Below, one piece after another: positions 1-64,000 of a stretch of 64,000 nt of DNA. The notes beneath the pieces are model-generated. The model made no database searches and was not told the DNA's origin. It saw only the letters and a list, made by a program, of their open reading frames with translations. Within the stretch, counting starts at the first letter, position 1. The number at the start of each line of letters is the position of its first letter. This stretch comes from Streptomyces sp. NBC_01451 (GTDB taxonomy: Bacteria; Actinomycetota; Actinomycetes; Streptomycetales; Streptomycetaceae), in the NCBI RefSeq assembly GCF_036227485.1, contig NZ_CP109479.1, positions 6,634,001 to 6,698,000 on the forward strand. Reading direction: 5' to 3'. The position numbers and the translations under genes are program-made.

Positions 1-177
1 GTCGAACTGGGCTCCGTGATCGCGGTCGGCGTGCTCCTGGACACCTTCCTCGTCCGGACGTACCTGGTGACGAGCGCGAGCGTGGCGCTGGGCCGCAGGG
101 TGTGGTGGCCGGGCGAGCTGTCCCGCAGGCCCGACCCGGACGCCGTACGACGGGAACGGCAGCCGGAACCCGTATGA
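1..177 (+). CDS. MMPL/RND-family transporter, C-terminal fragment
   Basis: Open from the first base in frame 1 to a TGA, giving 58 residues of a C-terminus. It reads as the last transmembrane helix of an MMPL-type exporter: a hydrophobic stretch with GVLLDTFLVRTYLV followed by a short basic tail after RVWWPGEL. The DT-LVRT and R-WWP pattern is characteristic of the end of actinobacterial MMPL lipid/antibiotic exporters. Most of the gene lies outside the window. The kinase/regulator pair that follows on the same strand often sits beside such exporters, so a regulatory link is possible but not shown. Confidence 0.8.
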   Translation, partial: VELGSVIAVGVLLDTFLVRTYLVTSASVALGRRVWWPGELSRRPDPDAVRRERQPEPV

Positions 178-195
178 CATCCGTCGTACGAGCGA

Positions 196-228
196 GCGGG
201 CGCCCCTCCCTGACGGCGGGGCGCCCGC
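196..228 (+). terminator. Intrinsic-type hairpin after the MMPL gene
   Basis: Perfect 11-bp inverted repeat (arms 196-206 and 218-228) with an 11-nt loop, 19 nt after the stop of the upstream gene. There is no U-tract, which is usual in Streptomyces terminators. It lies just before the ribosome binding site of the histidine kinase, so it may separate the two transcription units. Confidence 0.7.
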
Positions 229-245
229 TGACGGAGGATGACCCT

Positions 246-1529
246 GTGCAGCCAACCACCGGAAGAGCGGCCCCTGTTGGACGGGGCGAGCGGATCATGG
301 CGGCGATCACCCGCGACCCCCGCAGCGCCCCGCACGCGCTCCGCAACGACGCGCTGCTGGCGTCGGCCGGCGCCGTGATCGCCACGGCCCTCGCCCTGCT
401 CACCGACGGGGGAAGCACCCGGCCGGACGTACTCGACCAGGGCGGCCGTCCGGACGTGCTCGGCTGGGCGCTGCTGCTCGGCGCGTACGTGCCGATCGTG
501 TGGCGGCGGCGCCGTCCGATGCTGGTGCTCGTGGCCGTGGTGGCGCTCGTCGTGCCGTACCACGCGCTCGACTACAACCACACCGCGCCGACCCCGGCCG
601 CGTACATCGCGCTGTACACGGTCGCCGTCACCGGCCGCCCCCTGCGCACGATCGTGACCGGAGCCGTGGTTCTCGGCATCGCCCTGAGCGTGATGCTCAC
701 CGTGAGCATGCACCAGGCCGTCGAGCTGCTGCGGATCTCCGGCTGGATCGCCGCGGTGCTCTTCTTCGGCATCGACGTCCGCTTCTACCGCCAGTACGTG
801 TCGGCCATCGTCGAGCGTGCCGAACGGGCCGAACGCACCCGCGAGGAGGAGGCCCGCCGCCGCGTCGCCGAGGAACGCCTGCGCGTGGCCCGTGACCTGC
901 ACGACCTGCTGGCCCACACCATCACCCTCGTCGGCGTCCAGACCGCGGTGGCCGCACACGTCCTGGCCGCCGACCCGGACCGCCTGGACCGCGCGGCCGT
1001 GGCCAGGGCCCTGGACGACATCGCCGAGACCTGCCGGACGGCACGCGGTGAACTCCGTACGACGCTGGAGGTGCTCAGGGAGGGCCAGGGCGGCGGCGAG
1101 GGCCGGGGCCCGCTCCCCGGCCTCGCCGGCCTGCCCGACCTCGCGGAGACGGCGCGGGCGGCGGGCGCCGAGGTCGAGTTGGCGGTACGGGTACGGTCCG
1201 ACGCCGTACCCCCCGCTGTGGGCGCGGCGGCCTACCGGATCGTCCAGGAGGCACTCACGAACGCCGTACGGCACGGAGGACGGGACGATCTGACGGTACG
1301 GGTGCTGCTGTACGGGGGTGAGGGCGCGCTGCGCGTCGAGGTGACGGACGACGGGGTCGGGGGCGGGGCGGATGCGCCCGAGGCGCTCGGATTCGGGCTG
1401 GTGGGGATGCGGGAACGGGCGCGCAGCGTGGGCGGCACACTGGACGCCGGACCGAAGGACAACGGGGGATTCACGGTGAGCGCGGTACTTCCGCTGCCGG
1501 TGAACCGGAAAGCGGAGGAGGCCGGATGA
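246..1529 (+). CDS. Two-component sensor histidine kinase (NarL/DesK type)
   Basis: 427 aa. The N-terminal half has several membrane segments (about residues 35-200). A HisKA_3 dimerisation domain follows with the phospho-acceptor in ARDLHDLLAHT (His219), then a HATPase_c domain (about 320-425) with the N-box EALTNAVRHG and glycine-rich G-boxes. It should autophosphorylate and donate to the response regulator at 1526, with which it overlaps by 4 nt (ATGA). Start chosen at GTG 246 because GGAGG lies 8 nt upstream; an ATG at 297 would remove 17 residues. The frame stays open upstream to 102, but that part crosses the preceding terminator and is not convincing. Signal unknown; the MMPL exporter next door is the obvious candidate target. 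Confidence 0.9.
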   Translation: MQPTTGRAAPVGRGERIMAAITRDPRSAPHALRNDALLASAGAVIATALALLTDGGSTRPDVLDQGGRPDVLGWALLLGAYVPIVWRRRRPMLVLVAVVALVVPYHALDYNHTAPTPAAYIALYTVAVTGRPLRTIVTGAVVLGIALSVMLTVSMHQAVELLRISGWIAAVLFFGIDVRFYRQYVSAIVERAERAERTREEEARRRVAEERLRVARDLHDLLAHTITLVGVQTAVAAHVLAADPDRLDRAAVARALDDIAETCRTARGELRTTLEVLREGQGGGEGRGPLPGLAGLPDLAETARAAGAEVELAVRVRSDAVPPAVGAAAYRIVQEALTNAVRHGGRDDLTVRVLLYGGEGALRVEVTDDGVGGGADAPEALGFGLVGMRERARSVGGTLDAGPKDNGGFTVSAVLPLPVNRKAEEAG

Positions 1530-2194
1530 CCACCATTCGCGTACTGCTGGCCGACGACCAGACGCTCGTACGGGCGGCGTTCGCCATGCTCGTCGAGTCT
1601 GCCCCGGGCATGGAGGTGGTGGGGCAGGCGGGTACGGGCCGACAGGCCGTCGAACTGGCCCGCAGCACCCGCGCCGACCTGGTCGTCATGGACCTCCGCA
1701 TGCCCGACCTCGACGGCATCGAGGCGACCCGGCTGATCGCCGCCGACGAGGACCTGGCGGGCGTGAAGGTGCTTGTCCTGACGACGTACGACACGGACGA
1801 GCACGTGGTGGAGGCGCTGCGCGCGGGCGCGTCGGGCTTCCTGGTCAAGGACACGAGGCCCGCGGAACTCCTGGACGCGATCCGCACGGTGGCGGCAGGC
1901 GAGGCCCTCCTCTCACCGGGACCCACGGCCCGCCTGATAGCCCGCCTGCTGCGCAACGCCGAGGCGCCGACGACGACGGCCGGCCCCGAATGCCTGTCGG
2001 AACGGGAACGCGGGGTACTGAGGCTGGTCGCGCGGGGCCTCAACAACACGGAGATCGCGGAGACCCTGGGCCTGAGCCCGCTGACCGCGAAGACCCACGT
2101 CAGCCGCATCATGGGGAAGCTGGGCGCGCGGGACCGGGCGCAACTGGTGATCGTGGCGTACGAGTCGGGGTTGGTGACACCGAGGGCGGGATGA
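1526..2194 (+). CDS. NarL/LuxR-family response regulator
   Basis: 222 aa. Receiver domain (about 1-125) with acidic pocket DD10-11, phospho-acceptor Asp56 in VVMDLRMPD and the conserved Lys in FLVKDT. C-terminal LuxR helix-turn-helix (about 155-215) containing LSERERGVLRLVARGLNNTEIA. Its ATG overlaps the kinase stop (ATGA), so the two are translationally coupled and form a cognate pair. It probably regulates the neighbouring exporter, by analogy with other NarL-type pairs; that is inference. Confidence 0.93.
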   Translation: MTTIRVLLADDQTLVRAAFAMLVESAPGMEVVGQAGTGRQAVELARSTRADLVVMDLRMPDLDGIEATRLIAADEDLAGVKVLVLTTYDTDEHVVEALRAGASGFLVKDTRPAELLDAIRTVAAGEALLSPGPTARLIARLLRNAEAPTTTAGPECLSERERGVLRLVARGLNNTEIAETLGLSPLTAKTHVSRIMGKLGARDRAQLVIVAYESGLVTPRAG

Positions 2195-2199
2195 GGGCG

Positions 2200-2304
2200 G
2201 AGGGCGAGTGGCGCAAAGGGGAGGGTGAGTCCGGGGCCGAGGGCGAGTGGCGCAAAGCGGAGGGTGAGTCCAGGGCGGAGGGCGAGTGGCGCAAAGCGGA
2301 GGGG
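2200..2304 (+). repeat. 39-bp tandem repeat, about 2.7 copies
   Basis: Three head-to-tail copies of a 39-bp unit starting gagggcgagtggcgcaaag (2200-2238, 2239-2277, 2278-2304 partial), beginning 6 nt after the response regulator stop. Only a few substitutions separate copies. Because 39 is divisible by 3 the repeat is open in several frames, but no start, ribosome site or coding bias supports translation. It fills the first third of the gap before the sialidase. Confidence 0.85.
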
Positions 2305-2500
2305 TGGGGGTGCGGGTACGTATGTTCCGTACGCGCCCAGTGCGGTGACGACCCATCAGTGGAGTTACTGTCGCCTCCTGCCATTTCCTGACACCTCCTG
2401 CCGCTTACTGCCACCCTCCCCGGCCGCCGCCGTACCGGCGCTCCGCCCCCCCCACTTCCCGACTCCACTCCTCCACTCCTCCACTCCGCAAGGGAGAGCG

Positions 2501-3724
2501 ATGACGCCCCTGAGCCGTACCCTGCTCGCCGCGACCACCGGCGCTGCCCTGATCACCGGCACCGGCATCGGCACCGGCCTCACCGCGGCGAAGGCCCAGG
2601 CGGTCACCCGCTCGTACTGCACCTCGTCCGTCCCGTACATCGCGGGCAAGGGCGGCTACGACACCTACCGCATCCCCGCGACCGTCACGACCCGCAAGGG
2701 CACCCTCCTGGCCTTCGCCGAGGGAAGACACAACAGCGCGGGAGACAGCGGCAACATCGACGTGGTCCTGCGCCGCTCCATGGACGGCGGCTGCACCTGG
2801 GGCCCGCTGTCGGTGGTCGCGGCCGGGCGCGGTGACACACGGGGCAATCCGGCGCCGGTGGTGGACGGGAAGACGGGCGACATCGTGCTGGTGACGTCGT
2901 ACAACTCCGGCGCCGTGACCGAGGCCCAGATCATGCGGGGCGAGGCGACACCCCAGCAGAGCCGCCGCGTCTTCGTCCAGACCAGCACCGGTACGAACGA
3001 CGGCCGCCGCTTCACCCCGCCGCGCGACATCACGGCCCAGGTGAAGCTCCCGAACTGGCGTTGGTACGCGACGGGTCCGGGCCACGCGGTGTACCTGTCG
3101 CAGGGCCCGCACACGGGCCGGATCGTGATCCCGTCCAACCACTCGGCGGCCCCTCCCGCGGGCTCCCCGGACACCGGCCAGGAGTCCAGGTACTACGGCG
3201 GCCACGCGATCTACAGCGACGACGCCGGCCGCACCTGGCACCTGGGCTTCGTCGACGACTCGTACGACGGCATCGAGAACGCCAACGAGACGAGCGCCGC
3301 CCAACTCCCCGACGGCAGGCTGTACTTCTCGTCCAGGGACCAGAACGGCCTGATGCCGGGGAACCGGTTGGACACCTATTCGAGCGACGGCGGGGAGTCC
3401 CTGGACCGCCCGTACACCGTCCAGCCCACTCTGAACGACGTCCCGATCGTCCAGGGCAGCGTGCTCCAACTGCAGGGCGGCTCGCACGCGTTGCTGTTCT
3501 CGGGCCCTTCCGACCCCACGGCCCGCCGGTCGATGGCCATCTGGCGGAGCGAGGACGGAGGAGAGACGTTCACGAAGGCGCTGACACTGTCGGACCGGAG
3601 GGCGGCCTACTCCGACCTGGTACGGGTGGACCGACGGATGGTGGGCGTGCTCTACGAGACGGGGGCCGAGGGGACGTACGAGTCGATCGAGTTCCGGCGG
3701 GTGTTGGTGGGTGGGGTGGGCTGA
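2501..3724 (+). CDS. Secreted exo-alpha-sialidase (GH33)
   Basis: 407 aa. ATG 2501 is preceded by AGGGAG and opens a Sec-type signal peptide (basic start, hydrophobic core about 6-30, AKA-Q region). The mature protein has the sialidase YRIP motif (Arg57-Ile-Pro), Asp boxes SMDGGCTW, SDDAGRTW and degenerate SSDGGES and SEDGGETF, the acid NET motif, a second conserved Arg in SSRDQNG, and GVLYETG near the end with the catalytic Tyr/Glu. These are the residues of GH33 six-bladed propellers that release terminal sialic acids from glycans. The frame is open further upstream but that part is low-complexity. A NanA-superfamily aldolase and an ABC importer lie 2.4 kb downstream on the other strand. 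Confidence 0.9.
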   Translation: MTPLSRTLLAATTGAALITGTGIGTGLTAAKAQAVTRSYCTSSVPYIAGKGGYDTYRIPATVTTRKGTLLAFAEGRHNSAGDSGNIDVVLRRSMDGGCTWGPLSVVAAGRGDTRGNPAPVVDGKTGDIVLVTSYNSGAVTEAQIMRGEATPQQSRRVFVQTSTGTNDGRRFTPPRDITAQVKLPNWRWYATGPGHAVYLSQGPHTGRIVIPSNHSAAPPAGSPDTGQESRYYGGHAIYSDDAGRTWHLGFVDDSYDGIENANETSAAQLPDGRLYFSSRDQNGLMPGNRLDTYSSDGGESLDRPYTVQPTLNDVPIVQGSVLQLQGGSHALLFSGPSDPTARRSMAIWRSEDGGETFTKALTLSDRRAAYSDLVRVDRRMVGVLYETGAEGTYESIEFRRVLVGGVG

Positions 3725-4058
3725 GAAGCGGGTGGGCCCGAGAGACGCCCCCGGCATCAGCCGGCGCTTCCGGCCGGGACCACCCAACGTGTCGACTGGC
3801 TGTGGACCTGATGGACGCACTCCGGCAGTACGTACGTGACGCCCGCGCCAGCCGGGTGGAGTCGACGAACCTCCGGCTCGACGATGGCGGAGGGCCCAGG
3901 TCGATTACGGGGAGTGCCCGTCCGGCTCCATCTGGTTCGCCCCGAAGCGTGTGGCCTCGCTCACCCAACCTGGAATGTCAGCCCCAGCCTGTAACCTGGC
4001 GCGCCTCTGCTGGTCGAGCGGTTCCGGCCGCGATACAGGAGGCCCTCAAACGAGCTGT

Positions 4059-4079
4059 GGCGGCACCCGAGGTGCCGCC
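4059..4079 (+). terminator. Short GC hairpin
   Basis: Perfect 9-bp inverted repeat GGCGGCACC/GGTGCCGCC with a 3-nt loop, 335 nt after the sialidase stop. It could be a terminator for a long sialidase transcript or mark a lost gene. It lies 64 nt before a stronger hairpin. Confidence 0.4.
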
Positions 4080-4142
4080 CCTCAGAGGTGGAGGATCTTC
4101 GTCCTCTTATGCGTCCTCGCAGTTCAGAGGCGCTTTTTGGGC

Positions 4143-4180
4143 CGGTGCTTCCCCTGGGCACCACCCCAGGGGAAGCACCG
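4143..4180 (+). terminator. Strong 16-bp hairpin in the gene-poor interval
   Basis: Perfect inverted repeat: arms 4143-4158 and 4165-4180, loop CACCAC. Such a long perfect stem is typical of a Streptomyces terminator and could act on both strands. It is 420 nt from the nearest recognised gene end, which suggests a missed or decayed gene before it. Confidence 0.6.
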
Positions 4181-4545
4181 ACAAGCCGTCGCTGGACCGA
4201 CCAAGGCGCAACGTCAGCTTCAGTGAATGTAACGGTGCAGCCTGTAGATCCATTCCATAAAGTTCGGGAGTGTTGATTCCTACCCGCCGGTAAGGCCAAA
4301 AGTTTAGGGAATGAGACGCCGGCGATTCCGCTCCCGCGCAGCTCCTGTGTGCCCTTACCTCAAGGGTGACATTTCCGTGATGCCCGAGCGGTGCTATATC
4401 CTGCTCGATCAAGAGCGGTGCCGTCTTTTGTTGACCCCACCAGTCCACTTGATCGATCACACCAGTCGGTCTTCGGCACTCTCTTACTCCCGCTTTACAT
4501 CGCTGGACCGGCCAAATAACAGAACGCAAAGTCAGAAGGCTGGGT

Positions 4546-4848
4546 ATGGACTCCCCTACCGCCACGGTCATGATCGTTGCCATTTTTGGCGTGACCGTCG
4601 TTCTCATCGTGAAGTACCTCTCCTCCGCCCCGGCGCGCATCGCCGCCGTCCTGGGCGCGGTGGCGATCCTGTTCGGCGTCATCCCGCGCATCATCGCCCC
4701 GATGTCCGACCCCGTCACCGCGCCCTCGCCGACGCCCACCACGACGGTCACGGTTGCCCCTACGCGGACGGAGGCTGCCGGGTCGATCGCGGAACCGCTC
4801 AACTCCCCGCTCCCGTCGCCCGCTTCTTCTCCTGCGGGCGGCATCTGA
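4546..4848 (+). CDS. Small two-helix membrane protein, unknown function
   Basis: 100 aa, with GAAGG 8-12 nt upstream of the ATG. Two hydrophobic helices (about residues 6-24 and 31-50) separated by a short basic loop, then a Pro/Thr/Ser-rich tail (about 52-100), likely extracytoplasmic. It ends TGATG, the A being shared with the ATG of the Crp-type regulator, so the two genes are translationally coupled. No family recognised. The coupling suggests that this protein senses or transmits something for the regulator, or is simply co-expressed. Confidence 0.65.
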   Translation: MDSPTATVMIVAIFGVTVVLIVKYLSSAPARIAAVLGAVAILFGVIPRIIAPMSDPVTAPSPTPTTTVTVAPTRTEAAGSIAEPLNSPLPSPASSPAGGI

Positions 4849-5714
4849 TGCCTCCTCGTCTGGGCGAGACCTATAGCCGGCTCACGCCATCGCGTCCCCG
4901 TGCCAACCACATGGAAGGCGGGATGCAGTCGATGGTGCTCGGCAACTCCATCTACACCTTCGACGAGGGGACCGGACTCGTCGGCCATGGACTCTCCGGC
5001 TCCCGCGCGGTGAGCGCCCTGATCAACCTGAATCCCTTCCTCGCAGCTCTCGGCCCCAGCATGAGGCACGACTTCGTCACCCTGATGTCGACCCGCTCCA
5101 ACATCCGTGGCGCGCAACTGCGCGGCTCGAACGGCATGGCGGTGCACATAGTGCTCTCCGGCTGTGTGTACGAGGAGTCGACGTTCGGCGAGAACACGAC
5201 GGTGCGCATCCATGGCACCGGGGCCGTCCTCGGGGTTGCCGAAGTCTTCGACGAGGACCTCCTGGCGCCCACCACGCGCTGCCTCAACAACACCCTTACC
5301 CTGGCGCTTCCGCTCTCACGGATGCGAGCCCTCGCTGAGGGCAACGGCTCGCTGGCCACCGCACTCGGGAGGGTGCTCGCCGAGCAACTGGTCACCGGTG
5401 AGCGGGTCTACAACCGTCACGCGCTCTCACCGGAGAGCAGGCTCGCCGGCCTCTTCGTGTACCTGCTCGACAGGTGTGCCGTCCCGTGCTCGGAGTACGG
5501 ACGGATGGTGGATGGCCCTTCCCAGACCGACCTGGCCGCCGCGCTCTCGGTCAGCAGGGCCACGATCGAGAACGCGCTCAAGGTCCTGCGGGCGAACGGC
5601 CTCGTTTCGACCGGCTACCGTCAGTACAGGTTCCCGGACGAGCGGCGGCTCGCCGTTTTCGGAAGGGTCAGGACGCCCTCGCAGACCGTCACAGGAGCTG
5701 CGGAAGTTCAATAA
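4848..5714 (+). CDS. Crp/Fnr-family transcriptional regulator
   Basis: 288 aa from ATG 4848, which overlaps the preceding stop by one base. An N-terminal extension of about 50 residues is followed by a cyclic-nucleotide-binding-like beta domain (about 75-165) with GAVLGVAEVF in the place of the usual phosphate-binding cassette, a long dimer helix, and a winged HTH (about 222-262, SQTDLAAALSVSRATIENAL). The cassette lacks the canonical GE-RS residues, so cAMP binding is doubtful. An alternative start at ATG 4932 has a better ribosome site (AAGGCGGG) and would remove the extension. A strong terminator follows at 5730-5769. Confidence 0.8.
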   Translation: MPPRLGETYSRLTPSRPRANHMEGGMQSMVLGNSIYTFDEGTGLVGHGLSGSRAVSALINLNPFLAALGPSMRHDFVTLMSTRSNIRGAQLRGSNGMAVHIVLSGCVYEESTFGENTTVRIHGTGAVLGVAEVFDEDLLAPTTRCLNNTLTLALPLSRMRALAEGNGSLATALGRVLAEQLVTGERVYNRHALSPESRLAGLFVYLLDRCAVPCSEYGRMVDGPSQTDLAAALSVSRATIENALKVLRANGLVSTGYRQYRFPDERRLAVFGRVRTPSQTVTGAAEVQ

Positions 5715-5729
5715 TCAATAAACCAGTCG

Positions 5730-5769
5730 AGGGCCCGTTTCCGGAAAGTCGTCTCCGGGAACGGGCCCT
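5730..5769 (+). terminator. Terminator after the Crp-type regulator
   Basis: 15-bp stem (5730-5744 with 5755-5769, one G-T pair) and a 10-nt loop, starting 16 nt after the stop codon and followed by a short T-containing run. Confidence 0.85.
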
Positions 5770-6096
5770 TTCAAGTTCGAGGTCTTCCCGTTCTGGTCAA
5801 TTCGATTAGCACTTACCTCGACATCGAGATAAGTGCCGGTGTAAGCGTGTTTATGTGCGGTAAATATGAGGCTTATTTTCCTTTTGGGGACTTGTCGACT
5901 GCTTTGCGTTCGTTTGGGGTGGGGTGACTTTCGTCACCCCACCCCTGCATACGCGTCAGGGCCTATCTCTGAGTAGATCGAACTCGTCGTCCCGGACGGC
6001 CTGGGGCGCACCACGGCGGGGTGGCAAGTAAGCTCACCCGCCACCGTCCAACGGGAAAGGTGAACGGGCGAGACGGCTTCGCCCCTCCGCACCCCG
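5770..6096. other. Intergenic gap between convergent genes
   Basis: Low-GC stretch (about 5790-5910) with no coding signal, then a perfect hairpin at 5916-5945 and about 150 nt of GC-rich sequence down to the end of the aldolase gene. I see no gene in it. Confidence 0.6.
5916..5945 (-). terminator. Terminator for the minus-strand aldolase/ABC operon
   Basis: Perfect 13-bp stem GGGGTGGGGTGAC/GTCACCCCACCCC with a TTTC loop, located 150 nt past the stop of the aldolase gene. It may act in both directions, since two transcription units converge here. Confidence 0.65.
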
Positions 6097-7032
6097 TCAC
6101 AACAACCCCGCCCCCGCCAAGAACTTCCCCACCCGCTCCACCTCGTCCTCCGACAACGGGATCTGCGGATCGGCGGTGACCGGGCAGTCGATCACGCCCC
6201 GCAGATAGAGCGCCGCCTTGAACGCCCCCAGCCCCGCCGAGCTGCCCCCCATTCGCACGGGATCTCCCGCCGCCACCATCCCGAACAGCACACACAGCCG
6301 TTCCTGCTCTGCTCGCGCCCGTCCCCAGTCGCCCGCCCGGCAGAACCGGTTCAGGCGTACGTAGCCGTCCGGGTCGACGTTCGCGAGCCCCGGTACCGCC
6401 CCGTCCGCCCCCAGCGCCAGTGCCGAGTCGACGAGCAGCTCGCTCCCGGTGAGGACGCTGAACCCGCCGATCCCGGGGTGTTCCCGCGCCCCCGTCACCA
6501 CCGCGCGGAACGATGCCAGGTCGCCGCTCGAATCCTTCAGGCCCGCCAGGACACCGTCCGCCGCCAGTTCCAGGACCAGGCCCGCGGGCAGCTTGCTGTG
6601 CACGGAGGCCGGGAGGTCGTACGCGACGACAGGGACCGGGCTGCCCGCTGCCACGAGGCGGAAGTGGCGGGCGATCTCCGAGGGGTGGGTGCGGGTGTAG
6701 AAGGGGGCCGTGACCACGACCGCGTCCGCGCCCGCCGCCGAGACCGACCGTACGTGGTCCAGTACCCGGGGGGTCGTCATGTCGATCGCGCCCGCCAGGA
6801 CCGGCAGCGCGCCGGCGACATGGCCGACCACCGTCTCCACCACCAGCCGGCGCTGATCGTCCGTCAGATACGCCGCCTCCGACGACGACCCGAGCACGAA
6901 CAGGCCGTCCACGCCCGCCTCCACCAGGTGGTCGACCAGCCTGACGAGCGAGCGTACGTCCACCTCGCGGTCCGGTGTCAGCGGAGTGCAGACGGGAGGG
7001 ACGACACCGGTCAGCGGGGTGGGGAAGGTCAT
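6097..7032 (-). CDS. DapA/NanA-superfamily aldolase (dihydrodipicolinate synthase family)
   Basis: 311 aa TIM-barrel Schiff-base aldolase. The catalytic Lys166 is in GLKDSSGD and the conserved Tyr138 in AYDLP; the phosphate/carboxylate loop reads GSSSE (48-52) instead of GTTGE. The family cleaves or forms pyruvate-containing compounds: N-acetylneuraminate lyase, DHDPS, KDG aldolase and others. The altered loop and YDLP instead of YNxP make true DHDPS unlikely. It is the last gene of the ABC-importer operon, its ATG overlapping the ATPase stop (TGATG), so it probably acts on the imported compound. With a sialidase nearby, a neuraminate-lyase-like role is plausible, but nanE and nanK partners are not in the window. 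Confidence 0.82.
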   Translation of the reverse strand: MTFPTPLTGVVPPVCTPLTPDREVDVRSLVRLVDHLVEAGVDGLFVLGSSSEAAYLTDDQRRLVVETVVGHVAGALPVLAGAIDMTTPRVLDHVRSVSAAGADAVVVTAPFYTRTHPSEIARHFRLVAAGSPVPVVAYDLPASVHSKLPAGLVLELAADGVLAGLKDSSGDLASFRAVVTGAREHPGIGGFSVLTGSELLVDSALALGADGAVPGLANVDPDGYVRLNRFCRAGDWGRARAEQERLCVLFGMVAAGDPVRMGGSSAGLGAFKAALYLRGVIDCPVTADPQIPLSEDEVERVGKFLAGAGLL

Positions 7033-8168
7033 CAGGGCTCCCTGGGGTCTTTCGGGCCGTGCGGCGGTACGGAGGTGGGGTCGGGGACGTCGGCTACAGG
7101 GCTCTTCTGCACGTCGGGCACGGCGGCGACCGCCTGGGCGACCAGGTCACGCGTCGTCCGGCCCTCCTCCACAGGGTGGTGGCATCGGAACCGGTGTCCC
7201 GGGATTGACGCGGCCGTGAACTCCGGCATCCGTTCCGCGCACACCTCCGTCGCCTTCCAGCAGCGCGTGCGGAACGGGCAGCCGGACGGAGGATGGGTTG
7301 CTGAGGGGACCGGGCCGACCAGCGGGATCGGGTCGATCGGGTCCAGCAGGCCCGGCGTCGCCGAGAACAGTGCCCGTGTGTAGGGGTGGCGGGCTCCGTC
7401 CGTCACCTCGTCCGCGGGGGACTCCTCCACGATCCGGCCCAGGTACATCGTGATCACCCGGTCGCTCATCCGCCGTACCGTCTGGATGTCGTGCGAGACG
7501 AAGACCAGGGCCAGGCCCAGCCGCTCCTTCAGGTCCAGGAGGAGGTTCAGGATCTGGGCGCGGACCGACACGTCCAGCGCGCTCGTCGGCTCGTCCGCCA
7601 CCACCAGGTCCGGGTCCAGCGCCAACGCCCTCGCGATGGCGACCCGTTGGCGTTGGCCGCCCGACAACTGGCCCGGGAGGCCGTCCGCCAGGGCCCGAGG
7701 CAGGCCCACCAGGCCCATCAACTCCCTTACCCTCTCCTCCCGTTCCTTCGTCGTGCCCCGTCTGTGCACGTCCAGCGGGTCGCGGAGGATCTGGCGGACC
7801 GTGAGGCGGCGGTTCAGGGCCGTCGACGGGTCCTGGAAGATCATGCCGGTGCCCGTGCCGATGGCCGACCGGCGGTCCGCCGCCTTCATCGTCCACAGGT
7901 CGTCGCCGCGGAACGACACGTGTCCCGACGTCGGTGGCTGTACGCCCACCAGCACCTTCGCCAGCGTCGACTTGCCGCAGCCCGACTCGCCCACCACGCC
8001 CACCGTTTCGCCGGGCGCGACCGTGAAGTCGGCGCCTGTCAGGGCGTACACGCGGTCGCGGGTGAACAGGCCGCCGCTGCGGGCCTTGTGGACCACGTGC
8101 GTGTCCGACAGTTCCACCAGCGGGGTCGACACAGGAGTGGCCGTGGCCGTAGCCGTACTGGTGCTCAC
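7032..8168 (-). CDS. Oligopeptide/dipeptide-type ABC transporter ATPase (DppF-like)
   Basis: 378 aa starting GTG 8168, overlapping the upstream gene by 4 nt (GTGA). Walker [10 protein letters not shown] (60-68), signature LSGGQRQR, Walker B LVVADEPTSALD, H-loop SHD, then the C-terminal oligopeptide-type extension with CPFRTRC and a later cysteine pair, typical of Dpp/Opp ATPases. It forms the second nucleotide-binding domain of the importer whose other ATPase is fused to a permease at 8165. A much longer frame reaches 10166 but its upstream part is only the antisense shadow of the fused gene. Confidence 0.93.
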   Translation of the reverse strand: MSTSTATATATPVSTPLVELSDTHVVHKARSGGLFTRDRVYALTGADFTVAPGETVGVVGESGCGKSTLAKVLVGVQPPTSGHVSFRGDDLWTMKAADRRSAIGTGTGMIFQDPSTALNRRLTVRQILRDPLDVHRRGTTKEREERVRELMGLVGLPRALADGLPGQLSGGQRQRVAIARALALDPDLVVADEPTSALDVSVRAQILNLLLDLKERLGLALVFVSHDIQTVRRMSDRVITMYLGRIVEESPADEVTDGARHPYTRALFSATPGLLDPIDPIPLVGPVPSATHPPSGCPFRTRCWKATEVCAERMPEFTAASIPGHRFRCHHPVEEGRTTRDLVAQAVAAVPDVQKSPVADVPDPTSVPPHGPKDPREP

Positions 8169-10156
8169 TTCACGCTCTCGCTTCCCGTCGGCTCCGGCGT
8201 CGTCAGGTCGATCGCCGGATGGTGGCAGGCCGCCAAGTGGGTCGCTACGCCCAGGAGATCGGGGGCCGTCGTACGGCACACCTCCGTCGACATCGGGCAA
8301 CGGTCCGCGAAGCGGCAGCCCTTGGGGAAGTCGGCGGGGGAGGGGACCGTCCCCTTGATCTGGGTCATGCGGACCGCCGCCGACTCCAGGGACAGCACGC
8401 TGCCCAGCAGGCCCCGGGTGTAGTGGTGGGACGGGGACCCCACCAGGTCCGCCGTGACTCCCGTCTCGACGATCTGGCCGCCGTACATCACGACCACCCG
8501 GTCCGTCACGTCCGCCACCAGGGCCAGGTCGTGCGAGACCAGGATCAGGGCGAAGTCCAGTTCCGCGCGCAGGCGCAGGAGCAGTTCGATGATCTGGGCC
8601 TGGACCGTGACGTCCAGCGCGGTCGTCGGCTCGTCCGCGACGATCAGTTTCGGGTCCCGGGACAGGGCCATCGCGATCAGGACCCGTTGGCGCTGGCCGC
8701 CCGACAGCTCGTGCGGATAGCTGCGGAGGGTGCGGTCGGGGTCGAGGCCGACCAGGCCCAGCAGTTCCTCGGGGGTGCGGTGGCCTCCTCGGCGTACGAC
8801 CTGCTTGAGCTGCGAGCGGATCGTCATCGCCGGGTTCAGGGACGACAGGGCGTCCTGGTAGATCATCGCCATCTCGTGGCCCAGCAGCTTGCGGCGCACG
8901 CGCATCGGCTCCGTGAGCAGGTTCCGCTGGTTGAAGCGGACCTGGCCGGTGACCCGGGCACCCTTCGGCTCCAGGCCCATCACCGTCAGTGCCGTCAGCG
9001 ACTTGCCGCAGCCCGACTCGCCCACCAGGCCCAGGACTTCGCCCGGGTGCACCTCGAAGCTGATGCCGTCGACGATGTCCACGCCCGAGTGGCGCGCGGC
9101 GAAACCGATCGTCAGGTTCTCGACCGCCAGCACCGGTTGGCCCGTGGGGACCGGGCGTGCCCTCGCGCGCAGGCGTGCCGCCGCCTCCGTCAGGCCCGGG
9201 AGGGCCAGGACCTTGCCCGTTCCCGGCTCGGGGGCCTCCAGGGGGTCCTCCTGCTCCCGCACCTTCACGTCCCGGGCCGCCGGGGCCGCCCAGGCGTCCG
9301 AGACGCCCTCCGAGAGGACGTTCAGCGACAGCACGGTGATCAGCATCAGCAGGCCGGGGAACACCGTCGCCCACCAACCGCCGGTCAGGACCATGTTCTT
9401 GCCGTCCGCGATGACGCTTCCCCAGGACGGGTCCGGCGGACGTACGCCCGCGCCGATGAACGACAGCGACGCCTCGAAGACGATCGCCTCGGCCACCTGG
9501 ACCGTGCAGAACACCAGCACGGGTGCCGCGCAGTTGATCGCCACGTGCTTCAGGACAATGTGCGGCGTGCGGGCGCCGATCACTCGTTCCGCCGTCACGT
9601 AGTCCTCGCCGTACTGGTCCAGGACGTTCGCCCGCACCACCCGTGCCACCGGCGGGGTGAACAGGAAGGCGATCGCGCAGATCAGGACCGTGATGCCGCC
9701 GCCGAAGACCGCGACGAGCACGGCGGCCAGCGCGATGCCCGGGAACGCCATCACCACGTCCAGGCAGCGCATCAGCGTCTCGTCGACCGCCTTGCGCGAG
9801 GTCGCCGCGACGGCGCCGATCAGCGCGCCCACCGTCAGGGCGAGCGCGGTGGCGCCGAGGCCGATGGCGAGGGACCAGCGGGCGCCGTGGATCAGCCGGC
9901 TCATGATGTCGCGGCCCAGGCTGTCCTGGCCCATCCAGTGCTCGGCGGAGGGGGCTCCCGTGCCGCCGGTCAGGGGCTGTTGGTCCAGGGGGTCGTCGGG
10001 GGACACGAGAGGGGCGAAGACGGCCACGAACACCACCACCGCCAGGAAGCAGACCGCGACCCGGGAGATGACGGGGAGCCGGCGCCACCCGCGCAGGCGG
10101 ATGCCCGGGCGGGAGAGGAGGGCGGCCAGGCGCCCCCGTTCGAACATCATGAACAT
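8165..10156 (-). CDS. Fused ABC permease-ATPase (DppC-DppD fusion)
   Basis: 663 aa. Residues 1-290 are a DppC-type permease: N-terminal helix about 30-50, the [14 protein letters not shown] motif, and the permease EAA-like loop about 190-205. After an Ala/Pro/charged linker (about 290-340) comes a complete ATPase: Walker A GESGCGKS (379-386), signature LSGGQRQR, Walker [13 protein letters not shown], and the C-terminal oligopeptide extension with [10 protein letters not shown]. In most Dpp/Opp systems these are separate genes. ATG 10156 overlaps the stop of a 12-codon frame (10156-10194); the following gene overlaps its stop by GTGA. It should assemble with the DppB-like permease (10194) and the DppF-like ATPase (7032). 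Confidence 0.93.
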
Positions 10157-10194
10157 CAGGCCGCACCCTTCGTTCGCGTGAACAGCTTGAACAT
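10156..10194 (-). CDS. Possible 12-codon linker ORF between permease genes
   Basis: The DppB-like stop is followed immediately by an overlapping ATG opening MFKLFTRTKGAA, whose TGA in turn overlaps the ATG of the fused gene. Both junctions read GGCCTGATGTTCA, so the short frame looks like a small duplication of the original junction. It could be translated to couple ribosomes between the two large genes; a functional peptide is unlikely. Confidence 0.3.
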   Translation of the reverse strand: MFKLFTRTKGAA

Positions 10195-11153
10195 CAGGCC
10201 GCGTCCCTCAAGCGTGGGTTGACCAGGAGATAGAGGATGTCGATGACCAGGTTCACGACCACGAAGCCGGTCGCCGTCGTCAGGACCACTCCCTGGACGA
10301 CCGCCGGGTCGCCGTTCTTCACGGCGTCGATCATCAGCTTGCCCATGCCGGGCAGCGAGAAGATCGTCTCGATGACGACCGCGCCGCCGAGCAGGTAACC
10401 GACGCGCAGGCCAAGGACCGTGAGCGGGTTGATGAGCGCGTTGCGCAGCACGTTGCGGCCCACCACCACTCTCGGCGGCAGGCCGCTGCCGATCGCCGTA
10501 CGGACGTAGTCCTTGTCCAACTCCTCGACCACCGCCGTACGGACGATGCGCGTGAGCTGCGCGGCGACCGGGAGGGAGAGGGCGAAGGCCGGGAGTGTCA
10601 TCGTCTTCAGCCAGCCGGTGAAGGAGTCGGCCGGGTTGATGTAGCCGCCGGTCGGGAACCAGCCCAGGTCGACGGCCAGGTACTGGATCATCAGCAGCGC
10701 CAGCCAGAAGCCCGGGGCCGCGACTCCCGTGAGCGACACGACCCGGATGATCTGGTCGGGGAGACGGTCCCGGTAGATGGCGGCCGTGACGCCGCCCAGC
10801 AGGGACAGGACCACCGCGATGGCCAGGCCCAGGAAGGTCAGTTGGAGGGTCAGCGGCAGAGCCGTGGTGACCTGGTCGAGCACCGGCGCGCGGGTGAGCG
10901 CGCTGATGCCCATGTCACCGTGGAGCAGGTCGCCGATGAAGTGGAAGTAGCGGACGATGAACGGATCGAGCAGGCCGTTCTGTTCGCGGAAGTCGTGCAG
11001 TTGCTGCGGGGTCGGGTTGGCGCCCTGGAAGAACGCGGAGGCCGGGTCGACGTCCGAGAACCGCATGACGAGGAACACGAACAGCACGATGCCGAGCATC
11101 AGCGGGATGAGCAGGACGATCCTGCGGGCCAGGATTCGGGCGATGGCGACCAC
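10194..11153 (-). CDS. ABC transporter permease (DppB-like)
   Basis: 319 aa, GTG start with GGGAG 6 nt upstream. Six predicted membrane helices; the N-terminal helix is followed by a large loop containing DFREQNGLLDP, characteristic of DppB/OppB permeases, and a BPD_transp_1 domain (about 95-315) with a GLPPRVVVGRNVLRNA coupling loop. It heterodimerises with the permease half of the fused gene to form the translocation channel. First permease gene after the binding protein, 53 nt downstream of it. Confidence 0.94.
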   Translation of the reverse strand: MVAIARILARRIVLLIPLMLGIVLFVFLVMRFSDVDPASAFFQGANPTPQQLHDFREQNGLLDPFIVRYFHFIGDLLHGDMGISALTRAPVLDQVTTALPLTLQLTFLGLAIAVVLSLLGGVTAAIYRDRLPDQIIRVVSLTGVAAPGFWLALLMIQYLAVDLGWFPTGGYINPADSFTGWLKTMTLPAFALSLPVAAQLTRIVRTAVVEELDKDYVRTAIGSGLPPRVVVGRNVLRNALINPLTVLGLRVGYLLGGAVVIETIFSLPGMGKLMIDAVKNGDPAVVQGVVLTTATGFVVVNLVIDILYLLVNPRLRDAA

Positions 11154-11206
11154 GTACGAACTCCCGTACAGCTAGCGGTATCTGGCGGTGGTCAGAGCCG
11201 CGGTGG

Positions 11207-12853
11207 TCACACCCACTTGGCCTGGAGGAGGTTGATGCCCGGGTACGGCTGTGCCCTTATGCCGGTGAGCTTCTTCGGGTCCCAGGCGGTCATCAGCTCG
11301 TTGTGGACGACCGGATAGAGCACGGCCTCCTCGGCGACGACGTCGATGTAGTCCTGGATCATCGTCTTCTTCTTCTCGGGGTCCGGCTCCTGCGTCGCCC
11401 GGTCCATGTCCTTGAAGAGCTGCTTCGCCACGGCGCTGTCGGCCCAACGGGCGTAGCCCATCCAGAGATTCTGCGGGCCGTAGTTGTAGTGCATGATCAG
11501 GTCCGCGTCGAGGCCGAACTGGTTGGGGTTCGAGGCGGCCGACACCACCTGGTAGTCCTGCTTCTGGTCCATCTTCGTGAACACCGCTGTGGTTTCCTGC
11601 GGGTTGAGGGTCGTCTCGACGCCGATCGCGTCCCAGGACGCCTTGATGGTGGGCAGGCAGTCGACGATCCAGCTGACGTTCACCGACAGGATCTCGATCT
11701 TCAGCCCGCTGACCCCGGCCGCCTTGAGGAGCGCCTTCGCCTTGTCCGGGTCGTAGTCGTAGACCGTCTTCGCGCGCCGGTAGCTGGGGTTGGCCTCGTT
11801 GAGGAAGGACGAGGACGGCTTGCCGTGGCCCTTGAGGGCCACCTCCACCATCTTCTCCGTGTCGATGGCGTAGTGCAGGGCCTGGCGGACCCGGATGTCG
11901 TCGAAGGGCTTGTGCTTGGTGTTGAACATCAGGAACAGGTTGTTCATCCCCGCCCCGCCCTGGACGTCCATCCCCCCGCTCTTGAGCTGCTGGATGTTGG
12001 CGTACGGGATGTTGTCGGCGATCTGCGCGCCGGCACTGGACCCCGAGATCTTGGCGACGCGGGGCGCGGCATCCACTATCGTCATCCAGTTCATCTTCTT
12101 GAACGCGGCTTTGCGCGGCCCGTTGTAGGCGGCGAACGCCTCGAAGGTCGTGTTCGACTTCGGGTGGTGCGCCGTCTGCCGGTACGGTCCCGAGCCGATC
12201 GCCTTTCCCTTGATCGCGTCGTCCCAGCCGCCCGGCAGGGAGAAGACGTGCTTCGGCATGATCTTCGCCAGGGTGAGCCGGGAAACCCCTTCGGGGAAGG
12301 GGAACTTCAGCACCAGCTCGACATTCTGCGCGTCGACCTTTTTCACTTCTTTCAGCCAACTGGCGAAAAACCCCTTGGCGAGTGTCTGCGTGTTCGGATC
12401 GAGGATTCGATCGAATACGAAGACCACGTCGTCGGCGGTGACCGGCTTTCCGTCGTGGAAGGTCGCCCCGGCCCGCAGCGTGAACTTCCACGAGGTGCTG
12501 CTGAGATCACCGGGGACCGCTGTGGCGAGCGCGGCGTACGGCTCGCGGGAGATCGGGTCGGTGTCGAGCAGGCCCTCGTAGATGTGGTTGTTGGCCGCCA
12601 TGGAGAAGGCGGAAGCCGTCTGTGTGGGGTCCCAGCTGCCGTCGTTGCCGTAGCCGATCACGGCCGTGAGCGTGCTGTTCGCGCCCCCGGCGCCGCCCCC
12701 GGTGTCGTTCGTCGACTCAGGCCCGGACGAACAGGCCGACAGGGAGGAGGAAATGGCGGCGGCGGCACCCAGCGCGCCGGTGTACTTCAGGAACGACCGG
12801 CGGTGCGGGGCGGTCGATACAGCGGCGGTTACGTCGCGGGTCACGTCGCGCAC
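11207..12853 (-). CDS. ABC transporter solute-binding lipoprotein (SBP_bac_5)
   Basis: 548 aa. GTG start with GGAGG 4 nt upstream. Twin-arginine signal (HRRSFLKYTGALG) ending in lipobox LSAC, so it is probably exported folded by Tat and lipid-anchored. The mature part is a family-5 extracellular binding protein (DppA/OppA type; WKFTLRAGATFHDGKPVTADDV is the classic region). This family binds peptides but also opines, glycans and, in some actinobacteria, sialic acid. First gene of the minus-strand operon; a dyad at 12893-12911 about 45 nt upstream may be the operator of the divergent GntR regulator. Confidence 0.92.
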   Translation of the reverse strand: MRDVTRDVTAAVSTAPHRRSFLKYTGALGAAAAISSSLSACSSGPESTNDTGGGAGGANSTLTAVIGYGNDGSWDPTQTASAFSMAANNHIYEGLLDTDPISREPYAALATAVPGDLSSTSWKFTLRAGATFHDGKPVTADDVVFVFDRILDPNTQTLAKGFFASWLKEVKKVDAQNVELVLKFPFPEGVSRLTLAKIMPKHVFSLPGGWDDAIKGKAIGSGPYRQTAHHPKSNTTFEAFAAYNGPRKAAFKKMNWMTIVDAAPRVAKISGSSAGAQIADNIPYANIQQLKSGGMDVQGGAGMNNLFLMFNTKHKPFDDIRVRQALHYAIDTEKMVEVALKGHGKPSSSFLNEANPSYRRAKTVYDYDPDKAKALLKAAGVSGLKIEILSVNVSWIVDCLPTIKASWDAIGVETTLNPQETTAVFTKMDQKQDYQVVSAASNPNQFGLDADLIMHYNYGPQNLWMGYARWADSAVAKQLFKDMDRATQEPDPEKKKTMIQDYIDVVAEEAVLYPVVHNELMTAWDPKKLTGIRAQPYPGINLLQAKWV

Positions 12854-12892
12854 GATTCCTCCAGCGGGGTGGGGTCCGAAAAGGTGAGGAGA

Positions 12893-12911
12893 TACGACGT
12901 CCTACGTCATA
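12893..12911. promoter_or_regulatory. Candidate GntR/FadR operator in divergent promoter region
   Basis: Inverted repeat GACGT-CCT-ACGTC (12896-12908), with flanking TA/TA extending the dyad except for one mismatch. It lies in the 231-nt region between the binding-protein gene and the FadR-type regulator. Another GACGTC occurs at 13021. The site size and position fit a GntR-family operator, but binding is inferred only. Confidence 0.45.
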
Positions 12912-13084
12912 GGGGGCAGCGCGACCATAAGAGGGGCGGTGGGGCCGGTCAAGAGATCGCACACGAATGGCGTATCTGCCAAAGGTGCGACCAATGACGA
13001 TATGAAATTCGACCGACCATGACGTCAAGAGATCCGTGAATTCATGGCAGTTGAATTTTGATATGCCTGGAGGTGGGACGTGGG

Positions 13085-13843
13085 ATGTCCGGCGAGCGTA
13101 CGATGCGCCGCATGTCTCAGGAGTCCGGGAAGCGACGCCGGCCCCAGCGGCGGGTGAGCGGCCAGGTCCAGCGCGAGGTCATGCAGCTGATCCTCGACCG
13201 CAGACTCCGGGCGGGCGCACCGCTGCCCACCGAGGTCGAACTGATGGAGATCCTCGGGGTCAGCCGCAACTCCGTCCGTGAGGCCCTCAAGGCGCTCCAG
13301 GCCCTCGACATCGTGGAGATCAGGCATGGCTACGGGACGTACGTGGGACAGGCCTCGTTGACGCCACTGGTTGACGGACTGACGTTCCGTACGCTCGCCC
13401 GGCACGACGGGGACGGCGCCGCGCTCGCCGAGATACTCCAGGTCAGGGAGGTGCTGGAGGACGGGCTCATCCGGCGGGTCGCGGCCGTGCTGTCCGACGC
13501 GGAGCTGGACCGGCTGGAGTCCGTGGTCACCCGGATGGAGGAGGCGGGGCGCACGGGCCGGCGTTTCCCCGAACTGGACCGCGAATTCCACGAGGCGCTG
13601 TACGGCCCCCTCGGCAACGCGCTCGTGCCGCAGTTGCTCGGCGCCTTCTGGACGGTGTTCCGCCGCGTCTCGGGCGCCCGCGGCTGGCACGACGACCCGG
13701 AGCCGGAGCTGACGGCCCGCAGGCACCGGGACATCGTGACGGCGTTGCGCGCCCACGACGTGGAGAGCGCCCAACGCGCCCTGGCGGTGCACTTCCGCGG
13801 GATCGAGGCGCGGGCGGCGCAGGAGTCCCGGGGGGTGGGATGA
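13085..13843 (+). CDS. FadR-subfamily GntR transcriptional regulator
   Basis: 252 aa from ATG 13085; GGAGG lies 11 nt upstream, and a TTG at 13058 would add 9 residues. Winged HTH (about 24-90) with PTEVELMEILGVSRNSVREAL and HGYGTYV wing, then an all-helical FCD ligand-binding domain (about 105-240) with the metal-binding pattern DREFHE and later His residues (ARRHRDIV, VHFRGIE). FCD regulators usually bind a small organic acid and derepress. It is divergent from the ABC importer/aldolase operon, so it most likely represses that operon and senses its substrate or an intermediate. Confidence 0.9.
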   Translation: MSGERTMRRMSQESGKRRRPQRRVSGQVQREVMQLILDRRLRAGAPLPTEVELMEILGVSRNSVREALKALQALDIVEIRHGYGTYVGQASLTPLVDGLTFRTLARHDGDGAALAEILQVREVLEDGLIRRVAAVLSDAELDRLESVVTRMEEAGRTGRRFPELDREFHEALYGPLGNALVPQLLGAFWTVFRRVSGARGWHDDPEPELTARRHRDIVTALRAHDVESAQRALAVHFRGIEARAAQESRGVG

Positions 13844-13885
13844 GCGGGTGTGGGTGCGGGCACGCCGGTAAGCCGGGACGTGAAA

Positions 13886-13914
13886 GGGGGCGCCGACCCC
13901 TGTGCGGCGCCCCC
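13886..13914. terminator. Terminator between convergent genes
   Basis: Perfect 10-bp stem GGGGGCGCCG/CGGCGCCCCC with a 9-nt loop between the end of the regulator and the end of the minus-strand gene at 13939. Confidence 0.75.
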
Positions 13915-13938
13915 GTCACGTACCGTCGCGGCCCTGGC

Positions 13939-14955
13939 CTACGGCAGCGTCCTGGCGTACGCCGAGTCGTTGTCCGAGTCGTAGACGACCTTGCCCGTGG
14001 TGTCGTACCCCTTGATGTGCGGAGCCAGGGTGACCTGCTCGTTGAGGGTGCCGGAGGCCACGAACCAGCCGTGGTCCAGGGCGGCTTCGCTGGTGCTGTC
14101 GCCGTAGGAGACGGTCACCCGGGTCACTGAGGGCTCGATCCGACCGATGCTGCCCCAGCGGAACGGCAGCTTCCAGTTGCCCTTGTCGATGAACGACTGC
14201 CGGTCGAGCTTGCCGTTGTCGTCGGACATGACCGGGCCGCCGTTGTCGAACTTCAGGCCGCCGGCGCTGATGTTGACACCGTCGGCCTTGCCGTCCTTGA
14301 TGTTGCAGACCAGCCGGGTCAGCTGCGGCTGCTTCGTCTGCTCCTTGACGGCGACGACGTAGATGCCGTCGCCAGGGGCGTTCGAGTCGCCGGTGCTGTT
14401 CAGGGCCAGGATGATCCGGTAGTCGGCGGCATCTCCCAGTTCTGGCCGTGACGGCGCCTCGGACGACCTGATCTGCCCGCTTTCGCTGTGCCAGGCGATG
14501 CACTTCTCCAGCCCGTCCGACGCCTGCGCCAACGTGATCCCGTCGAGCAGCTGCCCCGCCGTCGCAGGACCCGCCGGTCCAACAGGCGCCGACTGAACAG
14601 GAGTTGACGGCGTCCCCGGCGAAGTGCCGGTCGACGGCAGCGGTGCCGCCGTGTTCACGCTTCCGTCGCCGCCGTTCCCGTTCAGCGCGTACGCCGCCAC
14701 GGGCGCCGCAGCCAGGGCGACCAGGACCGCGCCGGCCGCCGCCACACGCCGTCGCCGTTCCAGCGCGCCCTTGCGGCGGATCGCCGGATACGGCGCCGAC
14801 GAGGGCCGGATGGTGTAGGCGTCCTCCGCCATCATTTCGCGCACCTGTGCCTCGAAGTCCTTCCCGTGCTCGTTTCCCACGTGCTGTCCAGCTTCTTGTG
14901 ACTGTTCCGAAGATCCCGGCTGCCCGGGCCGCTCCGGCCGCTGTTCTCCGTTCAC
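13939..14955 (-). CDS. Membrane-anchored protein coupled to the SigE-family sigma factor
   Basis: 338 aa from GTG 14955, overlapping the sigma-factor stop (GTGA). A cytoplasmic N-terminus of about 75 residues is followed by one transmembrane helix (AAAGAVLVALAAAPVAAYAL), then a Ser/Pro/Thr-rich linker and an extracytoplasmic domain of about 220 residues with two cysteines. Position and topology resemble membrane partners that hold an ECF sigma factor, but no zinc-binding anti-sigma motif is visible, so an anti-sigma role is inference. No named domain recognised. Confidence 0.7.
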   Translation of the reverse strand: MNGEQRPERPGQPGSSEQSQEAGQHVGNEHGKDFEAQVREMMAEDAYTIRPSSAPYPAIRRKGALERRRRVAAAGAVLVALAAAPVAAYALNGNGGDGSVNTAAPLPSTGTSPGTPSTPVQSAPVGPAGPATAGQLLDGITLAQASDGLEKCIAWHSESGQIRSSEAPSRPELGDAADYRIILALNSTGDSNAPGDGIYVVAVKEQTKQPQLTRLVCNIKDGKADGVNISAGGLKFDNGGPVMSDDNGKLDRQSFIDKGNWKLPFRWGSIGRIEPSVTRVTVSYGDSTSEAALDHGWFVASGTLNEQVTLAPHIKGYDTTGKVVYDSDNDSAYARTLP

Positions 14956-15500
14956 CGGACGCCTTCCCGAACGTGTGACGCGTGACTGGGCGCGGGCCGG
15001 CCCACGACCTGCGCCAGCCCCGGATACGTACGCAACTTCGCCAGCCCTTTGGAGGCCTGGCTCTTGACCGTGCCCGGGGAGCAGCCGAGGGTGTCGGCGA
15101 CCTCGCTCTCGGACAGGTCCTCCCAGTAGCGCAGGACCACCACCGCCCGCTGCTTGGGCGGGAGTTGGGCGAGCGCGCCGAGCAGCGCGCTGCGTTCGTC
15201 GGCCCACTGGACGGCCTCGTCGCTGCCCACCACGTCGGGCGGCGCGTCGGTCAGTGCCTCCCGCACGCGCCGCTTGCGGAACCGGTCGCTGTTGCAACTC
15301 ACCAGCATCCGGCGGACGTACGCCTCCGGATTGTCGGTGCGCGACACCCGCCGCCAGGAGCGGTACGCCTTCGCCAGCGCCGTCTGCGTCAGGTCCTCGG
15401 CGTGGTGGGCGTCACCGGTCAGCAGATACGCGGTGCGCACCAGATGGGACCACCGCGCTCTGACGAATTCATGGAACTGGGCCTCTTGTTCGGCCTGCAT
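14952..15500 (-). CDS. SigE-family ECF RNA polymerase sigma factor
   Basis: 182 aa from ATG 15500 (GAGGGGG 7 nt upstream; the frame is open a further 9 codons). Sigma-70 region 2 (about 10-75) with HAEDLTQTALAKAY, and region 4 (about 105-160) with LPPKQRAVVVLRYWEDLSES followed by HTH GCSPGTVKSQASKGL. This is the actinobacterial SigE group (about 160-180 aa). The coupled downstream membrane protein suggests regulated release in response to an envelope signal. Confidence 0.92.
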   Translation of the reverse strand: MQAEQEAQFHEFVRARWSHLVRTAYLLTGDAHHAEDLTQTALAKAYRSWRRVSRTDNPEAYVRRMLVSCNSDRFRKRRVREALTDAPPDVVGSDEAVQWADERSALLGALAQLPPKQRAVVVLRYWEDLSESEVADTLGCSPGTVKSQASKGLAKLRTYPGLAQVVGRPAPSHASHVREGVR

Positions 15501-15603
15501 CGAGTACCCCCTCGCCCACCAGACCACCGTTTCCCGGGAATCGGTTGCCCTGGTTCCGGGACCGCGTTCGAATGTACGGATGGACGAGCGGGGGGATGCG
15601 CGG

Positions 15604-16047
15604 ATGGACGGCCGGGCCGACGGGCGCTGGGACGCGGGGGACGCGGGTGTGCTGCGGTTGCCGTCCGGCCGTCTGATCAGGGGGCGCGGCCTGCGCCGCC
15701 CCCTCGACCCGACGGCGCCGTCCCCCTCGTACGGCGTCTATCTGCTCGGCAGCCGGCCTCCCGAGGTTCCCTGGGAGCACCGCTGGCTCCACTGGCCCGA
15801 CTTCCGGCTCCCGAAGGACCGCGTGGACGCCCGCGCGGCCCTGGCCGAGGTGTGGGAACGGGCGGTCGGCGAGCGGGTGGAGGTCGCCTGCGAGGGCGGA
15901 CGGGGGCGTACGGGGACCGCGCTGGCGTGTCTCGCGGTGCTGGACGGGGTGCCGGCGGGGGAGGCGGTGGCCTACGTGCGGGCGGGGTACGACCGGCGTG
16001 CGGTGGAGACGCCCTGGCAGCGGCGGTACGTCCGCCGGTTCGGGTGA
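15604..16047 (+). CDS. Small dual-specificity/tyrosine-phosphatase-like protein
   Basis: 147 aa from ATG 15604 (ATG 15580 also in frame, adding 8 residues). The C-terminal half contains the PTP loop C-x5-R: VACEGGRGRTGTAL, with Cys and Arg in the right spacing, plus a WPDF motif about 35 residues earlier that could supply the general-acid Asp. It is short for the family and may be a minimal phosphatase acting on phosphotyrosine, lipid or nucleotide substrates. Divergent from the sigma-factor gene and convergent with the acetyltransferase. Confidence 0.72.
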   Translation: MDGRADGRWDAGDAGVLRLPSGRLIRGRGLRRPLDPTAPSPSYGVYLLGSRPPEVPWEHRWLHWPDFRLPKDRVDARAALAEVWERAVGERVEVACEGGRGRTGTALACLAVLDGVPAGEAVAYVRAGYDRRAVETPWQRRYVRRFG

Positions 16048-16060
16048 GGCGGCGGGTGTC

Positions 16061-16558
16061 TCACAGGTGCAGGGTCATGACGAGGCGGTCGGCATTCGGC
16101 CCGAAGTAGTCCTTGCGCGGGGCGGATTCAGCCGTGAAGCCGAGTGACCTGTAGAGCTCTATCGCGGCGGTGTTGGCCGGCTCGACCGTCAACAGCACCT
16201 CGTGCACGGCGTCGGCGCGCAGTCGCCGCAGTACCTCCTCCATCAGTTGCCGGCCGTGTCCGCGACCGCGCTGGTCGCGGGTGACGCCGAGGCTCAGTAT
16301 CCAGCCGCGGTCGGGATCCCGTGGCATGCCGACCAGGACGTAACCGTGCAGGCCGTTCTCGCCGCCGTCGAGGACGAGCATGTGGTCGGGGTACAGGTCG
16401 AAGAGCTGGCGAAGCGTGAAGAAGGGGTACGGGCCTTCGGGGAACGCCTCCGCGTCCAGCCGGACCAGCTCGGGCAGATCGGTCTCCTCGACCTGGCGGA
16501 TGCGCGGCGATCCGTTCGTGGCGGGTGTCCGGAAATCGTCTGCCGGAAGAGTGCTCAT
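16061..16558 (-). CDS. GNAT-family N-acetyltransferase
   Basis: 165 aa from ATG 16558, preceded by AGGGGGAAG. Contains the acetyl-CoA loop RDQRGRGHGRQLM (Q/RxxGxG/A) after strand ILSLGV, then VEPANTAAIELYRSLGF, the usual motif B of RimI-like enzymes. Substrate unknown. The first about 25 residues look unstructured. Confidence 0.88.
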   Translation of the reverse strand: MSTLPADDFRTPATNGSPRIRQVEETDLPELVRLDAEAFPEGPYPFFTLRQLFDLYPDHMLVLDGGENGLHGYVLVGMPRDPDRGWILSLGVTRDQRGRGHGRQLMEEVLRRLRADAVHEVLLTVEPANTAAIELYRSLGFTAESAPRKDYFGPNADRLVMTLHL

Positions 16559-16803
16559 GCTTCCCCCTGTGGCGCGAAGTAAAGACACGTTGACACCCGT
16601 ACGGGTGGTACGGGCGGGACGGTGCGTTCTCTGCGGTTCGCCTGCGTTCGGCAGGTGATCGACGGATTCCGACCAGCATTACGCGATCTGATCCGATCGC
16701 TCAAGGCGCATTCAGGTCCAACGTAAGGGCGCAGTCATTTCGACGGTTGTTCACGTTCTGTCAGAGGGGCTCCCCAGTGCCCGGGATGTTGATATCGTGA
16801 ACC

Positions 16804-17655
16804 ATGGACTTGGGAACACCGGGGGAAAAACACGAGCCAGTCGTGCTCGATGAGGTCGTGCTCAATGAGCAGGCTCCTTGGTCGGAATTCGACTCGGACG
16901 CCTACGTCGCCGGCAACTATCACGAGCTGCAGGCCGCGGACGCCGAGATCATCTCGATCATGCGTGATCACTTCGGTGGCTACTTCGCTGAGCATCCCGA
17001 TCCGGTCATCGGCGTCGATGTGGGAGCGGGTGCCAACCTCTACCCCGCGCTCGCCATGCTGCCGTGGTGCAAGGAGATCACGCTCTTCGAGCACGCACCC
17101 CGGAACCTGGCCTATCTGACGAGACAGCTGGAGCCGGAGTCGTACGACAAGAACTGGGACCAGTTCTGGGAAGCTCTGCGCGAGAACCGGGAATACGCCG
17201 AGTTCAAGGGGGACCCGAGGGAAAGGTTCCGCGAGGTCGTCCGGGTCGCGCCCGCCAACATCCTCGCCTCCGACCTCGGTGAACAGCTCCGCGAGAAGCG
17301 GGAGGCCTGGTCGGTCGGGACCATGTTCTTCGTCGCCGAGTCGATGACCACCGAGGAGGAGGAGTTCAGGCGCGGCGTGGCGTGCTTCATGCGTGCGCTC
17401 GCGCCCGGAGCTCCTTTCTTCGCGGCGTTCATGGAACATTCGGAGGGGTATCACGCGGGTGACGCGTTCTTCCCCGCGTGTGACGTGGGCGAATCGGAGG
17501 TGCTGGAAAGCCTGGAGCCGTTCGCCGGGAAGAGCGGAACACTTCACGTCAGGCGGCTCAGGACTCCGGTAAAAGTACGGGCCGGCTATTCGGGCATGAT
17601 CGTCGCCTATGGCCGCCGAAATTCGGATTCGGATGACGATATTCCGGAATGCTAG
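16804..17655 (+). CDS. SCO2525-family SAM-dependent methyltransferase
   Basis: 283 aa. SAM-binding motif I reads VIGVDVGAGANLYPAL (about 68-83); FDSDAYVAGNY near residue 30 and the overall layout resemble the NNMT/PNMT/TEMT group of small-molecule methyltransferases. I recognise the family as SCO2525-like; substrate unknown. Starts an apparent six-gene run with the P-loop protein and other unknowns, with 77 nt to the next gene. The acetyltransferase upstream is divergent, so the promoter lies in 16559-16803. Confidence 0.85.
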   Translation: MDLGTPGEKHEPVVLDEVVLNEQAPWSEFDSDAYVAGNYHELQAADAEIISIMRDHFGGYFAEHPDPVIGVDVGAGANLYPALAMLPWCKEITLFEHAPRNLAYLTRQLEPESYDKNWDQFWEALRENREYAEFKGDPRERFREVVRVAPANILASDLGEQLREKREAWSVGTMFFVAESMTTEEEEFRRGVACFMRALAPGAPFFAAFMEHSEGYHAGDAFFPACDVGESEVLESLEPFAGKSGTLHVRRLRTPVKVRAGYSGMIVAYGRRNSDSDDDIPEC

Positions 17656-17732
17656 ACAGGTAGCAGTACCTGCGAACAACCCGTGGTGACTCCGAACAAA
17701 ACATGGCAGCGCGGCCTGGTGAGGGGCATGGC

Positions 17733-19574
17733 ATGCAGATCAAGCCACGCCAGCATCTGCTGGACGTCTGGCAGGCGGTTGGCCGGCACTCGTTCGACAG
17801 TGGCGGCTGGGCCTGGGGCAAGTGGGGCGGGCAGAGCAGTGTGGCCGATGCCGAGCGGCTGCTCTGCCTGCTCTACCCGGCCACCGAGATCCCGGCGTTC
17901 CGGCTCGACGACCCGGACACGACACAGGACGACGTCCAGAAGGCGCTCCGGCGGGCCGGCGGCCGGCTGGAGATCCCGGTGAACGTGCTGACGGCCACGG
18001 CCGAGTTCATGCGCAACCACACCGGGGACGACAAGAGGCCGACCTTCGCGGGCGGTTACTACTTCCACTCGCGGGACAGCGCCCAGGAGCTCACCCCCGA
18101 ACAGCGTGAACTCGGCGTGGTGGACAGCTATTCGATGTCGGTCACCCTCTGCCTCGCCACCCTCGGCTTCCTCAAGATCTACGAGACGAAGACGCGCCGT
18201 ACCGAGGTGCTGGAACTCATCCAGGAACTCCGGGCGGCCACCAGCACCAGGCTGACGGCGGCCATGGTGAGTCTGCTGCGGTCGTTCACCGTCAACGTCT
18301 TCGACGCGGACTCCTCGCAGGGCAGAACGCTCTCCGAACTCCTGGGCCAGGGACGGCTGTCCCAGCGGATGGTCCTGCAGAAGTTCCAGCGCCGCTTCGA
18401 GGCCCTGCGCGCCATCGTCAGCGAGAGCCTCGTCCTCGGTGTCGACGTCGAGGAAGGCCTCGCGGACCAGAACCAGCTCTTCGAGTGCGGCTGGGCCTGG
18501 AGCCTGGTCAAGGACGCGCCCGAGGTGGAGACCGACGAACCGATCGGCCCCCAGCCGCCCGGCGTCGCCAACGCCGTGCCCTACCTCTACTTCACCGTCG
18601 TCGCCCTCGACGGCATCGCGGACCTGTTCTCCGACCGCACCCTGACCCTGGGCCTGCTCAACGCCGAACAGCAGAAGCTCGCCGAGGCGTTACGACTGCG
18701 CTGGGAGATCACCCAGCAGTACTGGTCGGCCATCGCCCGCTTCGACGCCGACCGCTGGCCCCTGGAGGACATTCCCTGGCGTACGACAGGGCAGAAGCTG
18801 GAGTCCGAGTACTTCTCCCTCTCCGTCGCCGCCATCCTCGTATTCGACCTGGTCCGCCGCCGTGCCACCGACGACGACCTGACCCGCACGGTCGGCATCA
18901 TGGAGCGGCTCGCCGAGCGCGGGCGCATCACCAGCCGGATGACCGGTACCGACAAGGCCGTTGAGCTGCACAATCCCGGGATCGTCCTGCCGCTCCAGGG
19001 CAGTGAACGCATAGGGCCGCCCATGCAGTGGCGGATGAACGACTTCTCCGCCCAACTCCTCAAGCGGACCATCCAGTTGTGCACGCTCTCCCGCAACCTC
19101 GTCTCGCACGACCGGCTGCTGCGGCTGGCCGAGGACATCTTCGGGCACATGTGGAAGCGCCGGATCGGCGACGGCGACGGCGTCGACCTGTGGGACAACG
19201 TGCACGCCGTCTATCCCGGGTCGCCCGCCTCCGACCGCCCGGTGTCCTGGAGCGTCACCGAGCGCGTCACCGAGTGCCTGGTCAGTGCCCACCAGCTGTA
19301 CCGGCAGCCACCGATCCGCAGTGCCGAACTGGGCGTCCTGGCAAGGGCGTTGCTCAGCGAGTCGACCCACCTGCTGGGCAACGAACAGATGGAACCGGCG
19401 CCCGCGTCCGAGGGTAGGCGCGGCATGGACCTCAAGGGCATCGAGGTCAAACTGCGCCGGGCCCGGCAGCTCATCGACGAACAGCCCGGCACCGCCTGCG
19501 CGTTGACCCTCGATGTACTCGGACAGCTCGACGCCCTCGCCCGGGCCCGCGACGCGGCGACCCAGGGGGCGTGA
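17733..19574 (+). CDS. SCO2524-family protein, unknown function
   Basis: 613 aa from ATG 17733 (GAGGGG 5 nt upstream; ATG 17703 is also in frame). Mostly alpha-helical by composition, with no signal peptide or membrane segment. Trp-rich N-terminus (GGWAWGKWGG), and a weakly repeated element later (CGWAWSLVKDAP). No catalytic motif recognised. It has an in-frame TTA leucine codon at 18690-18692 (codon 320). Ends 3 nt before the variant P-loop gene. Assigned to the SCO2524 family by content and gene order from memory. Confidence 0.78.
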   Translation: MQIKPRQHLLDVWQAVGRHSFDSGGWAWGKWGGQSSVADAERLLCLLYPATEIPAFRLDDPDTTQDDVQKALRRAGGRLEIPVNVLTATAEFMRNHTGDDKRPTFAGGYYFHSRDSAQELTPEQRELGVVDSYSMSVTLCLATLGFLKIYETKTRRTEVLELIQELRAATSTRLTAAMVSLLRSFTVNVFDADSSQGRTLSELLGQGRLSQRMVLQKFQRRFEALRAIVSESLVLGVDVEEGLADQNQLFECGWAWSLVKDAPEVETDEPIGPQPPGVANAVPYLYFTVVALDGIADLFSDRTLTLGLLNAEQQKLAEALRLRWEITQQYWSAIARFDADRWPLEDIPWRTTGQKLESEYFSLSVAAILVFDLVRRRATDDDLTRTVGIMERLAERGRITSRMTGTDKAVELHNPGIVLPLQGSERIGPPMQWRMNDFSAQLLKRTIQLCTLSRNLVSHDRLLRLAEDIFGHMWKRRIGDGDGVDLWDNVHAVYPGSPASDRPVSWSVTERVTECLVSAHQLYRQPPIRSAELGVLARALLSESTHLLGNEQMEPAPASEGRRGMDLKGIEVKLRRARQLIDEQPGTACALTLDVLGQLDALARARDAATQGA

Positions 19575-19577
19575 AGC

Positions 19578-20495
19578 ATGCTCGTCTTCGCCGCCTCCGA
19601 CAAGGGAGGCACAGGCCGCTCGGTCACCAGCGCCAATCTCGCCTACCACCGGGCGCTCGCCGGTGACGACGTCTGCTACCTGGACTTCGACTTCGGGTCG
19701 CCCACCGCCGCCGCCGTCTTCGACGTCGACCTGGCGCAGCTAGAGGTCGACGACCGCGGCCTGCACTCCTATCTGGACGGCGGTGTCGGCGAACCGGCCC
19801 GCATCGACGTCTGGGCGGAGACCGAACACCGGGTGCTGACCAACCGGCCACCCGGCTCGGGCCGCCTCGTGCTCATGCCCGGTGACCTGGGCGGCAGCGA
19901 GTTCTCCATCACCGGCGAGAACCTGCGTCGCTGCGTCGACCTGCTGCTGCGGCTCAACGGCGAGTTCGACCTGATAATCGTCGACCTGAGCGCCGGCCGC
20001 AGCTATGCCGTCGAAATGGCCCTCAATGCCACCGCGCAATCGCAGTTACGCGGCATCGACGCCCGCTGGCTGGTCTTCCACCGCTGGACCCGCCAGCATG
20101 TGATGGCCGCCGCCGGGCTGGTCTTCGGCCCGCGCGGCATCGTGGCCGGCGGCATCGCCCGGGGTCACAGTGAGGAGGCGTTGCGCGGCGCCATCCGCTT
20201 CGTACGGGCCGCGGTGCCCGACCCCGAGTCCTCCCTGTGGTCGCAGGTGGCGCCCACCCAGTCGGCGTGGATGCGCGAGTGCGACGCGGACCTCCAGGCG
20301 CTCGCCTCCAACCGCGGCATCGGATACACGCAAGTGCTGGGCTCCGTACCGCTGGAGCCCGTCCTGCAGTGGCGCGAGCAGCTCATCACCGACGAGGACG
20401 TCCTCGACAGCCAGATCGCCAACATGGAGACCTGGCAGGCGATGAGCGACCTCGCCGGACGGCTCACCGACGACAAGTACTGGGGGCAGCCGTGA
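19578..20495 (+). CDS. SCO2523-family variant P-loop (MinD/ParA-like) protein
   Basis: 305 aa. N-terminal deviant Walker A SDKGGTGRSVTSAN (7-20): the signature lysine KGG is kept but the usual GKT/S becomes GRS. Followed by the switch-I-like strand YLDFDFGSPTA and Walker B DLIIVDLS. This is the fold of SIMIBI ATPases that position or assemble partners on membranes and nucleoid. The Lys-to-Arg change may reduce hydrolysis. An in-frame TTA codon lies at 20046-20048 (codon 157). Overlaps the next gene by GTGA. Partner proteins are probably its operon neighbours. Confidence 0.88.
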   Translation: MLVFAASDKGGTGRSVTSANLAYHRALAGDDVCYLDFDFGSPTAAAVFDVDLAQLEVDDRGLHSYLDGGVGEPARIDVWAETEHRVLTNRPPGSGRLVLMPGDLGGSEFSITGENLRRCVDLLLRLNGEFDLIIVDLSAGRSYAVEMALNATAQSQLRGIDARWLVFHRWTRQHVMAAAGLVFGPRGIVAGGIARGHSEEALRGAIRFVRAAVPDPESSLWSQVAPTQSAWMRECDADLQALASNRGIGYTQVLGSVPLEPVLQWREQLITDEDVLDSQIANMETWQAMSDLAGRLTDDKYWGQP

Positions 20496-21448
20496 CCGGC
20501 CCGGTGTTCCGCGAGACCGCGGCCGAACCCCGTACCCAGTCCGTACCGCTGTCCCATCTCTCCCTGGAACTGGGCCACTTGTACATGGAGGACTTCGCGG
20601 CCGGCCCCGAGCGGCTGCGTGAGTACTTCGCCGAGGTACGGGTCTGGGCGGACGCGGCCAGGGCCTCCGCCGCCCGGCGGCTGGGCGGCAAACGGCCCCG
20701 GATCAGCACCTGTTTCCTCATCGACGACTACTTCACCCGCTTCTCCACCCCCGCCGAACTGATCCCGCAGATCCTCGCCGAGTCCGACCGCGCCGGACTC
20801 ACCATCGACTACCTGGCCCGCGAGTCGGGCTGCGCCGTCGCAGACAAGGTGGAGCTGGCCGAGTCCGTGATGCACCGCCTCGTCGAGTCCCCGCCGCCGG
20901 GCACCTACGGCTCCCGCCCGCCGGTCGGCGACACCGGTTGGCTCGCCAACGGACAGCGCACCCCCGGCTCACGCACCGCCATGTCCGAGGTCACCGAGTG
21001 GCAGCCGCCGCACGAGACCGCGGCCCGCGTCCACTCCGTCTTCATGGACGTCGAGTTGTGGTCGGAGCGGAACGGCGGACGCCTGTGGTCCTGCCCGTTC
21101 CTCGCCGCCGTCTGGCAGCTGGCCCGCCTCGGACTGCTGCGCCACTGCGGGGAACCTGTGCTGGTCCCGCGCGCCCGGCCCACCGGTGGCTTCCCCCACG
21201 ACTGGGACGAACTGCCCCCGCTGCTGCAACTCACCGACTCCGCAACGCCGTTCAGCGCCTACCGCACCTGCAGTCTGGTGGGGAACCGGTTCCTGGCCGT
21301 CGAGGACGCGGTCCGGCTCATCCTCGACCAGGTCGACGTGGACACCGGCGCACTGGCCCAGGCCGACGAGCGTTCCGCCCGGGAGGGCGTGCCGGTGCCC
21401 GAGGCGGTCGCCCAGCGTGCCACGTACGTCTTCTACGAGGAGCCCTGA
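20492..21448 (+). CDS. SCO2522-family protein, unknown function
   Basis: 318 aa from GTG 20492 in a GTGA overlap with the P-loop gene. Soluble; conserved-looking regions include SLELGHLYMEDF and RISTCFLIDDYFTRF, the latter a hydrophobic strand ending in a DDY acidic pair that could be a metal or substrate site. No named domain recognised. Translational coupling indicates co-synthesis in fixed ratio with the P-loop protein. Confidence 0.8.
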   Translation: MTGPVFRETAAEPRTQSVPLSHLSLELGHLYMEDFAAGPERLREYFAEVRVWADAARASAARRLGGKRPRISTCFLIDDYFTRFSTPAELIPQILAESDRAGLTIDYLARESGCAVADKVELAESVMHRLVESPPPGTYGSRPPVGDTGWLANGQRTPGSRTAMSEVTEWQPPHETAARVHSVFMDVELWSERNGGRLWSCPFLAAVWQLARLGLLRHCGEPVLVPRARPTGGFPHDWDELPPLLQLTDSATPFSAYRTCSLVGNRFLAVEDAVRLILDQVDVDTGALAQADERSAREGVPVPEAVAQRATYVFYEEP

Positions 21449-21449
21449 C

Positions 21450-22418
21450 ATGAGGCCCCGCGCGGACATCGCGGCCCCCGTCCTCGCCTGCGGCGAGGTG
21501 CGCACCTGTCTGCTGCCCGCCTTCCAGGCGCTGGACAGCCGCACCGCCGCCCAACTGCTCAGGCTGCGCGCCGACGAACGCGTCCGGGTCTCCGAGCGGC
21601 CCAACCTGTACGCGCTCTCGCCCGACGTACTCACCGGCGTCGACTGCCCGCTGCCCACCGCCAACGGCGCCAGGGTCCGGGCCGTCGGTACGGTGGCGGC
21701 CCGCGCCGCGCTCACCGAGGGGCGTGTTCTCCAGACCACGGCCTACTTCCGGATCCCGGCCACGGGACCCGACGTACGCCGGCCGTGGGGGCACTACCTC
21801 GTACGGCCCGGAGTTCTCGAACCCTTCGGGAAGCTGCCCGAAAAGGCGGTCGTGGAAGGCGTTCTGAAAGACAGTCAGCGAGGCGCGCTGGACCTCGGGA
21901 TGATCGCCGAGAGCCTGCTCGCCCAGCTGCTGAGGCACCCGCTGCTCGACCAGAAGGTTCCTTTCAAGTCCCGCCGCACACAACTGCGTTGGGCGGCACT
22001 GCGGGCTCCGGACGGCGCGGGGGCGTCGATCGAGAGTTTCGTGGTGTCCGACGAGGGCCTGCGGACGATGCGGTTGCGGGTGCCGGACGGTACGGAGACG
22101 GCTGCGGTGGCAGGACTCTGCGAGGACTTCGCGCTGCACGACTGGCTGCTCACGACCGTGGTCCGCATGCTCGACCGCAGCCGGACCGGACCGGTGGACG
22201 GGCCGGAGTCGATCCTCGCGCTCCGCCCCGCCGTCGACCACCTGCTGCACGTGTGGATGCCGCGCGCCCGGGTGGACCGGGACCTCGGCCACCTGTGGGA
22301 CGTACTCGAACAGGAGCCGGGTTTCACCCGCCAGTGGCAGACCCTGGTTCAACGCATCCGCGATCAACTGGCCGTCCAGACAATTCCGTTACTCCACAAG
22401 GCGCTGGCCATGAGCTGA
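21450..22418 (+). CDS. SCO2521-family protein, unknown function
   Basis: 322 aa, ATG 1 nt after the previous stop with GAGGAG upstream. Soluble mixed alpha/beta protein, no signal peptide. In-frame TTA codon at 22389-22391, near its end (codon 314). No catalytic motif recognised. Family assignment from gene order and general resemblance. Contains a short Arg/Trp pattern (FKSRRTQLRWAALRAP) in the middle. Confidence 0.78.
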   Translation: MRPRADIAAPVLACGEVRTCLLPAFQALDSRTAAQLLRLRADERVRVSERPNLYALSPDVLTGVDCPLPTANGARVRAVGTVAARAALTEGRVLQTTAYFRIPATGPDVRRPWGHYLVRPGVLEPFGKLPEKAVVEGVLKDSQRGALDLGMIAESLLAQLLRHPLLDQKVPFKSRRTQLRWAALRAPDGAGASIESFVVSDEGLRTMRLRVPDGTETAAVAGLCEDFALHDWLLTTVVRMLDRSRTGPVDGPESILALRPAVDHLLHVWMPRARVDRDLGHLWDVLEQEPGFTRQWQTLVQRIRDQLAVQTIPLLHKALAMS

Positions 22419-22455
22419 CGCCGAATCTTCGAAACACCCGACGGGGGAGGTTGAG

Positions 22456-23511
22456 GTGAACGGAGCACAACAGGCACAACAGGCACAGCAAGCGCTACGA
22501 GCACAACAGGCACAGCAAGCCCAGCAAGCACAGTTGCAGGCCGTGGCAGGGCGACAGGAGCGCAACTCCAAGCTGCTGCGCAAGACACTGATCACGTCTC
22601 TGGTGTCCGCGAGCACCTACGTACTCACCAACGTGCTCAACCGGAACGCGGACGAGGTCTGGAAGCTGACCGTGACCGTCGTCATCGGCGGCGCGGCCCT
22701 GATAGTCCAGTACCTGATGGACTTCGAGGAGCGGCTCAACTCGATGGAGCAGAGCCTCTCCGCGCACCACGGGGAGCTGCGGACCGCGGTCGAGAAGAGC
22801 TTCGCGGGGATCAACGAGGCGACCGAACTGTTCAGTCAGGTGGACCGTTCGGTGCTGCGCTCCGACGGGGTGACCCGACTGGCGCGTGCCTACACGCAGT
22901 TGGGGCACCAGGAGTCGGAACTGGTGAAGACCTTCTCCCAGGAGGAGATCGGCCGTCTCGCCACCCAGATGGAGAGCCTCAGCTCCGGCAGCGTGACCTG
23001 CATGGGCGAGAACAACGACTGGCTGATCGACCTCACCACCTGTGTCGGGACCTCTATCGACGCCACCAGCACGGACGTCGACCGGCAGTTCTGGTACAGC
23101 GAGGCCGCGAGCCGCTATCTGAAGGCGCAGGAGGACGCGTTCCGCAACCGGAACGTGACGGTGCGGCGGCTGTTCCTCGTACGGACCCAGGCGGAGGTCA
23201 CCGAGGAGCTGGAACGGCTCTGCCAGAGCCACCGGGACCTGGGAATCCAGACGCGCATCGCCGTCCGGGAGTCGCTGGCCCCGAGTGCCAGGCTCCGGAT
23301 GACGAACGACTTCATCGTCTTCGACGGTGAACTCTGCTACGAGACGACGCCGGACATGGACCAGAAGCCGGCCGAGACCAGCCTCAAGACGGACAAGGAG
23401 CACATAGAGGAGCGGGTCAACCGGTTCAACGTCATCTGGGACGCCACGGAACCCGTCAACGCGCCCGGCGCGGCCCCCGGTGCCGCCAGCGCGGGTTCGG
23501 GCTCCGCGTAG
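22456..23511 (+). CDS. Membrane-anchored protein with Gln-rich N-terminus and possible degenerate PLD-like domain
   Basis: 351 aa from GTG 22456 (GGGGGAGG upstream). Residues 1-25 are AQQ repeats; two hydrophobic helices follow (about 38-55 and 65-83), then a coiled-coil-like segment (about 84-150). The C-terminal domain (about 170-330) has the spacing of an inactive phospholipase-D-like module: surface helix RYLKAQEDAFRNRNVTVRRLFLV, then QTRIAVRES and NDFIVFDGELCYE, with no HKD motif. The fold assignment is tentative. Last gene of the SCO2525-2521-like run, 37 nt after its neighbour; it may tether the soluble partners to the membrane. Confidence 0.72.
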   Translation: MNGAQQAQQAQQALRAQQAQQAQQAQLQAVAGRQERNSKLLRKTLITSLVSASTYVLTNVLNRNADEVWKLTVTVVIGGAALIVQYLMDFEERLNSMEQSLSAHHGELRTAVEKSFAGINEATELFSQVDRSVLRSDGVTRLARAYTQLGHQESELVKTFSQEEIGRLATQMESLSSGSVTCMGENNDWLIDLTTCVGTSIDATSTDVDRQFWYSEAASRYLKAQEDAFRNRNVTVRRLFLVRTQAEVTEELERLCQSHRDLGIQTRIAVRESLAPSARLRMTNDFIVFDGELCYETTPDMDQKPAETSLKTDKEHIEERVNRFNVIWDATEPVNAPGAAPGAASAGSGSA

Positions 23512-23554
23512 GGGTTTGTTGTCCGTACGGCTGACGGCGGTGCCGCTGTCAGCC

Positions 23555-23631
23555 CAGCGGCCAGCGGCCAGCGGCCAGCGGCCAGCGGCCAGCGGCCAAC
23601 GCCCAACGCCCAACGGCCAACGGCCAGCGGT
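23555..23631 (+). repeat. Heptamer tandem repeat, 11 units
   Basis: Eleven consecutive 7-bp units: six exact CAGCGGC (23555-23596), then CAACGCC twice, CAACGGC twice and CAGCGGT. Lies in the 267-nt gap between convergent genes. Being a heptamer it cycles through all frames. Confidence 0.95.
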
Positions 23632-23768
23632 CACGGGGGCACGCGCGCCGTGGTGGGTGAACCGGGCTCGCACGCCGACGTCCTGGCCGAACAGTCGAGT
23701 GGCTGAACGGCCGGGCCGGAAGGCGTGCATACCGTTGTGGGTCGGCGCCGGAGTCTCGACCCCGAACG

Positions 23769-23798
23769 GGCCTTGTCCTCAGGCGCCGGACGGGCTGG
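23769..23798 (-). repeat. Dispersed Streptomyces GC-rich repeat, copy 1
   Basis: 30 nt (core CGCCGGACGGGCTG) matching 26 of 30 positions with 42556-42585. From memory this sequence is common after Streptomyces genes. Here it overlaps the 3' end of the reductase gene and supplies its last residues (SPSGA) and stop codon. Confidence 0.75.
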
Positions 23799-24705
23799 AG
23801 AGGTGCTGTTCGGCGGAGCCGAAGTAGTGGTCCGCCGTCAGGTCTGTCAGCAGTCCGTCCTCCACGGGGTGCCACCCCAGGCGCTCGCGGGTCGCCGTGC
23901 TCGACGCCGGGATGTCCAGGGCGAAGAAGCCGCCCAGCCAGCCGAAGTGGCCGTGCACGTCCTCGTCCGGTATCGACTTCACCGGCACTCCCAGCCCCCG
24001 CCCGATGGCCTCGGCGATCTCGCGCACCGGGACGCTCTCCTCGGCGACCCCGTGCAGCCGGGTCCCCGCCGGGGCCGACTCCAGGGCCAGCCGGAACAGC
24101 CGGGCGACGTCGAGGCGGTGGGCGGCGGCCCAGCGGTTGGTGCCGTCGCCCGGGTAGGCGGAGACGCCCTTGGCGCGGGCGATGTCGACGAGCCGCGGCA
24201 CGAAACCGTGGTCCCCCGCGCCGTGTACGGAGGGCGGCAGCCGTACGGCCGACGCCCGCACCCCGCGCTCCGCGAACCGCATGACCGCCGCCTCGGAGGC
24301 GAGCCGGAACATACCGGACCTCGCGGGGTCGCCCGGGTTGTCCTCCGTCGCCACCACCCCCGGCGAGAAGGCGGTGCCCGAGCAGATGAGGAGAGGCCGC
24401 CCGGAGTCCACCAGCGCCTCGCCCAACGTCTCGACCGCCCGCAGGTCGGTCCGCGCGGCCTCCGCGAAGTCGCGGAAGTCATGGACGTACGCGGTGTGGA
24501 TCACGCCCTCCGAGGCCGCGGCCCCCGCCCGCAGACTGTCGAGGTCGTCCAGGTCACCCCGGTGGACCTCGGCACCGGCCTCCTTCAGTGAGGCGGCGGA
24601 CCCGTCGGAGCGGGCCATCCCGACCACCTCGTGACCCGCGCCGAGCAACTCCCGTACGACGGCGGACCCGACGAATCCGCTCGCCCCGGTGACGAACACA
24701 CGCAT
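23779..24705 (-). CDS. NAD(P)-dependent epimerase/dehydratase-type oxidoreductase (extended SDR)
   Basis: 308 aa. Rossmann nucleotide motif GASGFVGSAVVRELL at the start, then RSDGSA where an Arg may favour NADP. The usual YxxxK catalytic pair is not obvious, placing it with atypical SDRs (SDR family used for NmrA-like or 3-beta-HSD-like reductases). Divergent from the LysR regulator at 24884, which probably controls it. Its final residues derive from a dispersed intergenic repeat. Confidence 0.88.
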   Translation of the reverse strand: MRVFVTGASGFVGSAVVRELLGAGHEVVGMARSDGSAASLKEAGAEVHRGDLDDLDSLRAGAAASEGVIHTAYVHDFRDFAEAARTDLRAVETLGEALVDSGRPLLICSGTAFSPGVVATEDNPGDPARSGMFRLASEAAVMRFAERGVRASAVRLPPSVHGAGDHGFVPRLVDIARAKGVSAYPGDGTNRWAAAHRLDVARLFRLALESAPAGTRLHGVAEESVPVREIAEAIGRGLGVPVKSIPDEDVHGHFGWLGGFFALDIPASSTATRERLGWHPVEDGLLTDLTADHYFGSAEQHLSSPSGA

Positions 24706-24883
24706 GATGAAATCCCCTTGGATGTCGGCCTGTTGATGGCGGCCGGTGTGCTTTCAGCGTGCGGGCGGAGCCCGTCGCGCGTCCAAGACCCGTTTCGGAA
24801 CAGGCAATACGGATCAGGCATCACGGCAGCTCGGAGTCGGTTTGCGGAAGCCGCGTGCCCAACTGTCCCGATACGCTGGCCAC

Positions 24884-25849
24884 ATGACCGATCTGCCATC
24901 CGCACGGCCGACGGGTGACCTGAATGACCCGGGTGGCCTGGGCGACCCGGGTGATGCAGGGGGCCCCGATCTCGATCTGCGCCTCGTGCGCTACTTCACC
25001 GTGGTCGCCGAGCACCTGCACTTCGGTCGTGCCGCCGAGGTGCTCCGCATTGCCCAGCCGTCCCTGAGCCGTCAAATCCGGCGTCTGGAGAAGGAGTTGG
25101 GTGCGCGTCTGCTGGACCGCACCCCGCAGGGCAGCCGTCTCACCGAGGCCGGTGAGGTCTTCCTGCCGCATGCCAGGGCGCTGCTCCGTACGGCCACCCG
25201 GGCCGCCTCCCGGACCCGCGCCGCCGCCGAGCCCAGCCGTCTGATCGTCGGCTACACGTCGAACCTGATCGTCACCCCGGCCGTACGGGAGCTGCGGCGC
25301 CGGCATCCGGAAGCCGACGTACGAGCCCTGCACCTGAACTGGGACGAACCCCGCACCGCGCTGCTCGACCACCGGGTCGATGCCGTGTTCGCCCGACTTC
25401 CGCTCGCCACACAGGAGTTGGAGGTGACCGTCCTCTACGAGGAAGCCCGGGTCCTGGTCGTCCCGCTCGATCACCGTCTCGTCGGCAAGGAGTCGGTCAC
25501 CCTCGACGACATCGCAGACGAGACCTTGCCCCGGGTGCGGGAGGACGCGGCCTGGAACTCCTTCTGGCGTATCGATCCGCGTCCGGACGGCAGCCGCGCA
25601 CCGGAGGGTCCGCTTGTCAGGGCGATGGAGGACAAGTTCGAACTCATCGCCGCCGGACAGGCGGTGGCCATCGTTCCGGGAGGTCTGGGCATGGAACGGC
25701 TCCGCCCCGACCTCACCACGATCCCGGTGCACGGCATCGACCCGAGCCATGTCGTCCTCGCCACCCGGGCGGACGACCGCAGCCGCCTGCTCGCCGCGTT
25801 CCGCAAGGTGGCGCGGGCCTTGCTGACAGGCCCAGGCCCCACCACCTGA
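24884..25849 (+). CDS. LysR-family transcriptional regulator
   Basis: 321 aa from ATG 24884. After a Gly/Asp-rich leader (about 1-30) comes the LysR wHTH (about 31-90) with LHFGRAAEVLRIAQPSLSRQI, then a periplasmic-binding-like effector domain (about 115-315). No Shine-Dalgarno is visible close to the ATG, while ATACGCT lies 6 nt upstream, so the mRNA could be leaderless. Divergent with the oxidoreductase gene; 178 nt shared promoter region. Confidence 0.9.
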   Translation: MTDLPSARPTGDLNDPGGLGDPGDAGGPDLDLRLVRYFTVVAEHLHFGRAAEVLRIAQPSLSRQIRRLEKELGARLLDRTPQGSRLTEAGEVFLPHARALLRTATRAASRTRAAAEPSRLIVGYTSNLIVTPAVRELRRRHPEADVRALHLNWDEPRTALLDHRVDAVFARLPLATQELEVTVLYEEARVLVVPLDHRLVGKESVTLDDIADETLPRVREDAAWNSFWRIDPRPDGSRAPEGPLVRAMEDKFELIAAGQAVAIVPGGLGMERLRPDLTTIPVHGIDPSHVVLATRADDRSRLLAAFRKVARALLTGPGPTT

Positions 25850-25851
25850 AC

Positions 25852-26646
25852 TCAGCCCGCCGGCCACCCCGGCACCGTCGGCAGCACCTGCTCGGCGAGC
25901 CGGCGCAGTGCCGTGCCGTCGGGGGGCAGGTCGTCCTGGCGCCAGATGGAGATCTCGTACAAACCGCCGCCGTCCTTGGGGTCCTTGGCGACCAGGAGGT
26001 TGCGGGAGATGCCGCCGGAGCCGCTGGAGCCCTTTCCGTCCTTGAAGACGATGCCGATGGTCTGGCCCGAGTAGAGGAACGCCGGGTGGCCCAGGACCGT
26101 TCTCCGCTCTCCTGACTTGAACGTCAGGTATTCGGAGTCGGTCAGGTCGGAGAGCTTGATGTCCTCGGCCTCCGTCAACTTCACCGAGTAGCCCTCCAGT
26201 TGGACGGTGGCCTCGGGGTCGGTCGGCATGACGTCCTGCTTGTCGCTGGACGTGGCTTCGTTGCTGTAGGCGCCCAGTGCGCGGTCGTTGGGCGTGCCGA
26301 GGAGCACCGGCAGGTCAGGGCGGTTCAGCGCCTCGCACAGCTGCACACCGGAGACGGGCTTCGACAGTGGTACGTCGTCGTCCGAGCGGGAGCACGAGGC
26401 CGGTGGGCTGTCCTTGGGGTCGGGCTCGTACTTCGCCATCACCCAGAAGCCCACCGCGAGGCAGGCGACCACTACCAGAGCCGATACGACCTGCGCGCCC
26501 TCGCTCATGCCCTTCTCGGGCCGGGCCGGTCCACCCGCTCCCGCCGGTGCACCCGGTCCACTCGCTCCAGCCCCTCCAACCCCTCCAACCCCTCCGCCTG
26601 TTCCAGTTGGCTCGGCGGATCTGGGTACGTCGATGTCGTTGGTCAT
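25852..26646 (-). CDS. Single-pass membrane protein of unknown function
   Basis: 264 aa from ATG 26646 (GAGGTGGGGG just upstream). Gly/Pro-rich cytoplasmic N-terminus (about 15-45), one helix VVSALVVVACLAVGFWVMA (about 52-70), and an extracytoplasmic domain of about 190 residues with two cysteines (ASCSRSDDD, LCEALNR). It may correspond to a Streptomyces DUF family (DUF6215 from memory, unverified). Convergent with the LysR gene, 2 nt apart. Confidence 0.75.
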   Translation of the reverse strand: MTNDIDVPRSAEPTGTGGGVGGVGGAGASGPGAPAGAGGPARPEKGMSEGAQVVSALVVVACLAVGFWVMAKYEPDPKDSPPASCSRSDDDVPLSKPVSGVQLCEALNRPDLPVLLGTPNDRALGAYSNEATSSDKQDVMPTDPEATVQLEGYSVKLTEAEDIKLSDLTDSEYLTFKSGERRTVLGHPAFLYSGQTIGIVFKDGKGSSGSGGISRNLLVAKDPKDGGGLYEISIWRQDDLPPDGTALRRLAEQVLPTVPGWPAG

Positions 26647-27061
26647 GTCCCCCACCTCGGATGTCCCCCACCCCACGCGTTCGCGCCCCATGCGCGCGCC
26701 GGGGGAGCCTAGCCGCGCGATCTCCGTTTGTGGAAGCTCCGGAAGGGCGCCCGCCTTCGCCCTTCCGGGAGGAGGACCGCTCCCGCGGCTGAAAAGTGTG
26801 CCCGGAAGGGCGGATCCCCAGCTGGGCATGGTCATTTCAAGCCGTTGTCTTGGCATTCTCATGACAAAACGAGGCACGCAGTGCCACGCTGCTGCCGAAG
26901 TTCACCATTCCTTCACACCCGCATCACGCGGGGCATCCCCCACTCACCCCCCACCTCTTTCACCCGCCTGCCGTGCAGCGCCCCGGACCGGCCGCATCCC
27001 GTCGGTCCGCCCCCACGTCGGTCCCCACCACGGGCCGGCCGTCGCACAGAAGGAGAACCCG
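26647..27061 (+). other. Upstream region of the M4 metallopeptidase
   Basis: 415 nt between divergent genes. Contains a perfect 11-bp hairpin (26739-26749 with 26758-26768, 8-nt loop), a second partial copy of its arm near 26804, and a less GC-rich stretch about 26830-26930 likely to hold the metallopeptidase promoter. It ends in AGAAGGAG 9 nt before the TTG start. No gene seen. Confidence 0.6.
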
Positions 27062-29332
27062 TTGCCCCGGCGACACCGCTCCACCCTCCGGCGCAGAAGC
27101 GCCACCACCCTCGCACTGACGACCATCGGGACCCTGCTCGCCCTGGGAGCTCCCGCAGGCACCGCGACCGCTGCCCCGGCCGACCCGGGCCCGGCCAAGA
27201 TCACCGCCGTGCCCCGCGCAGGAGCCGCCGCGACCCCCCTGTCGGCGGCCCGCCGCGCCTCACTGATCAAGAGCGCGCAGACCGCGTCCGCCACCACGGC
27301 CCGTCAACTCGCCCTCGGTGCGCAGGAGAAGCTCGTCGTCAAGGACGTCGTCCAGGACGCCGACGGCACCACCCACACCCGCTACGAACGCACCTACGCG
27401 GGACTGCCCGTCCTCGGCGGCGACCTGGTCGTCCACCTCAAGAGCAACCGTACGACCGTTTCCAAGGCGAGCGGAGCGACCCTCACGCTGCCGTCCCTCA
27501 CCCCGAAGCTGTCCGCGGCCAACGCCGGCGGCAAGGCGCTCGCGGCGGCGAAGGGTGCAGACGTCACCGGCACCGAGACCGAGCGCGCGCCCCGCCTCGT
27601 CGTCTGGGCCGGCGCCACCAAGCCCGTCCTGGCCTGGGAGACGGTGGTCGAGGGCGTCCAGCCGGACGGCACGCCCAGCGAGCTGCAGGTGGTCACCGAC
27701 GCGGGCACGGGCAAGCAGATCCTCGCCGCCGAGAAGGTGCACACCGGCGAAGGCACCGGCCAGTACGTCGGCACGGTTCCCCTCGGCAGCACCCTCTCGG
27801 GATCGACGTACCAGCTCACCGACGGCGCCCGCGCCGGGCACAAGACGTACGACCTGAACCAGGGCACCTCAGGCACCGGCACCCTCTTCACGGACGACAA
27901 CGATGTCTGGGGCAACGGTCTGCCGTCCAACCGCCAGACCGCCGGTGTTGACGTGGCCTTCGGCGCCGCCGCCACCTGGGACTACTACAAGGACGTGTAC
28001 GGCCGCAACGGCATCCGCAACGACGGTGTCGCCGCCTACAGCCGGGCGCACTACGGCAGCAGCTATGTCAACGCCTTCTGGCAGGACAGCTGCTTCTGCA
28101 TGACCTACGGCGACGGCTCGGGCAACACGCACCCGCTGACCTCCCTCGACGTGGCCGCCCACGAGATGAGCCACGGCGTCACCGCCGCCACCGCCAACCT
28201 GACCTACTCGGGCGAGTCCGGCGGTCTCAACGAGGCGACCTCCGACATCTTCGCCGCGGCCGTCGAGTTCCACTCGAACCTCGCCGCCGACCCCGGTGAC
28301 TACCTCGTCGGCGAGAAGATCGACATCAACGGCAACGGCACCCCGCTGCGTTACATGGACAAGCCCTCCAAGGACGGTTCCTCCCGCGACAGTTGGAGTT
28401 CCACCCTGGGCAGTGTCGACGTCCACTACTCCTCGGGCCCCGCGAACCACTTCTTCTACCTGCTCTCCGAGGGCAGCGGCGCCAAGACCGTCAACGGCGT
28501 CGCCTACGACAGCCCGACCTACGACGGCCAGGCCGTCACCGGCATCGGCATCGAGAACGCCGCCGCCGTCTGGTACCGCGCGCTGACGACGTACATGACG
28601 TCGTCGACCAACTACGCGGGCGCCCGCACCGCCACCCTCCAGGCGGCCGGTGACCTGTTCGGCGCCTACAGCCCCACCTACCTCGCCGTCGCCGACGCCT
28701 GGGCCGCCATCAACGTCGGCGGCCGGATAGCCCTCGGCGTCAACGTCGCCCCGGTCGCCGACCAGACCAGCGGCGTCGGCCAGGCGGTCAGCCTCCAGGT
28801 GGACGCGTACACCACCAACTCCGGTGCGGGCCTGACCTATGCGGCCACCGGCCTGCCCGACGGTCTGACCCTCAGCGCGAGCGGTCTGATCTCCGGGACG
28901 CCGACCACCGTCGGCTCCAGTGACGTCGCCATCACGGTCACCGACGGCACGGGCGCGTCGGTCACGGACACCTTCACCTGGCGGATCGCGAACATCTACG
29001 CCAGCAGTACCCGCGTCGACATTCCCGACAACGGTGCCGCCGTGGAGTCCCCCATCACCATCGGGGGCCGCGACGGCAACGCGTCGGCCACCACCTCGGT
29101 GTACGTCAACATCGTCCACACCTACCGCGGTGACCTGACCGTCGACCTGGTCGGCCCCAACGGCACCGTCTACTCGCTCCTCAACCGGAGCGGCGGCTCG
29201 GCCGACAACGTCGACCAGACCTTCACGATCAACGCCTCGGCCCAGCCCGTCAACGGCACGTGGAAGCTGCGCGTGCAGGACCGGGCGTCGATCGACGTCG
29301 GGTACATCCAGAGCTGGCAGCTCACTCCCTGA
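27062..29332 (+). CDS. Secreted M4 (thermolysin-type) metallopeptidase with Ig-like and P domains
   Basis: 756 aa. The start is a TTG preceded by AGAAGGAG, the only codon placed to open the signal peptide (RRRSATTLALTTIGTLLALG, cleavage near ATA-AP). An FTP/PepSY propeptide (about 40-230) is followed by the M4 catalytic domain with HEMSH (367-371), NEATSD (Glu391) and active-site His in DVHYSSGPANH. Then a putative Ig domain (about 560-650) and a C-terminal proprotein-convertase P domain (about 650-756). It should be an extracellular zinc protease, self-processed. A paralogue is at 33682. Confidence 0.93.
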   Translation: MPRRHRSTLRRRSATTLALTTIGTLLALGAPAGTATAAPADPGPAKITAVPRAGAAATPLSAARRASLIKSAQTASATTARQLALGAQEKLVVKDVVQDADGTTHTRYERTYAGLPVLGGDLVVHLKSNRTTVSKASGATLTLPSLTPKLSAANAGGKALAAAKGADVTGTETERAPRLVVWAGATKPVLAWETVVEGVQPDGTPSELQVVTDAGTGKQILAAEKVHTGEGTGQYVGTVPLGSTLSGSTYQLTDGARAGHKTYDLNQGTSGTGTLFTDDNDVWGNGLPSNRQTAGVDVAFGAAATWDYYKDVYGRNGIRNDGVAAYSRAHYGSSYVNAFWQDSCFCMTYGDGSGNTHPLTSLDVAAHEMSHGVTAATANLTYSGESGGLNEATSDIFAAAVEFHSNLAADPGDYLVGEKIDINGNGTPLRYMDKPSKDGSSRDSWSSTLGSVDVHYSSGPANHFFYLLSEGSGAKTVNGVAYDSPTYDGQAVTGIGIENAAAVWYRALTTYMTSSTNYAGARTATLQAAGDLFGAYSPTYLAVADAWAAINVGGRIALGVNVAPVADQTSGVGQAVSLQVDAYTTNSGAGLTYAATGLPDGLTLSASGLISGTPTTVGSSDVAITVTDGTGASVTDTFTWRIANIYASSTRVDIPDNGAAVESPITIGGRDGNASATTSVYVNIVHTYRGDLTVDLVGPNGTVYSLLNRSGGSADNVDQTFTINASAQPVNGTWKLRVQDRASIDVGYIQSWQLTP

Positions 29333-29337
29333 CCCCA

Positions 29338-29391
29338 CCGACAAGCAGTACGGGCCCGTCCGAGACCTTGCTGTCCCGGACGGGTTCTTTT
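29338..29391 (+). terminator. Terminator of the M4 peptidase, made from a DUF397 gene fragment
   Basis: Stem CCCGTCCG/CGGACGGG (29355-29362, 29377-29384) followed by TTCTTTT, a classical intrinsic terminator just after the stop. On the minus strand 29338-29384 matches the DUF397 gene at 30143-30189 in 44 of 47 positions and still encodes PVRDSKVSDGPVLLVG, so the hairpin appears to be a relic of a DUF397 coding sequence. Confidence 0.85.
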
Positions 29392-29589
29392 GTCGGTGCC
29401 TGATGTCCCGCATCTCGCGAAACACCCTGCGTGGAACGGCAGTCGACGCCTCACAGGCATCACTTTTCCGGAGGCGCCGCTACCCGTGGCCGTGCCCTCC
29501 CGGCCGCAGTACGTTCCCCGCAGCGCGCCTGCCCTTCCTTCGACGGACGGGGTCGGGGGACCGACACGGCCGGCGCGAGGGAGGCGAAC

Positions 29590-30072
29590 ATGTCTGTTCA
29601 GTGGCAGGAAAACCCGTACACGTTCTATGGCAAACAGTCGTTATCGCACACCGCACGCAGGCAGGCGCCGGGCTCGATGGAGTGCTGGGCGTACTGTCTG
29701 GGCGCGGTGGCGGGGATGGACTGGAGCTCGACCGCCCAGTTCTCCGCTCTCGACGACATGATCAAGGGTCAGGACACCGCGCAGACCTACGAGCTGGTGG
29801 AGTCGATCAACAAGGCGAACGGGGTCCCGCTGCTGCGCAGGACCGGCCGCTGGTACTCGCCGGAGTGGAGCCCCGACCAGCTCAAGGAGTACTTCCCCGC
29901 CGCCGTCGCCATCGTCGGGCACTTCGTGGTCGCGCTGGCCATCGGAAAGGCGCCGCAGCGCCCCGATGTGGTCCGCTACTGGGACCCGGCGGACGCACAG
30001 ATCCACACGGAGGAAGTGGAGGCGTTCAAGCAGCAGTTCGACCCCGAGTTCAGCATCGCGAAGGCGGTGTAG
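29590..30072 (+). CDS. Papain-like (C39/C70-type) cysteine peptidase-like protein
   Basis: 160 aa, ATG with GGGAGGCG upstream. SMECWAYCLGAVAGM has the Cys-Trp-Ala arrangement of papain-fold nucleophiles; GHFVVALAI supplies the His about 80 residues later and VVRYWDPAD the acid residue. No signal peptide, so it is cytosolic or exported by another route. Contains an in-frame TTA codon at 29641-29643 (codon 18), suggesting bldA-dependent translation. Function unknown; activity inferred from motifs only. Confidence 0.7.
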   Translation: MSVQWQENPYTFYGKQSLSHTARRQAPGSMECWAYCLGAVAGMDWSSTAQFSALDDMIKGQDTAQTYELVESINKANGVPLLRRTGRWYSPEWSPDQLKEYFPAAVAIVGHFVVALAIGKAPQRPDVVRYWDPADAQIHTEEVEAFKQQFDPEFSIAKAV

Positions 30073-30102
30073 GGGAGCCGCGCCCGGGCGGGAGCGGCTC
30101 GG

Positions 30103-30372
30103 TCAGCCCACGGCCCTGACGAACTCCACCCAGGTGCCCGCCCCGACAAACAGCACGGGCCCGTCCGAGACCTTGCTGTCGCGGACGGGCACGACGCCGG
30201 GGACTCCGTCGGCTACTTCGACGCAGCTCCCGCCTTCGCCGTTGCTGTATGTGCTCTTACGCCAGCGGGCGGCGCCGATGAAGTCGTACGCGACCTCTAC
30301 GCATTCGCCGCCCTCGCCGTTGCTGTAACTGCTCTTGCGCCAGCGGGCGTTGGTCAGGTCGTACTCGCGCAT
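30103..30372 (-). CDS. DUF397 protein with duplicated domain start
   Basis: 89 aa. Two copies of the DUF397 opening motif: ARWRKSSYSNGEGGECVEVA (about 9-28) and ARWRKSTYSNGEGGSCVEVA (about 35-54), the second continuing into the full domain PVRDSKVSDGPVLFVG. DUF397 proteins of Streptomyces are small partners of DUF5753 HTH regulators (WhiJ-like systems). Its ATG lies inside the end of the regulator gene (19-nt overlap). Confidence 0.9.
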   Translation of the reverse strand: MREYDLTNARWRKSSYSNGEGGECVEVAYDFIGAARWRKSTYSNGEGGSCVEVADGVPGVVPVRDSKVSDGPVLFVGAGTWVEFVRAVG

Positions 30373-31190
30373 CGTCTGTAGTCCTCAGCGGCCGATTCGA
30401 TCAGGGCGAGGGACGCCTCCGGGGAGAGTGCGGCGCCCCTTAGCAGATCGTATGCGCGCTGTGCCCGCTTCACCACTGCCGGATCGTCAAGCAGATGACC
30501 CGAAAACGAGGTCTCTGTATAGAGGGTCGGTGGCGCGTCATCGAACTCCATGAGCTGCACCATCCCGCCCATGGAGGCGAAGGCTCCCGCCGAGTACGGG
30601 ACCACGGTCACCCAGGCTTTCCGCTCGCGGGCGAGGGCCGCGATGTGCTCCAGTTGCTCGGTCATGGCTGTCGGCCCGCCGACCGGTGTGCGGAGGGTGT
30701 TCTCGTGCAGGATCGCCCAATACTCGGGCCTTGTAGCGTCCTTGAGGATGCGCGACCGCTCCAGCCGAGCGCCCACCTTTTCGTCCACGTAGTCGTCCGT
30801 GACGAACGGGTTGGCCGCGAGCGTGACCGCCCGGGCGTAGGCGGCCGTCTGGAGCAGGCCCGGGATCACGGTCGGCGCGAACTGGCAGATCTTCGTCGCC
30901 GTCCGTTCAAGCTCCACAACCGCCGCGAAGTAATCCGCGTACCGCTTGTCGTCGATGAGCTTGCGCCAAGTCCGCTCGAAAAAACCAGCGGTTTGTAGGA
31001 CGTCGTCGATCCTTACCGCCACATCCAACTGCGGCTTCCGAATAGCCTGTTCGAACTGCCCGATGTAGCCCCCGGAGACGAAGACCAGCGCCCCCAAATC
31101 CACTTGGGTTAAGCCGGCTTCCTCCCGCCGCCGCTTCAACTCCGTTCCGAAGAACTCCCAAGCCGCCTGCCGCTGTGAACCATTGGCCAT
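30354..31190 (-). CDS. XRE/HTH regulator with DUF5753 domain (WhiJ-like)
   Basis: 278 aa from ATG 31190. N-terminal HTH_31 (about 12-70) with RREEAGLTQVDLGALVFVSGGYIGQFEQ, then DUF5753 (about 85-270) containing FAPTVIPGLLQTAAYARA. These regulators occur in many paralogous copies in Streptomyces, paired with a DUF397 protein, and act in development. The frame is open 22 codons further upstream but no ribosome site supports this. Overlaps the DUF397 gene by 19 nt. Confidence 0.9.
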   Translation of the reverse strand: MANGSQRQAAWEFFGTELKRRREEAGLTQVDLGALVFVSGGYIGQFEQAIRKPQLDVAVRIDDVLQTAGFFERTWRKLIDDKRYADYFAAVVELERTATKICQFAPTVIPGLLQTAAYARAVTLAANPFVTDDYVDEKVGARLERSRILKDATRPEYWAILHENTLRTPVGGPTAMTEQLEHIAALARERKAWVTVVPYSAGAFASMGGMVQLMEFDDAPPTLYTETSFSGHLLDDPAVVKRAQRAYDLLRGAALSPEASLALIESAAEDYRRCASTT

Positions 31191-31310
31191 AACCGAGCCG
31201 AACCCCCTTCGACTGCACCGCCGTTGCTGCGCCCAGAGCCTTCCGAGTGTAGGCACAGCACGTCATTGTAGAAGTGCGAAGAGTGAAACTCGATTGATCA
31301 GGGGAGCACG

Positions 31311-31538
31311 GTGGCGGCACGAAAGACGGCACGGCAGGCGGCACACTCGACGGCCTGTGTCGAAGAAGCGGAGGAAATTGTGAAGGAATTGCGGATGGCG
31401 TTGAAAAGCGCCGGGATTACTCTGCCGTCGCTCCGATTGGACGCGGCGAGTGTGGCCCGGGAAGCGCCCTGTCCGCTCATCGAATTGGGGCGCTGCAACG
31501 TCGAGACGGCGGCCCGGATCGCGGCGGCGCTGCGATGA
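31311..31538 (+). CDS. Small protein of WhiJ-like module
   Basis: 75 aa, GTG start with GGGGAG upstream. Basic and helical; sequence such as TLPSLRLDAASVAR and LIELGRCNVETAARIAAALR is typical of small conserved proteins found divergently from DUF5753 regulators. Overlaps the next gene by ATGA. No defined domain; function unknown. Confidence 0.75.
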   Translation: MAARKTARQAAHSTACVEEAEEIVKELRMALKSAGITLPSLRLDAASVAREAPCPLIELGRCNVETAARIAAALR

Positions 31539-31795
31539 ACGACGTGAGGCCGGCGAAGTCGGGAAGGCCGGGAAAGCCGGGGCGGCCGGAGGTCGGTGCG
31601 TACGTCATGGACGGCCGCACCGGGAAGGTCGGCATCGTCATGGGGCACGAGGGGCCCTACGTCCAGCTCAGGTCGTACGGCGGCGGCAGGGAGTGGGACG
31701 CGGCCCCGGACGCCCTCCGGCCCGCCACCCCGGCGGAGCGCCTCAGCGCGGCCACGGCGTACGCGAACGCCCGCAGCCGGGGCGAGGTGCCTTGA
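31535..31795 (+). CDS. Small protein of WhiJ-like module, beta-rich
   Basis: 86 aa, ATGA-coupled to the gene before it. After a basic Lys/Pro/Gly-rich start comes VGAYVMDGRTGKVGIVMGHEGPYVQLRSYGGGREW in which the strand pattern suggests a small SH3-like barrel, then a helical tail. It belongs with the preceding small gene and the divergent DUF5753/DUF397 pair. Function unknown. Confidence 0.75.
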   Translation: MNDVRPAKSGRPGKPGRPEVGAYVMDGRTGKVGIVMGHEGPYVQLRSYGGGREWDAAPDALRPATPAERLSAATAYANARSRGEVP

Positions 31796-31847
31796 GGGTC
31801 CCCGGCGGTGAGGCCGGTCACCCCGTTCCGTACGCGACAATGGCCCC

Positions 31848-32594
31848 ATGAGCCTGTTCCGTGACGACGGTGTCGTGCTGCGTACCCAGAAGCTGGGTGA
31901 GGCCGACCGGATCATCACGCTGCTCACGCGCGGTCACGGGCGGGTACGGGCCGTGGCGCGGGGGGTGCGGCGGACCAAGTCCAAGTTCGGGGCCCGACTC
32001 GAACCGTTCTCCCACGTCGACGTGCAGTTCTTCTCGCGGGGGAGCGACCTGGTCGGGCGCGGGCTGCCGCTCTGCACGCAGAGCGAGACCATCGCTCCGT
32101 ACGGTGGCGGGATCGTCACCGACTACGCCCGGTACACCGCCGGGACGGCCATGCTGGAGACGGCGGAACGGTTCACCGACCACGAGGGCGAGCCCGCCGT
32201 GCAGCAGTATCTGTTGCTGGTCGGCGCGCTGCGCACCCTCGCCCGCGCCGAGCACGAACCCCATCTCATCCTCGACGCGTTCCTCCTGCGCTCCCTTGCC
32301 GTCAACGGCTACGCGCCCACCTTCAGCGACTGCGCGCGATGCGGGATGGCCGGCCCGAACCGGTTCTTCTCGGTGGCCGCCGGGGGCTCCGTCTGCGTCG
32401 ACTGCCGGGTGTCCGGCAGCGTCGTACCCTCTCCTCAGGCCCTCGAACTGCTCGGCGCGCTGCTGACGGGCGACTGGGCGACCGCGGACGCGTGTGAGCC
32501 GCGTCACGTCAGGGAGGGGAGCGGACTGGTGTCCGCCTACCTGCACTGGCACCTGGAGCGCGGACTGCGCTCCCTGCGCTACGTAGAGAAGTAA
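31848..32594 (+). CDS. recO: DNA repair protein RecO
   Basis: 248 aa. N-terminal OB fold ([39 protein letters not shown], about 4-42), helical middle ([17 protein letters not shown] region) and a zinc site CARCG...CVDC (about 163-185). RecO helps load RecA onto SSB-coated ssDNA in the RecFOR pathway. Upstream of uppS in the same direction, as in other streptomycetes; 59 nt gap. Confidence 0.95.
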
Positions 32595-32653
32595 GAGAAG
32601 TAGAAGCAGCACCACGAGAACCGGTACAGCAGCAACAAGGAGACGAGAAGCGC

Positions 32654-33502
32654 ATGGCCGTACGCGGAATCCTGGGGAGCCGCCGCCGCGAGTACAGGAC
32701 GCCGGAACCGCACCCCTCCGGCGCCACCGCGCCGAAGCTCCCCGGCGAGCTCGTACCGAACCATGTGGCCTGTGTCATGGACGGCAACGGGCGGTGGGCC
32801 AAGGAGCGCGGGCTCCCGCGCACGGAAGGGCACAAGGTCGGCGAGGGCGTCGTCCTCGACGTCCTCAAGGGATGCCTGGAACTCGGCGTCAAGAATCTCT
32901 CCCTGTACGCCTTCTCCACCGAGAACTGGAAGCGGTCGCCGGAAGAGGTCCGCTTCCTCATGAACTTCAACCGTGACGTCATCCGGCGCCGACGCGACGA
33001 GATGAACGAACTCGGTATCCGGATTCGCTGGGTCGGGCGTATGCCCAAGATGTGGAAGTCCGTCGTACAGGAACTCCAGGTCGCCCAGGAGCAGACCAGG
33101 AACAACGACGCCATGACGCTCTACTTCTGCGTCAATTACGGCGGCCGGGCCGAACTCGCCGACGCGGCGAAGGCGATGGCGCGCGATGTCGCCGCCGGAA
33201 AGCTCGACCCCGACAAGGTCTCCGAGAAGACCATCCAGAAGTACCTCTACTACCCGGACATGCCGGACGTCGACCTTTTCCTTCGCCCCAGTGGTGAACA
33301 GCGCACCTCCAACTACCTGATCTGGCAGTCGAGTTATGCCGAGATGGTGTTCCAGGACGTGCTCTGGCCCGACTTCGACCGGCGCGACCTGTGGCGCGCC
33401 TGCGTCGAATTCGCCTCCCGCGACCGGCGGTTCGGCGGCGCGGTCCCGAATGAGCAACTGCTCGAAATGCAGCGGGACATGAAGGGCAACCCGGGGGCCT
33501 GA
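32654..33502 (+). CDS. uppS: Isoprenyl (polyprenyl diphosphate) synthase, cis type
   Basis: 282 aa. Conserved start of the catalytic domain [20 protein letters not shown] with the catalytic Asp, [16 protein letters not shown], and the C-terminal [19 protein letters not shown] that binds diphosphate. Condenses isopentenyl diphosphate in cis to make undecaprenyl or shorter polyprenyl diphosphate for cell-wall lipid carrier. Cytosolic, membrane-associated. ATG follows AAGGAGACGAG. Followed by hairpins at 33505-33520 and 33623-33660. Confidence 0.95.
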
Positions 33503-33622
33503 ACGCCCCCCCGGGGGGGCATGGCCGGGTTCGGTGGGTCAGGGAACGAGCGTGAAGCTCGCCCGGTAGACGTGGCCCGGCGTGGGGGTGCCTGGGCAGG
33601 ACGATCAGGCACGGCAGCGGCG

Positions 33623-33660
33623 AGCGGCACCCGGCGCTGTGGAGAGCGCCGGGTGCCGCT
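33623..33660. terminator. Bidirectional terminator between uppS and the M4 metallopeptidase
   Basis: Perfect 16-bp stem (33623-33638 with 33645-33660), loop GTGGAG, between convergent genes. A 16-bp perfect palindrome of seven C then seven G at 33505-33520 lies immediately after uppS and may also terminate. Confidence 0.9.
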
Positions 33661-33681
33661 GTCGTACCCGTGGGGGGTGGC

Positions 33682-36108
33682 TCAGCTGGTCGTGACCGCC
33701 GTGTCGTCGATCACGAAGCTCGTCTGGAGGGACGAGTCCTCGACGCCCGTGAACTTGAGCGAGACCGTCGTGCCCGCGTAGGCGGACAGGCTCAGCGACT
33801 TGGCGACGTAGCCGCTGGCCGCGTTGAGGTTGGAGTAGGTGGCCAGAGTGGTCGAACCGGCCGTCACCGTCAGCTTGTCGTACTGCGTGCTGGTGGTGGT
33901 CTCAGCCGTGTCGATGTGCAGGTAGAACGTGAACGTCGTGCCCGTGCAGCCGCTCGGGATCGTCACCGACTGGGAGAGCGTGTCGGTGTGGGTCGAGCCG
34001 TAGCCGTCGAGCCAGGCCTTGTAGGAGCCGGTGCGGGCCGCCTGGCTGCTGGAGTTGGTGATGACACCGCTCGACGCCGTCCAGGTGGTGTTGCCGGACT
34101 CGAAGCCCTGGTTGCCCAGCAGTTGTGCCGAGGTGCAGGAGCCGCCGCCGGTCGCGCTGACCGTCCAGGTGAAGGACGCCGTACCGGTGGCACCCGTGCT
34201 GTCGGTCACCGTGACCACGGTGCTGTAGGTGCCCGCGGCGGTCGGGGTGCCGGAGATCGTGCCCGTCGAGCTGCTGATCGACAGGCCGGTCGGCAGACCG
34301 GTCGCCGAGTAGGTCAGCGAGCCGCTGTTGGTGCTGCTGGCCGTGATCGCCAGGCTCACCGCCGTGCCGACCGTGGACGACTGGCTGCCCGGGTTGGTGA
34401 CCGAGACACCCGTGGTCGGCACGGTGATGTGGCTGCCGACGTTGATACCGGCGAAGGCGTTGCCGACCCCGGCGTACTGGGTGGAGCTGCTGCCGTAGAG
34501 CGCCGCGGCGGCGTTCAGCGCGGCGGTGCGGGCCTGGGCGTAGGTGGTGCTGGACGTCATGTACGTCGTCAGCGCCTTGTACCAGATCTGCAGCGCGGCG
34601 GCCCGGCCGATGCCCGCGACGGCGACACCGTCGGAGGTCGGGCTGTTGTAGGTGACGCCGTTGATGGTCTTGCTGCCGCTGCCCTCGGAGAGCAGGTAGA
34701 ACATGTGGTTCGCCGGGCCGGACGAGTAGTGGACGTCCAGGTTGCCCACGCCCGAGTACCAACTGTCCACCGAACCGCCGTCCTTGCTCGGCTGGTCCAT
34801 GTAACGCAGCGGCGTACCGTCGCCGTTGATGTCGATCTTCTCGCCGATGAGGTAGTCACCGACGTCGGTGGAGTTGGCCGCGTAGAACTCCACACCGGTG
34901 CCGAAGATGTCGGAGGTCGCCTCGTTCAACCCGCCGGACTCACCGGAGTAGTTGAGGCCCGCGGTGTTGGACGTGACGCCGTGCGTCATCTCGTGCCCGG
35001 CCACGTCCAGCGAGGTGAGCGCGTGCGTGCTGCTCGTGCCGTCGCCGTAGGTCATGCAGAAGCAGGAGTCGTCCCAGAACGCGTTCACGTACGCCGTGCT
35101 GTAGTGCACGCGCGAGTAGGCGGCCACACCGTCGTTCTTGATGCCGCTGCGCCCGAACGTGTTCTTGTAGAAGTCCCACGTCGTCTGGGCGCCGTAGTGC
35201 GCGTCGACGCCGGCGGTCTGCGTGTTGGACCCGGACCCGGTGCCCCACGTGTCGTCGGCGTCCGTCATCAGGGTGCCGGTGCCCGACGTGCCGTTGTTGA
35301 GGCTGTACGTCTTGTGGGTGCCGCGTGTCGTGTCGTTGAGCTGGTACGTCGAGCCGGACAGCGTGGTCCCGATGGTGACCGTGCCGCTGTACTGGCTGTT
35401 GCCGGTACCGGTCTTGATCGCCTGGAACTGGTACAGCTTCGCGCCGGTCAGCGCGTCCGTGATGACGTGCAGCTGGCTCGGCGTGCCGTCGTCCTGGAGA
35501 CCGCCGATCACCGTCTCCCAGGCCAGCTTCGGCGTGCCGCTGCCGGCCCAGATCACCTTGCGGGCGCTGTCGGTGGTGGCCTTCTCGGCGTCCAGCGCCT
35601 TGGCCGCGCCGAGCGCCTTCGTCTCGGCGGCCGACTTGGCGAACGTGGGGGTCGTGGACGCGACCGAGATGGCCCGCCGCGTGTTGAACGTGCTGCTCAC
35701 CGTGCCCGAGGCCTTGGAGGCGGGCGGGGTGTGCACGACGAGGTCACCGCCGAGGACCGGCAGACCGGCGTAGGTGCGCTCGTAGCGGGTGTGGAGGGTG
35801 CCGTCGGCGTCCTTGCTGACGTCCTTGACGACCAGCTTCTCCTTGGCGCCGAGACCCAGGGTGCCGGCGGTCTGCGTCGTTCGCTGCGTCGCGGTCCTGA
35901 TCAGCGCCGTGCGCTGGGCCGGGGTGAGCTTCGTCTGAAGGGCGCCGGCGCGCAGCGGGCTGGGGGCCGGGGGCGCGGGCTTGGCGGCGGCGGGGACCGT
36001 CTGGACCCCGACGGCCAGGAGAGTGGCGGTGGCGAGCAGGGCGCCGGCCGCGGTGGCCTTGTTGGTGCGGCCGGATCTGTGGGGGGTGTTGCTCGACTTG
36101 CGTCTCAC
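33682..36108 (-). CDS. Secreted M4 metallopeptidase with Ig-like and C-terminal binding-type domains
   Basis: 808 aa, GTG 36108 with AGGAGGAG upstream. Signal peptide (ATAAGALLATATLLAVGV), FTP/PepSY propeptide, M4 catalytic domain with HEMTH and NEATSD, active-site His in DVHYSSGPANH, then a putative Ig domain (about 550-640) and a C-terminal beta-sandwich (about 660-808, LGNQGFESG start) resembling carbohydrate- or protein-binding modules instead of the P domain in its paralogue at 27062. Extracellular zinc protease. A long ORF on the opposite strand is only its shadow. Confidence 0.93.
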   Translation of the reverse strand: MRRKSSNTPHRSGRTNKATAAGALLATATLLAVGVQTVPAAAKPAPPAPSPLRAGALQTKLTPAQRTALIRTATQRTTQTAGTLGLGAKEKLVVKDVSKDADGTLHTRYERTYAGLPVLGGDLVVHTPPASKASGTVSSTFNTRRAISVASTTPTFAKSAAETKALGAAKALDAEKATTDSARKVIWAGSGTPKLAWETVIGGLQDDGTPSQLHVITDALTGAKLYQFQAIKTGTGNSQYSGTVTIGTTLSGSTYQLNDTTRGTHKTYSLNNGTSGTGTLMTDADDTWGTGSGSNTQTAGVDAHYGAQTTWDFYKNTFGRSGIKNDGVAAYSRVHYSTAYVNAFWDDSCFCMTYGDGTSSTHALTSLDVAGHEMTHGVTSNTAGLNYSGESGGLNEATSDIFGTGVEFYAANSTDVGDYLIGEKIDINGDGTPLRYMDQPSKDGGSVDSWYSGVGNLDVHYSSGPANHMFYLLSEGSGSKTINGVTYNSPTSDGVAVAGIGRAAALQIWYKALTTYMTSSTTYAQARTAALNAAAALYGSSSTQYAGVGNAFAGINVGSHITVPTTGVSVTNPGSQSSTVGTAVSLAITASSTNSGSLTYSATGLPTGLSISSSTGTISGTPTAAGTYSTVVTVTDSTGATGTASFTWTVSATGGGSCTSAQLLGNQGFESGNTTWTASSGVITNSSSQAARTGSYKAWLDGYGSTHTDTLSQSVTIPSGCTGTTFTFYLHIDTAETTTSTQYDKLTVTAGSTTLATYSNLNAASGYVAKSLSLSAYAGTTVSLKFTGVEDSSLQTSFVIDDTAVTTS

Positions 36109-36341
36109 TCGTGACTCCTCCTGCGACGGCCGCGCCTTCCACGGCCGGAAACAGAACCGGGCGAACGGGGGTGTGCGGCCCGGGATGAGCTGAGCAGTGC
36201 GTGATGTGCATGAGACGTGGGGGGTGACTGCCGGAAGAGTGGCAGCATTGAGGAGTGCATGTCAGCAAAAAATAAGAGGTCGAGGGTTATCCCTGTGCGC
36301 GCTCCCGGGCGCGGAGGGCCGGGTTCGGGGCTCGGTACGGC

Positions 36342-37571
36342 CTAGGTACGGGGCAGCAGCAGCGGAGTCGCGAGGATCAGGACTCCGGCGGCGCCGACGG
36401 CCGTCAAGGGCGTGGTGAGCGCCGCCAGCAGCCCCCACAGCGCGGTCAGCGCGGCGACGGTCAGCTTGCTGGACACCGACCAGGCGGAGAGGGTGCGGGC
36501 GACCCGGTCCGCCGGGGTGTGCCGGAGCCGGTAGGTGGCGTACACCGGGTTGAACACACCCATGCTGGTGATCAGCCCGAACTGCACGACCATCACGAGG
36601 ACGAGCCCTGTCCAGCCGCCGTGCACGAACACCATCCCGACCGGCCAGCACACCCGCAGCGTCCCGAAGGTGAGCATGATCCCGCGCTGCCCGTACCGCG
36701 CCACGAGCGGCCGGGACAGGCGCGAACCGATGAGGCCGCCGACACAGGGCACGGCGAAGGCGAGGGCGTACTGCCAGGGCGCGAAGCCGAAGCGGCCGAG
36801 CATGAGGACGGCGACCAGCGGAGCCGTCGCCATGATCAGCCCGCTGACCAGCACGGTGTTGAGGAACAGGGGCCGCAGCACCGGATCGGCCAGGATGAAC
36901 CGCCACCCGCCGACCAGGTCACCGGCGCGCACCCGTGCCCGCCGGTCCCCTTCGGGACGAGCCTCCGGCTGCCCTCCGATCGCCCGGATGCCGGCCGCCG
37001 ACAGCAGAAAGCTCACCGCGTTCGCGATGACGGTGGTCACCGGCCCGAACAGCGCGATGGCGGCCCCGCCCAGCGGCGGCCCGAGCACGCTGGCCGTCCA
37101 CATCGTCGACTCGAACCGACCGTTGGCGACCAGGAGTTGGGACGGCGGCAGCAGCCCCTTCAGATACGCCCCACTGGCGGCGGTGAACGTGATGTCGGCG
37201 GCGGCGACCACGATCGCCACCACCACGAGCTGCCCGAAGGAGAGCGCGCCGAGCGCGTAGGCGGCGGGGATGCTGAGCAGCGCCCCGCACCGGACGAGAT
37301 CCATCGCGATCATCACCGGCCGTTTGCGCCGGAACTCCACCCAGGGCCCCAGCGGCACGGCCACCACCGCCCCGACGGCCAGCCCGGCCGCCGCCAGCAA
37401 CGACACCTGGGCGGGCCCCACATGCAGCACGAGAACGGCGATCAGCGGAAACGAGTCGAACGCGAGCCAGGTCCCGGCCAGACTGCCAGCGTAGGCACCC
37501 CACAACCACCGAAACGGCACCCCCAAAGAGGCCCCGCCCAACTGCCCGTCCGTTTCCCTGACATGCCCCAC
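36342..37571 (-). CDS. MFS transporter
   Basis: 409 aa with about 12 hydrophobic helices and the loop 2-3 motif GPWVEFRRKRPVMI. Resembles MFS_3/enterobactin-exporter-like drug efflux proteins. No neighbouring regulator; substrate unknown. Starts shortly before a tandem repeat that lies upstream of it. Confidence 0.9.
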   Translation of the reverse strand: MGHVRETDGQLGGASLGVPFRWLWGAYAGSLAGTWLAFDSFPLIAVLVLHVGPAQVSLLAAAGLAVGAVVAVPLGPWVEFRRKRPVMIAMDLVRCGALLSIPAAYALGALSFGQLVVVAIVVAAADITFTAASGAYLKGLLPPSQLLVANGRFESTMWTASVLGPPLGGAAIALFGPVTTVIANAVSFLLSAAGIRAIGGQPEARPEGDRRARVRAGDLVGGWRFILADPVLRPLFLNTVLVSGLIMATAPLVAVLMLGRFGFAPWQYALAFAVPCVGGLIGSRLSRPLVARYGQRGIMLTFGTLRVCWPVGMVFVHGGWTGLVLVMVVQFGLITSMGVFNPVYATYRLRHTPADRVARTLSAWSVSSKLTVAALTALWGLLAALTTPLTAVGAAGVLILATPLLLPRT

Positions 37572-37630
37572 GCCGAGAAACTATCCGACGGGACGGGTTT
37601 CAGGGGCGCGGGGAACTGCGCGACAAGCCA

Positions 37631-37684
37631 CAACGAACCCGCAGTCGACAACGAACCCGCAGTCGACAACGAACCCGCAGCCGA
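37631..37684. repeat. 18-bp tandem repeat, 3 full copies plus a partial
   Basis: Unit CAACGAACCCGCAGTCGA at 37631-37648, 37649-37666 and 37667-37684 (one substitution), with a partial fourth copy. Lies between the MFS start and the end of zur. Confidence 0.92.
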
Positions 37685-37710
37685 CAACGAACCGAACGGA
37701 ACCGAACCAC

Positions 37711-38127
37711 TTACCGCCCAACCGCAGAGCACTCCGCACAGGTACCGAAGATCTCCACCGTATGAGCCACGTTCACAAACCCGTGCTCCACGGCGATCGC
37801 CTCCGCCCACGTCTCCACGGCCGGACCCTCGACCTCCACCGCCTTGCCGCACACACGGCAGACGAGGTGATGGTGATGGTCACCGGTCGAACAGCGCCGG
37901 TAGACCGACTCCCCGTCCGACGTCCGCAGGACATCCACCTCACCCGCGTCCGCCAGGGACTGGAGGGTGCGGTAGACGGTCGTCAGGCCTACCGAGTCGC
38001 CCTTGTGCTTGAGCATGTCGTGGAGTTCCTGGGCGCTGCGGAACTCGTCGACCTCGTCCAGCGCCGCCGCCACAGCGGCACGCTGGCGGGTGGATCGTCC
38101 CTTAACGGGCGGACCGGCCGTCGTCAC
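37711..38127 (-). CDS. zur: Zinc uptake regulator Zur (Fur family)
   Basis: 138 aa from GTG 38127 with GAGGAG 7 nt upstream. N-terminal wHTH (STRQRAAVAAALDEVDEFRSAQELHDML), DNA-recognition GLTTVYRTLQSLADAGEVDVL, then the His-rich metal loop GDHHHHLVCRVCGK and terminal C-AEC zinc site. Fur-family repressor that shuts off zinc uptake when zinc-bound. Downstream of znuB on the same strand with 59 nt gap, as in S. coelicolor where zur is SCO2508 (from memory). Confidence 0.95.
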   Translation of the reverse strand: MTTAGPPVKGRSTRQRAAVAAALDEVDEFRSAQELHDMLKHKGDSVGLTTVYRTLQSLADAGEVDVLRTSDGESVYRRCSTGDHHHHLVCRVCGKAVEVEGPAVETWAEAIAVEHGFVNVAHTVEIFGTCAECSAVGR

Positions 38128-38186
38128 CGTTGTTCTCCTCACGTCTGCGCTTGCCGGGCCATTGTGCCAGCCCGGACTGTGCGCGG

Positions 38187-39089
38187 TCAGACGCCCGCCC
38201 GGCCGGCGGCTTCCCGGCTGGCCGGAATCACACACTCCGCAGGGTCCCCGGCCGTCTGCGCGGCAGCCGCCGCACGGGCCCGGCGCCGGGCCACAGGCGT
38301 CGCCAGCGCGGTCAGCGCGATGAACGCGCCGATGGTCAGCAGCACGATCGTCGCACCGGGCGGCACATCCTGGTAGTACGAGGTCACCGTCCCGCCGATC
38401 GTCACGGACACGCCGATCGCCACCGCGATGGCGAACGTCGCCGCGAAGCTCCGGCTGAGCTGCTGGGCCGCCGCCACCGGAACCACCATCAGGGCGCTGA
38501 CCAGCAGCAACCCCACCACCCGCATCGCGACCGTCACCGTGATCGCCGCCGTGATCGCGGTGAGGAGGTTGAGGGCCCGGACCGGCAGGCCCGTCACCCG
38601 GGCGAACTCCTCGTCCTGGCTGACCGCGAAGAGCTGTCGGCGCAGACCGATGGTGACGAGGACCACGAAGGCCGCGAGCACACAGATCGCCGTCACGTCG
38701 GACTCGCTGACCGTCGACAGCGACCCGAACAGGTACGAGGTCAGGTTGGCGTTCGAGCCCGTCGGCGCGAGGTTGATGAACATCACGCCGCCGGCCATCC
38801 CGCCGTAGAACAGCATGGCGAGGGCGATGTCGCCGCGCGTCTTCCCGTACCAGCGGATGAGTTCCATCATCACCGCGCCGACGACGGAGACGGCCGTAGC
38901 CATCCACACCGGTGAGGTGTTCAGCAGGAAGCCGAGGCCGACGCCCGTCATCGCGACATGGCCGATTCCGTCGCCCATCAGCGCCTGGCGGCGCTGGACC
39001 AGGTAGATGCCGATCGCGGGGGCCGTGATGCCGACGAGCACCGCGGCCAGCAGGGCCCGCTGCATGAAGGCGTAGTCGAGGAATTCCAT
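38187..39089 (-). CDS. znuB: Zinc ABC transporter permease ZnuB
   Basis: 300 aa from ATG 39089, overlapping the znuC stop (TGATG). ABC-3 family with about eight helices; GIYLVQRRQALMGDGIGHVAMTGVGLG is the family signature near the start. Channel for zinc or manganese uptake together with ZnuC and ZnuA. Confidence 0.94.
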   Translation of the reverse strand: MEFLDYAFMQRALLAAVLVGITAPAIGIYLVQRRQALMGDGIGHVAMTGVGLGFLLNTSPVWMATAVSVVGAVMMELIRWYGKTRGDIALAMLFYGGMAGGVMFINLAPTGSNANLTSYLFGSLSTVSESDVTAICVLAAFVVLVTIGLRRQLFAVSQDEEFARVTGLPVRALNLLTAITAAITVTVAMRVVGLLLVSALMVVPVAAAQQLSRSFAATFAIAVAIGVSVTIGGTVTSYYQDVPPGATIVLLTIGAFIALTALATPVARRRARAAAAAQTAGDPAECVIPASREAAGRAGV

Positions 39090-39856
39090 CAGCTCAGCAG
39101 TCCCGTCCGGATCGGTTCGGCGTCGTGAGCCGCGTGCGGGTGTACGTGGTCGTGGCCGGGCAGGGCGTGCTGGCCGACCGCCTTGGGGGGCGGCCCGTCG
39201 TGCGTCACGCACCCGTCGCGCAGGACCACGGCCCGGTCGATCAGCGGTTCCAGCGGCCCGAGTTCGTGCAGCACGAGCAGCACCGTCGTACCGGCCGCGA
39301 CCTGCTCCCGCAGTGTCCGCGCCAGCACCTCCTGGCTCGCCAGGTCGACGCCCGCCATCGGCTCGTCCATGATCAGCAGCTCGGGTTCGGCGGCGAGGGC
39401 ACGGGCGATCAGCACGCGCTGGTGCTGGCCGCCCGACAGCGCGTTCACCGAGTCCTTCGCCCGGTCCGCGAGGCCCACGAGGCCGATGGCCCGCCGCACG
39501 GCCTCGTGGTCGGCCTTGCGCAGCACGCCGAAACGGGCCCGCGAGAGCCGGCCCGACGAGACGATCTCCGTGATCGTCGCGGGCACGCCCCCGGCCGCGG
39601 TCGTCCGCTGCGGTACGTAGCCCACGCGCCGCCAGTCGGAGAAGCGGCGGCGGGGGACGCCGAACAGCTCGATCTCGCCCGCGCTGACCGGGACCTGGCC
39701 GATGACCGTGCGGATCGCGGTCGACTTGCCCGAGCCGTTGGCGCCGAGCAGCGCGACGACCTCACCGCGGCCCACGGTGAGGTCGATGCCCCGCAGGACC
39801 GGGCGCGAGCCCAGCTCGGCGCGTACGCCGCGCAGCGAAATGACGGGCTCGCCCAT
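39089..39856 (-). CDS. znuC: Zinc ABC transporter ATPase ZnuC
   Basis: 255 aa from ATG 39856, chosen because GGAGG lies 8 nt upstream; the frame is open 9 codons further. Walker A LLGANGSGKSTAIR, signature LSGGQHQRVLIA, Walker B LLIMDEPMAGVD. Energises zinc import. His-rich C-terminal tail (GHDHVHPHAAHDAEP) probably binds metal. Confidence 0.94.
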   Translation of the reverse strand: MGEPVISLRGVRAELGSRPVLRGIDLTVGRGEVVALLGANGSGKSTAIRTVIGQVPVSAGEIELFGVPRRRFSDWRRVGYVPQRTTAAGGVPATITEIVSSGRLSRARFGVLRKADHEAVRRAIGLVGLADRAKDSVNALSGGQHQRVLIARALAAEPELLIMDEPMAGVDLASQEVLARTLREQVAAGTTVLLVLHELGPLEPLIDRAVVLRDGCVTHDGPPPKAVGQHALPGHDHVHPHAAHDAEPIRTGLLS

Positions 39857-39912
39857 GCCTGCATCCTCCGTAACGATCATCAACTACCGCTCGGTAACCG
39901 CTCGGTCACCGC

Positions 39913-40872
39913 TCACTTGGCGCCCAGGGCCGTCCGCAGCGCCTTGAGGTTGGCCTCCATGACCGCGATGTAGTCGTCGCCCCGGGACTTCTCGGTGATG
40001 CCCTCAAGCGGATCGAGGACGTCCGTCGTGAGGTTCGCGTCCTCGGCGAGGGTCTTCGCGGTCTTGTCGGAGACCAGTGTCTCGTAGAAGACGGTGGTCA
40101 CTCCGTCCGCCTTCGCCTCCTGCTGGAGCTCCTTCATCCGTGCGGCGCTCGGCTCGCTGTCCGGGTCGACACCGGTGATGGCCTCCTGGGTCAGGCCGTA
40201 GCGCTCGGCGAGGTAGCCGAAGGCCGCGTGGTTGGTGAAGAACACCTTCGTGGTGGTGTTCTTCAGGCCGTTCTCGAACGAGGTGTCGAGCGAGGCCAGC
40301 TTCGCGGTCAACGCCTTGGTGTTCAGCTTGTATTCCGCCGCGTTGGTCGGGTCGGCCTTCTGGAAGGCGGCGGACACTCCGTCGGCGATCTCGGCGTACT
40401 TCACCGGATCGAGCCAGACGTGCGGGTCGAGGGCGGAGGCCTCCTCGTCGGAGGGCGCTTCCTCGCCCTCGTGGCTGTGCTCGGTGCCGCCGTGGTCCTC
40501 AAGGCTGGTCAGGGTCGCCGCGTCGATCTTCGTCTTCGCCTCGGACTGCGCCACCGCCTCGTCGACGGCCGGCTGGAGACCCTTGAGGTACAGGACCGCG
40601 TCGGCCTTCTGGAGGTCGACGGTCTGCTTGGCGCTGATCTCCAGGTCGTGCGGTTCCTGGCCGGGCTCGGTCAGCGTGCTGATGGAGACGTGCCTGCCGC
40701 CTATCTGCTCGGCGAGGAACTGCATCGGATAGAACGACGCCACGACGTCGAGCCTCCCGCTGATGTCCCGGTCGGCGGCGCTCGAATCCGAGGAGCAGGC
40801 GGACAGGGCGCCGAGGCCGAGCGCGGTGGCCGCCGCGATCGCGGTGCCCGATATGAGTCGTCGTACGTTCAT
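39913..40872 (-). CDS. znuA: Zinc-binding lipoprotein ZnuA
   Basis: 319 aa from ATG 40872. Lipoprotein signal with lipobox LSAC (GALSACSSDSS). Cluster A-I metal-binding protein: conserved His in EPHDLEIS, a His/Glu-rich loop (DHGGTEHSHEGEE) then DPHVWLDP, NHAAFGYLAERYGL and an acidic residue near the end. Captures zinc outside the membrane for ZnuBC. First gene of a likely znuA-znuC-znuB-zur operon; promoter region carries a Zur-box candidate. Confidence 0.94.
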   Translation of the reverse strand: MNVRRLISGTAIAAATALGLGALSACSSDSSAADRDISGRLDVVASFYPMQFLAEQIGGRHVSISTLTEPGQEPHDLEISAKQTVDLQKADAVLYLKGLQPAVDEAVAQSEAKTKIDAATLTSLEDHGGTEHSHEGEEAPSDEEASALDPHVWLDPVKYAEIADGVSAAFQKADPTNAAEYKLNTKALTAKLASLDTSFENGLKNTTTKVFFTNHAAFGYLAERYGLTQEAITGVDPDSEPSAARMKELQQEAKADGVTTVFYETLVSDKTAKTLAEDANLTTDVLDPLEGITEKSRGDDYIAVMEANLKALRTALGAK

Positions 40873-40893
40873 GACAGTCATTTTCAATGATTC

Positions 40894-40908
40894 TGGAAAC
40901 GATTGTCA
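40894..40908 (-). promoter_or_regulatory. Candidate Zur box overlapping the znuA -35 element
   Basis: TGGAAACGATTGTCA at 40894-40908 resembles the 15-bp pseudo-palindromic Zur sites of Streptomyces (TG-n-AAA-CG-ATT-n-TCA pattern, from memory). It overlaps TTGACA (minus strand 40909-40904). A second dyad TCATT-TTC-AATGA lies at 40878-40890, nearer the start codon. Position fits repression of znuA by Zur. Confidence 0.6.
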
Positions 40909-41114
40909 ACAAGCGGGTTTTTCGGTCGCGTGCCGGGTGTGGGGCGTGGTACTGGCGGGGCACCCGTGAGGCCCGTAGCCGGAACCGATTTGATTGGGGG
41001 GCGGGCCCCGCCGGTAACCTGAGTCATTCGCTCTGAAGCGCGCCCGCTCCGCCCGTCCGGAGCGCGTCCGCTTCATCGCCCGTCGTCGTAAATCGTCGTA
41101 ATGAAGAGAGCACC

Positions 41115-42497
41115 GTGGCCGCCGACAAGATCGACACCATCGTCAGCCTGAGCAAGCGCCGTGGCTTCGTATTCCCGTGCAGTGAGATCTACGGCGGCCA
41201 GCGCGCCGCCTGGGACTACGGACCGCTGGGTGTCGAGCTCAAGGAGAACCTCAAGCGCCAGTGGTGGCGCTACATGGTGACGTCGCGCGAGGACGTCGTC
41301 GGTATCGACTCGTCCGTCATCCTGGCCTCCGAGGTCTGGGTGGCCTCCGGTCACGTCGCGACCTTCTCCGACCCGCTCACCGAGTGCACCTCCTGTCACA
41401 AGCGCTACCGCGCCGACCACCTGGAGGAGGCCTACGAGGCGAAGCACCACCGCCTCCCGGAGAACGGCCTCGCCGACATCAACTGCCCCAACTGCGGCAA
41501 CAAGGGCCAGTTCACCGAGCCCAAGCAGTTCTCCGGTCTGCTGTCGACGCACCTCGGCCCGACCCAGGACTCCGGTTCGGTCGCCTACCTGCGCCCCGAG
41601 ACCGCCCAGGGCATCTTCACCAACTTCTCCCAGGTGCAGACCACTTCGCGCCGCAAGCCGCCGTTCGGCATCGCCCAGATGGGCAAGTCGTTCCGCAACG
41701 AGATCACGCCCGGCAACTTCATCTTCCGCACCCGCGAGTTCGAGCAGATGGAGATGGAGTTCTTCGTCAAGCCGGGCGAGGACGAGAAGTGGCAGGAGTA
41801 CTGGATGCAGGAGCGCTGGAACTGGTACACCGGCCTCGGCCTCCGCGAGGAGAACATGCGCTGGTACGACCACCCGGCCGAGAAGCTCTCGCACTACTCC
41901 AAGCGCACCGCCGACATCGAGTACCGCTTCCAGTTCGGCGGCAACGAGTGGGGTGAGCTGGAGGGCGTCGCCAACCGCACGGACTACGACCTCACGGCCC
42001 ACTCCAAGGCCTCCGGCCAGGACCTCTCCTTCTTCGACCAGGAGGCCGGCGAGCGCTGGACGCCGTACGTCATCGAGCCCGCCGCCGGTGTCGGCCGCGC
42101 GATGCTGGCGTTCCTCCTCGACGCGTACATCGAGGACGAGGCGCCCAACGCCAAGGGCAAGATGGAGAAGCGCACCGTGCTGCGCCTCGACCCGCGCCTG
42201 GCGCCGGTCAAGGTCGCGGTCCTGCCGCTGTCCCGCAACCCCGAGCTGTCCCCGAAGGCCAAGGGCCTGGCCACCGCCCTGCGCCAGAACTGGAACATCG
42301 AGTTCGACGACGCGGGCGCCATCGGCCGCCGCTACCGGCGCCAGGACGAGATCGGTACGCCGTTCTGCGTCACGGTCGACTTCGACACGCTCGACGACAA
42401 CGCGGTGACGGTTCGCGAGCGGGACACGATGAAGCAGGAGCGCGTGTCGCTGGACCAGATCGAGGGGTACCTGGCTCAGCGTCTGATCGGCTGCTAG
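41115..42497 (+). CDS. glyS: Glycyl-tRNA synthetase (alpha2 type)
   Basis: 460 aa, GTG start after GAAGAGAG. Class II aminoacyl-tRNA synthetase: [18 protein letters not shown] motif region, zinc-ribbon CTSCHKRY...CPNCGN, motif 2 [26 protein letters not shown], catalytic core and anticodon-binding C-terminal domain (about 355-460). Single-chain dimeric form found in actinobacteria and eukaryotes rather than the alpha2beta2 enzyme. Divergent from znuA. Confidence 0.97.
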
Positions 42498-42555
42498 GTC
42501 CGATGCCCTGCCGTCCTGGGGGCTGCCGCCCCCAGACCCCCGCTTCGGCCTGAAC

Positions 42556-42585
42556 GGCCTCGTCCTCAAACGCCGGACGGGCTGA
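42556..42585 (+). repeat. Dispersed Streptomyces GC-rich repeat, copy 2
   Basis: 30 nt matching 26 of 30 positions with 23769-23798 (core CGCCGGACGGGCTGA). A further partial copy CCCGGACGGGCTGA occurs about 42626-42639. Sits downstream of glyS, as is usual for this sequence after Streptomyces genes. Confidence 0.75.
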
Positions 42586-42647
42586 GGGCGGCCCCGGAGT
42601 CCTCAAGCTCCCCCAGAGGGGGACCCCCGGACGGGCTGAAAGCTGAG

Positions 42648-42681
42648 AGTGGCCCCGGAGTCCTGTGACTCCGGGGCCACT
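42648..42681. terminator. Terminator between glyS and a minus-strand small gene
   Basis: Perfect 15-bp stem AGTGGCCCCGGAGTC/GACTCCGGGGCCACT with loop CTGT, between two convergent genes. Confidence 0.9.
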
Positions 42682-42688
42682 TGGGGTT

Positions 42689-42895
42689 CTAGCCCGCTGT
42701 CGGGTCCACCGTCGCCTGGTGCTCCTCGGCGAGGTGTTCCTCCGCCTTCAGCCAGGGCAGGAACTGCACCTTCTTGCGCCAGCCGCACGTGTCGCAGCTC
42801 ATGAGGCGCTGCGCCCCGATACGCGTGACGTGGACGACATGCTCCCGGCCGTGCTGGTCCCAGCGGCTCACCTTGCTCGTGTTGGTCTGCAACAT
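42689..42895 (-). CDS. Small protein with a CxxC motif
   Basis: 68 aa from ATG 42895 (GGAGAGG just upstream). Contains one Cys pair SCDTCGWRKKVQFLPW and two late His residues (EEHLAEEHQ), a possible C2H2-like zinc-finger layout. Start near HTHTCTHP in longer frames lacks a ribosome site. Function unknown. Confidence 0.65.
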   Translation of the reverse strand: MLQTNTSKVSRWDQHGREHVVHVTRIGAQRLMSCDTCGWRKKVQFLPWLKAEEHLAEEHQATVDPTAG

Positions 42896-43010
42896 GACCT
42901 CTCCGCTGTCCAGGGGATGCGTGCAGGTGTGAGTGTGCAGCAAGAGCAACATCAACAGGGGACGTCTGTGTGAAGAGTTGACAGTTGATGCCTCTGACAC
43001 GTCATGGCGC

Positions 43011-43706
43011 TCAGGGCTCGCCACCGGGGGCGATCAGGCCCGTCTCATAGGCCAGTACGACCGCCTGGACCCGGTCCCGCAGCTCCAGTTTCGACAGGAT
43101 GCGGCCGACGTGCGTCTTGACCGTGGTCGGGCTCAGGAACAGGTGTTCCGCCAGTTCGGCGTTGCTCAGACCCGTCGCCATCAGCCGCAGGACCTCCAGC
43201 TCACGGGGTGTCAGACCCGACAGGTCCGCGTGCCCGGCGGGGGATCGCGAGGGCTCCTGGCGGTGCGCGAAGCGTTCGATCAGACGGCGGGTGATCGCGG
43301 GTGCCAGCAGGGCGTCGCCGGACTGGACCAGGTGTACGGAGGCCACCAGGTGTTCCGGGGTGACGTCCTTGAGGAGGAAGCCGCAGGCACCGGCGGTCAG
43401 GGCGGCGTACACGTAGTGGTCGAGGTCGTAGGTGGTGAGGATGACGACGCGGGTTCCCCCGGCCTCCGGGGCGTCGTCGGCGAGGATCCGCCGCGTGGCC
43501 TCGATGCCGTCCATGCCCGGCATCCGGATGTCCATGAGGACCACGTCGGGCCGGGTACGGCGTACGGCGGCCACCGCCTCGGCCCCGTCGGCCGCCTCGG
43601 CGGTCACCTCGATGCCGTCGGCGGCCAGGATCATCCCGAAGCCCGTGCGGACCAGCGCCTGGTCGTCGGCGATGACGGCTCGGAGAGGTGGCTGGTCGTG
43701 GGTCAC
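43011..43706 (-). CDS. NarL/LuxR-family response regulator (partner kinase truncated)
   Basis: 231 aa from GTG 43706, overlapping the remnant kinase stop (GTGA). Receiver domain with Asp59 in VVLMDIRMPG and Lys in FLLKDV, then LuxR HTH LTPRELEVLRLMATGLSNAELA. Full length, but its cognate kinase gene upstream (43703-44129) lacks sensor and His domain, so it may be orphaned or cross-activated. Confidence 0.9.
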   Translation of the reverse strand: MTHDQPPLRAVIADDQALVRTGFGMILAADGIEVTAEAADGAEAVAAVRRTRPDVVLMDIRMPGMDGIEATRRILADDAPEAGGTRVVILTTYDLDHYVYAALTAGACGFLLKDVTPEHLVASVHLVQSGDALLAPAITRRLIERFAHRQEPSRSPAGHADLSGLTPRELEVLRLMATGLSNAELAEHLFLSPTTVKTHVGRILSKLELRDRVQAVVLAYETGLIAPGGEP

Positions 43707-44129
43707 GGGGTCCGCCACGGGACTCTGGCCGTGATGCGGTAACCGCCGGCGGGGGTCGGACCGGCGGTCAGCTCGCCGCCGTACACCGCGAGCCGTTCAC
43801 GCAGTCCGATCAGACCGCGGCCGTGGCCCGTCCCGTTGTCCTTCCCGATGTCCTTCCCCTGGCTGTCGCCTTCCGGCGGTGGGGAGTTGGGGGCGGTGGC
43901 ACGCGTGTTGCCGACCTCGATCAGGAGGCAGTCGTCGGTCCAGCCGATCAGTACGGAGGCCTCGGCGCCGGGTGCGTGCCTGATCGTGTTGGTCAGCGCC
44001 TCCTGCACCACGCGGTACGCCGTCAGGTCCACCCCGGGCGGCAACGGGTCGGGTGGCAGCGACACGGCGACGACGACCGGTGTCCCGGCGCCGCGCACCC
44101 GCTCCGTCAGGTGGCCGGTGCAACTCGGC
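43703..44129 (-). pseudogene. Truncated histidine kinase (HATPase remnant)
   Basis: The C-terminal about 140 residues of a NarL-type kinase are intact: TGHLTERVRGAGTPVVVAV, N-box YRVVQEALTNTIRHA, D/G boxes and GLIGLRERLAVYGGEL. Membrane sensor and the phospho-acceptor His domain are missing; upstream sequence is unrelated. In another frame 44110-44160 reads RIAEEHTRFSAELH, which could be a scrap of the lost His domain. The frame continues to 44344 only through MFS-like sequence. A non-functional kinase is likely. Confidence 0.8.
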
Positions 44130-44290
44130 CGAGAACCGGGTGTGCTCCTCCGCAATCCGACGCTGCCAGAAACCGCCGGGCTGGCCAGCACCCCGGCGAC
44201 CAACAGCATGCCCCCTGGGGCCCGACCGATCGGAGAGCGGGGCCCCGCCCGCTGGAACGCGCGGTCGGCAACGACGGTGCCGACGACCAA

Positions 44291-44343
44291 CTGCACTACC
44301 GGCGTCGTCACCAGTGCGTTCCGCATGCCCATCCCTGGGGCCA
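44291..44343 (-). pseudogene. Duplicated 3' fragment of the neighbouring MFS gene
   Basis: 53 nt matching 44451-44503 at 47 positions; encodes APGMGMRNALVTT against APGMGMRDALVTT near the C-terminus of the MFS gene at 44391. It is fused in frame to the kinase remnant, showing a duplication or recombination here. Confidence 0.85.
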
Positions 44344-44390
44344 AAGCGCGTACGGCGGGGTGACGCAGTCGGGGTGGGCGCGGCAGACGC

Positions 44391-45824
44391 TCACCCGATC
44401 TTCCGCGGCAGCCGCAGGCTGAGCAGTGTCGTCAGCGCGATGCCTCCCACCTGCACCACCAGCGTCGTCACCAGCGCGTCCCGCATGCCCATACCCGGGG
44501 CCAGGGAGAGGAACAGCGTGCCCAGGGTCGCCACGCCCAGCGCCAGCGCGGACTGCTGGGTCGTGACCATCACCCCGCTGCCGACGCCCGCCCGGGCCGG
44601 CTCGACCTCCGAGAGGATGATCCGGAACAGCACGGGGAGCTGAAGCGCCTGCCCCGCACCCGCGACCGCCGCACCCGGCAGCAGTTCCACCAGCCCCAGG
44701 TCCGGCCAGGAACGCCACACCGCGACGGCGATGAGAGCCACGCCCACCCCCTGGATCAGGCCGCCGACGGTGACGACCCGGGTGCCGTACCGGGCGACCA
44801 GACGCGGTCCGGCCAGGGAGACGCCGAAGAACGTCACCGCCATCGGGGCCAGCGCCAGCCCCGCCCGCACCGGACCCAGGCCCGCGCCCTGTTGCAGGGC
44901 TACCGCGATCACGAACATGAAGCCGCTGAAGCCGATCGCGAACGGCACGATCATCAGCAGGCCCCTGCGCAGCGACGTCAGCGCGAAGAGCGTCGGCGGT
45001 ACGAGTGGAGTGCGGCCCTTGCGGTCGGCGCCGCGCTCGATCGCGTAGAACGCCGCCGCGGCGAACGGGAACGTGGCCAGCGACAGCCAGGTCCACAGCG
45101 GCCAGCCCGCCGCCCGGCCCTCGGTGAGCGGGGCCAGCAGTGTGATCAGGGCGACCCCCAGGAGGAGTGTGCCGGGGACGTCCACCGGTTCCGGGTGCTG
45201 CGAGCGGGTCTCGGGGACCGACCGGGCGGCCAGGACCAGACCGAGCAGCACCACCGGCACGTTCACCAGGAACACCGAGCGCCAGCCCGTGCCCGCGATG
45301 TCGGCGGCCACCAGTACGCCGCCGAGGATCTGGCCCGCCACCATCGACAGGCCCGCCGTCGCGCCGTACAGGCCCATCGCCCTGGCGCGGCGCGGGCCCG
45401 CCGTCGCGGACTGGATCGTCGCGAGCACCTGCGGCAGCATCGCCGCCGACGCCGCGCCCTGTGCGATCCGGGCCGCCACCAGGGTCCAGGCGGTCGGCGC
45501 CAGACCGCAGGCCAGCGAGGTGACGGCGAAGGCCGCCATGCCGCCCAGGAAGAGCCGGCGTCGGCCGAAGAGGTCGCCGAGCCGCCCGCCGAGGACGAGC
45601 AGGACGGCGTACGAGACCCCGTACCCGGCGACCACCAGTTCGAGGACGGCCTCGCTCGCCGCGAGGTCCCGGCCGATGGTGGGCAGGGCGACGTTGACGA
45701 TGAAGAAGTCGATGAGCGGGAGGGCCGCGCCGAGGAGCACGGTGAACAGTCCGAGTCCGCCGAGTACGGGCGGTCCGGCCGGAGAACGGACAGAGGCGGT
45801 GGGTGAGGTGCTTGTGTCGGTCAC
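44391..45824 (-). CDS. MFS transporter, DHA2 (EmrB/QacA) family
   Basis: 477 aa from GTG 45824. Helix-rich throughout; motif A GGRLGDLFGRRRLFLGG in the loop after helix 2 and the DHA2 start FFIVNVALPTIGRDL. Proton-driven drug exporter. A much longer frame reaching 46430 is an antisense shadow of the XRE regulator gene. Divergent from that regulator, which probably controls it. Its 3' end exists in a partial second copy at 44291-44343. Confidence 0.92.
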   Translation of the reverse strand: MTDTSTSPTASVRSPAGPPVLGGLGLFTVLLGAALPLIDFFIVNVALPTIGRDLAASEAVLELVVAGYGVSYAVLLVLGGRLGDLFGRRRLFLGGMAAFAVTSLACGLAPTAWTLVAARIAQGAASAAMLPQVLATIQSATAGPRRARAMGLYGATAGLSMVAGQILGGVLVAADIAGTGWRSVFLVNVPVVLLGLVLAARSVPETRSQHPEPVDVPGTLLLGVALITLLAPLTEGRAAGWPLWTWLSLATFPFAAAAFYAIERGADRKGRTPLVPPTLFALTSLRRGLLMIVPFAIGFSGFMFVIAVALQQGAGLGPVRAGLALAPMAVTFFGVSLAGPRLVARYGTRVVTVGGLIQGVGVALIAVAVWRSWPDLGLVELLPGAAVAGAGQALQLPVLFRIILSEVEPARAGVGSGVMVTTQQSALALGVATLGTLFLSLAPGMGMRDALVTTLVVQVGGIALTTLLSLRLPRKIG

Positions 45825-45936
45825 GCCGACCAGCGTCCGCCTACCCTGAGGGTGGTACCAGAGTCTCTTTATCCTGGTAGTAGCAGCACCTGGAAACAGG
45901 GTCCGGAGGGAGAACGAGGGAAGGGAAAGTAGGACC
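45825..45936. promoter_or_regulatory. Divergent promoter region of MFS exporter and XRE regulator
   Basis: 112 nt, containing palindrome TGGTACCA (45853-45860) and repeated TGGTA units (45853 and 45875 region), a plausible regulator operator. The MFS start is only 28 nt from the palindrome. Confidence 0.45.
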
Positions 45937-46902
45937 GTGACCACGACGAGCATCGCCACCGCCCAGGAAACCACCGCCCAGGAAACCGTGGCTCGGCGGG
46001 AGCGGCGGCGGCCCGGCGCGCGCGGCTCGGACATCCGGCGCCACGAGCTCGCCGTCTTCCTGCGCAGCCGCCGCGAGCGCATCACCCCCGAGCAGGTCGG
46101 CCTGCCGCGCGGCAGACGCCGCCGTACGCCGGGCCTGCGCCGCGAGGAGGTCGCCCAGCTCTCCGCGGTGGGCGTCACCTGGTACACCTGGCTCGAACAG
46201 GCGCGCGCGATCCAGGTCTCCGAACAGGTGCTCGACGCCCTCGCTCGCACCCTGCTCCTCGACGCGAGCGAACGCGCCCACCTCTTCCAGCTGGCCGGAG
46301 CCGTCGACCCCACCCCCGCCGCGAGCTGCCCGACGATCACTCCCGCCCTGCGTGAACTCCTGCGCGCCCTCGACCCCATCCCGGCGTGCATCCAGAACAG
46401 CCGGTACGACATCCAGGCGTACAACCGCACCTACAGCCGCCTCATGGGCGACCTGGACGCCGTGCCGCCCGAGGACCGCAACCTCATGCTGCTCGTCTAC
46501 ACGAACGAGGAGTGGCGCTCGTCGGTCGTCCTGCTCGAAGAGACGATGCGGGTGATGGCGGCCAAGCTCCGCGTCCAGCAGGCGGCCCATCTCGGCGACC
46601 CCGCCTGGAAGCTGATGCTGAAGCGGCTGCGCACCGAGTCCCCGGAGTTCTGCGCGATCTGGGAGCGGTACGAGGTGGTCAGCGCCCTGGGCAAGACCAA
46701 GCAGTTCCGCAATCCGTACGTCGGCCTGCTCACCGTCGACCACACCGACCTCTGGCTCGCCCCGGAACTGGGCACCCGCCTGGTGACCCTGGTCCCGACG
46801 GACGAGGAGACGCGCGCACGCCTGGAGAAGCTGTACTCGATGGTCCTGGCCGGGGAGCGCGAAGCGGGAAGCGGGGCGCGGGAGCTGAGGGCGGGGAGCT
46901 GA
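45937..46902 (+). CDS. XRE-family regulator with MmyB-like ligand domain
   Basis: 321 aa, GTG start. After a basic N-terminus comes an HTH (about 35-95) with LGLRREEVAQLSAVGVTWYTWLEQ-type sequence, then a PAS-like MmyB domain (about 115-290) with NPYVGLLTVDHTDLWLAPE. This family in actinobacteria represses an adjacent exporter or oxidoreductase; the divergent MFS gene is the obvious target. Confidence 0.9.
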   Translation: MTTTSIATAQETTAQETVARRERRRPGARGSDIRRHELAVFLRSRRERITPEQVGLPRGRRRRTPGLRREEVAQLSAVGVTWYTWLEQARAIQVSEQVLDALARTLLLDASERAHLFQLAGAVDPTPAASCPTITPALRELLRALDPIPACIQNSRYDIQAYNRTYSRLMGDLDAVPPEDRNLMLLVYTNEEWRSSVVLLEETMRVMAAKLRVQQAAHLGDPAWKLMLKRLRTESPEFCAIWERYEVVSALGKTKQFRNPYVGLLTVDHTDLWLAPELGTRLVTLVPTDEETRARLEKLYSMVLAGEREAGSGARELRAGS

Positions 46903-46977
46903 GAGGCGGAGGGGGCGGATGGAGCGGAGGGGGCGGCCGGGACACCCGCCGCCACCGCGATGTGCCGCAGCGACGGC

Positions 46978-48504
46978 TCACCCCGCGGTGCGCGCCTCCG
47001 AGGCGCCCCGCACGTCAGCATCCCCGCCCTCGCCCTCGGCCTCGCCTCCGTCGTCACGCGAGGCGCTCCCGCTCGCGCCGTCTCCGTCCTCCAGGCGTCC
47101 GGCCGCCCGCTCCGCCGTCCGCCGGGCCCAGCCGCCGGTCGTGACGGCGCCCAGGACCAGTACGGCCAGACCGCAGCCCGCGATGATCCACCAGCCGGGC
47201 CGCGCCGCGGCGGCGAACACCTCCTTGTACGGGCCCGCCCCGATGCCCGACGCCAGCACCGCGCCGATCACCGCGACCCCCAGCGTGCCGCCGGTCTGAC
47301 GGCTGGTGGAGGCGACCGCGGCGGCCACCCCGGCCTGGGACCGGGGCATGCCCGAGACGGCCGTGTTGGTGATGGGCGCGTTGACGAAGCCGAAGCCGAG
47401 GCCGAACACGAAGTACCCGATGACCAGCGTCACGTTCGACGACTCCGCGTCGAACCCGGCGAACAGGACCCCGCTCACCGTCATCGCGACCCCTGCCGTG
47501 AGCAGCGAGAACCGTGGCCCCCGGCTGCCGACCAGCCGCCCCGAGAGCGGCGCGCACACGAAGCACATCACCGCCATCGGCAGCATCCACAGACCGGCGT
47601 GCAGTGCGGACAGCCCCCGCACGTTCTGCAGGTACAGCGTCGACAGGAACAGGAATCCGCTCAGCGCCGCGAACGCGCTGACCGCGATCACGGTCGCCCC
47701 GCTGAACGGCGCCGACCGGAAGAACCGCAGGTCGATGAGGGGTTCGGTGCGCCGGGGCTCGTAATAGAGCAGTCCGAGCAGCGCGGCCAGGGAGACCGCT
47801 CCGAAGGCGAGCGTGTGGGTGGCCGGCGAACTCGGCGCCTCGATGATCGCGTACGTCAGCGAGCCGAGCAGCGCGATGACCAGGACCTGGCCGACCGGGT
47901 CCGGGCGGCGGGCCTTGGGCGCCCGGGACTCGGGGACGTACCGCAGGGTCAGCAGGAGCGCGACGAGGCCCACCGGTAGGTTGATCCAGAAGATCGAGCG
48001 CCAGCCGACGGAGTCCACGAGCAGGCCGCCGATGATCGGGCCGGCGGCCATGGAAATGCCGACCACCCCGCCCCACACCCCGATCGCCCGGGCCCGCTCG
48101 CGCGGGTCGGTGAAGGTGTTGGTGATGATCGACATGGCGACCGGGTTGAGCATCGAGCCGCCGACCGCCTGGATCATGCGGAACACGATGAGCCAGTCGA
48201 GGCTCGGGGCGAGCGAGCAGAGCACCGAGCCGAGCGTGAACAGCACCAGCCCGGTCAGGAAGACCCGGCGGCGGCCGATCCGGTCGGCGGTCGAGCCCGC
48301 CAGCATCAGCAGCGAGGCCAGCACCAGCGTGTACGCGTCGAGCGCCCACTGCATACCGGCCACGCTCGCGCCCAGATCCCTCTCCATGGAGGGGAGCGCG
48401 ACGTTGAGCACGGTGACGTCGAGGCTCACGATCAGCAGGCTCATGCAGCAGATCGCGAGCACCAGCATGCGGCGGCGGGGACTCAGCTCGGACATGCGGT
48501 CCAT
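46978..48504 (-). CDS. MFS transporter, DHA2 (EmrB/QacA) family
   Basis: 508 aa, 14 predicted helices; SLDVTVLNVALPSMERDL at helix 1 and GSTADRIGRRRVFLTG motif A, GVVGISMAAGPIIGGLLVD motif C of drug:H+ antiporters. Gly/Ala/Glu/Asp-rich C-terminal tail (about 465-508). Divergent from dus with a short promoter region that contains ACTAATGACT. Regulator not identified next to it. Confidence 0.93.
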   Translation of the reverse strand: MDRMSELSPRRRMLVLAICCMSLLIVSLDVTVLNVALPSMERDLGASVAGMQWALDAYTLVLASLLMLAGSTADRIGRRRVFLTGLVLFTLGSVLCSLAPSLDWLIVFRMIQAVGGSMLNPVAMSIITNTFTDPRERARAIGVWGGVVGISMAAGPIIGGLLVDSVGWRSIFWINLPVGLVALLLTLRYVPESRAPKARRPDPVGQVLVIALLGSLTYAIIEAPSSPATHTLAFGAVSLAALLGLLYYEPRRTEPLIDLRFFRSAPFSGATVIAVSAFAALSGFLFLSTLYLQNVRGLSALHAGLWMLPMAVMCFVCAPLSGRLVGSRGPRFSLLTAGVAMTVSGVLFAGFDAESSNVTLVIGYFVFGLGFGFVNAPITNTAVSGMPRSQAGVAAAVASTSRQTGGTLGVAVIGAVLASGIGAGPYKEVFAAAARPGWWIIAGCGLAVLVLGAVTTGGWARRTAERAAGRLEDGDGASGSASRDDGGEAEGEGGDADVRGASEARTAG

Positions 48505-48560
48505 AGTACGGCTAACTAATGACTTTGGCTGTACTCCGTTCGGTGCGCGAGAATGGCCCG

Positions 48561-49715
48561 ATGTCCACGCCCGTCACCGCCCCCGCAAGCCTCCTCCGCA
48601 TCGGCCCGCACACCGTGCAGCCGCCCGTCGTCCTCGCGCCCATGGCCGGGATCACGAACGCGCCCTTCCGCACCCTGTGCCGGGAGTTCAGCGGCGGCAA
48701 GGGCCTGTTCGTCAGCGAGATGATCACGACCCGGGCGCTGGTCGAACGCAACGAGAAGACCATGCAGCTGATCCACTTCGACGCGACGGAGAAGCCGCGC
48801 TCGATCCAGCTGTACGGCGTCGACCCGGCGACCGTCGGCAAGGCCGTCCGCATGATCGCGGAGGAGGACCGCGCCGACCACATCGACCTCAACTTCGGGT
48901 GCCCCGTCCCGAAGGTGACGCGGAAGGGCGGCGGCTCGGCACTCCCGTACAAGCGGCACCTGCTGCGCGCGATCCTGCGCGAGGCGGTGTCCGGCGCCGG
49001 GGACATCCCCGTCACGATGAAGATGCGCAAGGGCATCGACGACGACCACATCACCTACCTCGACGCCGGCCGGATCGCGGTGGAGGAGGGCGTGACGGCC
49101 ATCGCGCTGCACGGCCGCACCGCCGCCCAGCACTACGGCGGCACGGCCGACTGGGACGCGATCGCCCGCCTCAAGGAGCACGTGCCGGAGATCCCCGTCC
49201 TCGGCAACGGCGACATCTGGTCGGCCGAGGACGCCCTGCGGATGGTCCGGGAGACCGGGTGCGACGGAGTCGTGGTCGGACGCGGGTGCCTCGGGCGGCC
49301 GTGGCTGTTCGCGGACCTGGTGGCCGCCTTCGAGGGACGTACGGACGCCATCGCGCGCCCGTCCCTCCGCGAGGTCGCCGACATCATGGTCCGGCACGCC
49401 ACGCTGCTCGGCGAGTGGATCGGGGACGAGCCGCGCGGGGTCATCGACTTCCGCAAGCACGTCGCCTGGTACCTGAAGGGCTTCGCGGTCGGCTCGGAGA
49501 TGCGCAAGCGCCTCGCGATCACGTCGTCCCTGGAGGAACTCCGTGCCGGCCTGGACGAGTTGGACCTCGACCAGGCCTGGCCGCTCGGCGCCGACGGGCC
49601 CCGTGGCCGTACGTCCGGCAACAACCGGGTGGTGCTGCCGGAGGGCTGGCTGAAGGACCCGTACGACTGCGCGGGCGTGAGCGAGGACGCGGAGTTGGAC
49701 ACGTCCGGGGGGTGA
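48561..49715 (+). CDS. dusB: tRNA-dihydrouridine synthase
   Basis: 384 aa from ATG 48561. Dus family FMN TIM barrel: VVLAPMAGITNAPFR, LYGVDPATVGKAVRM, DLNFGCPVPKVTRKGGGSAL with catalytic Cys in FGCP, IALHGRTAAQHYGG, VLGNGDIWSAEDAL. Reduces uridine to dihydrouridine in the tRNA D loop using FMN/NADPH. The C-terminal helical domain binds tRNA. Followed by a strong bidirectional terminator. Confidence 0.95.
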   Translation: MSTPVTAPASLLRIGPHTVQPPVVLAPMAGITNAPFRTLCREFSGGKGLFVSEMITTRALVERNEKTMQLIHFDATEKPRSIQLYGVDPATVGKAVRMIAEEDRADHIDLNFGCPVPKVTRKGGGSALPYKRHLLRAILREAVSGAGDIPVTMKMRKGIDDDHITYLDAGRIAVEEGVTAIALHGRTAAQHYGGTADWDAIARLKEHVPEIPVLGNGDIWSAEDALRMVRETGCDGVVVGRGCLGRPWLFADLVAAFEGRTDAIARPSLREVADIMVRHATLLGEWIGDEPRGVIDFRKHVAWYLKGFAVGSEMRKRLAITSSLEELRAGLDELDLDQAWPLGADGPRGRTSGNNRVVLPEGWLKDPYDCAGVSEDAELDTSGG

Positions 49716-49804
49716 GGTTCCCCTCCGGGGGTGAGTTGTTCGGCTGCGGGTCCGTCGTGGCTGGTCGCGCCCACGCGGCGGAGCCGCACATCGATACAGC
49801 CCCG

Positions 49805-49848
49805 CGCCCCTGGGTGGCCGGGGGCGTTGCCCCGGCCACCCAGGGGCG
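49805..49848. terminator. Strong bidirectional terminator between dus and LTA-synthase-like gene
   Basis: Perfect 19-bp stem (49805-49823 with 49830-49848), loop GCGTTG, between two convergent genes. Confidence 0.92.
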
Positions 49849-49859
49849 TCGACGGTCGT

Positions 49860-51926
49860 TTACGGGTGCGGTGTTGAGCCGTATGCCGTGAGGAACTTGT
49901 CGCGGAAGGCGCTCATCTTCCAGACCGGGGCGTTGTGGGCGGGGCGCAGGCCGTCCGTCCAGTTCCAGTCGGCGATCTTGTCGAGGACCTTCGGGTCCTT
50001 GGCGACGACCGACACCGGCACGTCACGGCTGGCGTTGCTGCCGCTGACCCGGGACATGGGCTGGTGGTCGCCTAGGAAGACGAGGACGGTGTTGTCGGTG
50101 CCGTACCGGGTCAGCCAGTCGATGAGGCTGGTGACCGAGTACTGGATCGACTTGCCGTACTCCGCCTTGGCCTCGGGGCCGTTGTAGAGGACGTCCTTCG
50201 GGTTCTTGCCCGCCTTCTGGATCGCGTTGAACACCGTGCCGTCGCCGAGCTCGTCCTGCGGCACCGTCTTCGGAAGCGGCGCCCAGGGCTGGTGGCTCGA
50301 CGTCAGGATGATCTCCGACATCAGCGGCTTGGCCTGCTTCCTACCGTGCTCCAGGCGCTGGTAGGCCTCCAGCGTGTACTGGTCCGGCATGGTCGACCAG
50401 CTGAACTTCGGCCCCTTGTAACCGAGGTCCTTCGACGCGTAGTTCTTCTCCAGGCCGTAGAACTTCGCCTCCGGCCAGCTCTTCTGCACGCCCGGCATCA
50501 CGCCGACCGTCCGCCAGTCGCCGGTGCGCCGGAACACTTCGGGGAGGGTGAGGCGGTCGCTGTTGACGAGGGTGCGGTAGCGCTGCTGGTTGTTGATCCA
50601 CAGGCCCGACAGGAACGTGGAGTGGCCGAGCCAGCTGCTGCCGCCGTACGTCGCCGAGGTCAGCCAGCCGCTCTTCGCGGCGAACCCGGCGTCCGTGAGG
50701 GCCTGCGCCTGGTCGGCGAGCGTCTGGTCGACGCCGGGCGACATGATCGGGTCCTCGATCGCACTGCGGCCGTAGCTCTCGATGAACGTGAAGATGACGT
50801 CCTTGCCGCGCAGGTCCGGCACCAGCTGGTCACCCGGCGTCTTGGCGAACGGGTCGTTCTTCGCCAGCTCCTTGAACTCCGCCTCGTCGCGCAGGGTGTC
50901 GCTCACCCGCCGCGCGTGCACCTTGACGACCCCGGCGGTGTGGTCCGACGCGATCGGCACTCCGCCGACCGTGAGGCCCAGGGACATGCAGGTGATCCAG
51001 ACGGTGCCGGCGATGAGCGCGCCCTTGGTGGCGACGGCGTTGTGGCGGGCCAGCTGATTGCTGAGCCGCACGGTCGCGAGGGCCGTCCCGGCGAGCAGGA
51101 ACAGCACGAGCAGGAACACCCCGATGGTGGCGGCGATCGACCCCACCGCGCCGAAGGAGTCGGTGAGGTACGACTGCGCGTCGCTCAGCAGCGCCCAGTC
51201 GAGCAGCACGTTGAAGTGCCGGCCCAGGAACTCGACGAAGCCCATGTCCAGCAGGTTCACCACGGTGACCGCGCCCAGGAAGACGCCGATGCACGCGGCC
51301 GTGATCACGCGCGGCCGGCGCGGCATCGCGAGCAGCACGACGGCCCCGACGATCGCCTCGGCCGGGAGCCGCAGGAACTCGGTGATCCGCAGGTTGCCGA
51401 AGGTGTTCGGCATCTGCAGGGCGACGAGAACGAGAAGCGCGGAGAGGGCGGTCGCCGCCCAGCCCAGGTTGCGGGCGGCGACGGGGCGCCGGGTACGCCA
51501 GTCGGCCTTGGTCGCCGCCTGGTCGGGCTCTGCCCTGTCGGCCGCGTCGGGCGCGTCGGTCACCTCAGTGACCTCAGCAGCCTCAGCGGTGTCTGCTGCG
51601 TCTGATACCTCAGCGGCGTCAGTGCCCTCGGTGGCCTTGCTGGTGGCCTTGTCCGGCGTTTCCGAGGCCGGGTCCGGGCCCGGGTCCGGCTCGATGGCGG
51701 GCTCGGCGGGGTCCACGGCGGACGTGGGCTGCTTTCCGGCCGCCGGTCCGGGAGTCGGCTCGGCGGCCGGTCGAGCCGTCGCCTCCGGCTCCTCGACCGC
51801 CGTACCGGCGGCATCGGTTGCTTCAGTGACGGCCTGGCCCTGGCTCGAAGGCACCTCGGACGGTGCCTCGGAAGGTCCCTCGGGGGTGGCGTCCGTCGAT
51901 GGGTTGGTGCGAGTGAACAGAGGCAC
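49860..51926 (-). CDS. LTA-synthase-like membrane sulfatase
   Basis: 688 aa from GTG 51926 (AAGGA about 10 nt upstream; ATG 51998 would add 24 residues). An N-terminal acidic, Ala/Pro/Glu/Thr-rich disordered segment (about 1-150), five membrane helices (about 150-330), then an alkaline-phosphatase-superfamily domain (about 380-675) with DVIFTFIESYGRSA, the nucleophile region SATYGGSSWLGHSTFLSG, and VLVFLGDHQPMS metal-binding Asp-His. LtaS-family enzymes move glycerol-phosphate or similar groups at the cell surface; role in Streptomyces unknown. Confidence 0.88.
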   Translation of the reverse strand: MPLFTRTNPSTDATPEGPSEAPSEVPSSQGQAVTEATDAAGTAVEEPEATARPAAEPTPGPAAGKQPTSAVDPAEPAIEPDPGPDPASETPDKATSKATEGTDAAEVSDAADTAEAAEVTEVTDAPDAADRAEPDQAATKADWRTRRPVAARNLGWAATALSALLVLVALQMPNTFGNLRITEFLRLPAEAIVGAVVLLAMPRRPRVITAACIGVFLGAVTVVNLLDMGFVEFLGRHFNVLLDWALLSDAQSYLTDSFGAVGSIAATIGVFLLVLFLLAGTALATVRLSNQLARHNAVATKGALIAGTVWITCMSLGLTVGGVPIASDHTAGVVKVHARRVSDTLRDEAEFKELAKNDPFAKTPGDQLVPDLRGKDVIFTFIESYGRSAIEDPIMSPGVDQTLADQAQALTDAGFAAKSGWLTSATYGGSSWLGHSTFLSGLWINNQQRYRTLVNSDRLTLPEVFRRTGDWRTVGVMPGVQKSWPEAKFYGLEKNYASKDLGYKGPKFSWSTMPDQYTLEAYQRLEHGRKQAKPLMSEIILTSSHQPWAPLPKTVPQDELGDGTVFNAIQKAGKNPKDVLYNGPEAKAEYGKSIQYSVTSLIDWLTRYGTDNTVLVFLGDHQPMSRVSGSNASRDVPVSVVAKDPKVLDKIADWNWTDGLRPAHNAPVWKMSAFRDKFLTAYGSTPHP

Positions 51927-52110
51927 CCCGGAGGTCCTTCCGTGTGAAGCCGTGCAGGAGGCGGCGGACCCGGCGCGGGAGCCGAGGTCCGCCACCATCC
52001 CGTACGGCGGGCCCTCAGCCTCCGTTCAGCCTTCGCGCCCAAGCACCCGGCAAACACCGGGCAAACGCCTCACCAAGCCCGACCGGCCGCACACCTCTCG
52101 GTACGTCCCC

Positions 52111-54048
52111 TCAGGCGCCCCCGACCGCCGTGAGCAGCGCCAACGGGGCCGCCGCCGACCGGGACTCCCGTACGCACGCGTGCGGGTAGGGCACCGGCTC
52201 GCCGTGGGTGTCGCGGCCGTAACCGGCGAGGACCTCGGGGAGACGGTGGCCGGTGGCGGTCGCCGCGTCGACGAGGGCGTGGGCGACCGTACGGGCCTCG
52301 TCGTGCAGGCCGTACCGGGAGAGGCCCAGCGTGATCAGGGCGTTGTCGTGCGGCCAGACCGAGCCCCGGTGGTAGGAGAGGGGGTGATAGGCGGGCTGGC
52401 CCGACGCCAGCGTCCGTACGCCCCAGCCGGAGAAGAAGTCCGGCTCGACCAGGCGCCGACCGACCTTCTCGCCGAACTCCTTGTCGAGCAGCCCCGACCA
52501 GAGCAGATGGCCCGCGTCGGAGGCCAGCGCGTCGACCTGGTTGCCCTCGCCGTCGAGCGCCAGGGCCGGGAAGGAGTGCTCGGGCATCCAGAAGTCCCGC
52601 TGGAAACGGTCCCGGAGGTCGGCCGCCGCCTGTTCGAGGAGGGCGGCGTACACCTCGTCGCCCCATACCGTGCGGGCGAGTTGGGCGGTACGCCGCAGGG
52701 CGTCGTACGCGTAGCCCTGGGCCCCCGCCGCCATCACCGGGCCGCTTGCGCGGGTGCCGTCGGCCGAGCAGATGGCGCCGGGGGAGTCCTTCCAGTTCTG
52801 GTTGGCGAGGCCGCCCTGGTCGGCCCGGTAGACCAGATAGCCGCGGGACGTCAGGCCGCCGTGGTCCAGCATCCAGCCGATCGCCGCACGGGCGTTGGCT
52901 TCGAGGCGGCGGGCCAGGGCCGTGTCGCCGGTCTGCTCGACGTACGCCCCGAGGAGCACCAGGAAGAGCGGGGTCGCGTCGACCGAGCCGTAGTAACGGC
53001 CGTACGGCACCTGTCCGAAGTGCGCCAGCTCGCCGTGCCGGACCTCGTGCACGATCTTGCCCGGCTGGGCCACGGAGTCCGGGCCGACCTCGGTCGCCTG
53101 GGTCGCGGCGAGCGCCGGGAGGGTGGCGGCGGCGAGCTGGGGACGGTAGGGGAGGGCGAAGAGGGAGGTGAGGAGCGCGTCGCGGCCGAGGAGGGTGAGG
53201 AACCAGGGCGCGCCGGCCGCCGGTACGCGCAGTTCCTCACCGTCGGGTCCGGTCGCGGGGACCTGCATCGACGCCAGGTCGGAGAGGCCGCGTGCGCAGG
53301 CCGCCGCCAGCTCGGGCCAGCCGGTGGGGAAGGCAACGCCCTCGACGAACTCCCCTTCCATGGCGAGGAGTTGGTCATTGGCGGCGGAGGGGGAGGCGGG
53401 GACCAGCGGCTCCTTGGCCGCGCCGTGCGGGCGGGCCGCGACACGCAGCGCCAGTTCCGCGGAACCGTGCGGTTCGAGGTTCAGGGTCCAGACCAGGCGC
53501 CGGGCGCCGGTGCCGGTCTCCTCGACGCCGTCCGGGGCAGGCTCGGCGGTGACCGTCGTACAGGACAGCCATTCGCCGCGCCGGTAGCTGAACTCGACGC
53601 CGTCGTCGAGGACTTCACGTTTGCGGACGGCGCCGGACTTCACGTACGTCCGGTAGTCGGAGCGCAGCTCGAACTGGTCGGTGAAGTCGGCGTCGGCGGT
53701 GACCGCGATCCGGACCGTCACCGGTACCGGACGGTTGCTGGTCACCCGCAGCGACTCGACGAACGCGCCGTCCGCGACGGCCTGTTCACGGAAGAGGGTG
53801 TAGGCGGGCGGCTCCTGACGGCCCCCGCGCGGTACGAGGACACAGCGTGCGGTGTCCCCGTCGGCGACCGGGCTGAGCGTCTCGGGCACGGCGCCGTCGA
53901 CGGTGAGCTGCCAGCGGCTCAAGTGCCGGGCGTCGCGTACGAATAACCCGTCGGGCTGGACGCTCCCGCGTACGCCGCTGATGTCCCCGCCGTCGCCGAC
54001 GGCCGCGAACGTCCCGCCGTGCACGAGCAGATGATGCCGGTCCGTCAT
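52111..54048 (-). CDS. Glycogen-debranching-like glycoside hydrolase
   Basis: 645 aa from ATG 54048, overlapping the previous stop (ATGA). N-terminal glycogen-debranching-enzyme domain (about 15-210; FVRDARHLSRWQLTVDG), then an (alpha/alpha)6 catalytic barrel (about 260-640) with LTLLGRDALLTSLFALPYRP and YHRGSVWPHDNALITLGLS, typical of amylo-alpha-1,6-glucosidase-like proteins. Cytosolic. Belongs with the MGH1-like gene in the same transcript; divergent ROK regulator probably controls both. Confidence 0.9.
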   Translation of the reverse strand: MTDRHHLLVHGGTFAAVGDGGDISGVRGSVQPDGLFVRDARHLSRWQLTVDGAVPETLSPVADGDTARCVLVPRGGRQEPPAYTLFREQAVADGAFVESLRVTSNRPVPVTVRIAVTADADFTDQFELRSDYRTYVKSGAVRKREVLDDGVEFSYRRGEWLSCTTVTAEPAPDGVEETGTGARRLVWTLNLEPHGSAELALRVAARPHGAAKEPLVPASPSAANDQLLAMEGEFVEGVAFPTGWPELAAACARGLSDLASMQVPATGPDGEELRVPAAGAPWFLTLLGRDALLTSLFALPYRPQLAAATLPALAATQATEVGPDSVAQPGKIVHEVRHGELAHFGQVPYGRYYGSVDATPLFLVLLGAYVEQTGDTALARRLEANARAAIGWMLDHGGLTSRGYLVYRADQGGLANQNWKDSPGAICSADGTRASGPVMAAGAQGYAYDALRRTAQLARTVWGDEVYAALLEQAAADLRDRFQRDFWMPEHSFPALALDGEGNQVDALASDAGHLLWSGLLDKEFGEKVGRRLVEPDFFSGWGVRTLASGQPAYHPLSYHRGSVWPHDNALITLGLSRYGLHDEARTVAHALVDAATATGHRLPEVLAGYGRDTHGEPVPYPHACVRESRSAAAPLALLTAVGGA

Positions 54049-55577
54049 GCCCGTTCGCCTCCCTTGTCCTTCGTGTCGCTCATCTGACTCATGTCGCTCA
54101 TGCCGTCCACGTCGTACCTGTCGAACGCGTTGGTGATGTCGCTGTCGCCGAAGGGCTGTTGGTGGAGCAGATCGAGGGTGAGCGCGGCGGTCCAGCCGAA
54201 GCCGAGCGCCCCGCAGGCCTCGCCGGTGCACGGGTCCACGTACTCCGCGAACTCCGTCGCGTCGGCCGTCTCCAGCAGTGCCGTGCGCAGTGCGTCGGCG
54301 TGCGCCCGCTCGCCGTGCTGCCGCAGCCCGCGCTCCACCAGCCACCCCGTGTTGAACCAGGCCGGCCCCCGCCAGTAGCGGTGCGGGTCGAAGGCCTCGC
54401 CGAGCAGGTCGTAGGACGGGACGAGACGGGCGGCGCCGCCGACCTCGAAGTGCGGCCCGCGCGCCGTACGGACGAGGGTGGCGGCGATGTCCCGGGGGAG
54501 CGTGGGCAGGAGGAGCGGCACGAGGCCGGAGACGCTGCGCTCGGGAATGAGGGCGCCCTCCACCACGTCGCGGCAGAAGAACATCCCCTCCGCCGGGTCC
54601 CACAGACGCTCCACCAGGGCCGCCGTCAGACGTTCCGCGCGGGCGTGCCGGGCCGTCCCCGTCGCGCCCAGCTCGCGGGCGATACGGGCCAGCGCGTGCT
54701 CCGACGCGATCAGCAGCGCGTTGAAGGAGGGGTCCTCGACGGCGAACCCGCCTGTGCCGGCTCCGTAGCCCCCGCCCGGCCCGGCTCCGTAGCCCCCGCC
54801 CAGCCCGTCCCTGTATCCGGCGTCCCGGTAGTCCGTGGCCAGCCGCACGTACCGCCCGTAGTCCAGGTCGGTCGGCCGGTCCTCGGCGGCTCCGTGGTCG
54901 AGGTCGGCGCGGCGGAAGGAGCGGGCCGGGGCCGGGGTGACGCGGCTCAACGGGGCATCCCAGCAAGGGCTGTTGTCCATACCCTGTTCCCAGGGGTGCA
55001 CGACCGACGCGAGGCCGCCCCCGCCCAGGTCCCGGCGGTGCAGCAGATAGCGGTGCCAGGCGGCGAGCGCCGGGTAGGCGCGGGCGAGGAAGCCGCGCGA
55101 CCGGGACAGCCCGGGGTCGGCCTGGTGCACCAGCCAGACGGCCAGCGCGTGCACCGGTGGCTGCACGATGCCGGACGTCTGTACGGTGCGCGGGGCGCCC
55201 GCAGCGCGCCCCGCGGTCGAGGAGCGCCAGAAGTCGGGGCTCGGAAAGTACGCGTCGAGCGGGACGGAAGGGTTGAAGACGATGTGCGGGATCCGCCCGT
55301 CGCCCCACTGGGCGGAGAGCAACGTCTCCAGCTCCGTCTGCGCGCGGAGGGGCGACAGATGACGCAGGCCGATCGCGATGAACGCGGAGTCCCAGGACCA
55401 CTGGTGCGGATACAGGCCGCGCGAGGGCACCGTCGAGGTGCCGGTCCAGTTGCCCTCCAGCACCTCGGCCGCCCTGACGTGCAGGGCACGCTGGGCATGT
55501 GTCGTAACGTCCGCTTCGTATACGAAGGGGTGCCCCGTGGTGCGGGCACGGGAGGTCAGCTGGGCAGTGCGATCCAC
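54045..55577 (-). CDS. MGH1-like (GH63/GH15-clan) glycoside hydrolase
   Basis: 510 aa. Trehalase/mannosylglycerate-hydrolase-like (alpha/alpha)6 domain: GLYPHQWSWDSAFIAIGL near residue 55, MDNSPCWD, and a C-terminal YWRGPAWFNTGWLVERGL. Contains an insertion of two GGGYGAG repeats (about 268-285). Substrate unresolved; neighbours suggest an alpha-glucan or compatible-solute glycoside. First gene of the minus-strand pair; 119 nt to the divergent ROK gene. Confidence 0.88.
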   Translation of the reverse strand: MDRTAQLTSRARTTGHPFVYEADVTTHAQRALHVRAAEVLEGNWTGTSTVPSRGLYPHQWSWDSAFIAIGLRHLSPLRAQTELETLLSAQWGDGRIPHIVFNPSVPLDAYFPSPDFWRSSTAGRAAGAPRTVQTSGIVQPPVHALAVWLVHQADPGLSRSRGFLARAYPALAAWHRYLLHRRDLGGGGLASVVHPWEQGMDNSPCWDAPLSRVTPAPARSFRRADLDHGAAEDRPTDLDYGRYVRLATDYRDAGYRDGLGGGYGAGPGGGYGAGTGGFAVEDPSFNALLIASEHALARIARELGATGTARHARAERLTAALVERLWDPAEGMFFCRDVVEGALIPERSVSGLVPLLLPTLPRDIAATLVRTARGPHFEVGGAARLVPSYDLLGEAFDPHRYWRGPAWFNTGWLVERGLRQHGERAHADALRTALLETADATEFAEYVDPCTGEACGALGFGWTAALTLDLLHQQPFGDSDITNAFDRYDVDGMSDMSQMSDTKDKGGERA

Positions 55578-55696
55578 TCGGGGCTCCCCGAAGACGTTCG
55601 GCCCGACCTGTTCGGTCGTGCCACCGTAGAGTTACGTCTATTTAACACGCATAACTCAATATGTAATGCAAGCTTGAGAAACACAAGGGGGTGCGC
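55578..55696. promoter_or_regulatory. Divergent promoter region, hydrolases and ROK regulator
   Basis: AT-rich stretch about 55625-55680 (TATTTAACACGCATAACTC) with TTAC/GTAA ends at 55632 and 55664, a loose dyad that could be a ROK operator. AAGGGGG lies before the ROK ATG. Confidence 0.45.
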
Positions 55697-56908
55697 ATGA
55701 GTGGTCGCGCTCAGGCGAGCGCCGGCGATCTGCTCGAACTGGTACGCAGCGGACGCGCCACGACTCGCGGTGCCCTGCAACAGGTGACGGGTCTCTCACG
55801 CGCGACGGTCGGCCACCGGCTGGACCGGCTGTTCCGCGCGGGCTGGCTGCGCGAGGGCGCCTCGGGCCCGGTCGACTCGCCGCTCGGCGGCCGTCCGTCG
55901 ATCACCCTGGAGTTCGACGACGCCCACGCCGTCGTCCTCGCCGCCGACCTCGACACCCGTCACGCCCGCGCCGCCGTTCTCACCCTCACGGGTGAACTTC
56001 TCGCGGAGCACTCGGGCACGCTGGCGGTCGACGACGGCCCGGAGGTCGTACTCGGCGAACTCGGCCGCTGGTTCGCGGAGCTCCTGACGAAGGCCGGCCA
56101 CCGCCCGTCCGAGGTCTGCGGCATCGGCCTCGCGGTACCGGGCCCGGTCGACACGGACACCGGCCGCGTCGTCCAGCCGCCGATCATGCCCGGCTGGGAC
56201 GGCTACGACATAAGGGCCCGCCTGGCCCGCGCCTTCGCCGAACACACGGGCGAGCCGACCGCGGTGAGGGTCCCGGTGCTGGTCGACAACGACGCCAACC
56301 TCATGGCGTACGGCGAGCAGCGCACCGGCTACCCCGACTGCTCGGCCTTCGTCCTGGTGAAGGTCTCGACGGGCATCGGCGCGGGCGTGGTGGTCGGCGG
56401 TTCGGTGTTCCGGGGCATCGACGGCGGCGCCGGGGACATCGGGCACATCCGCGTCCCGCAGGGCGCCGAGGCGCTGTGCCGGTGCGGGTCGTACGGCTGC
56501 CTGGCGGCCATCGCGAGCGGTGGCGCCGTCGCCCGCCGCCTCGCCGAGACCGGGGTGCCGGCGGCGTCCGGCTCGGACGTACGGGACCTGCTCGCGGCCG
56601 GGCACCCGGGGGCGCTCGCGCTCGCGCGGGAGGCGGGCCGGAGCGTGGGGGACGTACTGGCGACGGTGGTGACGCTGCTCAACCCCGGCGTGCTGATGAT
56701 CGCGGGCGACCTGGCCGGCACGCCGTTCCTGACGGGCGTACGGGAGCTGCTGTACCAGCGGGCGCTGCCGCGCTCGACCGCTCATCTGGACGTGGTGACG
56801 TCGAGGCTGGGGGAGCGGGCGGGGCTGGTGGGGGCCGGGGCGATGGTCGTGGAGCACCTCTACGCGCCGGAGCGGGTGGAGGAGCGGCTGACGGCGCTCG
56901 GAGTGTGA
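55697..56908 (+). CDS. ROK-family transcriptional regulator
   Basis: 403 aa from ATG 55697. N-terminal MarR-like wHTH (about 10-65; GALQQVTGLSRATVGHRLDRL), then a ROK sugar-kinase-like domain (about 85-395) with VLAADLDTRHARAAVLTL, NDANLMAYGEQ and the zinc motif CRCGSYGCLA. The usual Glu after the last Cys of the ROK motif is Ala. Likely a sugar-responsive repressor of the divergent hydrolase genes. Confidence 0.9.
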   Translation: MSGRAQASAGDLLELVRSGRATTRGALQQVTGLSRATVGHRLDRLFRAGWLREGASGPVDSPLGGRPSITLEFDDAHAVVLAADLDTRHARAAVLTLTGELLAEHSGTLAVDDGPEVVLGELGRWFAELLTKAGHRPSEVCGIGLAVPGPVDTDTGRVVQPPIMPGWDGYDIRARLARAFAEHTGEPTAVRVPVLVDNDANLMAYGEQRTGYPDCSAFVLVKVSTGIGAGVVVGGSVFRGIDGGAGDIGHIRVPQGAEALCRCGSYGCLAAIASGGAVARRLAETGVPAASGSDVRDLLAAGHPGALALAREAGRSVGDVLATVVTLLNPGVLMIAGDLAGTPFLTGVRELLYQRALPRSTAHLDVVTSRLGERAGLVGAGAMVVEHLYAPERVEERLTALGV

Positions 56909-57100
56909 ACCGGTGCGAGCCCGTGCGAGCCGGTGCGAGTGGGCGTGAGCCGGTGGGGGGCGGCGGGGGCCTGTGACAGGGGTGTTTCCCTTTCGGGTCG
57001 GTGTCCGCATGGTGAAATCCCGGCGACCGGGAGTGCGTGATTCTCGCCACCCCTGATAGGGGTTGCGCTCAGATGAGCGGATCATGAGCGACTGCACTTC

Positions 57101-57131
57101 TCAAAGGGTGGCACTGAGTGCCACCCTTTGA
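57101..57131 (+). terminator. Hairpin downstream of the ROK gene
   Basis: Perfect 14-bp stem TCAAAGGGTGGCAC/GTGCCACCCTTTGA with TGA loop, 193 nt after the ROK stop. Confidence 0.75.
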
Positions 57132-57307
57132 TCGTTCATCGATGGAACTCAGGCGTGCCGTAGACCGCTCACCTGAGCGACAAAATGCGCATGAGGCGAT
57201 GAGTGTCTTCAAGAAGTGAAAACATACCGCTCCCGCTGCTTGCCAAGCTTTGACTTTGGATCTGCTGGCTGACTGCTGGTTACAGGCACATGACGCACAA
57301 GTGGACG

Positions 57308-57332
57308 TACCCAGATGCCTTCGATCTGGGTA
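57308..57332 (+). promoter_or_regulatory. Leader hairpin upstream of ppdK
   Basis: Perfect 9-bp stem TACCCAGAT/ATCTGGGTA with 7-nt loop, ending 49 nt before the GTG start. It is too small and too far from any stop to be a terminator for a known gene, and could be a protein-binding site or a leader structure. Confidence 0.4.
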
Positions 57333-57381
57333 TGTTCCTGGCCGTCAGGGCAGCCACCGCGTCCTCAAGGAGTTGGGACCC

Positions 57382-60129
57382 GTGTCGGAAAACAAAGATC
57401 CCCACGTAGCTCAGCCGGGCAACAGCGTTGAGGACGTGAAGTTCGTTTACGACTTCACCGAGGGCAACAAGGACCTCAAGGACCTTCTCGGCGGCAAAGG
57501 TGCCAACCTCGCCGAGATGACCAATCTGGGCCTTCCGGTGCCTCCGGGCTTCACGATCACCACCGAGGCCTGCAAGACGTACCTCGACAGCGGCGACGAG
57601 CCGGCGGCACTGCGTGACGAGGTGAGCGCGCACCTCGCGGCCCTCGAAGCGGCGATGGGCAAAAAGCTCGGCCAGGCCGACGACCCCCTCCTCGTGTCCG
57701 TCCGCTCCGGGGCCAAGTTCTCGATGCCGGGCATGATGGACACGGTGCTGAACATCGGCCTCTCCGACAAGTCGGTCCAGGGCCTCGCCAAGCAGGCCGG
57801 TGACGAGCGCTTCGCGTGGGACTCCTACCGCCGCCTCATCCAGATGTTCGGCAAGACGGTCCTCGGCGTCGAGGGAGAGCTGTTCGAGGACGCGCTGGAC
57901 GCGGCGAAGACGGCCAAGAAGGTCGCGGTCGACACGGAGTTGGAGGCCGCGGACCTCAAGAAGCTGGTCGCCAGGTTCAAGAAGATCGTCAAGACCGAGG
58001 CGGGCCGCGACTTCCCGCAGGACCCGCGCGAGCAGATGGACCTCGCGATCCACGCGGTGTTCGACTCGTGGAACACGGACCGCGCCAAGCTCTACCGCCG
58101 CCAGGAACGCATCCCGGGCGACCTCGGCACGGCGGTCAACGTCTGTTCGATGGTCTTCGGCAACCTGGGCCCGGACTCGGGCACGGGCGTCGCCTTCACC
58201 CGCGACCCGGCCAGCGGTCACGAGGGCGTGTACGGCGACTACCTGCAGAATGCGCAGGGCGAGGACGTCGTGGCGGGCATCCGCAACACGGTCCCGCTCG
58301 CGGAGCTGGAGCAGATCGACAAGAAGTCGTACGACCAGCTGATGCAGATCATGCAGACCCTGGAGAACCACTACAAGGATCTCTGCGACATCGAGTTCAC
58401 CATCGAACGCGGCCAGTTGTGGATGCTCCAGACCCGCGTCGGCAAGCGCACGGCGGGCGCGGCCTTCCGGATCGCCACGCAGCTCGTCGACCAGGGCCTC
58501 ATCGACGAGGCGGAGGCGCTCCAGCGCGTCACCGGCGCCCAGCTGGCCCAGTTGATGTTCCCGCGCTTCGACGACCAGGCGAAGGTCAAGCAGGTCGGCC
58601 GGGGCATCGCGGCCTCGCCGGGTGCGGCGGTCGGCAAGGCGGTGTTCGACTCCTACACCGCGGTGAAGTGGTCGCGTTCGGGCGAGAAGGTCATCCTGGT
58701 CCGCCGGGAGACCAACCCCGACGACCTCGACGGCATGATCGCGGCCGAGGGCATTCTGACCAGCCGTGGCGGCAAGACGTCCCACGCCGCCGTGGTCGCG
58801 CGTGGGATGGGCAAGACGTGCGTGTGCGGCGCGGAGGAGCTGGAGGTCGACACGAAGCGGCGCCGGATGACCGTCCCCGGCGGTCACGTCGTGGAGGAGG
58901 GCGACCTCATCTCCATCGACGGTTCGAGCGGCAAGGTGTACCTGGGCGAGGTCCCGGTCGTGCCGTCCCCCGTGGTGGAGTACTTCGAGGGCCGGATGCA
59001 CGCGGGCGCCAACGACGCCGACGAACTGGTCGAGGCGGTCCACCGGATCATGGCCTTCGCGGACCGGAAGCGTCGCCTGCGTGTCCGGGCCAACGCGGAC
59101 AACGCCGAGGACGCGATGCGCGCGCGGCGGTTCGGTGCCCAGGGCATCGGCCTGTGCCGTACGGAGCACATGTTCCTCGGTGACCGGCGCGAGCTGGTGG
59201 AACGCCTGATCCTGGCCGACACGGACGTCGAGCGCGAGGAGTCCCTGAAGGCGCTTCTCCCGCTCCAGAAGCAGGACTTCGTGGAACTGTTCTCGGCGAT
59301 GGACGGCCTGCCGGTGACGGTCCGTCTCCTCGACCCGCCGCTGCACGAGTTCCTGCCGGACATCACGGAGCTGTCCGTACGGGTGGCCCTCGCCGAGTCC
59401 CGCAAGGACCCGCACGAGAACGACCTGCGCCTGCTCCAGGCGGTGCACCGCCTGCACGAGCAGAACCCGATGCTGGGGCTCAGGGGTGTGCGCCTGGGTC
59501 TGGTGATCCCGGGGCTGTTCACCATGCAGGTACGGGCGATCGCGGAGGCGGTGGCCGAGCGCAGGAACGCCAAGGGCGACCCGCGCGCCGAGATCATGAT
59601 CCCGCTGGTGGGCACCGTCCAGGAGCTGGAGATCGTGCGCGACGAGGCCGAGCAGGTCATCGCCGAGGTCATCGAACAGACCGGTGTGGACCTGAAGCTG
59701 GCGCTCGGCACGATGATCGAACTGCCGCGCGCGGCTCTCACGGCGGGGCAGATCGCGGAGGCCGCCGAGTTCTTCTCGTTCGGCACGAACGACCTGACCC
59801 AGACGGTGTGGGGCTTCAGCCGGGACGACGTGGAGGCCTCCTTCTTCACGGCGTACCTGGAGAAGGGCATCTTCGGAGTCTCCCCGTTCGAGACGATCGA
59901 CCGCGACGGCGTCGGCGCCCTGGTCAAGCTGGCGGTCGAGGCGGGCCGCGCGACCCGCCCCGACCTGAAGCTGGGCGTGTGCGGCGAACACGGCGGCGAC
60001 CCGGAGTCGGTCCACTTCTTCCACGAGGTCGGCCTGGACTACGTCAGCTGCTCACCGTTCCGGATCCCGGTCGCCAGGCTGGAGGCGGGCCGCGCGGCTT
60101 CGTCCTCGACGGGAAGCGACCACCGGTAG
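57382..60129 (+). CDS. ppdK: Pyruvate, phosphate dikinase
   Basis: 915 aa from GTG 57382. N-terminal ATP-grasp nucleotide domain (about 20-360) with LLGGKGANLAEMTNLGLPVPPGFTIT and RSGAKFSMPGMMDTVLNIGL, central phosphohistidine domain with ILTSRGGKTSHAAVVARGMGK (catalytic His), and PEP/pyruvate barrel (about 520-900) with GLCRTEHMF, EIMIPLVG, and SFGTNDLTQTVWGFSRDD. Interconverts pyruvate + ATP + Pi with PEP + AMP + PPi. An open frame upstream to 57250 is unlikely to be translated. Followed by a strong terminator. Confidence 0.96.
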   Translation: MSENKDPHVAQPGNSVEDVKFVYDFTEGNKDLKDLLGGKGANLAEMTNLGLPVPPGFTITTEACKTYLDSGDEPAALRDEVSAHLAALEAAMGKKLGQADDPLLVSVRSGAKFSMPGMMDTVLNIGLSDKSVQGLAKQAGDERFAWDSYRRLIQMFGKTVLGVEGELFEDALDAAKTAKKVAVDTELEAADLKKLVARFKKIVKTEAGRDFPQDPREQMDLAIHAVFDSWNTDRAKLYRRQERIPGDLGTAVNVCSMVFGNLGPDSGTGVAFTRDPASGHEGVYGDYLQNAQGEDVVAGIRNTVPLAELEQIDKKSYDQLMQIMQTLENHYKDLCDIEFTIERGQLWMLQTRVGKRTAGAAFRIATQLVDQGLIDEAEALQRVTGAQLAQLMFPRFDDQAKVKQVGRGIAASPGAAVGKAVFDSYTAVKWSRSGEKVILVRRETNPDDLDGMIAAEGILTSRGGKTSHAAVVARGMGKTCVCGAEELEVDTKRRRMTVPGGHVVEEGDLISIDGSSGKVYLGEVPVVPSPVVEYFEGRMHAGANDADELVEAVHRIMAFADRKRRLRVRANADNAEDAMRARRFGAQGIGLCRTEHMFLGDRRELVERLILADTDVEREESLKALLPLQKQDFVELFSAMDGLPVTVRLLDPPLHEFLPDITELSVRVALAESRKDPHENDLRLLQAVHRLHEQNPMLGLRGVRLGLVIPGLFTMQVRAIAEAVAERRNAKGDPRAEIMIPLVGTVQELEIVRDEAEQVIAEVIEQTGVDLKLALGTMIELPRAALTAGQIAEAAEFFSFGTNDLTQTVWGFSRDDVEASFFTAYLEKGIFGVSPFETIDRDGVGALVKLAVEAGRATRPDLKLGVCGEHGGDPESVHFFHEVGLDYVSCSPFRIPVARLEAGRAASSSTGSDHR

Positions 60130-60237
60130 GGCCGCGCCCCTGAGGCCCACCAGAGGCTCCAGAGAGCCCCGGAGACGCCGGAACCGCCGCCCTGCCACCC
60201 CGACCCTCAGCGGCACGGCAGCGGCTCCGGAGCACGA

Positions 60238-60276
60238 GAGAGGGCGGCACCCCTGTGCGGGGGGTGCCGCCCTCTC
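60238..60276 (+). terminator. Terminator after ppdK
   Basis: Perfect 16-bp stem (60238-60253 with 60261-60276), 7-nt loop, 109 nt after the stop and just before the end of a minus-strand gene. Confidence 0.85.
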
Positions 60277-60293
60277 GCTGTTCGTGTACGTCC

Positions 60294-60488
60294 TCATGCC
60301 GACGCGTGATCCGTACACCCGTCGCCCCACCACCCGAACTCGGCGGGACCGACAACCCGCGAGCCGGCCTGTGCCGCCAGTCGGGCGGCCCGCTCGTCGT
60401 CCCCGAACTCCGCCGGCGGCACGCGCGACAGGGAGCCTGACGCGTGTCCTACGCGCTGAGGCGGCGCGACGTCACCTCGTGCGCTCAC
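60294..60488 (-). CDS. Possible small protein, coupled to the zinc-ribbon gene
   Basis: 64 aa if GTG 60488 is used, which overlaps the preceding stop as GTGA. Sequence reads VPPAEFGDDERAARLAAQAG followed by VVGPAEFGWWGDG, a repeated PAEFG motif. No family known. The overlap and high-GC coding bias are the only evidence. Confidence 0.4.
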   Translation of the reverse strand: MSARGDVAPPQRVGHASGSLSRVPPAEFGDDERAARLAAQAGSRVVGPAEFGWWGDGCTDHASA

Positions 60489-60805
60489 CCCGAGAACGTG
60501 TGATATCTGGCCAGGCAGATCAGCGACGCGTCGTACACCGACAGGGTCCGCTGATACGTGGACACCTGGCCGACCCCGACCGCCCCCCACACAAGACCCG
60601 CCACGACGAATCCCAGGCCGATCAGGACCCCGTCCGTCACCGCGACGAAGATGCCGAACGCGATCATCAACAGCACCGCCCAGAACCTCGGGTCCACCTC
60701 GTTCGGCGGTGCGAACTTACGCCGGTTCGGCGACTCCGCCGGCAGATCCTGCCAGTACCCGCGCAGTAGCTGCACGTTCACGGAGCCGCACCTCGGACAC
60801 TGCAT
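60485..60805 (-). CDS. Small zinc-ribbon membrane protein
   Basis: 106 aa from ATG 60805 with GGGAG 7 nt upstream. Starts MQCPRCGSVNVQLLRG (one CxxC), then two helices (about 46-66 and 68-88), then QVSTYQRTLSVYDASLICLARYHTFSG with a second, incomplete Cys/His cluster. Resembles small membrane proteins with a rubredoxin-like knuckle. Function unknown. Confidence 0.65.
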   Translation of the reverse strand: MQCPRCGSVNVQLLRGYWQDLPAESPNRRKFAPPNEVDPRFWAVLLMIAFGIFVAVTDGVLIGLGFVVAGLVWGAVGVGQVSTYQRTLSVYDASLICLARYHTFSG

Positions 60806-60993
60806 TACCAACTCCCGCCATCCACAAGACACTTGGCGGCAGATTGGCCAGCCGGGGTCGCGACGGCAAGGACTACCGCCCAGTGTGTGAGTGAGGGCAC
60901 AGGCCGCACACCGCATGAGCCCCGCCGGCAACAGGCGGAGCGCATGTGTGCACGTCAGAACACGGAGCGCAGCGGGAAGCCGTGACCGCACGC

Positions 60994-61599
60994 TCAGGAG
61001 TAGACCATCGGGCACCCCCGTCTGAGCGAGTGCTGGGCCGCGCGCAGGTACAGGGCGACGTAGAAGGCGGCGTCCAGATCCTCGCCCCACGGCCCCGGAC
61101 GGGTCGCCGACAGTTCCTTCGCCTCGCCGTCCCGGAACCAGCTCGTCAGGTCCAGGTTGTCGCACATCTCCGGGGCCTCGGGCGGCAGTTCGACCGCCGT
61201 CGCCAACTTCTGGGCGATCGCCAGGACTTGCGGGGCGCCCGCGATCACCGTCGAGTCGGAGTAGGACGACTCGACCGGCAACTCGATCTCCTCGTCCAGG
61301 GACACCGGCACCAGTACGTCCCAGCCGCAGATCAGATCCGTCTCCGCCTCCGAGAGGTGCGCCCCGCACAGCGTGAGGAAGCTCTTCATGGGCGGGACCA
61401 GTTTCTCCTCGAAGGACCGGCCCGAGCCGCGTACGAAGTCCGCCGTCGCGGGCACGGAGTCGTACCGCGGCAGGCCGCGGCGGACCAGCTCCGCGTTCAG
61501 GCCCGCGGCGATCTCCGCCCGCCCACCACCCTCCTCGTCCTCCTCCTCACCCTCACCGAACCAGTCCTCCGCACCGACATCGACCAGGTAAACGCCCAT
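60994..61599 (-). CDS. Conserved hypothetical protein, acidic
   Basis: 201 aa, ATG start. Acidic loop near residue 12-28 (WFGEGEEEDEEGGG), then mixed segments including PMKSFLTLCGAHLSEAETDLICGWDVLVPVSL, with regularly spaced cysteines; C-terminus YLRAAQHSLRRGCPMVYS. No family recognised. No signal peptide. It lies 66 nt from the end of the phosphatase gene, same strand. Confidence 0.7.
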   Translation of the reverse strand: MGVYLVDVGAEDWFGEGEEEDEEGGGRAEIAAGLNAELVRRGLPRYDSVPATADFVRGSGRSFEEKLVPPMKSFLTLCGAHLSEAETDLICGWDVLVPVSLDEEIELPVESSYSDSTVIAGAPQVLAIAQKLATAVELPPEAPEMCDNLDLTSWFRDGEAKELSATRPGPWGEDLDAAFYVALYLRAAQHSLRRGCPMVYS

Positions 61600-61665
61600 G
61601 ACCGCAACGTACTGCGCACCACTGACATCGGCGCCGGTGCGCAGTACGGGCGACGGCCGCGGTGC

Positions 61666-62850
61666 CTACGAGCGGAACGGGCCCGTCACCTCGTACGTGA
61701 TCCCGCCCGAGGAACTGCCGCTCGTGCCGCGCTGGCTGGAGAAGTACAGGCGGCTGCCGTCGGGGGAGAAGGCCGGGCCCGTGATCTCCGAGCCCGACTG
61801 GCCGTCGACGCGCAGGAACGGGGCGACCACGTCGTCCGGTGTGATCAGGCAGATCTCCATGTTGCCGCCGTCCTCCGCCACGAACAGGTCGCCGGATGAG
61901 GTGCCGGTGATGTTGTCGACTCCGGTCAAGGGGGCCGTGCCCGACGTGACCAGGGAGTCGTCGTACGCCAACTCGTACGTGTTCGTCAGCAGGTTGAGCT
62001 GCCAGACCCGGTTGTCGCCCTTGGTGGTGAACCAGACCTTGTCGTCGGCGTAGTAGCAACCCTCGCCGCCGTTGAAGGACTTGGAGCCGGAGACCTGGGT
62101 GCGGGTGGTGGTCGGGGAGCCGTCCGGGTCGGGGATCGTGGTCCAGGTGTACGAGCCAGAGGTCGCCGTGCCGGCCACCAGGACCTGGAGGGTGCCGGCC
62201 GACAGGTCGCCCCAGGTCGTGGGAACGAAGCGGTAGAGGCGGCCGTTCGTCTCGTCCTCCGTCAGGTAGACGACCTTGCGGACCGGGTCCGCTGCCGCCG
62301 CCTCGTGCTTGAAGCGGCCCATCGCGGGGCGCTGCGTCGCCGCGGTCGTGCCCCACGGGTCGGTCTCGTAGACGTACCCCAGCGACACCTCCTCGCAGGA
62401 CAGCCACGTGTTCCAGGGGGTGCGCCCACCCGCGCAGTTCTGGCGCGTGCCCGACAGGATGCGGTACGCGGCGGTGATGGCGCCCGTCGACGAGAACTTC
62501 ACCGCGCTCGCGCCGCCAGACGGGTTGATCTCCGAGTTGGAGACGTAGATCCAGCCCGTGCCGTCGGCGTAACAGGCGCCGCCGTCCGGGGCGTTGTGCC
62601 AGGTGTACGACGTTCCGGTGACCGTCTGGCCCGAGCGGGCGACGACCCTGCTGGTGAAGCCGGCGGGGAGTCTGATGCCGTTGGCGTCGGGTGCGGCGAG
62701 GGCTCCGTACGGGCCCGTGCCCGGCTGGGCGGGGGCCGCGTGGGCGGCGCCGCGCCACAGGGTGCCGCCGAAGACGGCCGCCGAGCCGCCGATGACGGCG
62801 GCGCGCAGAAGGGTACGGCGTTCCACGTGTGCGTTCACTCGTGCGTCCAC
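61666..62850 (-). CDS. Secreted PhoX-family alkaline phosphatase-like protein
   Basis: 394 aa. Tat signal ERRTLLRAAVIGG with hydrophobic region and cleavage near AHA-AP. The mature region carries PhoX-type propeller motifs: GRTPWNTWLSCEEVS, GRFKHEAAAADP, VYLTEDETNGRLYRFVP, GCYYADDKVWFTTKGD, DNITGTSSGDLFVAEDGG, FSPDGSRLYFSSQ. PhoX enzymes hydrolyse phosphomonoesters with iron/calcium cofactors. GTG 62850 has GGAGCGAGA upstream. Confidence 0.87.
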   Translation of the reverse strand: MDARVNAHVERRTLLRAAVIGGSAAVFGGTLWRGAAHAAPAQPGTGPYGALAAPDANGIRLPAGFTSRVVARSGQTVTGTSYTWHNAPDGGACYADGTGWIYVSNSEINPSGGASAVKFSSTGAITAAYRILSGTRQNCAGGRTPWNTWLSCEEVSLGYVYETDPWGTTAATQRPAMGRFKHEAAAADPVRKVVYLTEDETNGRLYRFVPTTWGDLSAGTLQVLVAGTATSGSYTWTTIPDPDGSPTTTRTQVSGSKSFNGGEGCYYADDKVWFTTKGDNRVWQLNLLTNTYELAYDDSLVTSGTAPLTGVDNITGTSSGDLFVAEDGGNMEICLITPDDVVAPFLRVDGQSGSEITGPAFSPDGSRLYFSSQRGTSGSSSGGITYEVTGPFRS

Positions 62851-62919
62851 TCTCGCTCCAAAGGGGGGTGGCGTGACGTGCGGTGACGTCAGGGACCCTA
62901 GGGCGGCGGGATGGAATTG

Positions 62920-63897
62920 TCATGTACGCGCGGTGTCGCCTTGGCGGTCGTTCGCTGCCGTACCGCGAGACGGCCGGACGGCTGATCGTGGACGCTGCCG
63001 GTCGACATGCCCGTCGATGCGCAGGTCGGCATGCCGGTCGGTGTGCCTGGTCGCACGCCTGGGTCGACCGAGGGTGACGCCCGCCAGTACCAGGGCCAGT
63101 CCGCACAGTTGCTGGACCGTCAGTACCTCTCCGGCGAGTGCCGTGCCCAACAGCACGCCCGTGACGGGGTTGAGGAGCCCGATCAGTCCCACGGTGCCTG
63201 CGGGCAGGTGCCGCAGTCCGGTGAACCAGACGGTGAAGGCCAGCGCGGTGGCGATCAGGGCGACGTAGCAGAAGGCGAGGAGCGTGGGCGGGGGCAGGGC
63301 GGGCGGGGCGCCCTCCACCACTGCGGCGACCGGCAGCAGGAACAGGCCCCCGGCGGTGAGCTGCCAGGCGGTCGTGGCGATCATGTCGGCGTCGCCGCTC
63401 CACCGTTTGGTGAGGATGTGGCCGAAGGACGACACGAGTACGGCCGCCGCCGCGGCGAGGATTCCCGCCACGCTCGCCGCCCCCGCCCCGCCGAGCAGCA
63501 TCAGGCAGACGCCGGCGAGCCCGATCACGGCACCGGCCAGGTGCGCGGGCCGGGGCCGCTCGGACACCAGGGGCCATGCGATGAACATCATCGTCAGCGG
63601 AGACGCCGCCATGACGGTCGACGCGACGCTCGTCGGCAGCAGTTGGGAGGAGACGTAGACGAGGGCGAAGAACACGCTCACGTTGACCAGGCCCAGTACG
63701 GCGGACCGCCACCACCACGCACCCCGGGGCCGTCGCCTGCGCAGAGCCAGCAGGGCGAGTCCGGCGGGCAGCGCCCGCAGCGCGGCCCCGTACAGCGGGC
63801 GATCCATCGGGAGGAACTCGCGGGTGACGAAGTAGTTGGCCCCCCAGGCCACCGGCGCGACCGCGGTCAGTGCCACCCAGCGTGCATTGGCTTCCAT
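62920..63897 (-). CDS. EamA-family transporter
   Basis: 325 aa from ATG 63897, with an alternative ATG at 63906. Ten helices in two EamA repeats (LTAVAPVAWGANYFVTREFL start; second half AALVSSFGHILTKRW). Basic C-terminal tail about 285-325. No Shine-Dalgarno is seen, but TATAAT (63910-63905 on this strand) lies about 7 nt upstream, so a leaderless mRNA starting at ATG 63897 is likely. Divergent from the MarR gene. Confidence 0.85.
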   Translation of the reverse strand: MEANARWVALTAVAPVAWGANYFVTREFLPMDRPLYGAALRALPAGLALLALRRRRPRGAWWWRSAVLGLVNVSVFFALVYVSSQLLPTSVASTVMAASPLTMMFIAWPLVSERPRPAHLAGAVIGLAGVCLMLLGGAGAASVAGILAAAAAVLVSSFGHILTKRWSGDADMIATTAWQLTAGGLFLLPVAAVVEGAPPALPPPTLLAFCYVALIATALAFTVWFTGLRHLPAGTVGLIGLLNPVTGVLLGTALAGEVLTVQQLCGLALVLAGVTLGRPRRATRHTDRHADLRIDGHVDRQRPRSAVRPSRGTAANDRQGDTART

Positions 63898-63908
63898 GGA
63901 AGACATTA

Positions 63909-63926
63909 TAGCTTCCAGGGAAGCTA
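63909..63926. promoter_or_regulatory. Candidate MarR operator, palindrome in divergent promoter
   Basis: TAGCTTCC-AG-GGAAGCTA, perfect 8-bp arms with 2-nt spacer, overlapping the minus-strand TATAAT and 12 nt before the MarR ATG. Related half-sites CTTCCATGGAAG occur at 63890-63901, overlapping the EamA start. Fits a MarR dimer controlling both genes. Confidence 0.6.
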
Positions 63927-63937
63927 ATATGGGAGTC

Positions 63938-64000
63938 ATGGAAGAACCGCAGAGGGCGGACCGCGTGGCCCGCATCCAGGACGAGTGGCGCCGTGAACGC
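63938..64000 (+). CDS. MarR-family regulator, N-terminal fragment
   Basis: First 21 codons from ATG 63938 with GGGAG 4 nt upstream; the window ends mid-gene. MEEPQRADRVARIQDEWRRER matches the usual beginning of actinobacterial MarR proteins. Divergent from the EamA transporter with a palindrome between. Confidence 0.65.
   Translation, partial: MEEPQRADRVARIQDEWRRER

Follow-up and report, generated by a model that had tools for sequence, protein, structure and literature searches.

The locus examined here raises the question of whether a run of six neighbouring genes forms one system and, if so, what that system would do. The window, which is the whole stretch of 64,000 nucleotides that was analysed, carries six ORFs on the plus strand in 16804..23511. 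A reading made earlier from the sequence alone had described them as six genes running in one direction, and the ORF check bore this out. The six genes are real ORFs under purifying selection and make up one genuine unit, to which a divergent GNAT gene, omitted from the gene list of the sequence-only reading, was added. The features are as follows.

16061..16558, minus strand: GNAT acetyltransferase, RimI-like, the divergent seventh member (Pfam PF00583, 4.4e-17).
16559..16803, no strand: intergenic region between the divergent genes, with a conserved patch at about 16669-16702 (alignment of 76 relatives).
16804..17655, plus strand: SCO2525-family SAM-dependent methyltransferase of the NNMT/PNMT/TEMT type, accessory (NF040568, 301 bits, cut-off 240; PF01234, 2.8e-12).
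17733..19574 (longer ORF from 17703), plus strand: SCO2524-family protein, predicted helical toroid, core (NF040567, 913 bits).
19578..20495, plus strand: SCO2523-family MinD/ParA-like protein with P-loop KGGTGRS, core (NF040564, 488 bits).
20492..21448, plus strand: SCO2522-family protein, core, GTGA overlap with the SCO2523 gene (NF040566, 460 bits).
21450..22418, plus strand: SCO2521-family protein, core (NF040565, 424 bits).
22456..23511, plus strand: membrane protein with a cytosolic DUF6879/PLD-like domain, exchangeable partner (PF21806, 28.7 bits, cut-off 23.9).

Five of the six plus-strand proteins passed the curated NCBIfam cut-offs of the SCO2525, SCO2524, SCO2523, SCO2522 and SCO2521 families, and the NCBIfam search gave no match for the sixth, encoded by the last gene. 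The gap between the first and second genes was 77 nt with the SCO2524 start at ATG 17733, which was favoured over an upstream ATG at 17703 (47 nt gap) because residue 11 of the longer ORF is where the NCBIfam profile sets in. The later junctions were, in order, 3 nt, a 4-nt GTGA overlap, 1 nt and 37 nt; for the last gene, both GTG 22456 and GTG 22543 are candidate starts. The gaps of 1 to 77 nt given by the sequence-only reading thus hold with ATG 17733, while of its plural GTGA overlaps one was found, between the SCO2523 and SCO2522 genes. The dN/dS values of the window against four relatives were 0.11-0.39 for the first five genes and 0.20-0.62 for the last gene. The intergenic region 16559..16803 may act as a promoter region. 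Its patch at about 16669-16702 was kept among the 76 aligned relatives; a sigma-70 consensus scan of the region returned no site.

The set had been taken for one conserved unit, with genes scattered among relatives and lacking co-occurrence named as the finding that would speak against it, and the gene-order comparison found the genes together. The core SCO2524-SCO2523-SCO2522-SCO2521 had identical order and strand in all 38 loci of the class sample, the window among them, and in 80/80 named relatives, which are close kin because they are the best 80 of 433. The methyltransferase gene was above its family cut-off in 26 of 393 class genomes, and all 26 were among the 38 that carry the core; the remaining 12 core genomes had no copy. 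Its presence changed four times on the tree. Locus L071 was scored there as lacking it, but the genome carries a copy on another contig; a recount by hand left the four changes as they were. A GNAT relative was found in 29 of the 38 class-sample loci (fetched flanks) and in 78 of the 80 named relatives. Both the methyltransferase and the divergent GNAT acetyltransferase belong to the system as accessories. The SCO2523-SCO2522 junction was -4 nt in 76 of the 80 relatives; L115 carried about 2.4 kb between these two genes, and L067 and L070 had the membrane gene there. ORFs in these loci were called by our own GC-based script, which gave some starts too short; in L041 and L043 it failed to call the membrane gene, which tblastn does find. 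Many core loci were located near recO-uppS, the unit was mostly single-copy and chromosomal, and no relative of the set was found in the viral contig, phage and plasmid collections as searched.

The explanation that we favour, still somewhat short of probable, is a membrane-associated regulatory complex of mycelial actinomycetes that would tune growth and development. SCO2524 (the toroid), SCO2523 (an Arg-switch with a MinD/ParA fold), SCO2522 and SCO2521 would form its constant body, and an exchangeable membrane protein, mostly a TM-anchored dead-PLD/DUF6879-like domain and in five loci a two-helix protein, would bring this body to the membrane or read out its state there. As accessories, the two enzymes, methyltransferase and GNAT, would tune growth and development by modifying either a ligand or one of the proteins in the complex. 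A more specific version appears improbable to us: a membrane-docked signalling machine in which the accessory enzymes would set how far an amine ligand of the SCO2524 toroid is methylated and acetylated, the bound ligand would lock the NTP form of a non-hydrolysing SCO2523 on SCO2522-SCO2521, and dead-PLD or other adaptor partners would read this out to hyphal growth and sporulation. In the portions of the literature consulted, SCO2525 is cited as required for normal growth and as morphogenetic, the HupS regulon is said to include sco2521-sco2526 as an operon, and SCO2525 is called HrdB-dependent, so the statement that the operon had no described function was too strong. Two points count against the favoured explanation. 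The sole gene with a phenotype cited in these portions is the methyltransferase gene, which lies outside the core. The core is not a general developmental requirement, because it is missing from 355 of the 393 class genomes and from many Streptomyces.

SCO2524 is predicted to be a helical toroid on the strength of Foldseek matches to its AlphaFold2 model (mean pLDDT 84.0, pTM 0.84). Of the top 14 matches, 13 were sugar epimerases or glycoside hydrolases, which we take to share an alpha/alpha-barrel fold; the best match had E 0.035 and prob 0.97, TM-scores were <0.5, and none reached E 0.001. Against the SCO2524 profile, 11 sequences of toroid enzyme families ranked 41-254 of 311, with decoys drawn from the fetched loci, repeated orthologues included. 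A relationship with GlcNAc 2-epimerase or GH76 enzymes was thus hinted at by the fold and had no backing from the profiles. The best match of the model in the viral structure library had prob 0.13 among the 50 matches listed. A weak PDB-sequence match of SCO2524 to YacP (E 0.0061 over about 69 residues) was also noted. The SCO2522 model was of low confidence (mean pLDDT 63.5) and matched no fold at E<=0.001, the PDB sequence search with SCO2521 gave no match at E<=10, and neither protein matched a family beyond its own NCBIfam entry or any PDB sequence. Profile comparison showed no relationship between SCO2522 and SCO2521, or between SCO2524 and the replacement membrane protein. The earlier statement that the set matches no known pathway stands, since searches of families, PDB sequences and folds turned up none.

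These matches are relevant to a rather unlikely alternative, in which the core would be a biosynthetic or ligand-modifying cluster. A small molecule containing an amine or a sugar would be made or bound by the core, decorated by the methyltransferase and GNAT, and exported or sensed by the membrane protein. The methyltransferase proposed from sequence was confirmed as NNMT/PNMT/TEMT type by PF01234, and the GNAT scored 62.0 bits against TIGR01575 (RimI), below the cut-off of 86.4. Methyltransferases of this type and GNATs suit small amines, which fits such a pathway, as do the sugar-enzyme matches of SCO2524 and the position of sub-cut-off methyltransferase cousins next to a GGDEF-EAL-aminotransferase-fold fusion, a possible amine-signal synthase. 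However, the epimerase/hydrolase link has no sequence support, the methyltransferase is absent from 12 of the 38 core genomes, and BLAST clustering found no conserved carrier, ligase, oxidoreductase or transporter adjoining the core.

The regulatory complex that we favour would have a partner at the membrane. The last-gene protein showed one or two N-terminal hydrophobic helices in a hydropathy scan, followed by a cytosolic domain, in agreement with the membrane-anchored partner of the sequence-only reading. Its domain in the window passed the DUF6879 gathering cut-off given above, and DUF6879 was matched at E<=1 in 18 of 20 members. A cardiolipin synthase (PLD) ranked first of 402 against the last-gene profile (136 columns, 33.65; next score 23.84). 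Against this, the synthase's second PLD half, compared by itself, came only 193rd of 402, the decoys being drawn from the fetched loci with repeated orthologues. At the positions of the PLD motif HxKx4D the aligned residues were T, D and D; the HxK pair is lost, and the final D is kept and invariant. The membrane gene was present in 32 of the 38 loci and moved its position in L067, L070 and L068; in five of the six loci without it, an unrelated two-helix membrane protein adjoined the core. Searches of Pfam and NCBIfam with this replacement gave nothing convincing. A K-channel-like pore was rejected for it, as Ion_trans_2 proteins ranked 154, 158 and 227 of 253 (decoys from the fetched loci, repeated orthologues included). 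Profile comparison also showed no relationship of the last gene to SCO2521. Two proteins of the BldB network, IosA and AbaA, were dropped as relatives because the parts of the published descriptions consulted call AbaA antisigma-like and give IosA a mass of 15 kDa and a pI of 10.3. The four other DUF6879 genes of the genome all adjoin a gene for an XRE-type regulator (type read from sequence).

SCO2523 is the variant P-loop ATPase that had been proposed, with the MinD/ParA likeness and the altered P-loop both confirmed. K9, R14, D36, D38 and D136 were invariant in 25/25 aligned rows; we take K9 to be the signature lysine, D36 and D38 the switch I DxD, and D136 the Walker B aspartate. The catalytic P-loop lysine of the KGGxxK[S/T] motif of MinD/ParA ATPases was arginine in all 117 sequences read, namely 38/38 of the class sample and 79/79 named relatives, one of the 80 being left out of this census. 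SCO2523 would bind NTP with slow or no hydrolysis. Its score against AAA_KGGVGR (NF047398) was 37.9 bits, below the 90-bit cut-off, so membership was rejected; a special relationship to that family was not supported, as profile scores were alike with ordinary ParA and Mrp.

Two further alternatives depend on this protein. A role in conflict or abortive infection, as in the NTP-dependent conflict systems of multicellular bacteria, seems doubtful to us; the membrane protein would then be the effector and the K-to-R protein a licensing switch. The part of Kaur et al. 2020 (PMC7159879) consulted does describe MinD/ParA-like domains that are inactive, in systems of NTP-dependent conflict and of peptide processing. 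The only NF047398 match above cut-off in this genome has KGGTGRT with NB-ARC/FxSxx features, and the exchangeable membrane partner, patchy distribution and faster evolution of the last gene would suit such a system. Against it, the SCO2523 profile was no nearer that protein than ordinary ParA, the operon lacks a variable recognition domain, an NTPase threshold pair and a known effector, signatures of catalysis or of a pore are absent from both membrane partners, and none of the six proteins matched vWA-MoxR-VMAP, NB-ARC/TPR or peptide-maturation partners in NCBIfam or Pfam. The stress-conflict idea of the earlier reading was weakened because the PADLOC search gave just two matches, PDC-M28B (7.6e-05, confined to 38 residues of the P-loop) and a weak one to LeoBC (0.013), no relatives were found in the viral, phage and plasmid collections as searched, and many core loci lie near recO-uppS. 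ParA/MinD-type positioning of cargo along hyphae, for example tip or septum machinery, with the membrane protein as anchor, is likewise unlikely. The retained signature lysine and both switch aspartates, the membrane-anchored partner and the mycelial hosts are in its favour, but the lysine needed for the ATPase cycle is replaced in all 117 sequences read, and the families used gave no match to a ParB/MinE-like partner. Natural deviants do occur, though, for example BcsQ with RGGVGTT, described in the part of PMC9178275 consulted. That the genes are chance neighbours with independent roles is hardly credible and already contradicted by co-occurrence. In its favour, the methyltransferase, GNAT and membrane genes are each absent somewhere and the last of these moves; the core order (38/38 and 80/80), the nesting of the methyltransferase (26/26) and the kept overlap (76/80) are against it.

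The operon supplies partners for SCO2525, whose mutant has long been cited for an effect on growth and development of the model Streptomyces with no mechanism. It also offers a fixed, deletable core, an accessory order in which the methyltransferase occurs only with the core, and two precise molecular oddities to follow, namely the K-to-R change in the P-loop and the membrane-bound PLD domain that lacks HxK.

Compared with known systems, SCO2523 shares with the MinD/ParA deviant Walker A ATPases the fold family by profile (CbiA, 26.3 bits, cut-off 25.4), the signature lysine, the DxD and the Walker B aspartate, and differs in the arginine at the catalytic position. That arginine occurs at the same P-loop position in AAA_KGGVGR, in the FxSxx-system protein of this genome and in the systems of Kaur et al. 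2020 (PMC7159879), as far as the part consulted describes them; in contrast to NTP-dependent conflict systems, SCO2523 stands alone, with no NB-ARC, TPR, VMAP or peptide-maturation partners. SCO2524 may resemble alpha/alpha-barrel epimerases and glycoside hydrolases, to judge from the top matches of its model, all short of E 0.001, and profile comparison lends this no support. The last gene has a DUF6879-like C-terminal domain, as do the DUF6879 proteins of WhiJ-like loci, but it is membrane-anchored and has no adjoining regulator gene; this domain is PLD-like by profile and, unlike active PLD enzymes, has no HxK pair. The NCBIfam entries SCO2521-SCO2525 (NF040564-NF040568) cover five of the six genes, and their naming means that curators had recognised the set; as seen, they carry no function and do not include the seven-gene unit, the sixth protein or the membrane partner exchange. 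The parts were thus already known, because NCBIfam names the families and SCO2525 is cited as a growth and development gene, and what is new here is the system-level picture.

The window contained the following features around the operon:

16061-16558, minus strand: divergent GNAT acetyltransferase gene
16669-16702, between the GNAT and methyltransferase genes: patch conserved among relatives, by eye similar to a GNAT-gene promoter
16804-23511, plus strand: six open reading frames running in one direction
31848-32591, same strand as the operon: recO, named from its sequence
32654-33463, same strand as the operon: uppS, named from its sequence

Five of the six proteins scored above the curated cut-offs of the NCBIfam families SCO2525, SCO2524, SCO2523, SCO2522 and SCO2521; the sixth, encoded by the last gene, matched no NCBIfam family and scored above the Pfam DUF6879 cut-off. 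SCO2523 and SCO2524 were each present as a single copy in the genome. Where the sequence-only reading had described several GTGA overlaps, one was found, at the SCO2523-SCO2522 junction, and the remaining gaps were 77 (or 47), 3, 1 and 37 nt. A consensus scan of the patch at 16669-16702 gave no promoter site. In the membrane-protein gene, CAACAGGCACAG-like repeats at 22466-22545 give the product an N-terminus rich in Gln and Ala, and the start codon is therefore uncertain. Directly 3' of this gene, at 23553-23632, imperfect 7-nt tandem repeats (CAGCGGC-like) were seen by eye.

Comparison of gene order across relatives bore out the proposal that the six-gene set is a genuine unit. The order and strand of SCO2524-SCO2523-SCO2522-SCO2521, the core, were identical in all 38 class-sample loci (37 fetched loci and the window), and the core was present in all 80 named loci, the best 80 of 433 relatives among 460 pattern matches. 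The full order, with GNAT on the minus strand and the methyltransferase, core and membrane genes on the plus strand, was found in 76 of these best 80 of 433, the exceptions being L096, L115, L143 (a short locus) and L149. In L115 (Streptomyces diastatochromogenes DSM 40608), about 2.4 kb separate SCO2523 from SCO2522 (9903 to 12324), and the membrane gene was not detected in the retrieved sequence. The GNAT gene was near the core in 78 of the 80 named loci (best 80 of 433) and, by BLAST clustering, in 29 of the 38 class-sample loci. SCO2524 was present in 38 of 393 class genomes and 7 of 122 genera, while SCO2521 was found in 8 of 396 genomes of the phylum sample, all class-mates. The methyltransferase exceeded its cut-off in 26 of 393 class genomes, all core-positive; seven more genomes, lacking the core, held sub-cut-off cousins. 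At L171:4801-9846 and seven similar loci of other Streptomyces (L169, L170, L172-L176), an aminotransferase-fold domain (class I/II, assigned by Pfam in L171 only) is joined in frame to a PAS-GGDEF-EAL protein, and a called methyltransferase cousin follows in seven of the eight; in L170 the ORF caller missed it. This fusion looks like an amine-signal synthase coupled to cyclic-di-GMP turnover.

The membrane partner is exchangeable between loci. The last gene was found (tblastn above 40 bits) in 32 of the 38 class-sample loci. In L067 and L070 it separates SCO2523 from SCO2522, and in L068 it is inverted and lies upstream of SCO2524; it was absent by tblastn from L053, L063-L066 and L074. In L053 and L063-L066, SCO2521 is directly followed by a convergent gene for an unrelated protein that has about two hydrophobic helices. 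A tree built quickly from the concatenated core sequences placed these five loci in one clade, with a warning that there are long branches in the group of L063, L065 and L066; it required two changes of membrane partner and four of methyltransferase presence. It is unrooted in time and therefore gives no direction of exchange. Two of the five belong to family f16 and three to f4, a mix that could reflect transfer between families. dN/dS values reach 0.39 in the core and 0.62 in the last gene, the more rapidly evolving of the two. Its C-terminal domain was DUF6879-like in 18 of 20 members scanned (E up to 1). In a profile comparison that included 400 decoys, the top rank went to the genome's own cardiolipin synthase, with a score of 33.65 over 136 columns (the runner-up had 23.84 over 20 columns); the second half of the synthase alone ranked 193. 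The last gene probably encodes a membrane-held, PLD-like domain without PLD chemistry, because the cardiolipin synthase ranked first but H and K of the HxKx4D motif aligned with T and D; the final D was kept and invariant.

A role in phage conflict, also suggested earlier, was weakened: no relative was found with the SCO2523 profile in the viral contigs searched, for SCO2523 in the phages searched, or for SCO2524 in the plasmids searched. The core tree tracked the sampled families closely (three changes for four groups, the minimum), and recO and uppS lay within about 7 kb downstream on the same strand in 47 of the 80 named loci (best 80 of 433) and 10 of 37 others. The distribution is patchy within Streptomyces. 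Rather than a mobile defence island, the locus looks like an old chromosomal one that has been lost many times.

The predicted model of SCO2524 had a mean pLDDT of 84.0. Its 14 top Foldseek matches, with a best probability of 0.97, included 13 sugar epimerases or glycoside hydrolases. Because these matches were weak (best E-value 0.035, all TM-scores below 0.5) and 11 sequences drawn from GlcNAc-2-epimerase/GH76 families ranked 41-254 of 311 against its profile, SCO2524 is predicted to be a helical toroid in shape, and no enzyme family is claimed. Among the matches listed, none in a viral structure library exceeded probability 0.13. The SCO2522 model was poor, and no fold match was obtained for it. 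No PDB sequence matched the profile of SCO2522 or of SCO2521 at an E-value of 10 or below; the profiles of SCO2524 and of the membrane protein yielded weak PDB matches only.

The abstract of Gehring et al. 2004 reportedly describes a putative methyltransferase affecting colony growth and development. The papers found to name any of SCO2521-SCO2525 all rely on that study. In the literature searched, sco2521-sco2526 are grouped as one HupS-regulon operon on which salt was without effect, and SCO2525 is described as HrdB-controlled with a morphogenetic role and linked to SAM effects on antibiotic production. No mention of KGGVGR, DUF6879 or the SCO2521-SCO2525 family names was found in the literature searched. 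The parts of the operon already carry names; the unit that they form is genuine and has so far been little described.

Most likely, the operon encodes a regulatory complex that is recruited to the membrane and has a non-canonical MinD-like switch as its basis, and we infer, in line with the sequence-only reading, that membrane recruitment is involved. The P-loop of SCO2523 is KGGTGRS; all 25 aligned rows share its first lysine, R14, D36, D38 and D136. The catalytic position was Arg, never Lys, in every sequence read (38 of 38 class-sample and 79 of 80 named loci, the 80th having been called too short). Deviant P-loops are known, such as RGGVGTT of BcsQ (PMC9178275), and Kaur et al. 2020 reported that FxSxx-type systems contain inactive MinD/ParA-like domains (PMC7159879). 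The other Arg P-loop protein seen in the window genome was its only NF047398 protein above cut-off:

G000:C1:6839808-6840422 (L177): FxSxx-COOH system protein with a KGGTGRT P-loop domain and an NB-ARC-like region

This protein has the KGGTGR P-loop in common with SCO2523, yet in profile comparison SCO2523 scored 51.0 with it and 52.9 with a ParA, and is no closer to the former. The four other DUF6879 genes of the genome (L003-L006, outside the window) all adjoin an XRE-type regulator gene, its type read from sequence, and this arrangement of a DUF6879 gene with a regulator neighbour is also that of WhiJ-like loci.
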